Made by a program: the position numbers and the translations under genes. Positions 1 through 64,000 of a stretch of DNA of 64,000 bases are shown in pieces. A model generated the notes under the pieces. The model was not told the origin of the DNA and ran no database searches. It was given only the letters and a program-made list of their open reading frames with translations. Source of the DNA: Allocoprobacillus halotolerans. Lineage in GTDB: Bacteria; Bacillota_I; Bacilli_A; Erysipelotrichales; Coprobacillaceae. The stretch's first letter is position 1, and every line of letters begins with the position of its first letter. The stretch is from contig NZ_CP101620.1 of the NCBI RefSeq assembly GCF_024399475.1, positions 496,001 through 560,000 of the forward strand, read 5' to 3'.

Positions 1-198
1 AATTTCAATCCCTGTTAAAAATCGTGCCACTTGACTTAAAAAACGTGCAATCAATTTCAAATGCAAATTCTTCCATAAAAAATGATAAATACGAAACATA
101 AACATAGCATGTAATCCTGGATAATTAATCACAACATTCAAAGGATGTCGTGCCGCTGGATCCATTTCTAATATTCTTCCTATTAATGTTTTCGCCAT
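1..198 (-). CDS. cysE: Serine O-acetyltransferase, N-terminal part (runs off window edge)
   Basis: The 66 codons visible encode the start of serine acetyltransferase, which makes O-acetylserine from serine and acetyl-CoA, the first committed step of cysteine synthesis. The family's N-terminal signature is clear: MDPAAR near residues 11-16, then NYPGLHA, a FRIYHFLW helix and [16 protein letters not shown] leading into the hexapeptide-repeat domain, which lies beyond base 1. The start ATG (198) has a good GAGGTGAGG ribosome binding site at about 202-210. An insertion sequence begins only 24 bases upstream of the start, so the native promoter is displaced. Identity is secure; whether it is still expressed is not known. 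Confidence 0.92.
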
Positions 199-213
199 TT
201 TCCTCACCTCTTT

Positions 214-221
214 TTCTTTAT
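214..221. repeat. Left copy of 8-bp target-site duplication of the IS
   Basis: TTCTTTAT immediately precedes the left inverted repeat and is repeated exactly at 2172-2179 immediately after the right inverted repeat. An identical 8-bp flank shows that the element transposed here and has not been rearranged since. Confidence 0.85.
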
Positions 222-347
222 GGTAGTGTCAAAAGTTGCTATATGACAACACAAATGCACTACTCTTGATTTGTTTTATTTGTTCTATTTTAATAATAAT
301 TTGTATTCTTATTTTTTTACTATTTCTCTAAAATTTGTATTAAAAAA

Positions 348-418
348 GTGAAATATCCATGTTATAGTATTCTTTACACAAAATCTAACGAAAGGATATT
401 TCACATGAATACTATAAC
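348..418 (+). promoter_or_regulatory. Interlocked inverted repeats over the transposase RBS and start codon
   Basis: Two arms and their complements occur in the order A-B-A'-B'. A (348-358, GTGAAATATCC) pairs perfectly with A' (394-404), and B (361-372, GTTATAGTATTC) pairs perfectly with B' (407-418). A' covers the AAGGA ribosome binding site; B' begins at the last base of the start codon. Each arm pair is separated by AT. Because the pairs interlock, the two hairpins exclude each other unless a pseudoknot forms. Either hairpin should limit translation of the transposase. Confidence 0.7.
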
Positions 419-1967
419 ACATATCTTAAATAATTTAAATTCTTTTTCTAAATCTAACTTTAAGTTTTCCAAATATATTGATTTCTTTCAGTTGATAAAG
501 TCTATCCCTCATTCTGTTGAGTATCATCTTAATTCCTCTGATTTTATTTATCACCTTGAGCAGGTGACAATCCATCTCGACTGGATGATTGATTTCTTTG
601 ATAAACACATCAATCCCTCTCTTAAAAAAGAGTTTAAGAAATTAAAGAAATCCAATAAGAATGATCATACCATTCCTTATGCCGACTTTAAAATTGACGA
701 GCCTCCTGTCTTCAAAAAGGAAGCACCTGTTCAGCTGAGTTTTGAAGATATTCTTAGAAATGCATTAAAGGATGGTCGTCCTATCAAGCCTGTCAACAGA
801 AGAAACAATAATTTTGACTTTAAGGGTGTCTGCCCTTTTTGTGGTGCTCCTCATGAATATATCTATGACAACAATGGTCGCGGTCAGTTCATGTGCAAGG
901 TATGCTGCCAGACATTCTCCCTGAAGATCTCTCTTTCCGGTGAAACGGGCATCTTCTGTCCTCATTGTGGCAAAAAGCTTGATATGAAGCACGACCGCCA
1001 GGGATATCTTGTTTTTGTATGCCCAAGCATGAAATGCCCCTATTACATCAAAAACAAAAAGCTTGTCGATGAAGGAAAGGGAGAACACCTTCTGACTTCA
1101 AGCAATCAGTACAGGCTTCGCTATCACTATCGTGACTTCAAGTTCAATCTTGACAATCTTAAAAAGGCTGAAGAAAACATCACAACTCCTGTCAATCTTT
1201 CAAGAATTCATTTTGATCACAGAATCCTTGGATTGGCATTGACCTATTACGTCAACTATGGTCTTTCTTCAAGAAAGACTGCACTGATCATCAGGGAAGT
1301 CCATGGCTTTAAAATATCACACCAGACAGTCATCAACTATGCGACAACTGTATCACGTCTGGTCAAGCCTCTTGTTGACAGGTATCCATACAGGCTTGGC
1401 TCCATATTGTCCGGCGATGAAACCTATATTAAGATAAGAGGCAAGAATCATTACGTGTTCTTCTGGTCTGATCCCAAGACAAAGATCATCACTTCTTACA
1501 CAATTTATCCCGTAAGAGATACAAAATGTGCCTGTACATCTATTTATGAGTGTCTAAGTCATTACAGTGAAATCCCAGATGACATGACTCTTATAACAGA
1601 TGGGAATCCAATCTATAATGCAGCACAGGTTTTCTTTGAAATCAATGGAATCAAGTTTGACCTGCATCAGGTCATCGGTGTAAAGAATCTTGATGAGGAA
1701 TCACAGAAATACAGACCTTTCAAGCAGATTGAGGAGCGCCTCAACAGGACATACAAGCAAAACTATCAGGGAACAAATGGCTATGACAGGCTTGAATGTG
1801 CAAATAGTTATATGGTCCTGTTTGTATGCTTCTTCAATTTCTTAAGAAGGCATTCAGCACTGAACTATAAGACGCCTGTTGATGACGGTCTGTTCAAAAA
1901 GGATATGCTTATGCCTGACAGATGGCTGCAACTTATCGAGTACAGCTCACAATATCACGCAGCATAG
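405..1967 (+). CDS. IS transposase with N-terminal zinc ribbons and DDE catalytic domain
   Basis: This 520-residue protein is the only gene of the insertion sequence and should cut and join its ends. The N-terminal third is helical; two CxxC zinc ribbons follow (CPFCG with CKVC, then CPHCG with CPSMKC), then a helix-turn-helix-like stretch and a DDE core. The acidic residues sit at about D338 (SGDETY), D399 (ITDGNP) and E443 (QIEERL), with the GKNHYVFFWSD strand after the first. I chose ATG 405 because AAAGGA stands at 391-396; an upstream in-frame ATG at 348 lies inside the inverted-repeat leader. The core resembles IS6/IS240-type DDE domains, but the family is not certain. Confidence 0.88.
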   Translation: MNTITHILNNLNSFSKSNFKFSKYIDFFQLIKSIPHSVEYHLNSSDFIYHLEQVTIHLDWMIDFFDKHINPSLKKEFKKLKKSNKNDHTIPYADFKIDEPPVFKKEAPVQLSFEDILRNALKDGRPIKPVNRRNNNFDFKGVCPFCGAPHEYIYDNNGRGQFMCKVCCQTFSLKISLSGETGIFCPHCGKKLDMKHDRQGYLVFVCPSMKCPYYIKNKKLVDEGKGEHLLTSSNQYRLRYHYRDFKFNLDNLKKAEENITTPVNLSRIHFDHRILGLALTYYVNYGLSSRKTALIIREVHGFKISHQTVINYATTVSRLVKPLVDRYPYRLGSILSGDETYIKIRGKNHYVFFWSDPKTKIITSYTIYPVRDTKCACTSIYECLSHYSEIPDDMTLITDGNPIYNAAQVFFEINGIKFDLHQVIGVKNLDEESQKYRPFKQIEERLNRTYKQNYQGTNGYDRLECANSYMVLFVCFFNFLRRHSALNYKTPVDDGLFKKDMLMPDRWLQLIEYSSQYHAA

Positions 1968-2017
1968 AAAGTTCACCATTTTTAAAAAAATGACGTGAGA
2001 AACGATACCCTCATTGC

Positions 2018-2038
2018 GCCCAAAAATGGGCTTTTTTT
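2018..2038 (+). terminator. Rho-independent terminator of the transposase gene
   Basis: GCCCA at 2018-2022 pairs with TGGGC at 2027-2031 across a four-base A loop and is followed by seven T. It stands 50 bases after the transposase stop, still inside the element. Confidence 0.85.
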
Positions 2039-2171
2039 ATTGGAAAGATGGCAGTCCGTAAATTTTGGAAAAAGACAAAGAAAGATTTTCAAATAAATAC
2101 ATCCTGCCAGAGTCATCGTACACTTTGTAAAGTTGCAAAGAGTAAAACTTTCATAGATTTTTGACTCTACC

Positions 2172-2179
2172 TTCTTTAT
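2172..2179. repeat. Right copy of 8-bp target-site duplication of the IS
   Basis: TTCTTTAT directly follows the right inverted repeat and matches 214-221 exactly. Removing 222-2171 and one copy restores a continuous cysE upstream region. Confidence 0.85.
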
Positions 2180-2292
2180 ATTTAATCATAAAATAGTCAA
2201 TTAGACAAATCATATTATCATTTTTATATTATCATATGATATTTCATACTTTCATGTTTTCACTTTTATCCTATTTTTATATTCTATTTTAA

Positions 2293-2324
2293 AAAAAGAA
2301 TAGCTCATTCTTAGCTATTCTTAC
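2293..2324 (-). terminator. Terminator of the PH-domain gene
   Basis: On the minus strand AAGAATAGCT and AGCTATTCTT form a 10-bp stem with a 7-base loop, followed by a run of T. It lies 20 bases past the stop of the upstream minus-strand gene, which means cysE is unlikely to be read through from it. Confidence 0.8.
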
Positions 2325-2345
2325 TATTCAATATAGAATTTGAAA

Positions 2346-2860
2346 TTATTTTGATTGCGCTTCTTTTGCCGCTTTCTTTTCTGCTTTTCTTCTTTCCTTA
2401 CGATCTCTCTTTTCTAAAATACGATATACATCAGTATACTCTTGAACTGTACAATGAATTCTTTTATTAGCTTTCATAACTTCATGTACAAATTCAACTC
2501 TTTGTTTAGGAAAGAAACAATATCTTTTCTTAACATCTGTGTAAATTTCAATCGCATGTGGTCTTGTCGCTAAATCTGCCCAACGTGGAACAGGATCACA
2601 AATTGTTTCACAATGCATTAAATCGACATGACTATTTTTCCATAAAGCATAATGAACTGTTAATTCCTTTTTTGAATTGAATATTTATAAGGACGCATTC
2701 CAATAAATACAATAAAACAAAGGGCAGTGAAAATAACCATCACAATAGTTGACTGCATACTTTGTGTAAATGCTGTAAATACTGTATAAAAAACTAATGC
2801 TCCAAGAAAAATAATTGTCGCCATATTGATTCTATATTTGAACTCTTTAACTTCTTCCAT
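2346..2860 (-). CDS. Two-TM membrane protein with bacterial PH-like domain (frame broken)
   Basis: The reconstructed protein of about 171 residues has two membrane helices (near residues 15-55, IIFLGALVFYTVF and TIVMVIFTALCFIVFIG) and then a bacterial PH-like domain with the pattern YKYSI, LTVHYALWKN and IEIYTDVKKRYCFFP, ending in a charged Lys/Glu tail. Two open frames encode it, broken at the T run 2668-2673 (six; seven would restore the frame). The start ATG 2860 has GAGGA at 2866-2870; an earlier ATG at 2893 lies in the promoter. The break is most likely a sequencing indel. The role of such small PH proteins is unknown; they are membrane-anchored. Confidence 0.68.
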
Positions 2861-2884
2861 AAAAATCCTCGCTTCCCTTTGTCT

Positions 2885-2913
2885 ATTATACATGATATAT
2901 AAATAAATAACAA
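2885..2913 (-). promoter_or_regulatory. Promoter of the PH-domain gene
   Basis: On the minus strand TTGTTA (2908-2913) and TATAAT (2885-2890) are 17 bases apart. The -10 box overlaps the ATG at 2893, which rules that ATG out as the start. Confidence 0.75.
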
Positions 2914-2921
2914 TTTAAACT

Positions 2922-4269
2922 TTAAAAATCATTATCACTTTCTATAGATTTTCCATTTGTAGAAATAACCTCTTTAAACCATTCAAAAGATTTCTTCTTA
3001 TATCGTTTCATATCCTTCAAATCATCATTATCACGATTAACATAAATCATTCCATAACGCTTATTCATATCAGCCTGAGAAGATAAAATATCAATAGGTC
3101 CCCAAACCAAATAACCTCGACAATCCACACCTTCATCTATAGCTTTACCAACTTGTTGAATGTGCTGACATAAATAAGCAATACGTTCATCATCTATAAC
3201 CGTATCATTTTCAAAATGATCCTCTACACCTAAACCATTTTCTACAACCATCACAGGTAAACGATATTTTTCATAAATATCTCTAAGTGCAATCCGAAGT
3301 CCAATTGGATCAATTGACCATCCCCATTTCGATGTTTCTAAATAAGGATTATTCATAGCTTGATAACAATGATGGGTATATTGAACAACATCACTATTAT
3401 AATAACTTAAAGATATCCAATCAACCGTATTTTCTTTCATAACCTTCAAATCATTTTCTTCCATTATAGGCATTGTATGTTCACGTTTCATTTTATTTAA
3501 AAAATAAGGTGTATATTCACCATGTACAAAAACATCTAAAAAAACATTTGTTTTGGCCATATGATTTCTCGCCATCAATTCATCCAATGGACGACATGAT
3601 GCCCCATAATGAGGAATATATAAAAGCATTCCCAACATTAAACCATCTTCAATCGTATGCACTTTTTCAGTAACTCTGGCATGAGCATAAAGCGAATGAT
3701 GCATTAATTGATGAAAAAATAATTCCTCACTGACACCCTCAGGACAAATAGCTCCATAAGCTAATTTATGACCGTCCAAAATAATACCATTATGCTCATT
3801 GAAAGAAATCCATTTTTTAACACGATCACCATATCTATCTATCATTTTATAAGCATATTTTATAAACTGCTCAACAACAATACGTGAATAAAAACCATTA
3901 TATTTTTGATGGAGAATCATTGGCATTTCAAAATGATATAATGAACAGACTGGTTCCATACCATGAGCAATCAAACTATCAATAAAACGATCATAAAAAG
4001 CCATTCCTTCCTCATTGAAATGAAAACCATCAGGCATCACTCTCGACCAATCTATTGAAAAACGATAACATTGAAAGCCCATTTCTTCAAATAAAGCAAA
4101 ATCCTCTTCATAACGATGATAACTATCAATACCATCATGAAAATCTGATGCATCTGCTCTTGCTAATAAATCACAAACCGCAGAAGCTTTGCCACCTAAT
4201 TGATATGCTCCTTCACTTTGATGTGCAGTAATCAGCTCCACCCCATAAAAAATGATCAGGAAATCCCAT
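2922..4269 (-). CDS. 6-phospho-beta-glucosidase, glycoside hydrolase family 1 (frame broken near start)
   Basis: GH1 enzyme of about 448 residues that cleaves phosphorylated beta-glucosides delivered by a PTS. The acid/base Glu lies in SFNEHN, the nucleophile in VVENGLG, and the C-terminal KRYGMIYVNRD plus RYKKKSFEWF block is typical of the 6-phospho branch. The true start is ATG 4269 (GGAGTGAGA at 4272-4280), giving MGFPDHFLWGGA. One extra base near 4233 then shifts the frame; the family sequence resumes at ITAHQSEGAYQ. A GTG at 4277 would keep an open frame but loses the conserved N-terminus. It follows the PTS IIC gene, with a terminator-like hairpin between them. Confidence 0.87.
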
Positions 4270-4298
4270 TGTCTCACTCCTTGCTATTTATCATGATA

Positions 4299-4350
4299 TA
4301 AAAAAGGTTGAATGCTTTCAATAGCAAACTATTTAAGCATTAACCTTTTT
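4299..4350 (-). terminator. Terminator or attenuator between PTS IIC and GH1 genes
   Basis: On the minus strand a 16-bp stem with one bulge (AAAAAGGTT-AATGCTT against AAGCATTCAACCTTTTT) precedes a T run and then the GH1 ribosome binding site. As no separate GH1 promoter is obvious, it may set the ratio of the two gene products by partial read-through. Confidence 0.75.
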
Positions 4351-4366
4351 ATTTCAATTTTAATTC

Positions 4367-5794
4367 TTATTCAGCTTCAGCAGCTTGTTTATTTTGATAT
4401 CTTTCATAGAAGATAACAAATGGAGTATAGATAACTGTAACTAATACAACTGCAAGCAATTGACATACAGCACCCATTGGGTTACCACCAGTTGCTAAGA
4501 ATCCGTAGAAGACAGGTGGCATTGTCCATGGTACTTCAAGTACAACTAAAGGCATGATTCCCATAAGTGTTAATACATAACCCATAATAATACTTAATAC
4601 AGGTGCTAAGATAAATGGAATACCTAAGATTGGGTTTAATACCAATGGAATACCAAATGTTACAGTTTCGTTGATGTTGAATAATCCAGGAACTACTGAT
4701 AATGTAGCGATAGCACGGTTATCAGCACGTTTACCAAAGATAAAGATAGCGATAACTAAACCTAAAGTAACCCCAGAACCACCGAATTCACCAAACATAA
4801 CTAACATACCTAAGTTTAATTTTTGCCAACCCATTGCTTCAATTTCAGGAGTTAATGGCATAGTTTCACCTTTTGTAAATAATGCAGTGTTAGCATATAA
4901 TAAAGGTTTGAAGATTGGTTCTTTAATAGCAGCCATCATGTTGTTACCATGAATACCAACTAACCAGAATAATGAGATTAATACATACATCAAACATACA
5001 GCGAAAATGTTTCCACCAATAATTTTACTTAATGGTTGTTGGATATAGTATGAAATTAAATCATTTAAATATTTACCAGTTGCTAAATATGCAACATGAC
5101 CAATTAATCCAACGATAACTAACATTAAGAATGCTGGAATTAAAACTTCGAATGCACGAGATACACCTGGAGGTACTTGTTCAGGCATTTTAATCTTTAA
5201 TGCATCTTGTTTTCTTAACCATCCAAAAATTTCCATAGCTACGATACCAACGATTAATGCAGTGAATAAACCAGTTGCACCAGTATAGTTAGCACTAATA
5301 CCAGAGAAAGCACCTGGAGTTAAATCACCTAATTGTTGACCAATTGTCATAGCGACTTCTTTACCATCAGCACCTACAGTCATTACAGCTTTTCCAGCTG
5401 CATCAGTAAGACCTAAACCAGCTACAGAGTTGCTGTTTGGAGTAACAACTAACCAAGCAATAAATGATAATACTGCTGGGAAAGCTCCAGTTTCTCCGTT
5501 AGCTTCAGCAATTTCTTGCCCTACTAACATAACAATACCAATAGAGATACATGAGATAGTTGCAAATTGAATTGCAGCGAATACAGGGTTAATTACTTCT
5601 AAAGCCATGATTGGTTCCCATAAAGCTCCTAAACCACTTGAACTGTTAACCAATACGTTTGTCCATAAAACCCCAATGGCACCAGCGATAGTTGCTGGCA
5701 TAAAGTTTTGGAACGCATTTTTAATAGAACCTAAGTACTTGTTTTGACCGCACCAAGCTCCAATACGCCCTAGCTTATCAGCAAAAGCATCCAT
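4367..5794 (-). CDS. PTS EIIC permease, lactose/cellobiose family
   Basis: A membrane permease of 475 residues that imports and helps phosphorylate a beta-glucoside or similar disaccharide. It shows about ten hydrophobic segments, the N-terminal AFQNFMPATIAGAIG region, and the WLVGIHGNN motif typical of the Lac-family EIIC substrate site; NINETVTFGIPLVLNP matches the conserved C-terminal loop. ATG 5794 follows AAGGGAGGA. A cognate IIA is not in the window; a Lac-type IIB lies at 17727-18026. GH1 downstream would hydrolyse the imported phospho-sugar. A promoter and a palindrome upstream suggest sugar-responsive control. Substrate is inferred from the GH1 partner. Confidence 0.92.
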   Translation of the reverse strand: MDAFADKLGRIGAWCGQNKYLGSIKNAFQNFMPATIAGAIGVLWTNVLVNSSSGLGALWEPIMALEVINPVFAAIQFATISCISIGIVMLVGQEIAEANGETGAFPAVLSFIAWLVVTPNSNSVAGLGLTDAAGKAVMTVGADGKEVAMTIGQQLGDLTPGAFSGISANYTGATGLFTALIVGIVAMEIFGWLRKQDALKIKMPEQVPPGVSRAFEVLIPAFLMLVIVGLIGHVAYLATGKYLNDLISYYIQQPLSKIIGGNIFAVCLMYVLISLFWLVGIHGNNMMAAIKEPIFKPLLYANTALFTKGETMPLTPEIEAMGWQKLNLGMLVMFGEFGGSGVTLGLVIAIFIFGKRADNRAIATLSVVPGLFNINETVTFGIPLVLNPILGIPFILAPVLSIIMGYVLTLMGIMPLVVLEVPWTMPPVFYGFLATGGNPMGAVCQLLAVVLVTVIYTPFVIFYERYQNKQAAEAE

Positions 5795-5831
5795 AAAATT
5801 TTTCCTCCCTTAAAATATTTTTGACAATATA

Positions 5832-5860
5832 AGTATAAAATTTTTTTCTATAAAGGTCAA
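5832..5860 (-). promoter_or_regulatory. Promoter of the beta-glucoside PTS operon
   Basis: On the minus strand TTGACC (5855-5860) and TATACT (5832-5837) have a 17-base spacer, about 45 bases upstream of the IIC start. Confidence 0.8.
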
Positions 5861-5871
5861 TGCTTTTATAT

Positions 5872-5890
5872 GAAAAGTATGGTACTTTTC
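5872..5890. promoter_or_regulatory. Operator-like palindrome upstream of the PTS promoter
   Basis: GAAAAGTA and TACTTTTC form a perfect 8-bp dyad around a 3-base centre, ending 12 bases upstream of the -35 box. A second half site AAAGTATGG follows at about 5895. The position suits an activator or an anti-repressor more than a simple roadblock; the regulator is not in the window and is not known. Confidence 0.55.
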
Positions 5891-6014
5891 CAATAAAGTA
5901 TGGTTTTAAGGCTACTTTTTTACTTATTTTTTATTTTATTTTACTTATTTTTGAACCTTATACCTTCATTTTTGATAAAAATTGACAACTATCATTCCCT
6001 TTTGCTCCAATTAT

Positions 6015-6050
6015 AAAAAGGCAGTTATCAATAAAGATAACGCCTTTTAT
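6015..6050 (-). terminator. Terminator of the DUF6930-like gene
   Basis: AAAAGGCGTTATC pairs with GATAACTGCCTTTTT on the minus strand with a single bulge and ends in a T run, 12 bases past the stop. Confidence 0.8.
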
Positions 6051-6061
6051 TACAATCTGTT

Positions 6062-7039
6062 TTACATAAATGCTTCCATATCATCTAAAATGAAATCAAT
6101 CATAGATAAAGGTGTGATATGTATTTCTATTCCACACTCATGACATAGAGATGATAAAGCGTTGTAGACTCTTGGATTTCTAACATAGATATCTGTTGGT
6201 TTGCCATACTCTTCAAGTAATGTACAGAATAAATACAAACATTCTTGTGATTGCTCTTCTTCCACTTTTAGCATCTTAGCATTGACAATTTCCTGTGATT
6301 CTAATTCCATTGCCAAAAAGACAAGACCACTTAAAGGACGATCATATGCTTCATCTATAAAACCACCTCTTAGATATTCTAAATCAATGATAAATTCTCT
6401 AGAACTTTGCGATAGATTTCTAACAAATTCTTTGTCAGTCAATTCTAATCTAGGAAATTTATCTTTGACCAAAGGTAAATCTCTTGCTTCATAAATCCAT
6501 TTTTGATCATAATAAGCATAAAGCATTTGACCTTCTTCAAAATCAACATCGACTTCTTGATGCATATAAGCTTTCATCAAAGGAATCAATTGTTTAAAAA
6601 CATCAAGCATAATTTGTGCTTGAATATCATTGATTTCATAAGGATAAAATCTTGATTGAAATGATAGAAAATAAGGCCAGTTTCCTCTTCCACGATATTT
6701 AAATCCCAGTGCTTTTATCATTTCTTTTTGTCCTTTAGGCACTTCTTCACGATTTCCCATATAGAACGTTAAACATGTCTGATCATACATTACATACTGT
6801 GTTACTCTCACTTCTTCATATTCACAAGATATACTTTGCAAATCAGACCAACCCTGTTCACCTTCATAAATAGATAAACCAATACAATCACCTAATTTTC
6901 CCATAATTGTACAATAATAAGTTGTATCATTGATTTCTATACCTACAAAATCCTGACTCCATACATGTTGCCAAGGTTGAAGTTGAATCCACTCATTTAC
7001 ACAACTATATAATTCTTTCCATAATTCTTTTTGTTTCAT
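6062..7039 (-). CDS. Conserved hypothetical protein, DUF7309/DUF6930-like
   Basis: A soluble protein of 325 residues with no signal or membrane segment. The N-terminal half (about 1-160, with ELYSCVNEWIQLQPW and a GRGNWPYF motif) resembles DUF7309, and the C-terminal part (about 200-320, with PTDIYVRNPRVYNALSSLC) resembles DUF6930; the two are often joined in Bacillota. Function is not known, and no catalytic motif is evident to me. ATG 7039 has AAGGAGATA just upstream. It is a single gene between two terminators. Confidence 0.65.
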   Translation of the reverse strand: MKQKELWKELYSCVNEWIQLQPWQHVWSQDFVGIEINDTTYYCTIMGKLGDCIGLSIYEGEQGWSDLQSISCEYEEVRVTQYVMYDQTCLTFYMGNREEVPKGQKEMIKALGFKYRGRGNWPYFLSFQSRFYPYEINDIQAQIMLDVFKQLIPLMKAYMHQEVDVDFEEGQMLYAYYDQKWIYEARDLPLVKDKFPRLELTDKEFVRNLSQSSREFIIDLEYLRGGFIDEAYDRPLSGLVFLAMELESQEIVNAKMLKVEEEQSQECLYLFCTLLEEYGKPTDIYVRNPRVYNALSSLCHECGIEIHITPLSMIDFILDDMEAFM

Positions 7040-7092
7040 ATTATCTTATCTCCTTGTTTTTATTATATATAAAAACAAGGAAAAAGAAATCA

Positions 7093-7958
7093 TTATTTAA
7101 TTAATTGACGAGGATTTTTATTCATCATAATCTCTTTTTGTCTTTGCAAAGAGGCATAAGCATAAATACTCGTTGTTGTGATAGAGCTATGACCTAATAT
7201 TTTTTGAATATAAGTAATATCAACATCTTGTTCTAACAACATCGTCGCAAAAGTATGACGAAACATATGTGGTGTGACATGATATCCATTGGTATACCTG
7301 TTGATAATATGACGCACTGATTGATCAGTTAAACGATGATACTGATTATTCATAAAAAAATACTCTTGTTGTTGCATTTTATCAAAAAAGACCTGTTGAT
7401 AGTTTTTTAGCGCCTTATAGACATCATGCCCAAGATAAATCACTCTTTCCTTAGCATTCTTTCCATAAATAATCAAATATTTTTCTTCTAAATCAATATC
7501 CTTTTTTTGATAGCACAAAGCTCTGAAACTCTAATACCCGTAGACATCAGTAATTCTATAACAGCTTTGTCTCTTTGAATAAAAGCATGATGTTCATGAT
7601 TTAAATGATGAAATAAATCTTGTAATTGATGATATTGGATAATGCGTGGTAAAGTTTTTTCTTCTTGAATTTTATATCTAATTTTATTCATAGGATTTTC
7701 CTGAAACATTTCATAAAATACCATATCTTCAAAAAAAGCATGTAAACTGGCTAACTTACGTTTCACTGTCTTAGGTCTAAACTTTCCATTTAAATAATGA
7801 ATATAATAGGATATTTCCTCTTTGTTTAATTCTTTATCCATCATAAAGAAATAAAATTGTTTTAAATCAATGCGATATGCTTTTAAAGTATGTTGACTTA
7901 ATCTTTTATTTTCACACTGACTTAAATAAAATGATAAATGTTCTAATGTTAGTTGCAT
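7093..7958 (-). CDS. Tyrosine recombinase, XerC/XerD-like (frame broken)
   Basis: A 288-residue site-specific recombinase when the frame is restored. An N-terminal SAM-like core-binding domain (about 1-100) precedes a catalytic domain with Arg in GIRVSELCAI, HMFRH, GHSSITTTSIYAYA, that is R...HxxR...H...Y. The frame breaks in the seven-T run at 7502-7508 (eight would restore KKKDIDLEEK). ATG 7958 follows AAGGAGGAAAAAAT. There are no other mobile-element genes beside it and the size is that of Xer proteins, so a chromosomal role is as likely as an integrase role. Whether it is the dif recombinase cannot be told from here. Confidence 0.83.
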
Positions 7959-8025
7959 ATTTTTTCCTCCTTTTTTACTCATTATACAAAATGTTTAAAA
8001 TAAAAGAAAAAAGAATAGTGACTCA

Positions 8026-8667
8026 CTATTCTTGTAAAACACGTTTTTCAATTTGAAAAATATCAACTTTATAAATCAAAATATATAAAATTATCGCTAG
8101 CAAACAAGCTGCCACAGCATCCAAAATAGAATGTTGTTTCACAAACATTGTTGATAAAGTAATCATCAAGGCAGATACAATCGCAAAGATTTGCATAATC
8201 CTTGAATGTTTAAAATCTTGACACTTGATTAATGCAATAGCACACCCTATTGAATTATAAACATGGATACTTGGAAAAACATTTTGACTCTTATCTGCCT
8301 GATAAATAAATTCAGTTAAATAGATTGATAAAGAATTTCCTTCAAGCACTGGTCTATGATCAAAGCTAGTTGGATAAATTGTAAAAATTATTAAACAAAT
8401 GGTCATACCAATAAAAAGGAAAGCAACACATTTATAAAAATCCTGACGATGCCAAAAAAACAAATAAGCAATCGTTCCCGCTACAAAAAGAAACCAGTAA
8501 ATATAAGGATAGATAAACCATGAAACAAAAGGAATCATCGCATCTATTGTCACATAAACATCATGAAAAGAAATATCTCTTAACTGTAATCCAAAATACC
8601 ATGGCAAATAAATAATAAAATATGTAAAGACCCAAGCATGACGATAACGATACAAAATAGACTTCAT
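8026..8667 (-). CDS. PAP2-family membrane phosphatase
   Basis: An integral membrane protein of 213 residues with about six helices. The PAP2 signatures are present: FPSIHV (about 132-137) and KQHSILDAVAA (about 172-182) with the two conserved His and Asp; the first KxxxxxxRP motif is replaced by FDHRPVLEGN. Proteins of this type dephosphorylate lipid pyrophosphates or transfer phospho-groups on lipids. Its ATG overlaps the stop of the glycosyltransferase (TAATG), so it is translationally coupled to the glf cluster and probably acts on a lipid-linked intermediate of the same glycan. Confidence 0.82.
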   Translation of the reverse strand: MKSILYRYRHAWVFTYFIIYLPWYFGLQLRDISFHDVYVTIDAMIPFVSWFIYPYIYWFLFVAGTIAYLFFWHRQDFYKCVAFLFIGMTICLIIFTIYPTSFDHRPVLEGNSLSIYLTEFIYQADKSQNVFPSIHVYNSIGCAIALIKCQDFKHSRIMQIFAIVSALMITLSTMFVKQHSILDAVAACLLAIILYILIYKVDIFQIEKRVLQE

Positions 8668-9682
8668 TAGTTAAATCCAAATAACTTTCTTGAAATCGCA
8701 TAACCTGTAGTAATCACTTTTTTACCTACACGTCCATCTAATTCCACTACTGATCCTAATAATGTATGTTTAACTGCTTTATAAAGTTCGGGATTTTTAT
8801 TTTTCAAATAATTCCAAAGTTCATCTTTCTTTTGGAGATGTTCTTCTGTTCCTGATTTTATTAATAAAACCGTTGAAACAGTTGTAATCATAGATAAATA
8901 TTTAACCATATAATTTCTTAATTTACGACTCTTTAATTGCATCACATCACAACAATCAATCATCAACTTATTCACTTTAATTTGTTGATCAATACGAGAA
9001 ATCATAACTTTTTCATTAACAGATTGATCTTCTCTACCAATATAATAACGATACAAATCAACATTTAAATAATAAAGTGTATTGACATAAGGTAATGGTT
9101 GATAAACAAATAAATTATCAACATAAAATGTATGTTTTGGTAATTCTAAATTACAATTTCTTAATAATTGTGTACGATAAATCACACTATGCATTAATAA
9201 GTTTTGTTGTGGATAAAAATGTTTTAAATCATACCATCTAAATGTTCTATTTTGAGGTAAGGCATTTGTATATTTAATCACACTTGATTTATTGACACTT
9301 GGTTTTTCATAAACATAATTTGCAATAAATAAATCAACATCTTCATCTTTTGCATGAAGTTGTTTAATGGTTTCAATCACTTTGACAAGTGAAGAACGAT
9401 CAAACCAGTCATCACTATCCAAGACTTTAAAATAAAGTCCTGTTGCATTTTTAATCCCGTATTCACAGCTTGACCATGCCCCCCGTTTTCCTGATGTACA
9501 CATTTAATTGTATCAGGATATAAAGTGGCATAATCATCACCAATTTGTGCTGTACGATCAGATGAACCATCATCGACAATAATCACTTCCACATCTTCTT
9601 TTAAAATCAAACATGATTCAATCGCTTTATCCATATACTCTTGAGAGTTATAACATGGTATAGCAATACTTAAATATTTCAT
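8667..9682 (-). CDS. Glycosyltransferase family 2 (frame broken)
   Basis: An inverting GT-A glycosyltransferase of about 338 residues. The N-terminal nucleotide-sugar fold starts SIAIPCYNSQEYM and carries DDGSSDRT and, at about residue 90, the metal-binding LDSDDW; a C-terminal acceptor domain follows. The frame is lost in the T run 9448-9452 (one base short), between GHGQAVNTG and KNATGLYFKVLDSDDW. It sits between glf and a PAP2 phosphatase in one operon, so a galactofuranose or related glycolipid step is likely but inferred. ATG 9682 follows AGGAGGAC. Confidence 0.85.
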
Positions 9683-9691
9683 AATGTCCTC

Positions 9692-10828
9692 CTATAATGT
9701 TTGAACAAGCTTCAAAGCTTCTTCAACTATTCCATCAATATTATAATATTTATATTGAGCTAAACGTCCTAATAAATAAAACTGTGAAAATGGTTTAACA
9801 TAATCCACATATTTTTGATACATCTTTAAGTTTTCAGGTGATAGTATCGCATAATAAGGCACTTGTGTTTCATCATGATAAACTTCTGGATATTCTTTGA
9901 CAATTGTTGTGCCTGCAATATCTTGACCAGTTAAATATTTAAACTCTGTAATGCGGGTATAATCTTCACTGACTGTATAATTGACAACCCCATGACTTTG
10001 ATAATAATCTTGAGAATAATGTTCATATTCAAAACGTAAAGAACGATAAGGCAAACGTCCTAAACAATGATCAAAGAAATCATCAATTGCTCCTGTAAAG
10101 ATAACTTTTCCTTCAAATAATTGACCTTGATAAAAAATCTGATGATTTTCAAAATCAAAAATCAAATCTTCTTTCGCATCTTTATTTAATTCCACATCAA
10201 TATTTTCATGATTTAACATGTTTTCAAATAATTTGGTATAACCATCTTTAGGCATTCCTTGATATGTATCTTGAAAATAACGATTATCATAAGAAATCAA
10301 AACAGGTACTCTTGCAGTCACACTTTGATCAACTTCTTCAGGTTTTTGATTCCATTGTTTCATTGTATATTTCAAAAAGATATTTTCATAAACATATTGC
10401 GCCACTTCTTGAATACCAGGTGAAGAACTTTTCTGTAATTCTAAAATAGGAACACGGGCATTTTCTCCATATGTATCAATTAATTCCTGTTTTAAACGTT
10501 CCCCTTTTTCCTCACCAAAAACAATCATTAATGTATTCAAGTTAAAAGGAATAGGGATAATCTTTCCATAAACATTTCCTGCTACTTCATGGCGATAATC
10601 ATACCATTTTGTAAAACGTGATAAAAAATCATAAACTTCTTTATTATTTGTATGAAAAATATGGGGTCCATATTGATGAATTAAAACACCATGTTCATCA
10701 TATCTATCATAACAATTTCCACCAATATGATTTCTCTTTTCAATAATTTTAACTTTCTCCCCTTTTTCAGCCAAAACTCTTGCGACAACACTTCCCGCAA
10801 AACCACTTCCAATAATTAATGTATCCAT
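9692..10828 (-). CDS. glf: UDP-galactopyranose mutase
   Basis: A flavoenzyme of 378 residues that converts UDP-galactopyranose to UDP-galactofuranose, the donor for galactofuranose-containing surface glycans. The FAD fold is at the N-terminus (IIGSGFAGSV, residues 5-14), followed by GPHIFHT, the mobile-loop region with WYDYRHEV, and conserved Arg/Tyr residues in the C-terminal half. Length is normal for the family. It is the first gene of a short operon with the glycosyltransferase and PAP2 phosphatase (9-base gap). ATG 10828 has GAGGTGAAC upstream. Confidence 0.95.
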   Translation of the reverse strand: MDTLIIGSGFAGSVVARVLAEKGEKVKIIEKRNHIGGNCYDRYDEHGVLIHQYGPHIFHTNNKEVYDFLSRFTKWYDYRHEVAGNVYGKIIPIPFNLNTLMIVFGEEKGERLKQELIDTYGENARVPILELQKSSSPGIQEVAQYVYENIFLKYTMKQWNQKPEEVDQSVTARVPVLISYDNRYFQDTYQGMPKDGYTKLFENMLNHENIDVELNKDAKEDLIFDFENHQIFYQGQLFEGKVIFTGAIDDFFDHCLGRLPYRSLRFEYEHYSQDYYQSHGVVNYTVSEDYTRITEFKYLTGQDIAGTTIVKEYPEVYHDETQVPYYAILSPENLKMYQKYVDYVKPFSQFYLLGRLAQYKYYNIDGIVEEALKLVQTL

Positions 10829-10842
10829 TTGTTCACCTCATT

Positions 10843-11424
10843 TTATTTATCATAACATAAACCTAAACATGATTCAATTTGTTCTCTTGATAGGGATGGA
10901 AAAGGAATCACAGGTTGAACATTTTCTTCATCACCTATTGTTTTTTCCATCCAAATAACATCATGCCACTGATTGAATTTAAAACCAGCATGATGAAAAC
11001 AGCCAATATATGTAAAGTCAAAAGTTTCATGAAATTTTTCACTTTTGATATTAGGATGCGTAATACAAGCATAGACATGTTGAATATGCATAGCTTTTAA
11101 TAATGCCAACATACTTTGGTACAGTTTCTGCCCTATCGCCCGCCCATGATAATGAGCATCCAAATAAATAGATAACTCACTTCCCCATTGATAAGCCGCT
11201 CTTGAGGCAAATGGAGAGGCATAAGCATAACCCACAACCTTTTGATCAACCATCGCAACAAGATAAGGATAACGTTCAAGTGTGTTTTTAATACGATTTG
11301 TCATCTCTTGCAAGGTAGGCTCATCATATTCAAAAGTAATATTCGTTGTTTGGACATATGGGGCATAAATATTTAAAATATCTTGTGCATCTTCTAGCGT
11401 TGCGACTTTTATATTTACAGACAT
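10843..11424 (-). CDS. GNAT N-acetyltransferase, phosphinothricin acetyltransferase-like
   Basis: A GNAT protein of 193 residues that should transfer an acetyl group from acetyl-CoA to a small amine. The pattern IRxATLEDAxxILxIYxPYV, SIYLDAHYHGRAIGQKLY (acetyl-CoA loop, about 88-105) and GFKFNQWHDVIWM near the end is typical of the Pat/YwnH branch, which acts on amino-acid analogues such as methionine sulfoximine. The N-terminus overlaps the end of the exonuclease gene by 10 bases. Its true substrate is not known. Confidence 0.85.
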   Translation of the reverse strand: MSVNIKVATLEDAQDILNIYAPYVQTTNITFEYDEPTLQEMTNRIKNTLERYPYLVAMVDQKVVGYAYASPFASRAAYQWGSELSIYLDAHYHGRAIGQKLYQSMLALLKAMHIQHVYACITHPNIKSEKFHETFDFTYIGCFHHAGFKFNQWHDVIWMEKTIGDEENVQPVIPFPSLSREQIESCLGLCYDK

Positions 11425-12329
11425 TCTTTTCTTCCTTCCAATAATTTAAGATATTCTTTTTCATGAATAATTCTTAAATCCTGTCCCTGTTTCATTAATT
11501 GTAAGGCTTTTTGAACTTTTTTATTTTCCTTGCCAAAACGTACTTTATGATAGGCTTTACCACCAATGACCAGATAATTTGTATGGGTACTCACTTGTTG
11601 TGTTGACAAAGCACAAGCCTCTTTCGTTTTTTCTTCTAAAAACTCTCGAGGCATTGCGAGTTTTCCTGTAAAACAAACAGATTGATGATACAACAGAGCA
11701 TCTTCTCTTTGATTCATTTCTAATAATTGACTGGCAGATTCAGCAGAAATGATATTACGATAATAGTTTTCTTTCATTTCACCAAATTCTAAATGAAACT
11801 TTTGGTGTAAATCATATAAACTTGATACATTTTCATGCTGACACATCTGCATTAATAAATAGGCACAAGCTTTTGCATCTTCTAAAGCATGATGAGCCTG
11901 AAATTCAAAACCATTCATTTGTGATAATTCCTTTAAATTATATTTTTGAAGCTCAGGATAAACAAGATGGGCTAAAACATTTGTACATGACATCATCAAA
12001 CATGGATACGTCAAATGATGCTGTTTTAAGGCTGCTCTTAAATTCATCATATCACCTTGAATATCATGAGAAACAACGATTGTATTTTCAAAATAGTGAT
12101 GGATGTCTTTCCACACTTGGACAAATGTTTTTTCTTTATACAATGATTGAGGACGGATTTGATGAACACGAAAGCGATAAGGATCAAAACTAAGGTTCTT
12201 TGGCTTAATTAATGAATAATAAGTCGAAACAACTTGCTGATCAACAATTTCAACAATACCAATAGCACATAGACTAGCTGGATCTTGATTTAAGACTTCG
12301 ATATCAAAAACAGTTATACGTTCACTCAT
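11415..12329 (-). CDS. DnaQ-like 3'-5' exonuclease with C-terminal BRCT domain
   Basis: A 304-residue protein with a DEDDh exonuclease fold at the N-terminus (FDIE at 8-11, SHDIQGDMMNLR near 92, HHALEDAK near 150) and a BRCT domain from about 215 (VCFTGKL) to the end. Such proteins are stand-alone proofreading-like nucleases, with BRCT binding DNA ends or nicks. The start overlaps the stop of the RNase H gene by four bases, so the two are co-translated; both act on nucleic-acid intermediates, which suggests a joint repair or RNA-primer role. The precise role is inferred. Confidence 0.88.
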   Translation of the reverse strand: MSERITVFDIEVLNQDPASLCAIGIVEIVDQQVVSTYYSLIKPKNLSFDPYRFRVHQIRPQSLYKEKTFVQVWKDIHHYFENTIVVSHDIQGDMMNLRAALKQHHLTYPCLMMSCTNVLAHLVYPELQKYNLKELSQMNGFEFQAHHALEDAKACAYLLMQMCQHENVSSLYDLHQKFHLEFGEMKENYYRNIISAESASQLLEMNQREDALLYHQSVCFTGKLAMPREFLEEKTKEACALSTQQVSTHTNYLVIGGKAYHKVRFGKENKKVQKALQLMKQGQDLRIIHEKEYLKLLEGRKECL

Positions 12330-12912
12330 TGGATACCTACTGCTTTCTTAGCTAATTGATCAGCCATTTCATTATATAAATCACCACTATGCGCCAAAAC
12401 TTTTATAAATCGAATATCTATCTTTTGACGACTTTCTTCAATAAAAGCCTGATAAGCCTTCGTTCCTGCTTTGTTTGCTTTCCAAATATGATTTGCCCAT
12501 TTTTCAATACCTTCATAATCATAATAAATACAAATCAAGGGATAATGATGTTCAATAGCATAAGTAATCGCTTGATGTGCTCCAGCAATCTCTCCAGCTA
12601 CATTTCGCATACTGACATAATCTTGATGTTGCCCTTTGCCATTAACTTTTAAAATAACCTTTTGTCCTTCAATCAAGACACAACCATATCCATATTCTCT
12701 TGTCTTTTGATTATAGCTGCCATCAACATAAGCAATCAAACCACGTTCATCAAAAGATGGTGTTTCTTCTTTTAAATAATTCTTTGCTGCTGACATTGAT
12801 GAAAAAGATTGAAACAAAGCACCTTTATATCCATTCACCATTGACTGACATTCTTCCCAAGTTGAAAAATCCCTGTTTGCCTTCCTTTTTTCACTGCATA
12901 ATATTTTGCCAT
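12326..12912 (-). CDS. rnhA: Ribonuclease HI with N-terminal viroplasmin-type hybrid-binding domain (frame broken)
   Basis: The reconstructed protein of about 195 residues has the 45-residue RNA:DNA hybrid-binding domain (MAKYYAVKKGRQTGIF, then VNGYKGALFQSF) followed by RNase HI. The acidic residues are in YVDGSYN, GEIAGA, YYDYEGI and the final EMADQLAKKA. The enzyme removes RNA from RNA:DNA hybrids. The frame is lost in the A run 12865-12869 (one base short). ATG 12912 is supported by GGAGG at 12921-12925. It overlaps the exonuclease gene downstream. Confidence 0.87.
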
Positions 12913-12979
12913 CACTTTAACCTCCGCCCCTATTATAATCATAAACATGACATTTGGCTAGTAAAAAATATGTTTGATA

Positions 12980-12988
12980 TGATATAAT
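12980..12988 (+). promoter_or_regulatory. Extended -10 promoter of pepT
   Basis: TGATATAAT is an extended -10 element 23 bases upstream of the pepT start; no good -35 is visible at the usual distance, which fits the extended type. Confidence 0.6.
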
Positions 12989-13011
12989 CAATAAAGAAAG
13001 TGGGGATTGAC

Positions 13012-14247
13012 ATGAAAATAGAAAATCGTTTTTTAAAATACGTAAGTTTTCCTACCCAATCTGATCCTTATTCAACGACTTCTCCTTCGACGGCTAATCA
13101 AAAAGAGTTTGCACAATTCTTAGTCGAAGAAATGCGTATTCTAGGACTGGTTGATGTACAAATGAGTGAATATGGTGTAGTATATGGAAGAATTCCTGCC
13201 AATAATCATCAACAAGGTGATGTTATTGGTTTGATTGCTCATATGGATACTTCACCCGATGCAAGTGGTGAAAACATTCATCCACAAATCATTCGTCATT
13301 ATGATGGAAGTGATATTCCATTAAAAGAAGATCGTTTATTAACACCAAGAGATTTTCCTGATTTATTAAAAGTGGTTGGACATGATATCGTTACAACTGA
13401 TGGAACAACACTTTTAGGTGGCGATGATAAAGCAGGAATTGCGATTATTATGAGTATGGCTGAATATATGTTTAAACATCCTGAGTTTTTACATAATGAT
13501 ATTATGATTGCTTTTACACCAGATGAGGAAGTTGGACGTGGCACTGAACATTTTGATTTCAATATTTTTCAGGCTGATTATGCCTATACTATTGATGGTG
13601 GAGAAATCAATCATTTCCATTTTGAAAACTTCAACGCTTATCAAGTGTTAGTAGAAATCACTGGGAAAAGTATTCATCCTGGTAGTGCCAAAGATAAAAT
13701 GGTGAATTCTCAAGAAGTCGCCATGACTTTTCATTCCATGTTACCGAGTGGACAAAAACCTCAATATACAGATGGTTATGAAGGTTTCCATCATTTGGTT
13801 CATATGCAAGGACAATGTGAAAAAACACATTTAGAATATATTGTTAGAAATCATGACTATTTAAAACTGAAACAACAGCTCAATGATTTTTCTCGTATTC
13901 AAGCTTATTTAAATAGTTTCTATGGCTATGAAGCCATTCATATTTCAGTCCATGAACAATATCTCAATATGAAAGATATTATCAAAGATCATCCACATAT
14001 TGTTGAACAAGTGGAAATAGCTATGGAAGATGTAGGATTACACCCTGAAATCACACCTATTCGTGGTGGCACAGATGGCGCACGTCTTTCTTTTGCTGGT
14101 TTACCCTGTCCAAATCTAGGTACTGGTGGTTTCTATTGTCATGGTCCTTATGAATTTGTTTCCATTACAATGATGAAAAAAGGCGTTGAATTACTGTTAA
14201 GATTAATTAGAAATAATGTTTATGCTCATGAAGATATACCATTTTAG
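13012..14247 (+). CDS. pepT: Peptidase T (tripeptide aminopeptidase)
   Basis: A zinc M20 aminopeptidase of 411 residues that removes the N-terminal residue of tripeptides in the cytoplasm. Metal and catalytic motifs are intact: GLIAHMDTSPD (His/Asp), LLGGDDKAG (bridging Asp), TPDEEVGRG (catalytic and metal Glu), and the C-terminal GGTDGA and FYCHGPYEF blocks. I chose ATG 13012 because AGTGGGG lies just before it and the resulting length equals the family norm; the frame stays open to 13000. It diverges from the RNase H gene. Confidence 0.95.
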   Translation: MKIENRFLKYVSFPTQSDPYSTTSPSTANQKEFAQFLVEEMRILGLVDVQMSEYGVVYGRIPANNHQQGDVIGLIAHMDTSPDASGENIHPQIIRHYDGSDIPLKEDRLLTPRDFPDLLKVVGHDIVTTDGTTLLGGDDKAGIAIIMSMAEYMFKHPEFLHNDIMIAFTPDEEVGRGTEHFDFNIFQADYAYTIDGGEINHFHFENFNAYQVLVEITGKSIHPGSAKDKMVNSQEVAMTFHSMLPSGQKPQYTDGYEGFHHLVHMQGQCEKTHLEYIVRNHDYLKLKQQLNDFSRIQAYLNSFYGYEAIHISVHEQYLNMKDIIKDHPHIVEQVEIAMEDVGLHPEITPIRGGTDGARLSFAGLPCPNLGTGGFYCHGPYEFVSITMMKKGVELLLRLIRNNVYAHEDIPF

Positions 14248-14264
14248 GTTTATCTTCTTTTTTA
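14230..14264 (+). terminator. Terminator of pepT
   Basis: GAAGATATACC pairs with GGTTTATCTTC (one mismatch) and is followed by six T. The stem overlaps the last codons and stop of pepT. Confidence 0.8.
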
Positions 14265-14297
14265 TTAATGGTAAAATAAAGATAAGGAGTGTTCATT

Positions 14298-15204
14298 ATG
14301 AAATGTCTATTTATCATTAATCCAAGTTCCGGAACAAAAACAATTCAAAAGAACCTTGATCAAATGATTGGTCAAATGATTTTAAAACAAATTGTTCAGA
14401 CTATCGATGTTTTTTATACCCAAAAAAGGCGATGCTTATCAGCGTAGTCTGGCATTAAAAGATGGTGATTATGATTTTGTAGTAAGTGTTGGTGGTGATG
14501 GTACTGTCAATGAAATTATCAATGGCTTTATAGAAAACCATCTTCAAATTCCTCTGGCGATTTTACCAGGTGGTACTGTCAATGATTTTGCTAATCATTT
14601 ATATTTGCCACATACAACTGATGCTTTTATTCAAATGATTCAAGATTTTCAAACCATGAAAGTTGATATTGGTAAAGTGAATCATCAATACTTTGCCAAT
14701 GTCATTGCTGGTGGCATGTTTAGTGACATTAGCTTTCAGGTTTCTAAAAATGATAAGGAAAGATTTGGTCCACTTGCGTATTATGTCAGTGGCATCAGAC
14801 AATTACCAACTCAATTGCATACCTCTTTACATTTAAAAATCACAGCTGATGGAAATTATTTTGAAGAAGATGCAAAATTATTTATTATTACCAATACTTC
14901 ACAGGTTGGTGGCTTTAAAGATATTACCCCACATGCCAATATTCAAGATGGGCAATTAGATTTACTGATTATTAAAAAATGTTCTGCGACAGATCTCATT
15001 TCTTTATTAAAAGATTATACATTAAGTAGTCATGAAAAAAGTCCTTTTATTACTTATATTCAGGCTAAAGAATTAACAATTGAATGTGATAAAAATATTA
15101 TTTATGATATTGACGGTGAAAAAGGGACTACTTTTCCAATTCATATCAGTGTTGAAAAACAATCACTTTGTGTCATCATACCAAAAACCTTAAAATATGA
15201 ATAA
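14298..15204 (+). CDS. Diacylglycerol/lipid kinase family protein (frame broken)
   Basis: A DagK/YegS-type lipid kinase of about 301 residues. The N-terminus FIINPSSGTKT, the nucleotide motif SVGGDGTVNE and the following LPGGTVNDFA identify the family, which phosphorylates diacylglycerol, sphingoid or undecaprenol-type lipids. One extra A in the run 14422-14427 breaks the frame at about residue 43. ATG 14298 follows AAGGAGTG. It is a single gene with its own terminator; the lipid substrate cannot be told. Confidence 0.87.
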
Positions 15205-15230
15205 AGATATGAGAGACCTCATATCTTTTC
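15203..15230 (+). terminator. Terminator of the lipid kinase gene
   Basis: AAAGATATGAG and CTCATATCTTT form an 11-bp stem with a 4-base loop followed by T residues, starting at the stop codon. Confidence 0.8.
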
Positions 15231-15241
15231 ATATACCTATT

Positions 15242-15433
15242 TTATTGATAAGGATTTTTTGGAATAATAATGGCACCTACTAAATAAGCCAAAACACCTG
15301 ATCCTGCACCAAAAATAAAAACAACTGCAATTAATCTAACAATTGTAGGATCAATATCAAAGTATTCAGCAATACCTCCACAAACACCACATATCATGAC
15401 ATCACGATTTGATCTATATAATCTTTTACTCAT
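15242..15433 (-). CDS. PspC-domain membrane protein
   Basis: A 63-residue protein that is almost entirely one PspC domain: KRLYRSNRDVMICGVCGGIAEYF at the front and a long hydrophobic hairpin (residues about 30-58) behind. PspC proteins sit in the membrane and in several bacteria help sense or relieve envelope stress; a solitary short PspC of this type is common in Bacillota and its role is not known. ATG 15433 has GGAGGG upstream. It converges with the lipid kinase. Confidence 0.88.
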   Translation of the reverse strand: MSKRLYRSNRDVMICGVCGGIAEYFDIDPTIVRLIAVVFIFGAGSGVLAYLVGAIIIPKNPYQ

Positions 15434-15501
15434 TCAAATCCCTCCGTTTTCTTACCTCTACTTTATCGACTTATCCATACAATGTCAATATGATTTTATA
15501 T

Positions 15502-15530
15502 AAAAGGGATTTGATTAATCCCTATCTTTT
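15502..15530 (-). terminator. Terminator of the ROK kinase gene
   Basis: On the minus strand GGGATT and AATCCC form a short stem followed by TTTTAT; the stem includes the stop codon of the kinase. Confidence 0.65.
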
Positions 15531-16399
15531 GCCATTTTCGCAAGTGCTAAAGCTCCACAAACACCGGCATTATCTCCTAAACCTGGAGAAACAACGTAGT
15601 CTTTAATAGCATCTGTTGTAATTTCGTCTTTTTGAACATATCCGTTTAATCTTTCTTGAAGATATTTATGAATGAGTGGGAATAACTGTTCTTGATGCAT
15701 AACCCCACCACCTAAGATAATCTTCTTTGGTGAAAGTGTTAAAACATAGATAGCTAAGGCTTGAGCAATATACCATGCCTCTAAATCCCATGCAGGATGA
15801 TCGGCAGGTAATTCATTTCCTTTGATACCCCATCTTGCTTCAATTGCTGGACCAGCAGCTAACCCTTCAAAACATGTTCCATGATATGGGCATTTTCCTT
15901 GATAAGTATCATCTTCTCTTTGTTCAAGAATCATATGTCCCATTTCTGGATGAAGTAAACCATGCACAAGATTTCCTTCTACAATGGCTCCTCCACCAAT
16001 ACCTGTTCCAATTGTTAAATATAAAGCACTGTCCAATCCTTTCGCTGCTCCAAAATAAGCTTCACCTAATGCAGCTCCATTAACATCAGTATCAAAACCA
16101 ATTGGTAAATCAGGATAATGCTCCTGTAAAGCCCCTACGATATTATAATTTGTCCAACCTGGTTTTGGTGTTGTCGTAATATATCCATATGTTGGACTCT
16201 TTAAATCTGGATCAATTGGACCAAAACATCCTAATCCTAATGCTTCAATATCCTTTCCATCAAAAAATTTAAAAATATTAGCAACAGTTTCCTCTGGTGT
16301 TGTCGTTGGAAAAGCATCTCTTTCGATAACATTCCCATTTTCATCACCAACTGCTACAACAAATTTTGTTCCTCCAGCTTCAATCGCACCTAATTTCAT
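15515..16399 (-). CDS. ROK-family sugar kinase, fructokinase-like
   Basis: A ROK kinase of 294 residues that phosphorylates a hexose with ATP. It shows the N-terminal [15 protein letters not shown] phosphate loop, [27 protein letters not shown] and the zinc-binding [17 protein letters not shown] block. The last features match the fructokinase (ScrK/YdhR) branch, though some members act on mannose. ATG 16399 follows GGGAGGAATG. The phosphoesterase lies downstream-independent on the same strand, 53 bases upstream. Confidence 0.9.
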
Positions 16400-16452
16400 T
16401 TTTTCATTCCTCCCTTTTACTTATTCTATCACAACTTATACTTTGTCAAAAG

Positions 16453-17675
16453 TTATTTCTTGAAAGTTATTGATAATTCTTGTGAAGATGTTGTTTCCTG
16501 CAACATTGTTTCTAAATAATCTTGGTAAAAGCTTAAATCCTCGCTTTGTAAATACTGATAACCGGGATGTTCTTGAAGTTCTTTTTGATACTGATTCATA
16601 CAACCTGTAAAATAATAGCGATTAGCTTTGACCATTACATCTTGAATTGCTTCTCGTTTTGATGAATCACTGACTTTTTGTAAATCCTCAGCAAATTTAT
16701 GAGCTGAAACAGTATCAAAATATACATTAGCATCCTTTGAAATTTTAAGTGACTGCGTATGATAATTCATACTGTTTGCATCTAAATCAATCACTCCGTA
16801 TTGTAAAGGAGCATCTAATAAAGACGATGATGCAATATCATAAATACCATCAATCGATTTGATATTTTGACAATGAATATGCCCACTTAAAACAAAAGGT
16901 ACATTGTATTTTGCAAAAAGCTGAGCGATTTCTTCATGATTATCAATCGTATAACCACTATTTAAAATATCATTATGAATAGCTAAGTTATGGTGCATCG
17001 CGACAAGTGGTGTTTTCTTATCTTTTTGTATATCTTCCAATTGTTCTTTTAACCACTGCATTGTTGAATCAGTGAAAAAACCACCAGATCCTAGTGTCAT
17101 TTTGGTTTGTTCATGCGCATTAGAATCCATCATCAATAAACTATAATCATTATTTAAATCAATGCGATAACTTAATGAATTTTCATGTTGAAATGAAGCT
17201 ATTTGATAACCACAGTTTTGATAAATATCCTGAAATGCTTTAGCATTAACATTTTCCACATCAAAATAATCATCTTTTCCATAGCCTTTGGCATATATAT
17301 TATCAACATCATGATTACCCGGTATAACAGCCACCACTGTGTCATCAGTTAATTGTTCTAATTTAGCAGCCAATGCCTGATGACTTCCTTTTTCACCATT
17401 AAAGCTTAAATCTCCAGTCAATACAACCAAATCTGGTTGTTCTTGTTGAATAGCCTTGATAAAAGCATCAATGATTTCATCTCCATAAGTGACCATTTTT
17501 CCATCACCATATAACATCGATTCTTCAAACCATTCACAATCCTGATAATAATCTTTTAAAAAGTAATGTAAATCACTGGCAACAATGATTTTCAGCTCAC
17601 TTTGATTACACACAATTTTTTCTGGCATCCTATCAAACAAAGACAACATACAATGAAATAAATTATCTTTTTCAT
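16453..17675 (-). CDS. Lipoprotein metallophosphoesterase (frame broken in signal region)
   Basis: A calcineurin-like phosphoesterase of about 407 residues. Metal motifs are complete: ASDLHYF, VLTGDLSFNG, IPGNHDVDN, MHHNLAIHND and LSGHIHCQN. Extending upstream and allowing one missing base in the T run 17616-17621 gives an N-terminus MKKIIYFIVCCLCLIGCQ, a lipoprotein signal with lipobox LIGC (Cys17), so the enzyme is probably anchored outside the cell. An internal ATG at 17649 would give a version without the signal. The substrate is unknown; related proteins act on cyclic nucleotides, nucleotides or phospholipids. Confidence 0.82.
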
Positions 17676-17684
17676 AAACTATCT

Positions 17685-17714
17685 AAAAAGAATGGATAGC
17701 AAAGCTATTCATTC
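17685..17714 (-). terminator. Terminator of the PTS IIB gene
   Basis: GAATGAATAGC and GCTATCCATTC form an 11-bp stem with one mismatch and a TTT loop on the minus strand, followed by five T. Confidence 0.85.
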
Positions 17715-17726
17715 TCTACCATTTTA

Positions 17727-18026
17727 TTATTTCTGACAAGCATCATAAGCCATATCAAAAATCTTTTGTGCATTGAAATTCTTAAAATCATCGTCACTAA
17801 TAAGAATAACTGGTTTATCAGGGTTATCTGCTTTAATTTTTTCATATGATCCTTTTAATTGAGGTTCTACAAGAATCACATCTGCAAGATTGCTTGAATA
17901 TTCAACAGCATGTTCAGAAGCAGACCAAATAGTAGCGTCAACTCTCTTTCTTGAAGCAGCATCTTTTAATTTTGATGAAAATAAAGTAGATGTCACACCA
18001 GCTAAACAACATAATAAGATTTTCAT
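17727..18026 (-). CDS. PTS EIIB, lactose/cellobiose family
   Basis: A cytoplasmic phospho-carrier of 99 residues of the Lac-family EIIB type. KILLCCLAGVTSTL at the N-terminus holds the phosphorylated Cys (Cys7, in the CxAG pattern), and the rest follows the family fold with VILVEPQLKGSYEKI. It would accept phosphate from a IIA and pass it to a sugar bound by a Lac-type EIIC such as the one at 4367-5794, 12 kb away. It stands alone with its own terminator; no IIA is nearby. ATG 18026 follows AAGGAGGAAT. Confidence 0.9.
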   Translation of the reverse strand: MKILLCCLAGVTSTLFSSKLKDAASRKRVDATIWSASEHAVEYSSNLADVILVEPQLKGSYEKIKADNPDKPVILISDDDFKNFNAQKIFDMAYDACQK

Positions 18027-18085
18027 GATTATATTCCTCCTTTTTAATTCCCTATTTCTATTTTATCACAATTTAATCATGACTT

Positions 18086-18696
18086 CTATTGCTTTTGACT
18101 TTCCATAATAAATTTATTAGCTTCTGCCAATGAATCATAACCATAAGCCTGAACAGTATTCGTTAAAATCTTTTCAATAAGATTTTCATGATTTTGTGCC
18201 ATTCTTAAAATCATTTGACCATATACATAAAGTGTTTCATCACTATAAGTCATTAATTCTCCTCTTAAATAAGTTTCAAAAGATGTATCATCTTTTTCAT
18301 CCTGCATAGAATAGGTTAAACGTGCTTGAGATAAAAGATAAGGATATTTTTGATTCATTTCTTCACGCATTGAAACTTCAATATCACATAAGGTTTGAAT
18401 CAAAGCTCTTTTTTGTTCATCAACTTGTGGGAGTTGATCTTGAATCGTTAAAAAATAATCTGGATCCGTATATTCCATCATATAAGCATATTTTTCCATC
18501 ACTGGATTTCTTTTCATCTTTTGAGCATTTTTTAAATCCTGTAAACAGGCAACTTGTACCTGTTGATCAAAAGCGTCAAATTGACTTTTTCTTTGTAAAT
18601 AAAATGTTTCAAAATCGTCCTGACAACTGGCACGTCCTTCAATATGTTGAACTTGTTGAAAAAATCCCATTCTAATTGTACAATTTCATCACTCAT
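18086..18696 (-). CDS. DUF4125 family protein (frame broken near start)
   Basis: A soluble, helical protein of about 203 residues with the DUF4125 pattern EGRASCQDDFETF, NPVMEKYAYMMEYTDP and a YVYGQMI segment. The true N-terminus starts at ATG 18696 (MSDEIVQLEWDFF) and is joined to the main frame by one missing base in the A run 18660-18665. This ATG overlaps the stop of the upstream TPR-DUF4037 gene, which carries its ribosome binding site (GGAGGG). The two families are commonly neighbours, suggesting they act together. Function is not known. Confidence 0.8.
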
Positions 18697-20446
18697 TTTT
18701 TATCCCTCCATGACATGTTTGAATCGTATCTTGGCATCTTGAATTTTTTGCATGACAAGATGAGCATGTGTATCCAAAAATCATCCTGACTGTCAGATAA
18801 TGCTTGTCGCTGCAATTCACCAATCACCATTTGACTTATTTTTTCAATAATAATTACTTTTTGATCATCTAAGTTAATTCCAACTTGATAACCTTGCCAC
18901 CTAGATAATTGATTGGGTAATTGAACCAGTTTCAATAAAAGTTCTCCTACAGCTTGTAAAGATTGGCAATCTTTGAGTCCATAATAACTCCATTTATAGT
19001 AGGGTTTATATTTTTTATTCAGCAAATAAACAACTGATAATGTCTGATCAATAAATTCATTTAATGCGAGACTTGCTGCGACTTCGTCTTGCCTTTGCAT
19101 ACATCTGGCATAATTATATTGCCCAGACTGTGCCATTTTGGCAAGAGCTCGTGCTATTTTTTTAATACGAACATCTTCAGGAAATGTTTTTAATTGATTT
19201 CTGATTTCTGTAACTTGTCCATAATAATCGTCAAAAATTCGGCCATTGGTACAAGCTAACAAAGCATTTTCATCAGCATATAACCATTCTTCTAAAGTAT
19301 GTGGAATCTTTTGTAAAAACTGTTCAAAAAAACTATTGATTTCAAAAACACCGACACGACCTTGGCCATGTAAAGAAGTTAATCGCTTGACACCCATAAA
19401 TTCTTTTGGTAACTGTTCATAACTTGCCTGTATTTTTTGTCCATATTGTTGATAAATATCTTGAGGCAACCAAATACAAAAACCTGGTCCAAAATCATGG
19501 TCATGAGAAATTTCATCATCATATCCTAAACAATCAGATCCCATCCCCATCAGTCCAATAGCCATATATTGACGTATATGCGCATATTCATTTTCTATCA
19601 TTGGATATCCATATTGTCGATAAAAAGCCTCACACAAATCTAAACCTTTAAGTGTTTTCATTTCTTTGACAATCTTTTCTTTATTATTTAAAATAGTTTG
19701 ATAATCTTTATTCTTACCATAAACACTTTCAATTAATGCAAGCACATGATCATAAATCTCAATCGCTTGACTATAATTTTTTTCCAAATAATAAAGCTGT
19801 GCTTGTGAGGCAAGAGTCGCAAAGTAATGTGGATCATCCACTGTATATTGTTGAAATAAAGCAATTGCTTTTTGAATACATTCTTTAGCTTTATTATTTT
19901 GATGCAAGCTTAAATACATTTGTGATAAATTTGTATAAGTAATCGCCTCTTCTTGACGATAATCATCTAATTGTTCAACAATGGATAAGGCTTTTTTTGC
20001 ATTGTAATGGCCTGATGAATATCTCCCATCTCTTGATATAAAAGACTCAAATTATTATAAAATGCACTGTATAGCTCATCATTTGGCAATAAGTATTGTT
20101 GATAAATCTTTTCTGTTTTTTGATATAAGTCTAAAGCTTCTTGATAACGTCCTTGCACACGATAAAATGTTGCGATATTAATATAAGAAGTCGCTCCATC
20201 AATAGTTTGTTCCCTACCACTCATAGCAAGAATATTCAAAATTTGTGTTGCAATTTGATTACCCAATTGAAATTGGGAAGTCACACGAAAATAACCAATC
20301 ATTTCATTCAATAAAAACAAAATAGCTAAGTCATCTTGATATTCCATTGCTGTATTGATTTGTTCTAGTAAAAAAGCATAAGCTTGATCCAATTGATTTG
20401 TTGCATACAATTGATCCAATTGTTTTTGTAATTCTGGTATCGTCAT
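18693..20446 (-). CDS. TPR protein with C-terminal DUF4037 nucleotidyltransferase-like domain (frame broken)
   Basis: One long gene read in two frames. The N-terminal half (about 1-250) is a series of TPR helices with repeats such as ATFYRVQGRYQEALDLYQ; the C-terminal half is DUF4037, with the minimal nucleotidyltransferase-like motif GSDCLGYDDEISHDHDFG. Frame breaks lie at the T run 19992-19998 and possibly at 18776-18780, where one more base would give an alternative end at about 18700. ATG 20446 follows AAGGAG. DUF4125 follows directly. The combination of a scaffold repeat and a nucleotidyltransferase fold suggests modification of a bound partner, but no substrate is known. Confidence 0.78.
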
Positions 20447-20465
20447 ATTTTTCTCCTTTAAAAAT

Positions 20466-20488
20466 AAATAGACACAATGTGTCTATTT
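20466..20488 (-). terminator. Terminator at the end of pflA
   Basis: AAATAGACAC and GTGTCTATTT form a perfect 10-bp stem around a 3-base loop, overlapping the last codons of pflA and followed by a T-rich stretch on the minus strand. Confidence 0.75.
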
Positions 20489-21229
20489 CGTCAATGCATC
20501 TTTCATTCCTTTTAAAACAACTTCTCTGGCTGCAATAGCATCCTTTTTATCTAAAGGTGGAATCCCTTCTAATGGATAATCCATACCCAAATTCTTATAT
20601 TTCGCAATACCCATTGTATGATATGGTAATACATCCAATGCTTTGACATGTTTTAATGTAGCGATGAATTGTCCTAAACGATATAAGTATTCATCATTTT
20701 GTGTAATTGTAGGTACAACCACATGGCGAATCCATATATCAACACCTTTATCATCTACATATTGAGCAAATTTTAAAATCATATCATTAGGCTGTGCTGT
20801 TAATTTTTTATGTTCTATTGGATCAATATGTTTAATATCCAACATAATTAAATTAGTTGAAGCCAACAAACGATCTAATTTTTTTAAATAATCAGGATTT
20901 TCATGAAATGTAATTCCTGAAGTATCTAAGCATGTATGAATATTTTGTTCACGACATTTTTCAAATAATTCAGTTAAAAAATCCAACTGCATCATAGGTT
21001 CACCACCTGTACAAGTGATTCCCCCATTCTTATAAAATTCTTTCTTTGTATTATATTCCTTTAAAATATCCTCAACTGTCATTTGATTGCCAACGTTTGG
21101 TTTCCATGTATCTGGATTATGACAATATTGGCAACGCATTGGACACCCTTGAAAGAAAACAACAAAACGAATTCCTGGACCATCGACAGTTCCACAACTT
21201 TCTAAAGAATGAATATACCCTTTCATCAT
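20483..21229 (-). CDS. pflA: Pyruvate formate-lyase activating enzyme
   Basis: A radical SAM enzyme of 248 residues that installs the glycyl radical on pyruvate formate-lyase under anaerobic conditions. The CxxxCxxC iron-sulfur motif is GCPMRCQYCHNPD (Cys29, 33, 36), preceded by the GTVDGPGIRFVVF signature of PFL activases, followed by the GGEPMMQ SAM-binding segment. It follows the pfl genes but is separated by a terminator, so it may have its own promoter. The start may be 21229 or the next codon 21226; GGTGAG precedes both. In this genome its target Gly is on a separate small protein. Confidence 0.95.
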   Translation of the reverse strand: MMKGYIHSLESCGTVDGPGIRFVVFFQGCPMRCQYCHNPDTWKPNVGNQMTVEDILKEYNTKKEFYKNGGITCTGGEPMMQLDFLTELFEKCREQNIHTCLDTSGITFHENPDYLKKLDRLLASTNLIMLDIKHIDPIEHKKLTAQPNDMILKFAQYVDDKGVDIWIRHVVVPTITQNDEYLYRLGQFIATLKHVKALDVLPYHTMGIAKYKNLGMDYPLEGIPPLDKKDAIAAREVVLKGMKDALTK

Positions 21230-21300
21230 CTCACCAACTTTCTTTATTATTTTAACATATTTTCATATAAATATCATTTTATATGTACTATTTTTTATAA

Positions 21301-21328
21301 AAAAGAAAAGGTGCCTTAAGCACCTTTC
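21301..21328 (-). terminator. Terminator after the glycyl-radical gene
   Basis: AAAGGTGC and GCACCTTTT form a strong stem with a short loop on the minus strand followed by CTTTTTT, just past the stop of the 80-residue glycyl-radical gene. Confidence 0.85.
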
Positions 21329-21337
21329 AAGTCTCAA

Positions 21338-21580
21338 TTACATTGCTTCGTGGAATGTACGAGAAATAACATCATCTTGTTGTTCTTTTGTTAATTTAAC
21401 AAAGTTAACAGCATATCCAGAAACACGGATTGTTAATTGTGGATATTTTTCAGGATGTTTTTGAGCATCAAGTAATGTATCTCTGTTTAAAACATTAACA
21501 TTTAAATGATGTCCTCCTTTTTTAGCATATGCATCTAACATTCCAACTAAATTTTCAACTTGTTGTTCACTTGTAGCCAT
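21338..21580 (-). CDS. grcA: Stand-alone glycyl-radical domain of pyruvate formate-lyase (GrcA-like)
   Basis: An 80-residue protein equal to the C-terminal end of an ordinary [40 protein letters not shown] and [10 protein letters not shown]. The radical Gly is Gly55 in RVSGYAV. In enterobacteria a similar autonomous protein repairs oxygen-cut PFL, but there PFL also has its own domain. Here the large subunit at 21816-23891 lacks it, so this protein is expected to be an obligatory subunit and the substrate of PflA. It has a strong AGAGGAGG site and starts 14 bases after the preceding stop. It is complete and not frameshifted. Confidence 0.9.
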
Positions 21581-21594
21581 GATTATATCCTCCT

Positions 21595-21801
21595 CTAATA
21601 TTCATCATCATCTTCCATTGGCAAATTTGGAATCTTACAAGCAGTATCACCACTATCGCAATCCATCTTTGACACAACAGAGATTTCTTCCATTTCAATA
21701 TGAGCATCATCGTTCACTTTCACATTAATATGACCTGAACCACTGCTCATGCGACCATCCAGCATTTTGACTAATTCATCAATTTCTTTTTGAGTAGCCA
21801 T
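21595..21801 (-). CDS. Small acidic paralogue of the glycyl-radical protein, without the radical loop
   Basis: A 68-residue protein whose first half ([27 protein letters not shown]) matches the start of the 80-residue glycyl-radical protein beside it ([26 protein letters not shown]). The RVSGYA radical segment is absent. In its place is a short tail with two Cys ([13 protein letters not shown]) and an acidic end (MEDDDEY). It lies between the PFL core and the glycyl-radical gene with gaps of 14 bases each and its own start. It is probably a duplicated, diverged copy. Function is unknown; it could dock at the same surface of PFL as the radical domain. Confidence 0.8.
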
Positions 21802-21815
21802 GTTTACACTTCTTT

Positions 21816-23891
21816 CTATTCTTCAATATTTCCGTTTTTGATTGATTCGATATCTAAGTCACCAGCGAAAACTTGATCATCTTTTCCTAAAGCACCAGGG
21901 ATAACAGTGAATGTATTTGAAATACCATCTTGTGCATCTTTGAATGGTAATTTAGCAACTGATGATAATGAAGAAATTGCACCATGAGAATCTCTACCAT
22001 GCATTGGGTTAGCACCAGGAGCAAATGGTTGACCACCTTTTCTTCCATCAGGTGTATTACCAGTAGCTTTACCATATACAACGTTAGAAGTAATTGTTAA
22101 AATTGAAGTTGTAGGAACACTGTCTCTATAAGTATGATGAGAACGTACCATATCCATGAAAGTTTCAACTAACCAAGTTGCGATTTCATCTACTCTGTCA
22201 TCATCGTTACCATATTTAGGGAAATCTCCTTCTACTTCGTAATCAACAACAACACCATCTTCATCTCTAATACATTTTACTTTAGCATATTTGATAGCTG
22301 ATAATGAGTCAACAACAACTGATAAACCAGCAATACCAGTAGCAAAGTAACGTTTAACTTCTCTATCATGTAATGCCATTTGAATTCTTTCATAAGCATA
22401 TTTATCATGCATATAGTGAATGATATTTAATGCATTAACATAAACACCAGCTAACCAAGACATCATATCTACATATTTAGATTTAACATCTTCGTAATCT
22501 AAGTAGTCACCTTCAACTGGTCTGTATTTAGGTCCAACTTGTTTCTTAGTTTTTTCATCAATACCACCATTGATAGCGTATAATAAACATTTTGCTAAGT
22601 TAGCACGTGCTCCAAAGAATTGCATTTCTTTACCAACTCTCATTGAAGATACACAACATGCAATAGCATAGTCATCACCATGAGTGACTCTCATTAAATC
22701 ATCATTTTCATATTGAATTGATGAAGTTTCAATTGAAGTTCTTGCACAGAATGCTTTGAAGTTTTCTGGTAAACGAGTTGACCATAATACAGTCATGTTT
22801 GGTTCTGGAGCAGTTCCTAAGTTAGATAATGTATGTAAGTATCTAAATGAAGTCTTAGTAACCATATGACGTCCATCAACACCAACACCACCGATAGATT
22901 CAGTTACCCAAGTAGGATCTCCTGCGAAAATTGAGTTATATTCAGGAGTTCTTGCGAATTTAACAATTCTTAATTTCATAATGAAATGATCAATAAATTC
23001 TTGGATTTGTTCTTCTGTGAATAATCCTTTCTTTAAGTCTCTTTCTACATAGATATCAATGAATGTAGAAGTACGTCCTAAAGACATTGCTGCACCATTT
23101 TGTTCTTTAACTGCACCTAAGTATCCAAAATATAACCATTGAATAGCTTCTTGGCAGTTAGTTGCTGGTTTAGAAATATCAAAACCATATTTAGCAGCCA
23201 TTTCTTTTAATTCACCTAAAGCTCTAATTTGTTCACTTAATTCTTCACGTAATTGGATAACTTTTGAAGTCATTCTTTTTTGAGTTGTAGCAAATTGATT
23301 TTTCTTATCTTCAATTAATTTATCAATACCATATAAGGCAACTCTACGATAGTCTCCAATAATACGTCCACGTCCATAACCATCTGGTAAACCAGTGATA
23401 ACGTGTGAAGAACGACAAGCTCTAATTTCAGGAGTATAAACATCGAAAACCCCTTGGTTATGTGTTTTTCTGTATTCTCTGAAGATATAAGATACTTCAG
23501 GATCTACTTTATATCCATTTGTTTCACAAGCTTGTTCAGCAATACGGATACCACCAAATGGTTGTAAAGATCTTTTAAAAGGTTTGTCAGTTTGAACACC
23601 AACGATTTTTTCTTTTGATCTATCTAAGTATCCGGCATCATGTGAAGTTAATGTAGATACGATTTTTGTATCCATATCTAAAACTCCACCAGCTTCTCTT
23701 TCTTGTTTTGTTAAATCCATAACTTGTGCCCATAAATCTTTTGTGTTTTGAGTAGGACCTGCCAAGAAAGAATCATCACCATCATAAGGTGTGTAGTTTA
23801 ATTGAATAAAATCTCTTAAATTCACTTCCTTGTTCCATTTCCCTGCCTGAAAACCATCCCAGGCATCATTCCATTTTTCTTTAAATGTCAT
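21816..23891 (-). CDS. pflB: Pyruvate formate-lyase catalytic core lacking the glycyl-radical domain
   Basis: This 691-residue protein matches PFL from the start ([16 protein letters not shown] equivalent, [36 protein letters not shown]) to the [19 protein letters not shown] segment, and carries the catalytic pair Cys412-Cys413 ([10 protein letters not shown]). It converts pyruvate and CoA to acetyl-CoA and formate. Typical PFL has about 750 residues and ends in the RVSGYA radical domain; here the frame stops about 70 residues short, after [11 protein letters not shown], and the missing part is encoded by a separate gene downstream. No frameshift is seen at the junction, and the next gene has its own start. 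Confidence 0.93.
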
Positions 23892-23924
23892 TTTCTAAAC
23901 CCCCTGTTTGTTTATTTCTCATTC

Positions 23925-23953
23925 ATTATAGCACTAATATACTATTGAAACAA
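23925..23953 (-). promoter_or_regulatory. Promoter of the pfl operon
   Basis: On the minus strand TTGTTT (23948-23953) and TATAAT (23925-23930) are 17 bases apart, with an extended TGC before the -10. An AGGGGG ribosome binding site precedes the pflB start. Confidence 0.8.
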
Positions 23954-24086
23954 TAAAATAACTTGTTTTTTTTCGCAATTTTCTGCCATAAAATGAGTCG
24001 CTGGAACTTGACAACTTCAATATAGCAGATTCTTTTTTAATTACCATTTATATGCTTGAAAAAATCATTTTTTTACTTAAAATTAA

Positions 24087-24122
24087 TAAAAAAGAGATAT
24101 AGACTATGCTATAAATCTCTTT
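24087..24122 (-). terminator. Terminator of the EIIB-like gene
   Basis: On the minus strand AAAGAGATTTATAG pairs with CTATATCTCTTT (small bulge) and is followed by six T. The stem includes the last codons of the gene. Confidence 0.75.
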
Positions 24123-24451
24123 AAATCAGCCGCAATACTTTCTGATTGTTTTCCAAAAATCATTGCCAGACTCGTCGGCCCTTCAACAATCCCACTTGCC
24201 CCTAAAGATTTAATTTTATCGATATCAATAAGTTGCTGATCACCCAAGACAACTGTAACCTTAGAAGCCGTATGACGGACTTCTTTAAGATTTTGTGATC
24301 CACCAAGTGCCTCAAGCAATTCTTGAATTGGAAGGGTAGATTGAAACTCCTGATTCAAACGCTTGTTTTTAATTAAATGAACAAAACCTAAATAAAGAAG
24401 CACCAAAGCCACAACAATCACTATCGCAATAAAAATATATTCAATATCCAT
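24104..24451 (-). CDS. Membrane-anchored EIIB (glucose-type) domain lacking the phospho-cysteine
   Basis: A 115-residue protein with one N-terminal membrane helix (about 5-25) and a glucose-family PTS EIIB domain (about 41-115: LLEALGGSQNLKEVRHTASKV, then KSLGASGIVEG and AMIFGKQSE). In catalytic EIIB the segment reads xxCxTRL with the phosphorylated Cys; here it is RHTASKV, with Thr61 at the Cys position. The fold is therefore kept without the phosphate acceptor. It is a single gene divergent from rodA. It may be a sensor or structural partner of a transporter; no such role is shown. Confidence 0.82.
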   Translation of the reverse strand: MDIEYIFIAIVIVVALVLLYLGFVHLIKNKRLNQEFQSTLPIQELLEALGGSQNLKEVRHTASKVTVVLGDQQLIDIDKIKSLGASGIVEGPTSLAMIFGKQSESIAADLKRFIA

Positions 24452-24530
24452 ATTTTCACATCCTTTTTTAATTGAAGTATTTCTTTTTTATAGTATACTA
24501 TAAGAAGATAAAAAAGAAAGGAGCAAAGTC

Positions 24531-25738
24531 ATGGAGCGAATCAAAAAACTCTGTTATGAACAACCCTTGATTTGTATCATTTGTATTTTAGCATGTATCA
24601 GCTGTTTTGCAATTTTAAGTGCAACTCCCATGATTTCTAATAAAGTAGGTAATCCCACAACATTATGGTTTAAACAAGCTACGTTTTATGTAATTTCTGC
24701 CATTATGGTTTTTATCATATATAAAATAGGAAAAGATCAGATATATGATAAGATTTGGATTATTTATTGGACATTGATGATTTTATTAATTATTCTTGCC
24801 ATTGAACATTTGATTTATACAAGATTATGGCCTGAACATCATATTATTCCTATTGTCAATACCGTTGGTGGAGCCACTTCATGGTATAATTTACCTTTTT
24901 TAGTTTTCAGCCTTCTGAATTTATGAAGATTGCGATTGTCATTGCATTAGCGAGAATCACAAAAGAACATAATGATTATTATTTAATTCATACAACTGAA
25001 ACAGAAATCAAATATATCTGGAAATGTATGAAAGTTGTCATTCCTCCTGCCCTGCTTGTTTTACTGCAAAATGACACGGGTGTCGTTTTGATTATATTGG
25101 TTGGTGCTGCTTTTGTTATATTTTCAAGTGGTTTAAGAAATCAATGGTTTATCTTTGGTTTTAGTTTGGTTGGTGTTATCTTAGCTATTGGTATTTATTT
25201 ATTTGTTTATCAGCCTGATATTTTTGAAAAACTTTTGAGTTCGCACCAAGTTGATCGTTTTTATGGTTGGCTTGATCCTGAAGGAACATATAATAAGGAA
25301 GGATTTCAATTATTTAATTCTTTATTATCCTATGGTAGTGCTGGTTTATTTGGACATGGTTTTCAATCTGTTATTAAAGTTTTTCCTGAAGCACAAACAG
25401 ACTTTATCTTTGCAGTTATTTTAACAAATTATGGTTTTATTGGTGGTTTGATTACCATTGTCGCTATTATTGCTTTAGATATTATTATTTTAAAAATTGG
25501 ATTAGACTCTACAAATCAACAAGATAAATTTATGACTATTGGTATTATTGGTATGTTGTTGTTTCAACAAATTTGGAATATGGGAATGATTTTGGGACTC
25601 TTACCAATTACGGGAATAACTCTCCCATTTATTTCTTATGGTGGTTCATCTTTACTTTCTTATATGATTGCAATAGCATTATTTATTGATATTAATTCAC
25701 AAAACAATATTATGAAAAATAGATCTATCATTAGTTAA
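24531..25738 (+). CDS. rodA: RodA/FtsW-family peptidoglycan glycosyltransferase (frame broken)
   Basis: A polytopic SEDS protein of about 402 residues that polymerises peptidoglycan with a partner class B penicillin-binding protein. Family landmarks are WYNLPFLVFQPSEFMKI after repair, the LLQNDTGVVLI segment (the family's essential Asp), and GITLPFISYGGSSLLSYM near the end. One T is missing from the run at 24904-24907, splitting the gene. ATG 24531 follows GAAAGGAGC. RodA rather than FtsW is suggested by length and the lone position, not proven. Confidence 0.87.
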
Positions 25739-25781
25739 AACATTTTTTAACTCTGTTGATAAAAACATTATTCTCAATAAT

Positions 25782-25814
25782 AAAAGGATTGGTCGAAAAA
25801 TCAATCCTTTTTCT
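25782..25814. terminator. Bidirectional terminator between rodA and rluA-type gene
   Basis: AAAAGGATTG (25782-25791) and CAATCCTTTT (25802-25811) form a perfect 10-bp stem flanked by A on one side and T on the other, serving both convergent genes. The intergenic stretch 25739-25926 holds nothing else I can support. Confidence 0.8.
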
Positions 25815-25926
25815 ACTTTCAATCCTTATCAAAAGAATCAATATATAAGAAATGTTCACATCATATTTTACTTTGATATCTTTACCATAATAAGCATCAA
25901 TATGATAAATATAGTATTGAAAGTCA

Positions 25927-26736
25927 TTATTTTTTTGTAATAACAATCTTTTGCTTGGTTATAGGATGAATAAAGCCAACCATATAACTATCCAAATCAA
26001 AAATTCCCTGACCATCACCATATAAAGAATCTCCCACCAGAGGATGTCCAATAGCTGCCATATGAACACGAATCTGATGGGTTCTTCCTGTTTCTAGTTT
26101 CATTCTCATCAAAGTACAATTCTTTTGAGTCTGATAAACTTGATAATGCGTACAAGCCTCTTGCCCACGTTCATCAATGAGACGTTTCATTTGCAACGGT
26201 TCTTTATAAATTGGTAAACGAATGGTTCCATTGGTTACAACAACCCCTTGAACATGAGCCTGATATCGACGCTCAATATGTCCCAAATCTTTCATCATAC
26301 GATCATGGATATAACGATACTTTGCGACAATCATAAGACCACTTGTTTCTTTATCTAAACGATTGACCAAATGAATTGTTGAATCCAAATGAATCTTTTG
26401 ATAATAAAAAGTCAGTGCATTAGCTAGTGTATAGAGAGGATGTCCTCTTGTAGGAATTGAAGGTAAACCAGCTGGTTTATCAACAACCAATAAATAATCA
26501 TCTTCATAAACGATTCGAAGAGGAATATCCACTGGTGTCATTTGATTCTTTTCTGGAGGATATTGAATTGTTAAAACTTCTCCTAGTTGTAATAGATAAC
26601 GAACTGTCTGATGATGACCATTCACCTGTATATCCCCATGCATTTTAATCGCCTTGATAGCTTTTTGACTAATGCCCTGTTCCAATAAAAAATCACCAAT
26701 GATCATGGACTGCATAATCAGCCATTGCTGTTTCAT
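25927..26736 (-). CDS. RluA-family pseudouridine synthase
   Basis: An RNA pseudouridine synthase of 269 residues with an N-terminal S4-like part (ISQKAIKAIKMHGDIQVNG) and a catalytic domain; the active Asp is in HLVNRLDKETSGL. Other family blocks are VDKPAGLPSIPT and LETGRTHQIRVHMAAIGHPLVGDSLYG. It modifies uridines in rRNA or tRNA; the exact site cannot be told. Its start overlaps the stop of nadK by four bases, an arrangement frequent in Bacillota. Confidence 0.92.
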   Translation of the reverse strand: MKQQWLIMQSMIIGDFLLEQGISQKAIKAIKMHGDIQVNGHHQTVRYLLQLGEVLTIQYPPEKNQMTPVDIPLRIVYEDDYLLVVDKPAGLPSIPTRGHPLYTLANALTFYYQKIHLDSTIHLVNRLDKETSGLMIVAKYRYIHDRMMKDLGHIERRYQAHVQGVVVTNGTIRLPIYKEPLQMKRLIDERGQEACTHYQVYQTQKNCTLMRMKLETGRTHQIRVHMAAIGHPLVGDSLYGDGQGIFDLDSYMVGFIHPITKQKIVITKK

Positions 26737-27509
26737 GAACTTAAATAAGCCCTCTTTAAACGTTTAGTAAAAGGAACATTTTTATATTGGAGAAAACGTG
26801 CTGTTTGTGTAGACATCTGAATACAAATACAATCATTATCTTTCAAATCTACCACCAACTGATCAACACCTAAAATAGCACCTTGATAACTTTGTGATTG
26901 AAAACGAATCGTATGTGATTTATCTAAGATTAAAGATGAACCTAATGAACGATAAGCATTATGATGAATTCCTGCAATTTCACTTAACTGCATCAATTCA
27001 GCTCCAGAATTAATCACTGCCCCACCTAAAGATTTATTATAAGCTGTTGAACCAGAAGCCGTTGAAACACAAAGACCATTCCCTCTAAAAGTTTCAAAAC
27101 AATCATCATTAATATAAACATCAATAACTTGAGAACGACGATTATTTTCTACACGTACTTCATTTAAAGCCAAATAACGTCCTTCTAAAGAAGTGACTTC
27201 TAATAAATGACGTTCATATATATGATACTCACCTTTTTTGATATCCTCTACAAGCTGTTGATATTCATCACGCTGATAATCCGTTAAAAAACCTAATGTT
27301 CCAGTATGAATACCAATAAATGCCACTTCATCAAGCTGTTCAATATATTTATGCACACTATATAACATTGTTCCATCACCACCGACACTAATCACAATAT
27401 CAGGATTTGTTTCATTATATATTAAAAAAGTATTTAACTGTGCTTTTATTTTTTCACTCAATGTAATTGATTCTTGGTCTTGTTTACAGACAATTGCATA
27501 TGTTTTCAT
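26733..27509 (-). CDS. nadK: NAD kinase
   Basis: An enzyme of 258 residues that phosphorylates NAD to NADP. The NAD kinase motifs are visible: SVGGDGTMLYSVH, the TGTLGFLTD strand, LALNEVRVENNRR, and the GSTAYNKSLGGAV loop. ATG 27509 follows AGGTGGGTG; a GTG four codons earlier overlaps that site and is less likely. It begins a two-gene operon with the pseudouridine synthase. Confidence 0.93.
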   Translation of the reverse strand: MKTYAIVCKQDQESITLSEKIKAQLNTFLIYNETNPDIVISVGGDGTMLYSVHKYIEQLDEVAFIGIHTGTLGFLTDYQRDEYQQLVEDIKKGEYHIYERHLLEVTSLEGRYLALNEVRVENNRRSQVIDVYINDDCFETFRGNGLCVSTASGSTAYNKSLGGAVINSGAELMQLSEIAGIHHNAYRSLGSSLILDKSHTIRFQSQSYQGAILGVDQLVVDLKDNDCICIQMSTQTARFLQYKNVPFTKRLKRAYLSS

Positions 27510-27591
27510 ATTTTCACCCACCTATGTATTATATTATATAAAAATTGCATATAAAAGCAATATAAGATAAAATAAGGTGAGGTGATTTTTC

Positions 27592-28166
27592 ATGCTACAA
27601 CTAGAAATAGAATACAAAATCTTATTAACATCAAAAACATTCCATCAAATCCTTCATGACTATCAACATCATATCACAAAAGATTACATTCAAATCAATG
27701 ATTACTTGACTCATCCTTTATTATCTCAAAAAAATATATGTTACGCATTCGTACAAAAAACAATCAATATGAACTTACTTTAAAAAGACCCTATCAAAAC
27801 CATCAACTAGAAACCAATATTCCTTTAACACAAAAAGAAAAAGATTTATTTTTTCAACATCAACTAAAAAATGAAATCACTGATATTTTAGAAAATGAAG
27901 GTATTGCGATTAGTGAATTACAACATTTATTTTCACTCACAACACATCGCTATGATATTCTCTTACCTGAAGGTATTTTATCTTTAGATGACAATACTTA
28001 TTTAGATCAACATGATTATGAAATGGAATTTGAAGTCAATAATGAAAAACAAGGTTTTCAACAGTTTTTGAAAATCATTGAACCTTACCATCTTCAATAT
28101 AAACATAACTGCCCAAGTAAAGTTACACGTGCCTTTCAAGCCTATCATAAAAACAGTCATCGCTGA
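27592..28166 (+). CDS. CYTH-domain phosphohydrolase-like protein (frame broken)
   Basis: The reconstructed protein of about 191 residues is one CYTH domain: the N-terminal LEIEYKIL is the ExExK signature, and LRIRTKNNQYELTLKRP and EMEFEVNN are the next metal and phosphate strands. Family members hydrolyse triphosphates (thiamine triphosphate, inorganic triphosphate) or act as adenylate cyclases. The frame breaks in the A run 27728-27734 (seven; eight restore it). ATG 27592 has AAGGTGAGGTG upstream. It converges with cutC; the two stops are shared by one hairpin. Confidence 0.85.
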
Positions 28167-28176
28167 CTGTTTTTTT
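28149..28176. terminator. Bidirectional terminator between the CYTH gene and cutC
   Basis: AAAACAGTCA and TGACTGTTTT form a 10-bp stem with a 4-base loop, flanked by A and T runs; it covers the overlapping 3' ends of both genes. Confidence 0.85.
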
Positions 28177-28915
28177 CAATTTCATCAAGAAGTTGTTTCA
28201 CAAATATTTCACTCACAATTTCATAATCACTTTCATGTGGGAAAGGTGCATAGGCAAAACTTACATCATGCATAGCTGTCGTACAATCTTCTAACCAATC
28301 TTTACAAGAACTATGGACTTGATGGACATGTGTTTTATCAATAATGTCTAAAACATTATTTTTATTAACACCACTTCCTACCAATATTTCAATCTGTTGA
28401 CCATATTGTTGTTGGAGTTGACAAAGACAATCCAGTGCATCAATAGCCTGAGGTTTTAAACCACTCGTCAATAAACGATCCACCCCTAAATCAATTAATA
28501 ATTCAATTGCCTGAAAAGGATCAGCAACGCAATCAAAAGCACGATGAAAAACAGCTTCTTTTTGATAAGCATGAATCATTTGAACAAATTCCTGTGTACG
28601 TTTTTGATCAATGTTGCCATGAATATCTAAAAAACCAAATGCTAAACCATCCGCACCGTTTTCCAACATGAGTTTTGCCTCATCCTTCATCACTTCATAT
28701 TCTTCCTCACTATAACAAAATCCCGCTCCTCTAGAACGTACCATCGCAATAACCTTTAAAGATGTCGTTTGTTTGACTTTGATTAAAGTCGCTAGTGAAG
28801 GTGTTAATCCACCTAATGATAAAGCACTATTTAACTCAATACGTGATGCTCCTGCACGAGCAGCTGCTAATGCATCACTATAACTGCCACAACAAATTTC
28901 TACTATTGGTTTCAT
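28157..28915 (-). CDS. cutC: CutC family protein
   Basis: A cytoplasmic TIM-barrel protein of 252 residues with the CutC pattern: VEICCGSYSDALAAARAGASRIELN at the start, MVRSRGAGFCYSEEE, the GFLDIHGNID strand and the HRAFDCVADP block. CutC was linked to copper tolerance in enterobacteria, though that role is doubtful and the enzyme's reaction is not known. The start ATG 28915 lies close behind the asparaginase stop, so the two share an operon. Confidence 0.92.
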   Translation of the reverse strand: MKPIVEICCGSYSDALAAARAGASRIELNSALSLGGLTPSLATLIKVKQTTSLKVIAMVRSRGAGFCYSEEEYEVMKDEAKLMLENGADGLAFGFLDIHGNIDQKRTQEFVQMIHAYQKEAVFHRAFDCVADPFQAIELLIDLGVDRLLTSGLKPQAIDALDCLCQLQQQYGQQIEILVGSGVNKNNVLDIIDKTHVHQVHSSCKDWLEDCTTAMHDVSFAYAPFPHESDYEIVSEIFVKQLLDEIEKNSQR

Positions 28916-28926
28916 CCTATGTCCTC

Positions 28927-29880
28927 CTATTTTCTTTTTAAGGGTGCCATGCGTGTTTGCATATAATCATCCAACCATTTTTGACTAGCAGGTTGATAAA
29001 CACAATGATTTCCCTGACGTTTCACTAAATATACAGTAGGCTGTTGATGGGGTAAACAAACGACAAATGAAAAACCATCAATATTCGTAGCTACACCAAA
29101 TTCACCTTTACAATTCATCGCAATTACTGATAAATCACCTGCTTGACCACGTCTTTGTTTTAATTTTAAATCCAAATCAAAGACAGCTTTTTCACAAGCC
29201 TTTTGAGGATGCATACCCATTTCCATCAATTGAACAATCGTATAAGAAATACATCCTTTCATCAAATCTTCACCCAGTCCTGTTGCTGAAGCCCCACCTA
29301 TTTGTGAATCGACATAAAAACCTGATCCAATAACTGGTGAATCTCCAATACGCCCTTTTTTCTTCATAAAAAGTCCACTGGTAGATGTTGCAGCAGTCAT
29401 TTTTCCCGTTTCATCTAAACATACCATTCCAACTGTATCATGCCCAATATAAGGCTTTAATTCTTGCACTGTTTCTTTCATACGATTATGATAATGAATC
29501 TTTGCACGTTCAGTCAGCATATTTTTACGTTCAAATCCTTCTTTATGAGCAAACTTTTCTGCCCCTTCACTTACCAGGATACAATTGACTTTTTCATGTG
29601 ATAAACGTCTGGCAATAGAAATAGGATTAGCGAAATCGCGAATCGCTCCAACAGCCCCAACACTTAAAGTATTCCCATTCATATAAGCGGCATCTAGTTC
29701 CACTTCCATGTCTTCATTAGGCAAACCACCATATCCGACAGATTTATAATATGGAAAATCTTCAACCGCTTGAATAGCTTTTTCAATCGCATCACCGGCA
29801 TCACCTTGATTTTTTAAAATTTCTTCAGCAAGCTCTAAACCTTCCTTTGCCATACGCCAAGTCGCTATAATTCCCCACAT
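28927..29880 (-). CDS. N4-(beta-N-acetylglucosaminyl)-L-asparaginase / isoaspartyl peptidase family
   Basis: An Ntn hydrolase of 317 residues, made as a precursor that cuts itself before the catalytic Thr in IGHDTVGM (about residue 175). GRIGDSPVIGSGFYVD and GASATGLGED are the substrate-binding blocks of the glycosylasparaginase branch, which releases GlcNAc from Asn of glycoproteins. No signal peptide is seen, so it acts inside the cell on imported glyco-amino acids. ATG 29880 overlaps the stop of the decayed EAL gene (TGATG). Confidence 0.88.
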   Translation of the reverse strand: MWGIIATWRMAKEGLELAEEILKNQGDAGDAIEKAIQAVEDFPYYKSVGYGGLPNEDMEVELDAAYMNGNTLSVGAVGAIRDFANPISIARRLSHEKVNCILVSEGAEKFAHKEGFERKNMLTERAKIHYHNRMKETVQELKPYIGHDTVGMVCLDETGKMTAATSTSGLFMKKKGRIGDSPVIGSGFYVDSQIGGASATGLGEDLMKGCISYTIVQLMEMGMHPQKACEKAVFDLDLKLKQRRGQAGDLSVIAMNCKGEFGVATNIDGFSFVVCLPHQQPTVYLVKRQGNHCVYQPASQKWLDDYMQTRMAPLKRK

Positions 29881-32103
29881 CAAACTATTCCTCCTTCCAT
29901 TTTTTTCATATAACGTTGATTGAATTCTTGTTGTGACATTGGCTTATCATAATAATAACCTTGCCCATAATCACAACCAAAAGATTTCATCAAATCATGA
30001 TATTCCTTTGTTTCAACACCTTCGACAACCGTTTCAATAGATAAATTCTTAGCTAATTTTACCATTTCTTCTAAAATAATTTTTGCTTTTAAGTTATTTT
30101 TTCAAAAATCTCCTGTAAAAATCCTTTATCAAGTTTCAATTCATCAATCTTTAACTTTCCTAAAATATTCAAAGAAGAATAACCACTCCCAAAATCATCC
30201 ATCGACACACGAAAACCAATTTCATGTAATAAATGTATTTTTTCATTCACTCATCAACATTATCAGCCGCTAAATCCTCTAATATCTCTAAAGTCATGAA
30301 ATGCGGTGGAATCTGATATTTTTCTACAAGTGCTTTTAAACGTTCCACATAATCCACTTCATAGAAAGATAATTTTGATTGATTCACAGATATACCAATA
30401 GGTGTCAAACCATCATTAAGCCATTGACGAATCTGCATGCATGCCTGTTCAAACATATACATATCCAGCTTTTTACAAAAACCACTTTCCTCAAAAAGAG
30501 GAATAAATTGGTTAGGATAAAACACCTTTCCATCTTTTAAAATCCAGCGTACTAAAGCCTCACTGCTATGTAATGTTCCATCTTTCATCATGACTTTAGG
30601 TTGTAAATATAGTTTAAATTCATGATCTTTTAAAGCTTATTCCATATGGCTTTCAATATAATTATCAATAATTTCCTGTTTATATAATTGATCATCATAA
30701 AACCAAATATTTGTCATGACTTTTTCTTTCGCCTTCGCTAAAGCAAACATGACACGAACAACTAAACTATCAAAATAATCCTCTGAAATATCCTTTTTTG
30801 TAGAAACAACAACATACTGGACTTTTAAATGATAATTAGAATTAAGTTGATGACAGTATTCAACAATATCATCCATTATCTGTTCCAAACGCATTTTTAA
30901 AACTGTTTCTTTTGTTTCAGTCAAGAAAATATAGAACTGATCTGCAGTATCATGGCAAAAAACTCATCTTCCTTTAAATTTTTTTCAATAACCTTTTTGA
31001 TATAAATCAATAAACGATTGCCTTGATCATGTCCAAAAATCTCATTATAAAACTTAAACTGACGAATATTTAAAACTGCAACACTGCAAGCTTGCCTATT
31101 TTTTAGCTTTTCCTTACCATAAGCAGTAAAATACGAAAAATTATAAGCTCCTGTGAGATTATCATAATAAGCAAAATGTGTTAATTCATGATTTGTTTTT
31201 AAAGTTACACGATAACCAAATACCAGCAGCACAATCACTAATGCCATAATAATCACAAAAATCATTCCTACAATTTTTTCATTTTAATCAGCAAACAGAT
31301 TTGAATCTTCTAGCATATTCACACTAAATAAATACCAGTTATTGGTACCAATTGATTTCAACAAAGCCTGATACTGTTCACCACCATATACAAATGAAGA
31401 AGTGATATCTTGTTGACTTGCTAGAGAATGAGCGACTTTCTCTAAATCGGAATCATCAAAATAAGGTTGACTAAAAATCGTTGACTGATTAAAAATATCT
31501 TTTTTAGAATCCACCAAAATATTCCCTGTCTCACTGATAAGATATGTATAAGTGTTTCCACCTAGAATATCATCACCTTTTCCAATATCTAATAATAAAT
31601 CAATTCTTTTCGTTGATAGCAAAGCGCCTTCAACTTTTCCATCTTTATAGACAGGTATCCCATAAGCCTAGACAAGACGATGTGAAAAACGACTTCCAAA
31701 AATATCTGATATTACTTTTTCCCTAAAAAGGCATCTTCTACAACATCTTGAATCTCTTTTTGAATATCATCTAAAGGCTGATCAACTATTGTCTTGGCAT
31801 AAAGATTAGCAATAATACCCTGACGGCTTGAATCAAAATACATCATCGTAGCAAAATCATTTTGTTGGTTAGCCATTTCTACAAGCTGTGGAAATTCTTC
31901 ATCTTCCGCTATCCCATCCATTTGAAAAATGCTTTCAAAAGATTCCAATATCTGGTAATCATTATCTATTTGTTGAACCATACTATCTTCAACAATATTA
32001 TTGCAATGACACACTCATAAGAAAAAATAACAGCGATGATAGATACAGCAACAATCATTTTTCTTAATATTTTTTCAAAAACATTCTTAGTCATCATCTG
32101 CAT
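29880..32103 (-). pseudogene. Decayed membrane GGDEF-EAL protein (c-di-GMP phosphodiesterase type)
   Basis: The stretch once encoded a protein of about 740 residues: an N-terminal membrane helix (RKMIVAVSIIAVIFSY), an outer sensor-like domain, a second helix (IFVIIMALVIVLLVFGY), a GGDEF domain and an EAL domain. The EAL part keeps SSEALVRW, GISVNQSKL, MDDFGSGYSS and VVEGVET; the GGDEF site reads TADQF and would not make c-di-GMP. At least six frameshifts, mostly in A/T runs, and one in-frame TAG at 31668-31670 break it. Even if some indels are sequencing errors, the stop argues for loss of function. Start 32103 or 32097, after TTGAGGT. Confidence 0.75.
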
Positions 32104-32171
32104 CCAAACCTCAATATTATTCATATTATAACATTTTTTATATAAATATACACCTTTAACTCTTCATATAA

Positions 32172-32213
32172 AAAGCCGTTTTTATTTCCTAATAATCTCG
32201 AAGCAAAAACGAC
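32172..32213 (-). terminator. Possible terminator of spx
   Basis: On the minus strand GTCGTTTTT and AAAAACGGC can pair over a 21-base loop and precede TTTTTAT. The loop is long, so confidence is limited. Confidence 0.45.
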
Positions 32214-32223
32214 CTTTCTCTTC

Positions 32224-32679
32224 CTACTGGCAACCATCATCACATGGGTAATCTTGATAATACTGTTCTTTAATATCAGTAAATTGCGGACAAAAATCAC
32301 TATGACTACATTCTTGTAAACGACGTAATTCACGAGGAATAAAAGCACGAATTTCTTCAGCATTATACCCAACTTGAAAGCGTCTTTCATCAATAATAAT
32401 TGGTCTTTTTAAAATAGATGGATTTTTTTGAATGAAATGAATCAATTCATTGATTGACATTTCATCTAAATCTATTTTATTTTCTTTAATAATTTTTGAT
32501 CTTTTAGAAATAATATCATCAGTTCCATTTTCACTTCTTTCTAGAAGTTCTCTTAACTCAGTTTCACGTAATATTGTAGAAAAAATATTCTTTTCTACAT
32601 AAGGAATCTGATGCTCTTTTAACCATGCTTTCACTTTACGACATGAAGCACAACTGGGTGCAGTATAAATTCTAATCAC
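32224..32679 (-). CDS. spx: Spx/ArsC-family regulator with cysteine-rich C-terminal extension
   Basis: A thioredoxin-fold protein of about 151 residues. The N-terminus VIRIYTAPSCASCRKVKAWL has the CxxC redox switch, and RRFQVGYNAEEIRAFIPRE matches the Spx core, which binds the RNA polymerase alpha subunit and controls thiol-stress genes. Spx normally ends soon after this block; here about 30 further residues carry four Cys (ECSHSDFC and PCDDGC). The start is GTG 32679, spaced properly from GAGGTGAT; an earlier ATG lacks such a site. It diverges from trpS. Confidence 0.87.
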   Translation of the reverse strand: MIRIYTAPSCASCRKVKAWLKEHQIPYVEKNIFSTILRETELRELLERSENGTDDIISKRSKIIKENKIDLDEMSINELIHFIQKNPSILKRPIIIDERRFQVGYNAEEIRAFIPRELRRLQECSHSDFCPQFTDIKEQYYQDYPCDDGCQ

Positions 32680-32747
32680 GACATCATCACCTCGCCCATC
32701 ATTATACATCATTTTTATCAATTATGAAATTATTTTTTATGATTCTA

Positions 32748-32776
32748 TTGATTTTGCTTGTTTGACGTTCTATAAT
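32748..32776 (+). promoter_or_regulatory. Promoter of the T-box-trpS transcript
   Basis: TTGATT (32748-32753) and TATAAT (32771-32776) are 17 bases apart, just upstream of the T-box leader. Confidence 0.75.
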
Positions 32777-32779
32777 ACA

Positions 32780-32998
32780 TGTAAAGCGATGAAAGAATGG
32801 AGTAGTTATCAACTCATGTTTTAGAAAGCTTGTGGGTGATGCAAACAAGCCTTGAATGATAATGAATTGGGATTCTGGAGCTAAAAGTGGCATCAGTCAT
32901 TTTTCGTTTGTTGCGTTAAAACAAGAGTGCATATCTTATGATATGAATAAAGGTGGTATCGCGTATTCTACGTCCTTTTTTAAGGACGTTTTTTATTT
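32780..32998 (+). promoter_or_regulatory. T-box riboswitch leader of trpS
   Basis: The leader has the stem I start with AAGCGATGAAAG and GGAGTAGT, the conserved T-box sequence AAAGGTGGTATCGCG at about 32950-32963, and a terminator stem CGTCCTT (32971-32977) with AAGGACG (32982-32988) followed by six T. The probable specifier is UGG (Trp) at 32876-32878, in TTCTGGAGC; another TGG at 32868-32870 is possible. Uncharged tRNA-Trp pairing here and at the T-box should favour the antiterminator and switch on trpS. Confidence 0.9.
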
Positions 32999-33011
32999 TT
33001 ATGGAGGTGTA

Positions 33012-34003
33012 ATGATGAAAAGAATGTTAAGTGGAATTAAACCAACAGGACGTGTGACTTTAGGAAACTATATTGGAGCTATTAAACCATTTGTTTCTTA
33101 TCAGGATGAATATGAAATGTATATTTTTATTGCGAATCTTCATTCTATGACAGTTTATCAAAAACCAGCAGATTTACGTAAAAATACCAGAGATTTAATT
33201 GCTTTATATATTGCAGCAGGATTAGATCCTGAAAAAGTCACTTTATTTTTGCAATCAGATGTTTTAGAACATGCTCAACTTGGTTGGTATTTAGGTTGTA
33301 TGGTTTCTATGGGTGAACTTTCTCGTATGACACAATACAAAGATAAAAAAGCAAAAAATGAAGTGATCGGCGGGGGATTTTTAATTATCCATCATTGATG
33401 AATGCTGATATTTTGATGTATGATCCTGATTATGTACCAGTTGGAGAAGATCAAAAACAACATGTAGAATTATGCCGTGATATTGCAGAAAGATTTAATT
33501 CTCGTTATAGTGAAACATTTAAAATTCCTGAACCACTCGTTACAAAAGTAGGTGGACGTATTATGGATTTACAAAATCCAACGAAAAAAATGTCTAAATC
33601 TGATGAAGTTGGTAAAGGAACTATTTATATCTTAGATGATATTCAAGTTTCTAAAAAGAAAATCAAATCAGCTATAACTGATAGTGATGGACATATTCAC
33701 TATGACCCAGAAAACAAACCGGGTATTTCTAACTTATTAGAAATCTATTCTATTCTCGCTAATCGTTCTATTGAAGAGTTAGAAACTCAATACGATGGAA
33801 AAGGTTATGGAGAATTTAAAAATGACTTGGCTGAAGTTTTAGGTGAAGAACTTGAAAAAATTCAGGCTCGTTATCAAGAAATTACAAGCGGTTCTTATTT
33901 AGATGATATTTTAGAACAAGGTGCTCAAAAAGCCAGAGTCATTGCTCGTAAAAAATTAGCGAAAGTGGAAAGAAAAATCGGTATTACAATTAAGAAAAGA
34001 TAA
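33012..34003 (+). CDS. trpS: Tryptophanyl-tRNA synthetase (frame broken)
   Basis: A class I aminoacyl-tRNA synthetase of about 330 residues, the family norm. The HIGH-like signature is in PTGRVTLGNYIGA, the KMSKS loop in TKKMSKSDE, and YVPVGEDQKQHVEL is the conserved middle block. One base is missing near 33380, between GGGFL and YPSLMNADIL, which splits the gene although it is essential; this is strong evidence for a sequencing indel. ATG 33012 (or the next codon, 33015) follows GGAGGTG. Control is by the upstream T-box. Confidence 0.93.
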
Positions 34004-34036
34004 GCAAACTTGTTGTGAGTTTGCTTATCTTTTTTG
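33999..34036. terminator. Terminator of trpS, shared with the convergent gene
   Basis: GATAAGCAAAC and GTTTGCTTATC form a perfect 11-bp stem followed by six T; the stem includes the trpS stop and reaches the 3' end of the minus-strand gene at 34025. Confidence 0.85.
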
Positions 34037-34587
34037 TACCAGCTCTTTATATAATAATTCATGTAAGGATGTATATCCTTTTTCTATCTTATGTTTTAAA
34101 GTGAGATATTTTTCACTAGGATTTTCTCCTTCAATATGCAATTGTTGACAAATTTCTAAAAAAGCATCATATCTCACGACAAAGATTTCATCTATCACTT
34201 CTTCTAAGCACATCTTTTTTAAACGCTCATTGCGTGTTAATCCAAACTCTTTATCATAGGCCTCATCTTTGATTTGATATTGAAAAAAGTGATAGGTTCT
34301 TTTTTTATCAAAGTATTCATTGCATCACTTTGTTGCCAAGTCAATGTACCTCGTCTGACAAGACTATGTTTTCTTATATCTACCACAAAACAATAATGCC
34401 CATCACCTACTAACATGAATCCATCCTGCCAAAGTGGTTGATACAATTTGGCATATAAGAAATCATGGAGCTGTTTGGTTGAAACATGATAAACAGGAAT
34501 ATTATCTATTTCTTCAAAAGTATCATCTTCCTGCCATTCATAGGGTTCCAGTATTTCTTCATCATCATAAACAAAATTTACCAACAA
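34025..34587 (-). CDS. Hypothetical protein (frame broken)
   Basis: I do not recognise this protein. Two frames join into about 187 residues if one A is restored near 34320 (GCAATG), giving a continuous, acidic-to-basic soluble protein with ILEPYEWQEDDTFEEIDNIPVYHV near the front, FMLVGDGHYCFVVD in the middle and a helical C-terminus (EKYLTLKHKIEKGYTSLHELL). No signal or membrane segment is visible. The start is unclear: a TTG at 34587 is well spaced from AGGGGG, while ATG 34614 has no ribosome site. It converges with trpS. Confidence 0.55.
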
Positions 34588-34878
34588 GATTATCAACCCC
34601 CTGTAATGTATCATATGTTTATTATGTCTAAAAAGAACAAGCCCTAATCAAAAGAATAAAAAATTTATTATTTCTATGACTATAAAAATTTTTTGTACGT
34701 CATTTATGATATTTATAAAATTCTTTATCATTTTTATATTTCAAATTGGCAAATAAATAGTATTTCAATCATATCTCTTATAAGCCTTCAAACCTTGATA
34801 TTACTGGCTCTTAGGCACTTTTTTCAATTTTCATGTTTTTCCCAAAACCTACGCAACTCTATGTAAATCTACATAAAT

Positions 34879-35388
34879 TCACGGGCAAATGGTGTAGTAA
34901 TTTGGTGTATTTTCAGCCTGATTTTTTCTCTTTCCCTGTGCATCAATCCCCTTAAAGTCAATAATCTTTGACATCTGTTCTGCCGCCCGGTCATAGCTTG
35001 CATGGGTGTAAACATTCAACATTACGCCTACATCAGAGTGTCCCATGATATACTGCAAGTTTTTAATATCCTTACCGGCACTTGCCATATTCGTACAGAA
35101 AGTATGGCGGAATACATGGGGCGTGATATGCGGCAGCGGCTTATTCGGGTACAGCTTCTTGTACTTTTTCATCGCCCAACGCATTTCATTTTCAATATGA
35201 AGGGCAACTTTTGGCTTATCGTCCTTATCCAACAGAATGAACCCTCTGTAACCATCCACAATCATTTCCGTCTTAAGCTGCTTGCGGTGGGCAAGGATAT
35301 TTTTCAGGCTTTGGTAAACTTCCTCCGTCATGGGAATAAAACGGCATCCGTACTCTGTCTTAGTTTTCTCCACATATCCTTTATTCCA
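34879..35388 (-). pseudogene. C-terminal remnant of a Tn916-type tyrosine integrase
   Basis: The last 170 or so residues of a conjugative-element integrase: YVEKTKTEYGCRFIPMTEEVY, then ITPHVFRHTFCTNMASAG (HxxR), MGHSD and NVYTHAS with the nucleophile Tyr. The N-terminal arm, the core-binding domain and the first catalytic Arg are missing. Upstream of about 35390 the minus-strand frame stays open but its product is only the antisense of a different gene (35395-35901). The base composition is clearly GC-richer than the chromosome. It marks the left edge of an acquired block. Confidence 0.78.
34887..34899 (+). repeat. 13-bp direct repeat, left copy (possible att remnant)
   Basis: AAATGGTGTAGTA overlaps the last codons of the integrase remnant and recurs at 40024-40036 in the same orientation. 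At both sites a second, partial TGGTGTA follows within a few bases. Confidence 0.5.
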
Positions 35389-35394
35389 AGGGCG

Positions 35395-35901
35395 TATCCG
35401 TCCGAAGATACCCGGTTTAACCTCTGGTTCCCAAACAACCGGCACACAGAGGAATGTGTGTCTGCCTACGCGTCCCTCTATCCGCTTATTACCTACTATC
35501 TGAATCGGTTGAATGACTGGGGGCTGTGCTTTCAGCATTGTAAGGTCTGTGGAAAATACTTTCTGGCAAAGAGCCAGCGGTATGAGCTGTGCAGCGACAA
35601 GTGCCGCAAGGCGCAGGCACTTCAAAACAAGCGGGAGTTTGACGAAAGAACTAGAGAAAATCACTATGATTTGCTTTATAAAAATGAGTGCCAGAACTGG
35701 CTCAACAAAATCAACCGGGCAAAGAATACCTCCGGCTTTCCCGCTGACCGTCTGGAAAACATACAGGCTGCCTTTGCTGACTTCAAGAAAGAAGCGTTGC
35801 AGCAGAAAAGGGCTGTAAAAACAGGAACAGCCAGCCCGAAAGAATTTACGGACTGGCTGTATCAGCAAAGTAATGTAATTGTGGAGCTGACGGACTATTA
35901 A
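35395..35901 (+). pseudogene. C-terminal fragment of a zinc-finger protein (DUF6076-like)
   Basis: About 165 residues without a start codon: LYPLITYYLN, a Cys4 zinc-binding pair CKVCGKYF and CSDKCRKAQ, then a charged coiled helix and ending VIVELTDY. Such proteins are common on mobile elements of gut clostridia. The 5' part is missing: upstream of about 35390 the same frame runs antisense to the integrase remnant, so a recombination joined two gene fragments tail to tail. The 3' end is intact and faces the DNA-binding gene at 35918. The family name is tentative. Confidence 0.6.
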
Positions 35902-35917
35902 AGAATGTTCGTCAGCT

Positions 35918-36268
35918 TTATGGCAGTGCAAATTTATATCCGATTCCGGTAACGCTTTTGATATAATCAGGATCGCCCGATTCTGTCTTTAGCTTTTTTC
36001 GCAGATTGCTTACATGGTTATTAATGGCTTTCCGGAAATAATAGGAGTAGTTCTCATGCCAGACTATATCCATGATAATCTCATAGGTAAATACTCTGTT
36101 TGGGTTACTGGCAAGTAGACATAATATTTCAAACTCTTTGGCTGTCAGATATATTTCTCGCTCACGAATCATCACAAGTCGTTGTTCCAGACAGATGTAT
36201 AAATCGCCCTCTTGAAATTCTGTAAGCGGGCTATCTTGCTTCCATCTAGGCTTTAAATCGGAACACAT
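35918..36268 (-). CDS. Orphan winged-helix DNA-binding domain of an OmpR/PhoB-type response regulator
   Basis: A 116-residue protein that is only the effector domain of a response regulator: LTAKEFEILCLLASNPNRVFTYEIIMDIVW, then the recognition helix INNHVSNLRKKL and the final wing IKSVTGIGYKF. There is no receiver domain with phospho-Asp. An ATG at 36268 with GGAGAA upstream could make it a stand-alone DNA binder, or it may be the surviving tail of a truncated gene. Neighbours are fragments of a mobile element. No sensor kinase is nearby. Confidence 0.72.
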   Translation of the reverse strand: MCSDLKPRWKQDSPLTEFQEGDLYICLEQRLVMIREREIYLTAKEFEILCLLASNPNRVFTYEIIMDIVWHENYSYYFRKAINNHVSNLRKKLKTESGDPDYIKSVTGIGYKFALP

Positions 36269-36447
36269 GGTTTCAACTTTTCTCCAATCTCTCTGCCAGA
36301 TTCAGATATGTCAAATACAATTAATTTCCCATTTATACCATCTTCTCATGATTACCCATTTGCAAACCGAGCGGGACTATCAATAGCAATACATTAAAGC
36401 CCGTTCATCTTGACCATTGATTGCTCCGACTGGCCTTGCTATAAAAC

Positions 36448-37710
36448 TCAAACTTGTGATAGGGCTATCTCCAAATCTTCTAAAATATCGGATACATTTT
36501 CTAATCCAACCGACAAACGAACCATACCTCCGCTAATTCCGGCTGCAAGAAGTTGTTCTTCGCTTAATTGTCTATGTGTTTCACTGGCAGGGTGTAAAAC
36601 ACAAGTCCGTATGTCAGCTACATGAACCTCATTTGAAGCAAGATGTAAGCTATTCATAAATCGGAGTGCAGCAGACTTACCACCTTTTATGACAAAAGAA
36701 ATGACACCGCTACATCCCTTTAGATATTTCTGTGCAAGTAAATAGCTTTCATCTGTCTTTAACCCTGGGTATTTGATACTTTCAACTTTATCTGAACTGG
36801 ATAGATATTGAGCAACAGTCATTGCATTTTCACAATACTGTTTCATACGGACTGATAGTGTTTCCAAACCCAGATTAAGTAAAAAGGCAGAGTGAGCAGC
36901 CGGATATACTCCAAAGTCACGCATTAACTGCATTCTGGCTTTTGTGATATACGCTCGGTTTCCATATTTTTCTGTATATGAAATACCATGATAAGTTTCG
37001 TCTGGTTCTGTCAAATCCGGGAATTTTCCATTATCCCAATTAAAGTTTCCTCCGTCTACAATAACGCCACCAATTTGAACCGCATGACCGTCCATATATT
37101 TTGATGTGGAATGGACGACAATATCTGCCCCATATTCAAATGGTTTACAAAGAATCGGGGTTGCAAATGTATTGTCAACAATAAGCGGAATAAAATGCTT
37201 ATGGGCAATATTGGCAAATTTTTCTATATCCAATACTGTTAATGCCGGATTTGCAAGTGTTTCTCCAAAGATTGCTTTTGTATTTGGTCTGATTTTTCGT
37301 TCGATTTCTTCTTCACCTAAATTTCTGTCAACAAAGATACATTCAATGCCTAATCTTTTTAGTGTATGGGAAAATAGATTTACAGATCCACCATAGATTT
37401 CAGTTGTGCTGATAAAACTATCTCCGGCATTACAAATATTAAGCAAGGATAAGAGAACTGCCGCCTGTCCAGATGTAGTACACATTGCACCGACACCGCA
37501 TTCTAATTCGGCTATTTTATTTTCTACAGCCATAACGGTTGGATTCCCAAAGCGGGAATAAATAAGTGATTTTGTAGGGTCGTCAAAGACCTCGGCAATT
37601 TCTTCAACAGTGTCATAGACATAAGTAGTGCTTTGCACAATAGGCACTACCCTCGGTTCTGAATTTTTGGGAGAATATCCTGAATGCAGACATTTTGTTC
37701 CATCTTTCAT
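36448..37710 (-). CDS. metY: O-acetylhomoserine sulfhydrylase-type PLP enzyme
   Basis: A PLP enzyme of 420 residues of the Cys/Met metabolism family. The PLP Lys lies in VVHSTSKYMDGHAV, the cofactor loop is CTTSGQAAVLLSL, and YGGSVNLFSHTLKRLGIE and the C-terminal IRTCVLHPASETHRQ block fit O-acetylhomoserine sulfhydrylase, which makes homocysteine from sulfide; methionine gamma-lyase is a related alternative. ATG 37710 follows AAAGGAAA; a second ATG at 37728 is possible. It is intact and belongs to the acquired block, upstream of which lie GNAT and LysE genes on the same strand. Confidence 0.87.
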   Translation of the reverse strand: MKDGTKCLHSGYSPKNSEPRVVPIVQSTTYVYDTVEEIAEVFDDPTKSLIYSRFGNPTVMAVENKIAELECGVGAMCTTSGQAAVLLSLLNICNAGDSFISTTEIYGGSVNLFSHTLKRLGIECIFVDRNLGEEEIERKIRPNTKAIFGETLANPALTVLDIEKFANIAHKHFIPLIVDNTFATPILCKPFEYGADIVVHSTSKYMDGHAVQIGGVIVDGGNFNWDNGKFPDLTEPDETYHGISYTEKYGNRAYITKARMQLMRDFGVYPAAHSAFLLNLGLETLSVRMKQYCENAMTVAQYLSSSDKVESIKYPGLKTDESYLLAQKYLKGCSGVISFVIKGGKSAALRFMNSLHLASNEVHVADIRTCVLHPASETHRQLSEEQLLAAGISGGMVRLSVGLENVSDILEDLEIALSQV

Positions 37711-37736
37711 ATTGCTGTTTCCTTTCATGAAATATT

Positions 37737-38137
37737 TTAATAATTAGAAATTTGCATGGCAACTCCGTCTTTCATTACCTGAAATCCAAAGCGTTCATAA
37801 AAAGTAGCATTCTTGCTTTCTTCCGGCATAACTTCAAGATATAGATAATTTTTGTATTTCTCTTTCACCTGCTTTATCATAGTACCCGCAATTCCATTTT
37901 TATGATAATCTGGATGAACAAGAACATAGTGTATATACGCTACCATTCCGCCGTCATCTAAAACTCTGACAAGACCGACTAAGCGTTTATTGTCCCATGC
38001 TGTAATTACCGTAGAGGAATTGAGCAATGCTCGGTATAATCTATCCGGATATTTTCCGGAAATCCACTTTACAGATAAAAACAGTTCTTCTACCTGCTCT
38101 GCGGTAAATATTTTTTCTCGGTATATTGAATATTCAT
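37737..38137 (-). CDS. GNAT N-acetyltransferase (frame broken near start)
   Basis: A small GNAT protein of about 133 residues with VGLVRVLDDGGMVAYIHYVLVHPDYHKNGIAGTMI (acetyl-CoA loop in the middle) and FYERFGFQ near the end. Start ATG 38137 is supported by AAGGAGTG at 38143-38150 and gives MNIQYTEK; one A is missing from the run 38111-38116, after which the main frame continues IFTAEQVEELF. The substrate is unknown. It lies between metY and the LysE-type exporter in the same cargo operon. Confidence 0.82.
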
Positions 38138-38155
38138 AGTTACACTCCTTATCTG

Positions 38156-38749
38156 TCAAACCTTTATAATCTCCCATGCACAATACAACAAGAAAAGCGC
38201 AAGGGTAATGTTAATAATGCGAAAACATTTCTTATAACTGGATTGCAGTTTGATACCTAACAAAGCCCATGTAACAGAAGCTGCACTTCCTATAGCAGTG
38301 ACTCCAACTCCAGCTAAAATAAGTAATGGCAAACTATCGATATATGGAATCAGATAAGCTGTCAGCAGTGTGCTGATGTATAAATAAATTTTTATGTTCA
38401 CCAGCTGTAGCAGAAAACCTGTGGAGAAGCTTGGTGCTTTATTGGAATGAGAGGTTTCCGGATGGCTGACAGCAATATAAATTGCCAACCAAACCATATA
38501 TGCTACACCAATATATTTTAAAAATGATAGTACAGGAGAAAGTACCATATTTAAACTATATAGAGCCAACGTACAAATCATCTGAACCAGAAAATATCCG
38601 CAGCAAATTCCTAAAATTAATCGTTTTCCTTTTTTCCAACCAAAACGTGTAGTTGTATTCATAGCCAATATATTACCCGGTCCGGGTGTAAAGGAGCTAA
38701 TAACCATATAACAGGAAAGTGTTCCTAACATAGAAATGCTCATCTTCAT
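38156..38749 (-). CDS. LysE/RhtB-family amino-acid exporter
   Basis: A membrane protein of 197 residues with six hydrophobic helices and the family's FTPGPGNILAMNTTTRFGWKKG motif region after the first helix. Members export amino acids such as lysine, homoserine, threonine or cysteine. Placed with metY and under a neighbouring HxlR regulator, export of a sulfur amino acid or a homoserine derivative is a reasonable guess. The start may be 38749 or the ATG at 38743, both close to AAAGGGG. Confidence 0.87.
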   Translation of the reverse strand: MKMSISMLGTLSCYMVISSFTPGPGNILAMNTTTRFGWKKGKRLILGICCGYFLVQMICTLALYSLNMVLSPVLSFLKYIGVAYMVWLAIYIAVSHPETSHSNKAPSFSTGFLLQLVNIKIYLYISTLLTAYLIPYIDSLPLLILAGVGVTAIGSAASVTWALLGIKLQSSYKKCFRIINITLALFLLYCAWEIIKV

Positions 38750-38776
38750 GTACCCCTTTTTATTGTGTAATTTATA

Positions 38777-39150
38777 TTATCGGTAATCACATTTCTGACA
38801 TTGAGCCATTGTATGTTCACTATCGTCTTTATAAAAAATGCCAGACCACTTACAAATACTCTGAAGAATTGGCACAACAGATTGCCCCTTTGTCGTTAAA
38901 GAATATTCAACTTTTGGAGGGATTTCATCATAAGTTTTCCGATGGACAATCTCATCGGCAATCAGTTCTTTCAAAGTTGATGCTAAAACCGCATCTGTTA
39001 TGTTGCACATCTGTTTTCTGATTTCGCTGTAGCGTAATGTTTTCATTTCCGCAAGTACGCAAATAATTCTTGATTTCCATTTTCCTCCAAACACTTCCAA
39101 GCCGTACTCCAACGGGCAGCGAATATCTTCTTGTAATTTTTTTGATACAT
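38777..39150 (-). CDS. HxlR-family transcriptional regulator (frame broken near start)
   Basis: A winged-helix regulator of about 124 residues. CPLEYGLEVFGGKWKSRIICVLAE is the HxlR signature, followed by LRYSEIRKQM and the wing with PPKVEYSLTTKG. A C-terminal CQKC is present. Start ATG 39150 has GGAGA upstream; the seven-T run 39137-39143 is one short, after which LQEDIRCPLEY follows. HxlR regulators usually sense thiols, aldehydes or oxidants and control adjacent genes; here that would be the exporter and metY operon. Confidence 0.85.
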
Positions 39151-39329
39151 AATATAGTTCTCCTTTCGCTTTCCATTGTATCATACGGACTTTTTAAACA
39201 AAAGTAACTATGTAATTTATTAGTGTATTTCTATTTGTGGCGTCTGCTTATGACACAAGAATACACATTTTCTACATCGAATACATTTTTGAGGGGTAAT
39301 AACCGTTTTCGTCATTTTTTGTTTTGAAA

Positions 39330-39370
39330 AGGCGGATACAGAATTGTTAAAACTCTGCACTCGCCTGATT
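39330..39370 (-). terminator. Possible terminator of the PPOX-type gene
   Basis: On the minus strand GGCG-TGCAGA and TCTG-CCGCC can pair around an AT-rich loop and are followed by TTTTC. The stem has mismatches. Confidence 0.5.
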
Positions 39371-39379
39371 CATCAGTTC

Positions 39380-39772
39380 TTACAGTACCTTCTTATTGTC
39401 AGCACCGGGAGTAGTAACAATAACTTTTTCTGGATCAATAATCAATGCCCCCTTTGCTGTAGCTGCTCCATTGAACATTTTTTCTACCATAGCCTTAAAG
39501 GTATCGACAACGGCACCTTCGGTCACATATTCAGCCGTTCCTTTAATCTGATAACCTTCCAAATTCTGTGGGTCATAAACAGAAATAGCAATTTTACCAT
39601 TGCTGGCTTTGATGTTATTTAATGTAGTTTCCAGAAACACATCACCCACAACCAGCTTACCATCCTCTGTTACATCTTTAAAGGCAACCGGAACAACATT
39701 CGGCTCGCCATCTGCACAAGTTGCTAAATCCCACATACCTTCTTTTAACAGCTTCAAAACACTCTCATTCAT
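39380..39772 (-). CDS. Pyridoxamine 5'-phosphate oxidase-like flavin protein
   Basis: A split-barrel flavin-binding protein of 130 residues: MWDLATCADGEPNVVPVAF at the front, a central GKIAISVYDPQNLEGYQIKGTAEYV and a short end. Proteins of this type bind FMN or F420-like cofactors and reduce small molecules, or only store flavin; the function here is not known. ATG 39772 is preceded by GGAGG. It is the most upstream cargo gene of the block and has its own terminator. Confidence 0.83.
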   Translation of the reverse strand: MNESVLKLLKEGMWDLATCADGEPNVVPVAFKDVTEDGKLVVGDVFLETTLNNIKASNGKIAISVYDPQNLEGYQIKGTAEYVTEGAVVDTFKAMVEKMFNGAATAKGALIIDPEKVIVTTPGADNKKVL

Positions 39773-39790
39773 TTTTTGAATTACCTCCAA

Positions 39791-40569
39791 ATTTGATTTC
39801 GTACTCTTTTATTTGAGCTATGCTCATTATAAGAAAATAACTTATGCCAAACAAGATATTAGCAAATTTATGAGTTACTCATAAATTTCATAGTATTATT
39901 TTTCTGTAAGATACGGAATAATGGGAGCTGTTAATCAAATTCTTGTGTGTTACTTTATGACATATGAACATTTGCTCAAGGCACACATTCACTATATACA
40001 GATATACAGCAAGGTTCTTTCAAAAATGGTGTAGTAGTGGTGTAGTAAACGCCTTTATCTGCCACAGAATCATTGATTTTACAGGCTTTTTCGGGACTTT
40101 TCAAGATATTGCCGTGACATCAAAATATTTTTAACAGTGACATCACTATTTTTTGATTTATTTAACTTTTTGTATTTTTTCTTTGTTCATTTAACTGTAT
40201 AAAAAAAGAAATAAGCTATAGAAAAGAAAAATCATAAAATAACAACTTATTCTAACTCACTGACTATTATAAAACTTTGCAAACAAACAAAAATTTGATA
40301 ATAAAATATGCCCTTGATTCACCCTTTAAAATCAAAGCACATATCAAAAATACCTATTTCAATTGTCTTATTCCTTATAAAAACAATCATTTATAATAAT
40401 CAAATATGAATAAACATTTCTATAAAACAGCATAAGTAATAGGTTTACATACGATTCAATCAATTCTTGTAAAAAGGAAATGATGTAAGAATTCAGGCAT
40501 ATAATTTGAATATACACAAAAAGATAGTTGATGAATTGACTTATATTTCATAAAGGAGGTTATCTCAAA
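39791..40569. other. Intergenic region at the right edge of the acquired block
   Basis: This 780-bp stretch has no supported gene. Its left part is cargo promoter DNA; at about 40020-40060 are the repeat AAATGGTGTAGTA and a second TGGTGTAGTA. From 40120 on it returns to very AT-rich chromosomal composition and holds the upstream region of the AraC gene. The minus-strand sequence at 40020-40110 reads open without a start (for example KSPEKACKINDSV) and may be an integrase-end relic. Confidence 0.5.
40024..40036 (+). repeat. 13-bp direct repeat, right copy (possible att remnant)
   Basis: AAATGGTGTAGTA, same orientation as 34887-34899; a second TGGTGTAGTA follows at 40038-40047. It marks the change from GC-richer to AT-rich sequence. 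Confidence 0.5.
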
Positions 40570-41434
40570 ATGTCTACACTTCATTCCATTGAGTTATTTG
40601 AAAAAATCCTAATATAAAGAAAGAATTTCCGCTTTTAATCTTAGATATCAATAATAATCACTACATCCCACCAATATTAAAATTTCATGAAATGCACTGG
40701 CACGAAGATATTCAAATCACTTATGTTATCCATGGTACTATTCAAGTTCAAACCCTTGACCATTCTCTTGAAGTTCAAGTTGGTCAAGCTATTTTCATCA
40801 ACAAAAAAATCTTGCATCAGATTACAGAAATCAAAGATACACACTATCGTTCCTTTCTTTTCCCGATATGTTTATGCAATTCTATCAAGATTCTTCCGTT
40901 TTTCATCAAGTCTGCACATTTTTAAATCAACATTTTACAAGCAATCTTATTAAAGATAAAGCGACTATCCAAATCATTCAACAAATCAATGATTTTGCCT
41001 TTTGTCAAAAAAATCCATTCTATATCTATCAAATGCTTATTTATATAAATCAGCTAATGCTTAAACTCATGCAAACACTACCTGTTTCTACCAAACCATT
41101 TTCCAGTGACCAAAATTTAAGCATTCAAAAATGTTTAAGCTATATTCATATCCACTATCAAGAAGATATCACATCGAATGATATCGCTACTTATGGTGAT
41201 ATCTCTGCAGGTTATTGCGGTAGATTTTTTCAAAAAACATTAAAAACATCACCGTATGAATATCTGATTGATTTTCGTATTCAAAAAAGTTTAGAGCTAA
41301 TGACTACACCACATTATACCATTACCCAGATTGCCACTTCTGTTGGTTTTAATAGTGTTTCTCATTTTATTCAATGCTTTAAGAAAAAATTAAAGATGAC
41401 ACCTAAACAATATCAAAAACAAATATCTCGTTGA
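40570..41434 (+). CDS. AraC-family transcriptional regulator (frame broken twice)
   Basis: A regulator of about 288 residues with an N-terminal cupin-like sensor (MHWHEDIQITYVIHGTIQV) and a C-terminal double helix-turn-helix (DITSNDIATYGDISAGYCGRFFQ and ITQIATSVGFNSVSHFIQCFK). The frame is lost in the A run 40601-40606 and again near 40861 (SFLFP then DMFMQFYQ); each needs one added base. ATG 40570 has an AAAGGAGGTT site. It converges with the MFS gene, so its target is not obvious; regulators of this shape usually respond to sugars. Confidence 0.85.
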
Positions 41435-41437
41435 TAA

Positions 41438-41463
41438 TAAAAGTTCCTCACGGAACTTTTATT
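41438..41463. terminator. Bidirectional terminator between the AraC and MFS genes
   Basis: AAAAGTTCC and GGAACTTTT form a 9-bp stem with a TCAC loop, followed by ATTTTT on the plus strand and TTATTA on the minus strand. Confidence 0.85.
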
Positions 41464-42629
41464 TTTCTATATCAACTTTTGGCAATGTTAAAGATACTAG
41501 TAAGGAAATCAATGCAATCCCTGCAATTGTATATAATGTCATAGATAAACCTTGATAATCTCCAATCAAACCAAGAGCTGGACAAAGAATCACACCTACT
41601 GAAACGGCTAATCTTAATGTTACACCAGAAGCAAATCCAGTATGATGAGGTAAATACTGCTGTCCTAATACAACCATTGGATTATATGATAAACTTTCAG
41701 CAATAGCCAGTGGTACAAGCATCATCATTGCAAAAAATATATGCGAAGTCATCGTAAAAATGATTAAACTTAGAAAGAAAATCACAAATGATATAGTAAT
41801 TATTTTTTGATAACCAAAACGATCTGCCAGAGAGCCTCCTATCAATGCAGCTATAGCACCAATCGCAAAATAAAGACTTAATGCCATATTTCCAAATGAT
41901 TCATTTTGATGCAAATTTTGAATAAAATACAAGGCTAAAAAAGTACTCATCCCATTAGTAATGATAGAATGACCAAACACAGTAATACATAACTTGATAA
42001 ATACACCCCATTGATCTTGACCCATATTCTTTTGATTATCATCACTTTTTTCTTCGGCAACTCTTTGTTCACCTAATTCCTTAAAATCTTTCAAAAATAA
42101 AGATGAAATCGTTCCAAAAATAAATGATGGCAACAAAAATATTAAAGTTCCCTTCATACCAAATAACATGATTGAAGATGAACTCAAAATTGGTCCAAGT
42201 GTTGAACCTATTTTTCCACCAAAAGAGAAAATACTGACACCTTTTCCTTGTTTATTTTGATCAGAAGATAGACTGACAAGTTGAGCTGCTTGAGGATGAA
42301 ACATCGCCACTCCTATACCACCTATAATCACTGCAAGACATAAACCATAAAAATGTGAAATAAGTCCAGTTAAAGCCATCCTGCCTCCTGCCAGTAAAAC
42401 ACCCAATGCCATAATATAAGGTTTATTCTTTTTATCAGCAAGATGCCCAAAAACAAGTTGAACAAGGGAACCAAAAATATTAGATAACGTCACTAACATG
42501 GCAGCCGTTATATAATCATAATGATATGAAGCAATAATAAATGGTAAAACTGCTGATAAAGCTCCTTGATTAATATCTGAACACGCATGCCCTAAAGCTA
42601 AAACATATTGATAATATTTTTCTATTCAT
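41459..42629 (-). CDS. MFS transporter, fosmidomycin-resistance-like (frame broken near start)
   Basis: A 12-helix transporter of about 389 residues. LVQLVFGHLADKKNKPYIMALG is the loop 2-3 signature, FHPQAAQLVS matches the Fsr/fosmidomycin-resistance group, and GGSLADRFGYQKI is the second-half loop. The N-terminus lies in another frame: ATG 42629 gives MNRK, then one extra A at about 42616-42620, then YYQYVLALGHACSDINQGAL. Substrates of the group include fosmidomycin and sugar phosphates; here unknown. Confidence 0.83.
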
Positions 42630-42740
42630 CTACTTTCGCCTTCTTTCTATAATCTAATTATATAATTATTTCAATCAAATAATAACAATTTTAAGACTAC
42701 ATACACTTATTTTTATCAATATTTAAACCTATTCATATAT

Positions 42741-42766
42741 AAAAAAGCCATACTTTTCAGTATGAC
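42741..42766 (-). terminator. Terminator of ogt
   Basis: GTCATACT and AGTATGGC pair around a GAAA loop on the minus strand and are followed by six T, 14 bases past the ogt stop. Confidence 0.8.
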
Positions 42767-42779
42767 CATAACAATTGAT

Positions 42780-43313
42780 TTACAATGCTGTTCCTGTCTT
42801 AGGAATAGAGAACGAATCCATCGAAACACCTTCTAATTTTAATAATGCGACTTTTTTATCAATACCTCCAGCATAACCAGTTAAAGAACCTTGTGACCCT
42901 ACAACTCTATGACAAGGGACAATAATAGAAATTTCATTATGTCCAACAGCCCCACCAACCGCTTGTGCTGACATTCTTTTGAGTCCTTTTCGTTTCGCTA
43001 TGATACCAGCAATTTCACCATAAGTCATGGTTTTACCATAAGGAATCGCATAAAGGATTTCCCATACTTCCTTTTGAAAATCTGTTCCTATAAAATGAAG
43101 TGGTAACTGAAATTCTGGTTCTTGTCCTTGAAAATAAATATCCAACCACTTTTTTGTATCTTTTAATATGGGTGTTTCTTTTTCTACATGTTCTTGATCT
43201 AAATATAAAGCAAAATATTTTTGACCAACAAACCATAAACCCGTTAATCCAATATCATCTGCCGCTAACAAAATATCCCCTAATGGAGAATGATAATAAC
43301 TTGTATATTGCAT
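42780..43313 (-). CDS. ogt: Methylated-DNA--protein-cysteine methyltransferase
   Basis: A 177-residue suicide enzyme that takes the methyl group from O6-methylguanine. The acceptor Cys is in IVPCHRVVGSQGSLTGYAGG; the DNA-binding helix is in YGEIAGIIAKRKG. ATG 43313 has GAGGTGAT upstream; an earlier ATG at 43331 would overlap the preceding gene. It follows a 3-methyladenine glycosylase with a 4-base gap, so both alkylation-repair activities are made from one message. Confidence 0.93.
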   Translation of the reverse strand: MQYTSYYHSPLGDILLAADDIGLTGLWFVGQKYFALYLDQEHVEKETPILKDTKKWLDIYFQGQEPEFQLPLHFIGTDFQKEVWEILYAIPYGKTMTYGEIAGIIAKRKGLKRMSAQAVGGAVGHNEISIIVPCHRVVGSQGSLTGYAGGIDKKVALLKLEGVSMDSFSIPKTGTAL

Positions 43314-43317
43314 ATAA

Positions 43318-43935
43318 TCACCTCGTTTCAATATTTTCCAAAGAAGCTATTGCCCAAAAATAAATACTAGCAACACTCCCATAAGGACTGAATCTTTTTT
43401 TATATTTTTCAAATAATCTCTTATCTATCTTTTGATGATGATAGACAATTTTCATTCCTTTTAAAATAGCTAAATCTCCATAACTTAAAACATCAGGACG
43501 TTCTAAACAATGTAACAATATCATTTGGGCTGTCCATACACCTATTCCATTCAAAGAAGATAATTCTTTGATAATCACTTCATCACTTTTCTTTTCAAAA
43601 CTATGAAAATCAACTTCATTATTCATTATTTTATCACACAACTCTAAAATATAATCAGCTTTTTTAAAAGTCATTCCAAAAGACTGTATCTTCTCTTTTC
43701 CTGCATTAATAATTATATCAGGTTGAATACTTCCTAATTCATATACCATTCTATCCCAAATCGTTTGATGTGCTTTGGTTGAAATTTGTTGTCCAACAAT
43801 ATAATAAATAAGCGAAGAAAAAATATCATGATGAACCGGTCGATCAATATGCCCAAGTTGATCGATGTAAACAGCTAACTTTTTATCTTTACTTTTTAAA
43901 TATTCTATTTCTTTTGCGCCATATTGAAAATACAT
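43318..43935 (-). CDS. DNA-3-methyladenine glycosylase, HhH-GPD (AlkA type)
   Basis: A base-excision glycosylase of 205 residues. The helix-hairpin-helix LSSLNGIGVWTAQMILL and the following catalytic Asp in SYGDLAILKGM define the AlkA/HhH-GPD family; VGQQISTKAHQTIW is the typical N-terminal helix. It removes alkylated purines. ATG 43935 follows AGAGGTATGG. It is the first gene of the pair with ogt. Confidence 0.9.
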   Translation of the reverse strand: MYFQYGAKEIEYLKSKDKKLAVYIDQLGHIDRPVHHDIFSSLIYYIVGQQISTKAHQTIWDRMVYELGSIQPDIIINAGKEKIQSFGMTFKKADYILELCDKIMNNEVDFHSFEKKSDEVIIKELSSLNGIGVWTAQMILLHCLERPDVLSYGDLAILKGMKIVYHHQKIDKRLFEKYKKRFSPYGSVASIYFWAIASLENIETR

Positions 43936-43947
43936 GACCATACCTCT

Positions 43948-44285
43948 TTATTCTACTTTAAAATAATGATTAGAATCCACTGGTGCGTCTTGTCGTTGAT
44001 TCATACCATATTGTCTAATAGGACATTTGATAATCTTCAAAATCTTCCTCTCGTCCTTTCTTTTGACTTTTTCTATGTTTTTCAAAATTTCTCCACTCTT
44101 GAATACTTTCTTCATTTTCCCATACTGTCAAACTCAAAAGTTTCCCTTCTGTTTATAAACTTGTAAAACGTTCAGCTCTGATAAACCCTTTAACATATTT
44201 CAAATTCTCTTTTAATTGACTTGCTTGTTTAAGATAATCTTCCATCTTTTATATTGACTTCAAATAAAACTATCACTTGATGCAT
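43948..44285 (-). pseudogene. Decayed antibiotic biosynthesis monooxygenase (ABM) family gene
   Basis: Starting at ATG 44285 with an AAAAGGGGG site, the minus strand encodes MHQVIVLFEVNIKDGR, then in another frame YLKQASQLKENLKYVKGFIRAERF, LSLTVWENEESIQEWRNFEKH, and in a third frame IRQYGMNQRQDAPVDSNHYFKVE to the stop at 43948. This is the plan of a one-domain ABM monooxygenase of about 110 residues. An in-frame TAA at 44153-44155 and two frame changes break it. It lies just upstream of the alkylation-repair pair. Confidence 0.7.
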
Positions 44286-44396
44286 GATAAATCCCCCTTT
44301 TCTTTTCTATCTTCATTATATAAAGATTATTATCAAATAATAGCCTTATTTCCACCAATCATGTTTCATTATATCAATATATCAACCTTTTTATAT

Positions 44397-44447
44397 AAAA
44401 AAAGCTGTCTCAACAACTTTTCAGTCATCTATGACAGCCTTTTATTT
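44397..44447 (-). terminator. Terminator of fba
   Basis: On the minus strand AGGCTGTC and GACAGCTT pair across a 23-base loop (itself able to fold) and are followed by seven T. Confidence 0.7.
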
Positions 44448-44448
44448 A

Positions 44449-45315
44449 TTAAGCTTTACCTATGCATCCGAATAATTCCATTTTTTCTTTAACACAAGTT
44501 TTAATAGCTTCAGCACCTGGAGCTAATAATTTACGTGGATCGAATCCTTTACCTTCTAAGTCTTTACCAGCTTCAATATATTTACGAGTTGCTTCTTGGA
44601 AATATAATTGACATTCAGTATTAACATTAATTTTAGAAACTCCTAAAGTGATTGCTTTTTTAATCATATCAGCTGGAATTCCTGTACCACCATGTAATAC
44701 TAATGGTAAAGTTCCTGTTTCTTTTTGAATAGCATCTAACGCTTCAAAATCTAAACCTTCCCAGTTTTCTGGATATTTTCCATGAATGTTTCCAATACCT
44801 GCTGCTAAGAAATCAACACCTAAGTCAGCAATCATTTTACATTCTTGAGGATCGGCAACTTCACCTTTTCCTACAACACCGTCTTCTTCTCCACCAATTG
44901 AACCAACTTCGGCTTCAACTGATACACCTTTTTCATGGCATAAAGCAACGATTTCTTTTGTTTTTTCAATATTTTCTTCGATTCCGTAATGAGAACCATC
45001 AAACATAATTGAAGAGAAACCTGCATCTAATGCAGCTTTTGCACCTTCATAGCTACCATGATCTAAGTGTAAAGCAACTGGTACTGTAATATTTAAAGCA
45101 TCAACCATTGCTTTAACCATTGCAGAAACTGTTGTAAATCCAGTCATATATTTTGCAGCTCCTTCAGAAACTCCTAAGATAACTGGTGCTTTTAATTCTT
45201 CTGCAGTTAATAAAATTGATTTTGTCCATTCTAAGTTGTTGATGTTAAATTGACCAACAGCATAGTGACCTGCTTTTGCTTTATCAAGCATTTCTTTAGC
45301 TGAAACTAATCCCAT
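44449..45315 (-). CDS. fba: Class II fructose-1,6-bisphosphate aldolase
   Basis: A zinc aldolase of 288 residues in glycolysis. The first zinc His pair is in PVALHLDHGSYEGAKAA, the Asp/Glu block in VSVEAEVGSIGGEEDG, a further zinc His in GIGNIHGKYP, and VLHGGTGIPADMIKKAI binds phosphate. The codon bias is that of a strongly expressed gene and no frame error occurs. ATG 45315 follows AAAGGAGATT. It has its own terminator. Confidence 0.96.
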   Translation of the reverse strand: MGLVSAKEMLDKAKAGHYAVGQFNINNLEWTKSILLTAEELKAPVILGVSEGAAKYMTGFTTVSAMVKAMVDALNITVPVALHLDHGSYEGAKAALDAGFSSIMFDGSHYGIEENIEKTKEIVALCHEKGVSVEAEVGSIGGEEDGVVGKGEVADPQECKMIADLGVDFLAAGIGNIHGKYPENWEGLDFEALDAIQKETGTLPLVLHGGTGIPADMIKKAITLGVSKINVNTECQLYFQEATRKYIEAGKDLEGKGFDPRKLLAPGAEAIKTCVKEKMELFGCIGKA

Positions 45316-45404
45316 AATTCAAATCTCCTTTACTTTTTATTACAAATATATCATACACTGATTTTATAAAAATTTCCATAAATATTCTCTTTTTTATATC
45401 AATT

Positions 45405-46548
45405 TTATAATTCTTTGATTGCTTTTTCTAATTGTTCTAAAGCACATTGAAGAATAGAAAGTGGACAAGCGACATTGAATCTTCCAAAACCTTCGCCACC
45501 TGTTCCAAAAATATAACCTTCATCCAACCACAAATAAGCCTTTCCTAACATAAACTTTTCAAGTTCATCTTTATCCATATCTAAACTTCTCATATCAACC
45601 CAAACAAGATATAAACCTTCAGGAGCTATCACTTTGATTTCAGGTAATCTTTCTTTAAAGAAATCCCGCATATATTGAATATTAGCTGCTAAATAATCTA
45701 TCAGTTCATCAACCCATTTGGCACCATATGTTTAAGTTGCTTGACAAGCTTCTAATCCAAAAATATTAGGATCACTCATTCCTGAGGCATCTTTTTAATG
45801 TTTAAATTTTTCACGTAGAGTTTCATTTTAATAATGATATTAGGTGTCTGTAAAGCCGCTAAGTTAAATGTTTTTAATGGTGCTGTACAAATATCACCAA
45901 AAGAAGGATTAACATTGCAGAAAGAAACATGTTGATGTCCTGAATAAATAAAGTCCATATGAATTTCATCACTTATAACAATCACATGATGTCTTTGACA
46001 AATTGTTCCTATTTGATATAACTCATCCTTAGTCCATACTTTTCCAATTGGATTGTGGGGATTACATAAAATAAACATTTTCACATCGTGATCAATTATT
46101 TGTTTTTCAAAAACATCAAAATCACATTCATAATGATTATCTTTGAAAACTAAAGGACATTCGACAATTTGACGTCCATTGACCTGAATAGATGCATCAA
46201 AAGGATAATAAACAGGTTTCATAATCATGACGTAGTCATCTTTTTTCGTAAATGCTTTAACCGCAAGTTTTAAAGCCCCAACAACTCCAGATGTTATGAC
46301 AATCCAATCTTGTTCAAGGTGTAACTAGTGACGTGTTGCCATCCAATTTATGACAGCCTGATAATAACTTAGTGTAGGCGTAGCGTAACCAAAAACACCA
46401 TGCTGTGCACGTTTAACCAAAGCCTCTTTCACTTCTGGCAAATCCATATCTGCCACCCACATTGACACAATACGTGAATCTTGAGCTTTTTCACGATCAT
46501 ATTTAATACTATTTGTTCCTCTTCTTTCAATCACTTTATCAAAATCAT
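45405..46548 (-). pseudogene. malY: Decayed MalY/PatB-type cystathionine beta-lyase (C-S lyase)
   Basis: The parts of a PLP C-S lyase of about 380 residues are in order: FDKVIERRGTNSIKYD, VSMWVADMDLPEVKEAL, CNPHNPIGKVWTKDEL, SDEIHMDFIYSGH, APLKTFNLAALQTPN with the PLP Lys, and the C-terminal FNVACPLSILQCALEQL. The reading frame has in-frame stops at 46325-46327 (TAG), 45795-45797 (TAA) and 45732-45734 (TAA), and frame shifts at the start (46548) and near 45830. With three stops it cannot make a whole enzyme. ATG 46548 overlaps the TrmH stop. Confidence 0.82.
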
Positions 46549-47285
46549 ATATTTTCTTTTAATACCTCTTTTCCTTCCCATTGTTCTTTTGAAAAATGAA
46601 ATAACGCTATACCTAATGCCATTGATAAATTCAATGAATCAATATCCTCACTATGAGGAATAAAAATACTTTGACCATAATTCAGATAATGATCATCTAA
46701 ACCATGACTTTCATTACCCAAAATCAAACTATATGGTTTTTCAGGTAAAACCTGATGAATATTTGTAGCTCCTTCCAACATAAAAGGATAAAATTTTCGA
46801 TTTGAAAACTGTTGATAATAATCTTCAAATGAATCATAATAAACAGCATTTAAATGAAAGATTGCTCCCATTGAAGCACGAATTACCTTAGGATCAAAAA
46901 TATCGACTGCAGGTTTAATAATTACCAAATTTTTATAGCCAAAACCAAGCATTGTACGCATCATCGTACCCATATTACCCATATCCATAGGATGTTCCAA
47001 AACAACATGATTGTCGTTTTGTAAACAAGATTGATAAGTTTCAAAAACACCTATCGCATAACAATTATTTTTAGGACTTAGTTTTTCAATCGTACGATCA
47101 TGTATATCAATAGGAATATGATGTTTTTGACATAATGTTTGAATTACAGGATATCCCTTATTTTGTTCAATAGAAGAATGAACGACAACTCTTTTGACAT
47201 TTTGTGGTCTTTGTTTTAATAATTCAATTGTTGGAAAAACGCCAAGAGTATAAGAAGATGCATCCCCTTTTTTATATAATTTCAT
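46545..47285 (-). CDS. TrmH/SpoU-family RNA 2'-O-methyltransferase
   Basis: A knotted methyltransferase of 246 residues that methylates a ribose in tRNA or rRNA. The three SPOUT motifs are HPMDMGNMGTMMRTMLGFG, LILGNESHGLD and LNLSMALGIALFHF. ATG 47285 lies inside the end of the Sel1-repeat gene and within reach of its GGAGG; the frame is open further upstream but that part is antisense to the conserved end of the neighbour's frame. The RNA target is not known. Confidence 0.87.
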   Translation of the reverse strand: MKLYKKGDASSYTLGVFPTIELLKQRPQNVKRVVVHSSIEQNKGYPVIQTLCQKHHIPIDIHDRTIEKLSPKNNCYAIGVFETYQSCLQNDNHVVLEHPMDMGNMGTMMRTMLGFGYKNLVIIKPAVDIFDPKVIRASMGAIFHLNAVYYDSFEDYYQQFSNRKFYPFMLEGATNIHQVLPEKPYSLILGNESHGLDDHYLNYGQSIFIPHSEDIDSLNLSMALGIALFHFSKEQWEGKEVLKENI

Positions 47286-48381
47286 ACTGATTTTCTTTTT
47301 CCTCCTTGATGACTTGTGCTTGTTGATAATAAGACAGGGCATATTGATGATTCTTTTGAACATAACGTCCCCATTCATAAAACTGACTTAACAATAAACA
47401 GGCATCATAACTCTTTAATCTAGCTGCCTGATGTAAATATTCAAGAGCCTGTTTTTCATCTTTTTTAACGACAACTCCATCAAAAGACAACATTGATAAT
47501 TCATAAGTACAATCTTCTTGTAAAAGATAATATCCATATGTAAAATAATGTAAAGCTTCGTTCAAATTTAATTCTACACCTATTCCTCTTTTCAACAACA
47601 TACCAACCTTATATAAACATTCTTTTTGAAAACTTTTAGCTCCTTTTAAATAAGCCTGAAAGGCTGCTGAATAATCTTTTTGACTTTCTAATAAAAGCCC
47701 TTGATATAAATAAGCTTCTTTTTCCTGACTTTGTAAAAAATAATACATAGCTTTTTCTTCATCTACTTCAACATAGTAACCATACATATAAAACAATCCC
47801 AGTCTTAAAGCAGATTGACTATCAACATTTGTTTGATAATAATGAAAAGCTTGTAAAATATCCTGTTCAATTCCATAGCCATGTTCATACATATATCCAA
47901 TATAATAACAACTTTCTAATACTCCCTGTTGGTATAAATAAGAAAAGATTTCAAATGCCTTTTCATAATCTTGAGTCACACCAAAACCTAAAAAATAAGT
48001 TCTTGCAAGAACATAAAGATGAGAAAATTGATTGTGTTGATAAGCATTTTTTAAAAATTGTTCGACATCAGGTATTTCAAAATAATATCCAATCGTTTCA
48101 ATAATCTGTGAATAAACACTCACCATAAACAATGCCTCTTCTTCTTTTAAAGAAGCATATTCACATAAATATGTCACATATCTTGATATTTCAAAATCCT
48201 CATCAAAAATCATAGCTTCAAAAACACCTAATTTCATTCCTAAAACAACCAAATAACACTCATCCATCATATCAAAGGCTGCATCATTTAAAACCTCTTC
48301 AAAACGTTCAATCTGAAACCTTAATACATCACCATAATGATTAAAGACATCTACGACTTTTTCAATAATCTGTATATTCAT
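47272..48381 (-). CDS. Sel1-like repeat protein
   Basis: A soluble protein of 369 residues made of Sel1/TPR-like repeats from about residue 130 on (for example YVLARTYFLGFGVTQDYEKAF, then YYIGYMYEHGYGIEQDILQAF and later copies); the N-terminal part is helical without a recognised domain. Such proteins are scaffolds. It overlaps the small gene upstream (TAATG) and the TrmH gene downstream, so the three form one operon. Function is unknown. Confidence 0.8.
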   Translation of the reverse strand: MNIQIIEKVVDVFNHYGDVLRFQIERFEEVLNDAAFDMMDECYLVVLGMKLGVFEAMIFDEDFEISRYVTYLCEYASLKEEEALFMVSVYSQIIETIGYYFEIPDVEQFLKNAYQHNQFSHLYVLARTYFLGFGVTQDYEKAFEIFSYLYQQGVLESCYYIGYMYEHGYGIEQDILQAFHYYQTNVDSQSALRLGLFYMYGYYVEVDEEKAMYYFLQSQEKEAYLYQGLLLESQKDYSAAFQAYLKGAKSFQKECLYKVGMLLKRGIGVELNLNEALHYFTYGYYLLQEDCTYELSMLSFDGVVVKKDEKQALEYLHQAARLKSYDACLLLSQFYEWGRYVQKNHQYALSYYQQAQVIKEEKENQYEII

Positions 48382-48656
48382 TATGAATTCATTTCATTGA
48401 TTTGACGAATTGACTGTAACTCTTTTTGAGCATTCGCTCTTAATGCTTCAAAATGCTCTTTATCATAATGAGCTCCCTGATCAATCAGTCCAATCAATTC
48501 ATTATACTTTTCAACAATCACTTCATATAAAGATTCTTTAATCACATAATCAAGCTCTTGTAAAGCTTGGTTGGTTAACTGATTAACAGATTTATATTGT
48601 TCTTTAAATACAGCATCATAATCTATCGACACTTTTTTCTTTTTAAATAATCCCAT
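48381..48656 (-). CDS. Small hypothetical protein, helical
   Basis: A 91-residue charged protein with a basic start (MGLFKKKKVSIDYD) and then long amphipathic helices, probably coiled coil (QALQELDYVIKESLYEVIVEK). I do not recognise a family. ATG 48656 follows GAAAGGAG; the stop overlaps the start of the Sel1-repeat gene, indicating coupling. It might be a partner of that scaffold. Confidence 0.65.
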   Translation of the reverse strand: MGLFKKKKVSIDYDAVFKEQYKSVNQLTNQALQELDYVIKESLYEVIVEKYNELIGLIDQGAHYDKEHFEALRANAQKELQSIRQINEMNS

Positions 48657-48854
48657 AGCTTTCTCCTTTCAACACCCTTAATTCTATTCTACTTGATTTC
48701 CATAAAAATGAAAATCCTTTTTTTCATTTCATAACTGTAATCAAAAGTTCAAAATCTTTTTTCTTCTTTCTTTATTAATGAACTTTATGTTCAAAATTAT
48801 TTCCATTATTTACCTTTGATATATTTTATGACATAATATGATTGAGGTGAAAAC

Positions 48855-49301
48855 ATGGACGCATTATTACAATTAGAAAATGAGTTATCTTTTACATCAT
48901 TTGATCATGAAGATGCTTATTGTTTAGGGCAAATGTTGATAGAAACAATTCAAACAAAGAACTTAAAACCTATTCGTATCCGTATTGTTTTACATCATGA
49001 TATTGTTTTTCAATACTTAATGAATGGAAAAAATGGTGATGAATGGTTGAATCGTAAACAAAATACTGTGGAAACATTTGGACATTCTTCTTACTATATT
49101 TGGTCAATTAATGAGCAAACACATCAATATGAAAAATATATACATGATGATAAATTTGCTATATGTGGAGGAGGGTTCCCTATTATTGTGAATCATCAAA
49201 ATGTGGGATGTTGTATTGTTTCTGGATTGACACATAATCAAGATCATCAAATCATAGTTGATTGCTTAAAAAAATTCAAAGTTCAATGTAATGATAAATG
49301 A
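48855..49301 (+). CDS. UPF0303 / DUF336 heme-binding-like protein
   Basis: A cytoplasmic protein of 148 residues of the GlcG/HbpS-like UPF0303 group: LENELSFTSFDHEDAYCLGQML, the KQNTVETFGHSS segment and FAICGGGFPIIV with GCCIVSGLTHNQDHQIIVDCL at the end. Members have been linked to heme or small-molecule binding; the role here is not known. ATG 48855 follows GAGGTG. It may be read with the oxidoreductase downstream, 80 bases on. Confidence 0.85.
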   Translation: MDALLQLENELSFTSFDHEDAYCLGQMLIETIQTKNLKPIRIRIVLHHDIVFQYLMNGKNGDEWLNRKQNTVETFGHSSYYIWSINEQTHQYEKYIHDDKFAICGGGFPIIVNHQNVGCCIVSGLTHNQDHQIIVDCLKKFKVQCNDK

Positions 49302-49381
49302 AAAAGATTTTGACAATGTCTTAAATATGTTAAAATTATAAATATCAACAACAAAAAAAGAGAAAGGAGTTGTTTTTGATA

Positions 49382-50413
49382 ATGATCAACAACAAATTAG
49401 TTTTAGGGTATATTGGAAATGGTAAAAGTGCCAATCGTTACCATATTCCATTTGTTTTACAAAGACAAAATCGTTTTATGATTAAAAAGATTTTTGATAT
49501 TCATATTCGTCATGATTTATGGCAAGCCATTGATGGTGTTGAATATTGTGAACATGTAGAGGATTTATTAAATGATTCAGATATTGATATGATTGTGATT
49601 TGTACTACTCATCATCTTCATTATCAATATGCAAAAATGGTCTTAGAGGCTGGAAAGCATTGTCTTGTTGAAAAGCCATTTATGGAAAATAGTCAACAAG
49701 CTCAAGAAATATTTGATTTAGCCAATCAAAAAGGATTGTATTGTTCTGCATATCAAAACAGAAGATATGATAGTGATTTTTTAACTGTACAAAAAGTGAT
49801 TGAAAGTGGAAAATTAGGTGATTTATTGGAATTAGAGATGCACTTTGATTATTATCGTCCAGAGATTCCAGAAAATGTTCAACACTTTGATCCAGCAATG
49901 TCTTATTTATATGGTCATGGATGTCATACCCTTGATCAAGTGATTTCTTATTTTGGTGAGCCTGATGATATTCATTATGATGTTAGACAATTACTTGGTA
50001 AAGGTAGAATGAATGATTATTTTGACTTAGATCTTTATTATGGAACTTTAAAAGTTTCAGTCAAATCAAGTTATTTTAGAATTAAAGAAAGACCTAGTTT
50101 TATTGTTTATGGTAAAAAAGGAATGTTTATCAAACAAACCAAAGATCGCCAAGAAGAACATTTGAAATTATTCTATATGCCTGATCATCCTGATTTTGGA
50201 AAAGATACGCCTGCACATTATGGTGTTTTAACTTATATCGATGAACAAGGACAATATCATGAGGAAAAAGTACCAACTGTAAATGGGGATTATGCAAGAG
50301 TTTATGATGGCATTTATGAATGTATTGTGCATCATCAGCCACAAATCATCACGCATGAACAAACTCTACTGCAAATGAAAATTTTAGAAACGGGGGTACA
50401 AAATTTAAAATAA
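49382..50413 (+). CDS. Gfo/Idh/MocA-family oxidoreductase
   Basis: An NAD(P)-dependent dehydrogenase of about 343 residues. The N-terminal Rossmann fold is LVLGYIGNGKSANRYHIPF, the conserved CLVEKPFMEN holds the catalytic Lys, and GHGCHTLDQVISYFGEPD is the substrate His region. The YhhX/YdgJ subgroup acts on sugars or inositols. The start is uncertain: ATG 49382 is 12 bases from GGAG, and TTG 49376 is better spaced. A strong terminator follows. Confidence 0.9.
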   Translation: MINNKLVLGYIGNGKSANRYHIPFVLQRQNRFMIKKIFDIHIRHDLWQAIDGVEYCEHVEDLLNDSDIDMIVICTTHHLHYQYAKMVLEAGKHCLVEKPFMENSQQAQEIFDLANQKGLYCSAYQNRRYDSDFLTVQKVIESGKLGDLLELEMHFDYYRPEIPENVQHFDPAMSYLYGHGCHTLDQVISYFGEPDDIHYDVRQLLGKGRMNDYFDLDLYYGTLKVSVKSSYFRIKERPSFIVYGKKGMFIKQTKDRQEEHLKLFYMPDHPDFGKDTPAHYGVLTYIDEQGQYHEEKVPTVNGDYARVYDGIYECIVHHQPQIITHEQTLLQMKILETGVQNLK

Positions 50414-50420
50414 CCATAGA

Positions 50421-50463
50421 CTTTCTTTAGAAATAAATTATTTTCTAAAGAAATTTTTTATTC
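50421..50463 (+). terminator. Terminator of the Gfo/Idh gene
   Basis: TTTCTTTAGAAA pairs with TTTCTAAAGAAA over a 7-8 base loop, followed by six T. Confidence 0.85.
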
Positions 50464-50580
50464 AAATATATGCTTTAAGCAAATAACATGGTATAATATG
50501 TTAGAAAATAAAAAAAGTTTAAAATTAAAAAAATGGCCCCTAAAATGCGTATATATATAAGTGAAGGGAGTTATTATACA

Positions 50581-51435
50581 ATGGATTTCAACAATCTCTT
50601 TGATATATGCATCTACAATTATTTTCTAAATCATGAACGTCTTGCAGACTTGCTTAATGTCATTCTTTTTGATGGTCAGGATACTGTGTCTGTTCAGGAC
50701 ATCCTCATCCTTGATTCCAATGCCAGTGCCTCTCTTTTGACCGGCAACAAAACCATCAAGCGTGTAAGAGATCATTTACTTCTTGTTAGCATTGATGATC
50801 AGCAGTGCATCATTGGTCTTGAACATCAGTCCTACGCTGATAAAGACATATTTCAAAGAATCATGGAATATGATTATCTTAGCTATCTTAGACAATACAA
50901 TGTCTACAAAAGAAATGCCTATGAGAAAATCAATGGTGTGATGACACTTGCCATCTACTATGGCGAAAAGAAATGGAAAAGTTGGATGAAGGATTATTCA
51001 AAAACAAAGACAATCAGGACTTGATTAAAGGATTGAAGTTGCTGTATGGCAAAGAAAAGATGACAGAAAAGATCATTGTGAGTCATGAAGTCGCATGTTT
51101 ACTAGGAACACTTTGCCATGCTAGGAACACTTTGCCATGATGAACGCATTTATCAGGCAATCAAAGCAAAGAGAGGAGAAACAGATATGAGTGATTATGT
51201 ATTAAGAATTAGCAGAGAAGCAAAAAGTGAAGGAATCAGATTGGGGCGTAGTGAAGGGCGCAACGAAGGAATTATTACAACACTTATTAAACAATTAAAA
51301 CAAAGATTAGGAAATTTATCAAAAGAAATGGTTAAGGAGATTAATCGAAGCAACAAGAAACAGCTAGACCATTTAACATTACATATTTTTGATATTGAAA
51401 GTGAAGAAGATATTAGAAAAATCCTCCATACTTAA
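50581..51435 (+). pseudogene. Decayed Rpn/YhgA-type PD-(D/E)XK nuclease gene
   Basis: ATG 50581 (GAAGGGAG upstream) opens a protein with the Rpn plan: FDICIYNYFLNHERLADLLNVILF, then QQCIIGLEHQSYADKD (nuclease core) and LAIYYGEKKW. The next conserved block, EKLDEGLFKNKDNQD, follows at once in another frame, so an internal segment usually present between them is missing. A perfect 19-bp tandem duplication at 51102-51139 shifts the frame again. The tail (LIKQLKQRLGNLSKEM, LTLHIFDIESEEDI) is intact. A second, whole member lies at 62802-63698. Confidence 0.75.
51102..51139 (+). repeat. 19-bp tandem duplication inside the Rpn-type gene
   Basis: CTAGGAACACTTTGCCATG occurs twice without a gap (51102-51120 and 51121-51139). 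Being not a multiple of three it shifts the frame; removing one copy restores CLLGTLCHDERIYQAI. Confidence 0.9.
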
Positions 51436-51475
51436 TTAAGAATTCATGAAAAGCATTTAAAGTATTTCACAAAAA

Positions 51476-51516
51476 GTTTGTCATCAAATCTATTGATGAT
51501 AAACTTTTTATTTTCA
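51476..51516 (+). terminator. Terminator after the Rpn-type gene
   Basis: AAAAAGTTTGTCATCAA and TTGATGATAAACTTTTT form a 16-bp stem with one mismatch and a 5-base loop, followed by ATTTT. Confidence 0.85.
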
Positions 51517-51553
51517 AATAAACATGTTATAATGCACAAAAAGGAGGAAATTT

Positions 51554-52363
51554 ATGCATCAACTTGCTTGCCCAAAATGCCATGAACCACTGGTACTTAA
51601 TCAAAAAAGTTATCGTTGCTTTCATGGACATTGTTATGATATAGCCAAACAAAAATATATTAATCTTTTATTAAATCCTGATAAAGCCACAAATAATCCT
51701 GGTGATAATAAAGAAAGTCTACTTTGTCGTCAACATCATCTAAATAAAGGATATTATGATGGTATTTTAAATGAAGTTGTTCAATGTATAGAAAAGTACA
51801 CACCATCACCTCGTCAACTTTTAGATTTAGGATGTGGAGAAGGATATTATACTTATCGCATAAAACAATTATTAAATGACGATTCTACTATTTATGGTTT
51901 AGATATTTCTAAAGCAGGAATTCAAATGGCAACAAAATATACCAAAGATATTTACTGGATTGTAGGGAATTCTAAAAACATTCCTATTCTTGATCATTCT
52001 TTAGATGTTATTACAGCCTTATTTACAGTTGTCAATGTTGCTGAATTAAAACGTTGTTTAAAAAACAATGGATATATTATTCATGTGACAGCTAATCCTT
52101 ATCATTTAGTAGAATTTAAAGAATTAATTTATGATGAAATTAAAGTCAAATCAGATCAATATATTCGATTGCCTTTTGATATCATAGAAAGTTATGATTA
52201 TAAACAAACCATTCATTTAAAAAATCGTGAAGATACGTTAAATCTCTTACAAATGACACCTCATTACTACCATATCAAAAAAGAACGTCGTCCTATTTTA
52301 GAAACATTAGGTGAATTTGATGTCACAATTGATATCCGTATAACAGTTTATCAAGTCTCATGA
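51554..52363 (+). CDS. rlmA: 23S rRNA (guanine-N1)-methyltransferase, RlmA type
   Basis: An rRNA methyltransferase of 269 residues. The N-terminal zinc finger (CPKCHEPL with CFHGHCYD) and the SAM motif LLDLGCGEGYYTYRI identify the RlmA group, which methylates G745 or G748 of 23S rRNA in hairpin 35; the latter form (RlmAII) affects tylosin binding. The conserved KQKYINLLL and NPGDNKE segments follow the finger. ATG 51554 has AAGGAGG upstream. The stop overlaps the next gene by four bases. Confidence 0.93.
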   Translation: MHQLACPKCHEPLVLNQKSYRCFHGHCYDIAKQKYINLLLNPDKATNNPGDNKESLLCRQHHLNKGYYDGILNEVVQCIEKYTPSPRQLLDLGCGEGYYTYRIKQLLNDDSTIYGLDISKAGIQMATKYTKDIYWIVGNSKNIPILDHSLDVITALFTVVNVAELKRCLKNNGYIIHVTANPYHLVEFKELIYDEIKVKSDQYIRLPFDIIESYDYKQTIHLKNREDTLNLLQMTPHYYHIKKERRPILETLGEFDVTIDIRITVYQVS

Positions 52364-53283
52364 AATATCAAGTTCGTCAATCTGATTTAACTTTATTTAT
52401 TGATTCACCTATTTCTATACTTGATTTATTTCAAAAATTTCATCTTTCTAAAAAAACAATTCATTTAATGAAACAAAATAAATCTTATCTTGTCAATAAC
52501 CGTTATGTCTCTCCTTCAACAATCTTAGTTAAAGGAGATCAAATCACATTCAAAGCTTTTCAAAAGGATGATGGGATGTATTTACCAGTCTATGAGGATT
52601 TAGATATTATTTATGAAGATGAGTTCTTATTAATTGTCAACAAACCACCTTTTCTTCCAGTCTTTCCTTCCAATCAAGAGGATACCCATTCATTAGCGCA
52701 TCGTGTCAGTGGCTATTATCATCAACAAGGCTATGATTTACCTATTCGCTTTATTCATCGTTTAGATATTGAAACAAGTGGATTGATGATTTTTGTGAAA
52801 TGTAGTTTTGTACAACCTCTTTTGGATTATCAATTATCCATTAAAGATATTAAACGTCATTATTTAGCGATTGTTCAAGGGACCTTTCCTCATCAAAAAT
52901 GGCACACCATTCATAAAGCTATTGGTCGTGATCGTCATCATCAACAACGTATGATTATTCATCCTCATGGTAAAGATGCCATAACACACTATCGTGCACT
53001 GGCATCCCAAAATAATCTTTCGTTAGTCGAATGTCTTTTAGATAGTGGTAGAAAACATCAAATCAGAGTCCATATGTCATCTATTGGTCATCCTATTTTA
53101 GGTGATTCACTTTATGGACATACTTCTTCATTGATCAATCGACAAGCTTTGCATGCTTATAAAATAGAAATGATTCATCCAATCACACAAGAAAAACTCA
53201 TTTTAACATGTCCACCTTGTCAAGATATGCTTCATATCATAAAAAAATCGACCCTCATTTTTGAGGATCATTTTTCATGCTAA
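52360..53283 (+). CDS. RluA-family pseudouridine synthase
   Basis: A pseudouridine synthase of 307 residues, second of its family in this window. The catalytic Asp is in FIHRLDIETSGLM; the S4-like N-terminus contains KKTIHLMKQNKSYLVNN, and LLDSGRKHQIRVHMSSIGHPILGDSLYG is the conserved C-terminal block. It shares an ATGA overlap with rlmA, so two rRNA-modifying enzymes are co-translated. The target uridine is unknown. Confidence 0.92.
   Translation: MKYQVRQSDLTLFIDSPISILDLFQKFHLSKKTIHLMKQNKSYLVNNRYVSPSTILVKGDQITFKAFQKDDGMYLPVYEDLDIIYEDEFLLIVNKPPFLPVFPSNQEDTHSLAHRVSGYYHQQGYDLPIRFIHRLDIETSGLMIFVKCSFVQPLLDYQLSIKDIKRHYLAIVQGTFPHQKWHTIHKAIGRDRHHQQRMIIHPHGKDAITHYRALASQNNLSLVECLLDSGRKHQIRVHMSSIGHPILGDSLYGHTSSLINRQALHAYKIEMIHPITQEKLILTCPPCQDMLHIIKKSTLIFEDHFSC
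53253..53275. terminator. Weak hairpin between convergent genes
   Basis: CCTCA and TGAGG form a short stem followed by ATCATTTTT; it lies within the overlapping 3' ends of the pseudouridine synthase and peptidase genes. Confidence 0.4.
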
Positions 53284-53865
53284 CCATTTTGAAAACATTC
53301 ACTTTATTGATATCAAATAAAATATGTGCATCAATTTCACGACGTTCGCCACAATCAGAAAAAATAATCATTTCCTGATGATGATTTTGTTTATAACCTG
53401 TAATACAAACCCAATGCCAGTTATCTTCTTCAAGTTCTGGCGCTTGATGAAATAAGATCAATAAACTCACAGGATGATTTTGATAAATACTTGTTTTGAC
53501 AAAATCTATTGCTTGTTCATAGGATTTTGGTTTTTTTAAATAGATCGGTTTTAAAAAACATGGTGTTCTTTCATCGTTTGACAAAACGTTCTAGCAAATT
53601 TATATAAAAAAGGATAACCCATTTTTCCTGGAGTAAAACGTTGATACATCTGGTTCATGATTTCTAAAAAATCATGTTTTGATGTACTTTCTTGAGATAA
53701 ATAATAAGCATAAAGTTGACTGGCTAAAACACTGGCACAACCAGCCTTTTGAGCCCAAGAATCTAGAAACCAGTCTTGATTTCCACCATAGCCAATTAAC
53801 TTTTCATTTTCATAAATATGTATAATTGAAAGTTCCTTTTCCATTTTTTTATCCTCCTCACTCAT
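53255..53865 (-). CDS. C39-like cysteine peptidase family protein (frame broken)
   Basis: A soluble protein of about 203 residues with a papain-like plan: Gln-containing NQDWFLDSWAQKAGCASVLASQLY (Cys at about 40), NWHWVCITGYKQ (His), and IIFSDCGERR (Asp). No signal peptide is seen, so it should act inside the cell. The two frames meet near 53563 (GAACACC, one C short), joining KEH to PCFLKPIYL. ATG 53865 has GAGGATAA upstream. Target unknown. Confidence 0.7.
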
Positions 53866-53894
53866 TGTAACATACTTATAAAATATTGTATAAT
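53865..53894 (+). promoter_or_regulatory. Promoter of the MATE transporter gene
   Basis: TTGTAA (53865-53870) and TATAAT (53889-53894) are separated by 18 bases, 33 bases before the start codon. Confidence 0.7.
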
Positions 53895-53926
53895 AAAAGC
53901 AGTTTTCATCGAAGGGAGGTTTTCAC

Positions 53927-55278
53927 TTGTCAATACATTTTACTGAAATGATAAAAAATCAAGCCGTTCTTTCCAAGAAAGAAAAATACAAATTATTATT
54001 CAATTAAGTATTCCTACCATTCTTTCACAAATTTCATCAATTATTATGCAATATATAGATGCTGCAATGGTGGGACATTTAGGACCAGATGCTTCTGCAT
54101 CGATTGGTATTGTATCAACCAGTAGTTGGCTATTAAGTGGACTTTGTAGTGCTATGGCAACCAGTTTTGCCGTACAAGTTGCACAGCTGATAGGTGCCAG
54201 TCAATATCAAAAAGCACGACGAACTTTAAAAATGGCACTGATTGTTTCTTGTGTTTTTTCCTGTATTCTTTTATCAATCGGTGTAATGGTGAATCAACAT
54301 TTATTATATTGGCTAGGATGTGACCCATCCATCTTTGATAACGCTTCAGCATATTTTCTTGTTTTTACATTAAGTTTACCTATTCTTCAAATGAATAGCC
54401 TCTGTAGTTCGATGCTGCAATGCAGTGGAAATATGAAAGTGCCAAGTCTTTTAAATGCTGCAATGTGCGGTTTAGATGTGATTTATAATTTTATATTTAT
54501 TCATTATTTGGGAGTCGTTGGTGCCGCTATTGGAGCCGCTCTTGCACAGCTAACAATATGTATAATGATTCTCTGGTATACAACTCGTTATTCCCCTATG
54601 CTCAAATTTAAAAAAGACGAAGCATTTCAATTTGAAAAACCAACCTTAAAAAATGCTTTTCAAATAGGTACACCTTTAGCTTTTGAACATATAGCCATCT
54701 GTGGTGCAATGATTATGTCAACAAAAATTATTGCACCTTTAGGAACAATTGCAATTGCTGCCCATACTTTTGCGATTACCGCTGAAAGTTTATGTTATAT
54801 GCCTGGTTATGGTTTAGAGGCTGCTGCCACAACATTGGTTGGACAATGCATGGGAGCCAAACGCAAGGATTTAGCGAAATCTTTTGCTAATTTTACAGTT
54901 GCCTTTGGTGCGATTATCATGGGTATTATCGCTATTATGATGTTTTTTATTGCACCATTGATTTTTCAAATATTAACACCTGATTTGCAAACCCAAACCT
55001 TAGCTATAGAAGTTTTAAGAATTGAATTGTTTGCCGAACCTCTTTATGGTGTTTCAATTGTAGCCTCTGGTGCTTTACGTGGTGCTGGTGATACACTTAT
55101 TCCTAGTTTACTTAATCTTTTCAGTATTTGGGGCGTACGATTATCTTTATCCGTTATTTTGGTTCAAAGCATGGGATTACATGGTGTCTGGTTAGCCATG
55201 TGTATTGAACTTTGTGTTAGAGGGATATTACTGTTCTTTCGTCAACAGCGTGGTCAATGGCTTAATAAGTCATTTTAG
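53927..55278 (+). CDS. MATE-family multidrug efflux transporter (frame broken near start)
   Basis: A 12-helix antiporter of about 450 residues. SIPTILSQISSIIMQYIDAAMVGHLG is the first family block, with a second repeat later (GLEAAATTLVGQCMGAKR). The start is TTG 53927, preceded by GGGAGG; the A run 53982-53986 is one base short, after which QLSIPTI follows. ATG 54046 would cut off the first helix. MATE pumps expel drugs or metabolites using sodium or proton gradients; the substrate is unknown. Confidence 0.88.
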
Positions 55279-55279
55279 C

Positions 55280-55748
55280 TTAGAGAGTATATTTTTGAAA
55301 CAACCAATGTGTTAACAGGGAAGCAACAAACATATTCCAGAAAAATACCATAGGAAAGTTTTTAAAAAGTGTCCCTAAAAATAGAATTGGCATATCAATA
55401 AGTGGCTCTCCACCCATGATAATACGAAATAAAAGAGTTGCTGTTAAACTCATAACTGGACACATCGCTGCAATGGTTCCTGATTAACGTATTAGCTGAC
55501 AAAAATAAGGTGAATCTTATGGTGAAGTATGATCCTTCATCAATTGTTCACCTTTTTTGTTTCCCCATATATTTGAAAATATAAAGACAATAACTGCCAT
55601 ATAAATTGCTTCCACAGCTGCTTGACCAATAAGCTGATAACTCATAGCCTGAAAACCACCATCATTTAAACATTTGTTATAAGCTTCCATCCCAATTGTC
55701 ATTGTATACGACATGATTACACCAAAAATAAATCCTTGTTTCTATCAT
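55280..55748 (-). pseudogene. Decayed DUF2798-like membrane protein gene
   Basis: One frame encodes GFIFGVIMSYTMTIGMEAYN, a second helix (AVEAIYMAVIVFIFSNIWG), and after two in-frame TAA codons (55517-55519 and 55484-55486) a second half with MCPVMSLTATLLFRI and a final helix FPMVFFWNMFVASLLTHW. The two halves are of the kind found in two-repeat DUF2798-type membrane proteins of about 150 residues. The start codon ATG 55748 is also out of frame. The family call is tentative. Confidence 0.6.
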
Positions 55749-56018
55749 TTTATGATTCCTCCTTATCATCAAAAAAGCGTACCCTATTACATCATAGACT
55801 ACGCCTTTAGACTTATTTCTATCGATAATGAGGACTACCCTTTTGATAGACATAATATAAACAAAAATAAAATTTTAGCAAGCTTGTCAAAGAAAAAAGT
55901 TGCCATATAGCAACTTCATTCTATCTGTATTCTTACGGGAAAATGAATACGATTATAGATATTTGGGACATGCTTATCATACCACAAATAAAAGAAAAAT
56001 GTTTTCATATTATGAAAA

Positions 56019-56749
56019 TTATCTATCACAAAAATAAATTTCTATCGTAAAATAAACATCATCGTTCTCATTTCTTCCTTCAATCACATAACGATGTCCA
56101 TCCTCACCCATAAAAAGTTTAACTATTTCTAAAGGTCTAATCTCTTTACGATATTGAATATTGATATCACTTATAAAACATTGATGATGTTTATCAAAAT
56201 CAATTAAATCTAAAGCCCATTGAATATAACGTGTATTATTCATGTGTTGATTAATATCAACATCACTATATAAGACCCTGCGCTCTAGGATATACTTCAT
56301 TTCTAAATCTTTTTGAATCATCGGTGGTAAATCTAATAAAGGTTCTTTGGAAACTTCTGGAAATACAATTCCTATTTTTTGTGGCGATACCATTCGCCTT
56401 TTTTGAATATCTAACAATGTCCAAACCGATGAACATGTGCCAATAATTTTTTGATTCTTTTTAATATAATAATATCTTGGAAACGATACAAAAGTTCCTT
56501 TTGAAATAGCTGTCGATATTTCTATTTCATCATGATAACGAATGGGTTCATCTAAATGTAAATACTGTTTCGCAACAACCCAACCATATCGTGTCATCAA
56601 TTCTTGATTCCATACACCTAGTTTTACAGCATTCACTGTAGCAATTTGTGCAAATCTGTTTAAAAGATGATGAAAAAATATTCTCCCATATCATCTACTT
56701 CATTAATTTCTATTGTTTTTGTTTCATAACTCATTAAATTTTCATCCAT
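56019..56749 (-). CDS. Acyl-ACP thioesterase (frame broken near start)
   Basis: A double hot-dog thioesterase of about 243 residues that releases fatty acids from acyl carrier protein. GKGTFVSFPRYY-like and SSVWTLLDIQKRRMVSP strands form the first half; YSDVDINQHMNNTRYIQWALD with the catalytic Asn/His is the second. Start ATG 56749 gives MDENLMSYETKTIEINEVD; one A is missing from the run 56673-56678, joining EYFF to HHLLNRFAQIATVN. GGAAGTG precedes the start. Confidence 0.88.
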
Positions 56750-56872
56750 AATTTCACTTCCTTAGTCTCTATTATAATAAAAATTGACAAAGATTTCACA
56801 TATTTTCATTTTTTTCTAGTCGAAAAGCAAAATTATATGTATAATAGAGAAGTATGAAAGGAAGTTGGATTT

Positions 56873-57360
56873 ATGTATGATATCATTTCATTAGTCTTGT
56901 CATTTTTCTTAGGACTCATTTTTCTTTGGTTTACATACACTATTGTTAATATTGTTGTAACATTTTTCCGTTGTCGTAAGCAAGATCATTCTTTGCAATT
57001 CTGCTTTAATACTGGTGGAAAAATCTTTTATATCATCGCTGCAATTATCTATTTAATTGCAGTGATTGGTGGTCTTGGTCTTATCATTTATGGAATTATC
57101 ACTGCGCGTATGAGTTATTTCCATAACGGATTAAATATTGCAGCATTCTTTACTGTTGTTTTTGCTTATTTTGCTTCAACAATTGTGCTAGTAGGACGTA
57201 AAAATTTAATGGTTGGAAGAATGTTAATAGATTATCGTAAATTAAAAAAGTTAATTTTACTTATAATAATAAAGTGACATTTGTTTATGCTCAAAAAGAT
57301 TATAGTTTTTCAACAAGATTCATAGATAAAACAAAACTAAGAAAAATGATTTCTCGATAA
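56873..57360 (+). CDS. Small membrane protein, four helices (frame broken near end)
   Basis: A protein of about 162 residues with four hydrophobic segments (near 5-35, 50-80, 85-110) and a basic cytoplasmic end. I do not recognise a family. The A run 57244-57249 is one base short; restoring it replaces a hydrophobic nonsense tail by VNFTYNNKVTFVYAQKDYSF and moves the stop to 57360, just before the terminator. ATG 56873 has AAAGGAAG upstream. Confidence 0.65.
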
Positions 57361-57362
57361 AA

Positions 57363-57391
57363 TAAAAACACGACGATTCGTGTTTTTATTT
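57363..57391. terminator. Bidirectional terminator between the membrane protein and ABC genes
   Basis: AAAAACACGA and TCGTGTTTTT form a 10-bp stem with a CGAT loop and are followed by ATTTTT. Confidence 0.85.
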
Positions 57392-59118
57392 TTGCGTTTC
57401 AAACTGACTATAATACAAACGATGATAAAATCCTTGTTGTTGTAATAATTCTTCATGCTTCCCTTGTTCAATAATATGTCCATGATTCATAACTAAAATT
57501 TGATCTGCTTTTTGAATTGTCGATAAACGATGTGCGACAATAAATGTCGTACGTCCTTCCATCATTAAATCAAAAGCTTCCTGAATTTGTTTTTCCGTAC
57601 GGGTATCAATAGAGCTTGTTGCCTCATCTAAAATCAGCATTGGTGGTTTCACAAGCATAATACGTGCAATGCATAATAACTGTTTTTGACCCTGAGAAAG
57701 ATTACCACCATCTTCACTAATCATTGTATCATAGCCATCTTTTAACTGAATAATAAACTTATGAGCATGGGCTTTTTTAGCGGCTTCAATAATTTCCTCG
57801 TCTGTAGCTGCTTTTCCATAAGCAATATTTTCTCTAATTGTTCCATGAAATAGCCATGACTCCTGTAAAACCATTCCATATAAGCTACGTACATACTCAC
57901 GACTCATATCTTGAATATTGATACTATCTATTAAAATATGGCCTTGTTGAGGTTCATAAAATCTCATCAATAAATTAATAAGTGTGGTTTTTCCACAACC
58001 CGTTGGCCCTACAATCGCTATTGTTTGACCAGGTTTGGCTTCCACATTTAAATTTTCAATTAATGGTTCATCTGGTTCATAGGAGAAAGCCAAATCTTGA
58101 ATTTGTACATGTCCTTGGACCTGTGTCAATGTCTGTGTATCTGACTGGCGTAACTCTGATGGTGTATCTAATAAATGGAAAACGCGAGATGCACAGGCTA
58201 AGGCTGTCTGTAATTCCGTAAAAACATTCGAAATTTCATTGAATGGTTTTGTATATTGATTTGCATAACTTAAAAAACTTGATAACGCACCAACACTCAT
58301 ATAACCACCAATGACATATAATGAACCAGCTATACAAACACTAGCATAAACGATGTTATTAACAACTCTCGTACTGGGATTAGCTAAAGCTCCTAAAAAC
58401 TGTGATTTTACACCACTTATATATACACGTTGATTGATTTCTTCAAAACGTTGCTGATTTTTTCTTCATAACCAAACGCTTTAATAACTTTCACACCACC
58501 AATCATTTCTTCTACATAAGCTCCAAGTTCACCTCTTAAAGCTAATTGTTCTTGAAAGAACTTATATGTTTTATTGGCAATAATTGTTGCAACAACAAGT
58601 GATAATGGTGTTAAAACAATGACAATTAAAGCAACCGTTGCTTGAATATAAAGCATAAAACAAATTGTTCCAATAATTGTTGCTATACCATTAAATAAAT
58701 GAGTAAATCCTTGTAAAAGACCATCACCAATTAAATCAATATCATTAATCATACGACTTAACAAATCACCATGAGCATGACTATCAATATAACTTAAAGG
58801 CAATGTTTCATATTTTTGAAATAACTGATCACGTAAATCTTTTGTAATAGAATAAGTCATACGATTAGATAACCTGACAACCAGCCAATCAAAAATTTCA
58901 GCAATCAAAACACTGATTATAATCCATAACATCTTTTGTCCCAATAAATCAAACTCTACGAGTCCCTGACCTATAATATGATCAACAGCTTGACCAATAA
59001 ATACAGGCGTTAATAATGTAAAAACAATCTGTCCAGAAGAACATATTAAAGCCAAATATAAATATTTCATATATGGGCGACAAAATGATAATAAACGTCC
59101 TATCGTTTTTCGATCCAT
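57386..59118 (-). CDS. ABC exporter half-transporter with complete ATP site (frame broken)
   Basis: A fused membrane-ATPase subunit of about 577 residues. The membrane domain has six helices; the ATPase has Walker A GPTGCGKTT, signature LSQGQKQ and Walker B MLILDEATSSID with the catalytic Glu. The T run 58458-58463 is one base short, joining GYEEK to NQQRFEEINQRVYISG. Its ATG follows the upstream half-transporter stop by one base, so the two form a heterodimeric multidrug-type exporter (EfrAB/BmrCD class). Confidence 0.9.
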
Positions 59119-60817
59119 TTATGCCACCTCCTTTGATAATTGTGAAGTTACAATTTGTTGATAAATCTCACAATTTTCCATTAATTCATCATGTTTACCT
59201 ATTCCAACTAATTCACCATGGCTTAAAACCAAAATCTTATCAGCATGCATAATTGCACTCACACGTTGTGAAACAATAATCGTTGTTTGAGGCAACGAGG
59301 CAATAGCTTTTCTTAAGGCAGCATCTGTCGCAAAATCTAATGCACTGGCACTATCATCAAGAATTAAAAGTTCAGGGTTACGTACTAATGCCCTAGCGAT
59401 AGTTAAGCGTTGTTTCTGGTCGCCGGATAAATTGTGTCCCCCTTGTGTGATAGGACTATATATTCCTTCTTTCCATTCCTCTACAAAAGAAGCCTGAGCC
59501 ATTTTTAAAGCATATTTCACTTCATCATCCGTTGCGTCTTCTTTTCCGAAACATATATTATCCTTAATAGTTCCAGTAAAAAGTAAAGCTTGTTGAGGTA
59601 CAAAACCAATCATCTGTCTTAATGATTGTAATCTATAAGATTGAATAGGGCGCTCTTTAATAAAAATCTGTCCTTGCGTAGCTTCATAAAAGCGTGGTAT
59701 CAAATGGACTAAAGTCGACTTCCCTGAACCTGTTCCACCAATAATACCAATTGTTTCCCTTTTTCAATTGAAAAAGATATATCATTTAAGGCACGACTTC
59801 CCTGATAAGAAAAACTAACATGGTCAAAAGTAACTAATGGACCATCATGATTATCTATATTCTGACAACCATCTTGAATAGCAGGTTGAATGGATAAAAC
59901 TTCTTGAACACGTTTATAACAAGCTGTCGCTTTATTATAAATGACAATCACATTTGCAAATGCAAACATAGACAATAAAATCTGGTTCATATAATTGATT
60001 AAAGCAATGACCTCCCCTTGTAAAAGTGTTCCTTCATTTACTTTCGATCCACCCACATATAAAATAACCAAAATAGCACAATTAACTATAACACTTGTAC
60101 TCGGATTTAAAAGTGCTGAAAGTTTCCCGACTTGCATTTGTATATCTTTTTGTATCTGTGTAGCTTGTTGAAAACGCCCATTTTCCTGTTTTTGTTTAGA
60201 AAAAGCACGAATAACACGAATACCCGCTAAATTTTCACGACAAACGAGTGATACATGATCCAATTGTTTTTGGACTTTTAAATAGAGTGGTAATGAGCGT
60301 GACATAACAAGATATATGGAAAAAGCTAACAAAGGCGCTGCACAAATAAAAATAAGTGATATCTCTATATTAATACGAAATGCCATAATTAGCGATCCAA
60401 TAATTAAAAATGGAGAACGTGATGCCAAACGAATTGTCATGGCTACAGCTAATTGTAATTGATTTGTATCATTTGTAATACGTGTCATTAATGATGGAAT
60501 TCCTATTTCATCTATATTTTCATAATCACAACTATTGATTGCTTTAAACATATCATTTCTTAAATATGTTCCAAACCCTTGTGAAGTTTTAGATGCAAAA
60601 TATTGACATACCAAAGCACAACTATACCCTAAAATAGCTAAAATAAATAGAAGTACTCCTTTATGTAAAATATATTGTTCATCTTGTGTAGCTACCCCAG
60701 AATCAATAATATCAGCTACAACAAGTGGCACCAATAATTCAAAAAAGCTTCTATTAACTTAAAGAAAAAACCAATAATAGCTTGTTTTCGATATGGTTTT
60801 AAATATTTCATCCACAT
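59119..60817 (-). CDS. ABC exporter half-transporter with degenerate ATP site (frame broken twice)
   Basis: The partner subunit, about 566 residues. Walker A is GGTGSGKS after repair, the signature is LSGDQKQ and Walker B ends LLILDDSASALD, with Asp in place of the catalytic Glu, as in the non-hydrolysing site of heterodimeric exporters. Start ATG 60817 (MWMKYLKPYRKQAI) is joined to the main frame by a missing base in the A run 60741-60746; a G is missing at 59757-59759, before TIGIIGGTG. It is divergent from a LysR gene. Confidence 0.88.
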
Positions 60818-60857
60818 TCTTTATCCATCCTTTCTTGATTTATTATAGCGAAAATTG

Positions 60858-60873
60858 TATTATATGTATAATA
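60858..60873. promoter_or_regulatory. Candidate LysR box between the ABC exporter and its regulator
   Basis: TATTATA and TATAATA form a perfect 7-bp dyad around TG and fit the T-N11-A pattern of LysR operators, in the 99-base gap between the divergent genes. The AT-rich context makes chance palindromes likely. Confidence 0.45.
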
Positions 60874-60916
60874 TATATAAAATATAATTTTCATACTTTT
60901 AAAATATGGTGGTAAT

Positions 60917-61759
60917 ATGGATATTAAACAAATGATTTATTTTAAAACAATTGTAGAAGAAGGAACGATTTCTAAAGCTGCTCAAACTTTGCATATGGCA
61001 CAACCTCCTTTGTCCATGCAATTAAAGCAATTAGAAGAAGAACTTGGAGTAACTTTATTAAAAAGAGGTCATCGTAAAATCGAATTAACACAGGCTGGAA
61101 AAATTTTTTATAAAAGAAGCTTACAAATGATTTCTTTAAGTGAAACAACATTTCATGAAATCCAAGATATGCAAAATGAAGTTCTAAGAGTTGGTATTAC
61201 TTCTTCTAATTCAAGTATCCTTCCTATATATCTTTCCCAAAATCCATCTTTTTCACAGCTTTCTTTTCGTATTTATGAAGGAAGTACATATGAAATTATA
61301 GATTTATTACTAACACATCATATTGATTTAGGAATTGTTCGTACCCCATTTGACCAAAGTCAGCTCCATTGTCAATCCTTTTTAAGAGAACCCATGGTTG
61401 CAATCGGTATTCCCTCACTCTTAAATTCTCATATGGTACATATGTCTGATTATCAAAATAAACCACTCATTGTCCATCAACGTTATTTATCATTGATTAC
61501 TGATTATTGTCTTAAGCTCCAATTTCATCCCCATATTCAAGTGACTTGTGATGATTCTAGAACATCTATGCAGTGGGCAAAAGCCGGTCTTGGCATAGCC
61601 ATTGTTCCACAAAGCATCTTATCATTTCACCATGATTCAAAACTTGTCAACGTAATTATTGAGGATGAGGCCTTAAAAACTGATTTAACAATTATTACAA
61701 GACCAAATGAGATTTTGAATACATCTATTCAAAAATTAATGCAGCTATTTATTTATTAA
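60917..61759 (+). CDS. LysR-family transcriptional regulator
   Basis: A regulator of 280 residues. The N-terminal helix-turn-helix is DIKQMIYFKTIVEEGTISKAAQ with LHMAQPPLSMQLKQLEEELG; a periplasmic-binding-like effector domain follows (VGITSSNSSILP, then GLGIAIVPQSIL). It diverges from the ABC exporter, the usual arrangement in which the regulator activates its neighbour on sensing an exported compound. The signal is unknown. ATG 60917 follows TGGTGG. Confidence 0.92.
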   Translation: MDIKQMIYFKTIVEEGTISKAAQTLHMAQPPLSMQLKQLEEELGVTLLKRGHRKIELTQAGKIFYKRSLQMISLSETTFHEIQDMQNEVLRVGITSSNSSILPIYLSQNPSFSQLSFRIYEGSTYEIIDLLLTHHIDLGIVRTPFDQSQLHCQSFLREPMVAIGIPSLLNSHMVHMSDYQNKPLIVHQRYLSLITDYCLKLQFHPHIQVTCDDSRTSMQWAKAGLGIAIVPQSILSFHHDSKLVNVIIEDEALKTDLTIITRPNEILNTSIQKLMQLFIY

Positions 61760-61773
61760 AAAGGAGAAAGCAT

Positions 61774-62079
61774 ATGCATATAGCACAATTTATAAAATTA
61801 GAAATCATTATTTTAAATCTTTTAAAAAACCAAGATTTAACAAGTGAACAAATCTATTGTATCCTTAATAAACATTTTACAATCATTGAAGGAGAACTTC
61901 TGGTCTCACTTTTCTTTCTTCATGAAAATCATCTTATTTCTTTTCAAACAGTTGATGACTGTTTCATTTATCATATTGAAGAAGCGGGACTTGTCAGATA
62001 TACGACTCTAAAAAGGGAATATCAAAATATTCATCAGGCAACGGAGGAATTATTTCAAAATGAAAAGACAAAAATTTAA
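61774..62079 (+). CDS. Small PadR-like winged-helix protein
   Basis: A 101-residue protein with the plan of a short PadR-like regulator: FIKLEIIILNLLKNQDLTSEQIY, a recognition segment and a wing with SFQTVDDCFIYHIEEAGLVRY, then an ending helix. It overlaps the next gene, a membrane protein, by 20 bases; a PadR-like regulator coupled to a small membrane protein of the DUF1700/DUF6120 type is a common pair in Bacillota. ATG 61774 follows AAGGAGAAAG. Confidence 0.68.
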   Translation: MHIAQFIKLEIIILNLLKNQDLTSEQIYCILNKHFTIIEGELLVSLFFLHENHLISFQTVDDCFIYHIEEAGLVRYTTLKREYQNIHQATEELFQNEKTKI

Positions 62080-62476
62080 GAAAAAAGCAGCACAAATATT
62101 TTATCGTCAGCTCTATACCACTTTCCCACTCCATAATACTCAAGAGAAAAAGTTTTTAGATTTTTTCAAAAAAAGGCTTATGGAGTATGAAATACAGTAT
62201 CCAGAAGCAACATATCAAGATTATATCTATCACTTTGGACTCCCTGAAGATATTATTACACTTTTTTATCAGCACCATGATCATCATTACGTGATTTCTC
62301 ATATGAGATCAAGAAAAATAATAAAATATACAGCTTGTATCATCATTCCTCTTGTGGTGGTTTGTTTAATCTATTTTTTGTACACAACTTATCAAAACTA
62401 TCAAAATTATATGGAATTTCCTTATTATGAAGAAGAAATTATTTATGATTATGGCACTATCACCATGCATGAATAA
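62060..62476 (+). CDS. DUF6120-like membrane protein
   Basis: A 138-residue protein with a soluble helical N-terminus (about 1-85, KKFLDFFKKRLMEYEIQYPEATYQDYIYHFGLPEDI) of the DUF1700/DUF6120 kind, one membrane helix (about 92-115, IIIPLVVVCLIYFLY) and a short acidic outer tail. It overlaps the PadR-like gene. The frame continues past its TAA with protein-like sequence to 62695, so the C-terminus may once have been longer. Confidence 0.65.
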   Translation: MKRQKFKKKAAQIFYRQLYTTFPLHNTQEKKFLDFFKKRLMEYEIQYPEATYQDYIYHFGLPEDIITLFYQHHDHHYVISHMRSRKIIKYTACIIIPLVVVCLIYFLYTTYQNYQNYMEFPYYEEEIIYDYGTITMHE

Positions 62477-62695
62477 AAGACTATAGCTCAATTGATATCA
62501 CAAATAAGTCCATTCATTAATACATCATCATATGGGTTACTATTGATAAATATTGATTCTAAAACCTAAGAAATTTTAAAAACTGATACAAATGAATTAA
62601 GATATTATGGCTATACAAAAGGTGGGTATCCTAGAATGGAGAATCCACCTTTCATATTTATTCAAATGTCTGAGATATTAATGTTCATAAGATAA
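62477..62695 (+). pseudogene. In-frame remnant after the DUF6120-like gene
   Basis: Directly after the TAA at 62474-62476 the same frame reads TIAQLISQISPFINTSSYG and LLLINIDSKT, then TAA (62567-62569), then EILKTDTNELRYYGYTKGG and YPRMENPPF up to a stop at 62693-62695. The composition is protein-like and no start or ribosome site is seen. It may be the lost extracellular end of the preceding protein. A hairpin AAAGGTGG/CCACCTTT lies inside (about 62620-62658). The rest up to 62801 holds nothing I can support. Confidence 0.45.
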
Positions 62696-62801
62696 TCAAA
62701 AATACAAGATTAACTGATATTCTATATTCATTATTTTTACAAATTTTAATAAATAACAAAATATTGAATTTGAAAATCCTTCTACAACTTTTAATATGGT
62801 A

Positions 62802-63698
62802 TTACTCAAGTATCATATAAACATCTGTTTCACTATGTATATCTGCTATATGTAATGCAAGATTGTTTAACTCTTCTTCATTACTTAATTCAATTCTCAA
62901 TGTTAATTCAGGTGTGAGTGTTCCTAGTACTTTTTTAAGTTGAGTAATAACAATTCTCAACATACCTTTTTTCATACCACGTTCTTCTCCTATTCGTATA
63001 CCTGAATCTTCAATGTCTTTCCAAAATGACCACATTGCCACGGTTCCTTCTTCTCCTTTCACTCGTTCTAAAATATCAAATCTTTCCGTAAGTATCGCTA
63101 TCACCCTTGCGGCTGTCTTTGAGACTTCCATCCCTTTGAAATCTTCTTTCTCTTTTCTCCATATCTGATTAACTGTTTTGACGATATTGCGATTATCCTC
63201 ATTTTTGAGTAGGTGATAGTCCAAATCCTTGATGTCTACAATCTTCATCTTCCAGTCATTTGGCATCCCCTTCAAGCTTTCAGGAATATCCATTCTTTCT
63301 ACCAGTGACGTGGCTGCTATCCATCTTCCTTCGCCATGAAACAATACGAGGCTGACAACTGGCATGATCTTGTAGCTCTTGTACTCCTTATCTTGCATGT
63401 TATAGGTTAATGCATCATAGAGAAGTGTTCTTGACACCATTGTAAAATCAACCTGGTCCTGTGCTTCCAATGCCAAGATAGCCTGTGAATCCTTTCCTTT
63501 CCACAACATGATGACATCACGTCTTCTTTCCCTGGAAATATAATTGCCTACAAAGATTTCACTTGTATCCATTCTTTGAAGTTCATCAGGCTTAATGACA
63601 TTCTGACCGCCATAGAGAATAGCGTTCATCATATCAGCAAAGTGTTCAGGATTTCTGAAGAAATCTCTGATGACATCATCAACTTTCAAATCTTTCAT
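62802..63698 (-). CDS. Rpn/YhgA-type PD-(D/E)XK nuclease family protein
   Basis: A 298-residue protein of the recombination-promoting nuclease family. DDVIRDFFRNPEHFADMMNAILYGG is the first block, SQAILALEAQDQVDF the nuclease core with the acidic and Gln residues, VVSLVLFHGEGRW the next strand, and a C-terminal helical part with GEERGMKKGM and LALHIADIHSE. The group includes RpnA, a DNA endonuclease involved in RecA-independent recombination. ATG 63698 follows AAGGAGGTC. Its decayed relative is at 50581-51435. Confidence 0.85.
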   Translation of the reverse strand: MKDLKVDDVIRDFFRNPEHFADMMNAILYGGQNVIKPDELQRMDTSEIFVGNYISRERRRDVIMLWKGKDSQAILALEAQDQVDFTMVSRTLLYDALTYNMQDKEYKSYKIMPVVSLVLFHGEGRWIAATSLVERMDIPESLKGMPNDWKMKIVDIKDLDYHLLKNEDNRNIVKTVNQIWRKEKEDFKGMEVSKTAARVIAILTERFDILERVKGEEGTVAMWSFWKDIEDSGIRIGEERGMKKGMLRIVITQLKKVLGTLTPELTLRIELSNEEELNNLALHIADIHSETDVYMILE

Positions 63699-63851
63699 AA
63701 TGACCTCCTTGCAATATATTCCAGGAGGGTTCATAGACATTATACAACAATATTTGCTTATTGTAAATATACATCATTTTAATAAGAACCATCCTATTAT
63801 TTATATACGCAATTTTTTTCTATTTTTCTTTTTTATTTCCAACTTTTTACA

Positions 63852-63882
63852 AAAAAACAGCAATTCTTTTTAATTGCTGTTT
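63852..63882 (-). terminator. Terminator of the YitT-type gene
   Basis: ACAGCAATT and AATTGCTGT form a 9-bp stem on the minus strand followed by seven T, starting at the stop codon. Confidence 0.85.
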
Positions 63883-64000
63883 AAATACGTTCTTTTAACT
63901 TTTTATCTAAATCAATATTAGGTAAAGTAAATCCTCTACCTTTAACACTATGTATTTCACTTCCAATAATAAATGCGGTCGGATCAATCTCCATAACCAA
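63881..64000 (-). CDS. YitT/DUF2179 family membrane protein, C-terminal end (runs off window edge)
   Basis: The last 39 codons of a gene that begins beyond base 64000. MEIDPTAFIIGSEIHSVKGRGF matches the C-terminal strand of the DUF2179 domain that ends YitT-family proteins (pattern EIDPxAF followed by xxVxGxGF), which have five membrane helices before it. The role of the family is not established. Identification rests on this short stretch. Confidence 0.65.
   Translation of the reverse strand: MVMEIDPTAFIIGSEIHSVKGRGFTLPNIDLDKKLKERI

Follow-up and report, generated by a model that had tools for sequence, protein, structure and literature searches.

Organization of the split pfl locus

The window analysed here, a stretch of 64,000 nucleotides of the Allocoprobacillus halotolerans genome, contains a split PFL, with the catalytic domain in a core gene and the radical domain in a gene of its own. 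The core gene (21816..23891, (-)) encodes a protein of 691 aa that matches Pfam PF02901 and positions 1-667 of TIGR01255; it ends ahead of the radical domain, and its tail has no cysteine. The active-site cysteine pair of the core, C412-C413 (22653..22658, (-)), corresponds to C418-C419 of E. coli PFL (PMC12338860). The radical subunit (21338..21580, (-); 80 aa) was assigned to NCBIfam GrcA3 with 166.5 bits against a cut-off of 158. It carries Gly55 in the loop RVSGYAV and contains no cysteine. Between these two lies a third gene (21595..21801, (-)), which has an ATG start, encodes a dithiol protein of 68 aa and is separated by 14 nt from the core stop codon and by 14 nt from the radical gene. 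The pflA gene for the PFL-activating radical SAM enzyme (TIGR02493, 295.5 bits) is located at 20483..21229 (-). A terminator-like hairpin was found between the radical gene and pflA (21306..21328, (-)), one of 2 such sites found where 1.4 were expected by chance.

The core and the radical subunit together account for TIGR01255 in full (1-667 and 662-744) and for E. coli PFL (residues 4-682 and 681-759). The initial annotation had considered the third protein as a possible spacer restoring a part of PFL between the two domains. This reading is contradicted, since core and radical subunit already span all of PFL.

Two other genes of the window may be interrupted. An FtsW/RodA-like gene (24531-25738, (+)) was present as two overlapping ORFs of 131 and 271 aa, possibly owing to a frameshift, and a TPR-type protein beside pflA (18693-20446, (-)) was present as two adjacent ORFs (159 and 408 aa) and may be split. 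Besides the split PFL, the same genome (C1) encodes four more glycyl radical enzymes, all with the radical domain fused (L001, L002, L004 and L006).

Relationship of the third protein to the radical subunit

BLASTP aligned the third protein with the radical subunit of the window with 13 of 30 residues identical (pairwise E 3e-6). Profile-profile comparison of the two gave a probability of 97% and an E value of 9.4e-11 over 34 columns, and the alignment stopped after the strand. Residues 2-30 matched NCBIfam GrcA3 with an E value of 2.9e-4, and at 20.9 bits the match lay below the family cut-off of 158; a Pfam search with the third protein returned zero matching models. The docking helix and the HLNVNV strand of the GrcA kind are present in its sequence, and the radical loop RVSGYAV with its glycine is absent. 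The strand is followed by C48-x6-C55-xx-P (Cys48 codon, 21658..21660, (-); Cys55 codon, 21637..21639, (-)) and an acidic tail, the whole protein having 17 acidic and 6 basic residues. These comparisons support the view that the third protein is a paralogue of the docking part of the radical subunit. They also bear out the initial description of a protein that shares helix and strand with the radical subunit, has lost the radical loop and has two cysteines and an acidic tail.

GrcA3 and GrcA (YfiD; NF038360, TIGR04365) resemble the third protein in their N-terminal helix, their GHxNVxV strand and their partnership with a PFL core. They differ in that the third protein has the Cys pair and acidic tail where GrcA has the radical loop and glycine. 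AlphaFold2 predicted a helix at residues 4-20 and a short strand at 28-31 for the third protein alone, with low confidence after the strand.

The second cysteine of the third protein and the radical glycine are both residue 55 of their proteins in the window. C55 lies 31 residues after H24, and Gly55 of the radical subunit lies 30 residues after H25. The second cysteine follows the histidine by 29-33 residues in about 73% of family members, with a mode of 31; in members with an insertion this distance is 37-42 and the match in spacing is broken.

Conservation and selection of the third-gene family

A single-sequence search located the third gene in 22/98 relatives belonging to 13 genera and two families, and the gene order core-third-radical was found in all 22 wherever the contig reached. 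A profile search extended the family to Lachnospiraceae, Oscillospiraceae (Ruminococcus) and other Bacillota, including 40/150 species of a Lachnospiraceae sample, defined as the GTDB family to which the Cuneatibacter caecimuris genome belongs. The search profile includes the Cys motif, and helix and strand alone score enough for listing, as radical subunits did; part of the genomes surveyed were incomplete assemblies. Nearly every copy was found in the core-third-radical arrangement. Three copies stood apart from any pfl core (L259 in G537, L260 in G664 and L261 in G541). G541 gave zero PFL matches and is possibly an incomplete assembly.

The motif C-x(4-6)-[A/S/C]C-xx-P was present in 73/73 distinct homologues analysed and in 23/23 clusters at 55% identity, compared with 0.3% of shuffled tails. 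Three copies found later depart from it: L234 and L236 stop directly after C-x2-C, and the spacing in L235 is wider. TGA or TAA codons within some matches were flagged and checked for selenocysteine or truncation; that of L181 is a normal stop, and L234 and L236 genuinely end at C-x2-C.

Comparison of the third gene with those of relatives gave dN/dS of about 0.03-0.14, so that purifying selection is strong where computed. These values refute the notion that the gene is a relic of a radical-gene duplication without function of its own. The protein is indeed a truncated paralogue, as a remnant would be, but its cysteines are kept over long distances and the gene is retained even at a distance from the core; the chance that it is a mere relic is negligible. 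Conservation of the three-gene order and of both cysteines, which the initial annotation had proposed to check, held well beyond the strain, and the occurrence of the gene in 22/98 relatives and 40/150 species of the Lachnospiraceae sample disposes of the notion of a strain-specific gene.

NCBIfam searches with 28 members returned a partial GrcA3 match in 24/28 and nothing else, and zero models of Pfam or NCBIfam covered the family. Judging from its sequences, the third protein is a real, conserved family. We found no literature on split PFL or on the third protein among open-licence papers, and by that coverage the protein is undescribed.

A cysteine module in cis or in trans

Split cores were found in 59 species of the Lachnospiraceae sample, and 38 of the 59 have the third gene. 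All split PFLs of this sample that lack it (21/21) have instead an acidic core tail with two or three cysteines, several of them in divergent forms such as DCACCEP and GCAACETGG. A Cys tail is fused to the core in five Erysipelotrichales as well. The split PFL of G046 has no third gene, and the C-terminus of its core reads ...GDLDIDLCDCTQSACQIPNLTEGIEKE; Cys-tailed cores are likewise present in G057, G110 and G085, with a degenerate form in G119. Conversely, 64/65 cores accompanied by a third gene have no Cys tail, the exception being L028. The third gene of G537 and of G664 is distant from the core, yet the core tail there is still free of cysteine.

This complementarity between a Cys module carried in cis, as a core tail, and in trans, as a third gene, is the main new finding of the analysis; the core-fused module had been overlooked in the initial annotation. 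The helix and strand are altogether missing from the Cys-tailed cores, so the cysteines and the acidic part are the common denominator of the two forms. By this comparison, what seems essential is the Cys pair with the acidic tail.

In a quick tree of the cores, tailed and three-gene cores fell into one clade with an SH-aLRT support of 100, with five fused PFLs inside. The cis and trans states alternate on this tree with at least 11 changes, of which the well-supported branches alone force only two. The fused PFLs nested in the split-PFL clade (L188, L190, L193, L197 and L199) give the impression of a radical domain that was re-fused or swapped.

Erysipelotrichales also have split PFLs of a second kind, in which the core stops at LGK(D/E) and neither a Cys tail nor a third gene is found. 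At these loci (L029, L123-L125, L141-L149 and L151) only a few codons separate the core from the radical gene downstream, which in some cases is in frame with it past a single stop. The existence of such two-gene PFLs indicates that a split PFL can do without the module.

Structural comparisons

Two structures of split-PFL cores from 2026 parallel these forms. PDB 38la ends in LGKED, as do the tail-less two-gene cores, and the tail of PDB 38lb contains PDCAC and resembles the fused Cys tails described above. Sequence searches of the PDB with the third protein and its profile gave chance hits only and zero matching chains. A read-through chain of core, third protein and radical subunit (L113), for which the alignment (A3) comprised the loci whose genes share one frame, was modelled with AlphaFold2 at a mean pLDDT of 49.7, which was low even for the PFL core.

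Possible role of the third protein

We propose that the third protein is a dithiol partner of the split PFL, acting in trans to guard or re-reduce the active-site Cys pair; we give this reading a probability of about 0.4. When the radical subunit is separate, the core barrel with its Cys pair would be open whenever the subunit is away. The helix and strand in common with the radical subunit suggest that the third protein docks at the vacant radical-domain site. The positions of C55 and Gly55, 31 and 30 residues from the histidine, would then bring the flexible C-x6-C loop to roughly the place that the radical glycine takes in the docked subunit, beside C412-C413. There the dithiol could shield the active-site thiols or re-reduce their disulfide, presumably with the help of an electron donor, and the third protein would leave on docking of the activated radical subunit. 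In species with a tailed core, this dithiol and acidic module would work in cis on the core C-terminus. PFL cysteines are not known to become oxidised during turnover, which counts against this model, and the need for a reductant is suggested by the exposure of the active-site thiols. Among the readings of the initial annotation, those of a placeholder and a redox-sensitive lock fit best on the sequence evidence, as C55 is as far from the common histidine as the radical glycine.

The main rival reading is that the third protein is an assembly factor recruiting the radical subunit, staying on the core together with it, their strands paired, and aiding its binding or activation. It is drawn by analogy with oxygen-cleaved E. 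coli PFL, in which the duplicate-strand region, residues 696-733, is required for YfiD binding and rescue (PMC8683613). The third protein would be the same PFL region supplied in trans, and the arrangement of the genes in one operon with short intergenic gaps is consistent with such a role. However, the Cys-tailed cores have neither helix nor strand, which argues that these are not the indispensable part, and recruitment leaves the conserved Cys pair without explanation; we regard it as unlikely. A lock or radical quencher would account for the Cys pair and its radical-loop spacing. On contact with oxygen, the dithiol would form a mixed disulfide or donate an H atom, and PFL would be shut off safely. 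The evidence for it is identical to that for the dithiol partner, and sequence does not separate a lock from reduction or protection; we consider it quite improbable.

The Cys pair, within one subunit or across a dimer, might also bind Zn or an Fe-S cluster with a stabilising or regulatory effect on the enzyme, by analogy with the small cluster-binding subunits of other glycyl radical enzymes such as benzylsuccinate synthase (BSS; PMC12590467). Like the third protein of split PFL, the BSS beta and gamma subunits are small proteins that accompany a glycyl radical enzyme, and a third cysteine in some third proteins would suit a metal site. The BSS subunits, however, have [4Fe-4S] HiPIP-like folds (PMC12590467), whereas no such fold is predicted for the third protein. 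Against the four ligands of an Fe-S small subunit, most members have two cysteines only, at a spacing of 2 to 9; three occur in many and four in one, and nothing else ligand-like is conserved. A metal site is very unlikely.

A functional parallel to the proposed dithiol partner may be found in ribonucleotide reductase (RNR). The C-terminal tail of class I and monomeric class II RNR is flexible and bears a Cys pair that reaches the active site and re-reduces its disulfide (PMC5704485). The third protein likewise has a conserved Cys pair on a tail that is flexible as judged by low pLDDT only. The E. coli NrdA C-terminus is CESGACKI, and the third proteins L234 and L236 also end at C-x2-C. Both enzymes perform thiyl chemistry at the active site, and in tailed split PFLs the flexible acidic tail with its dithiol is in cis, as in RNR. 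An RNR-type pair is further defined by receiving its electrons from thioredoxin or glutaredoxin. The likeness is short and may be one of resemblance rather than homology. The pair of the third protein, mostly C-x6-C, has xxP and 10-15 residues behind it and lies on a separate protein, and PFL has no obligatory disulfide. It is conceivable, if doubtful, that a glycyl-radical docking arm has turned into a stand-alone dithiol arm, with an RNR-like Cys pair, interchangeable between cis and trans, that keeps the thiyl-radical site usable.

PFL, which is sensitive to oxygen, has a central place in the fermentation of gut Lachnospiraceae and Erysipelotrichales. Many gut bacteria produce it in two pieces, a core and a carrier of the radical; of the Lachnospiraceae species sampled, about two fifths have a split PFL, each with the third protein or its fused equivalent. 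The third protein or tail is thereby named as a missing component for reconstituting split PFLs, and the functional parallel between PFL and ribonucleotide reductase becomes directly testable. The conserved Cys pair may protect the opened active site of the split enzyme, and the third protein points to a way in which an anaerobe may cope with a radical active site that is open.
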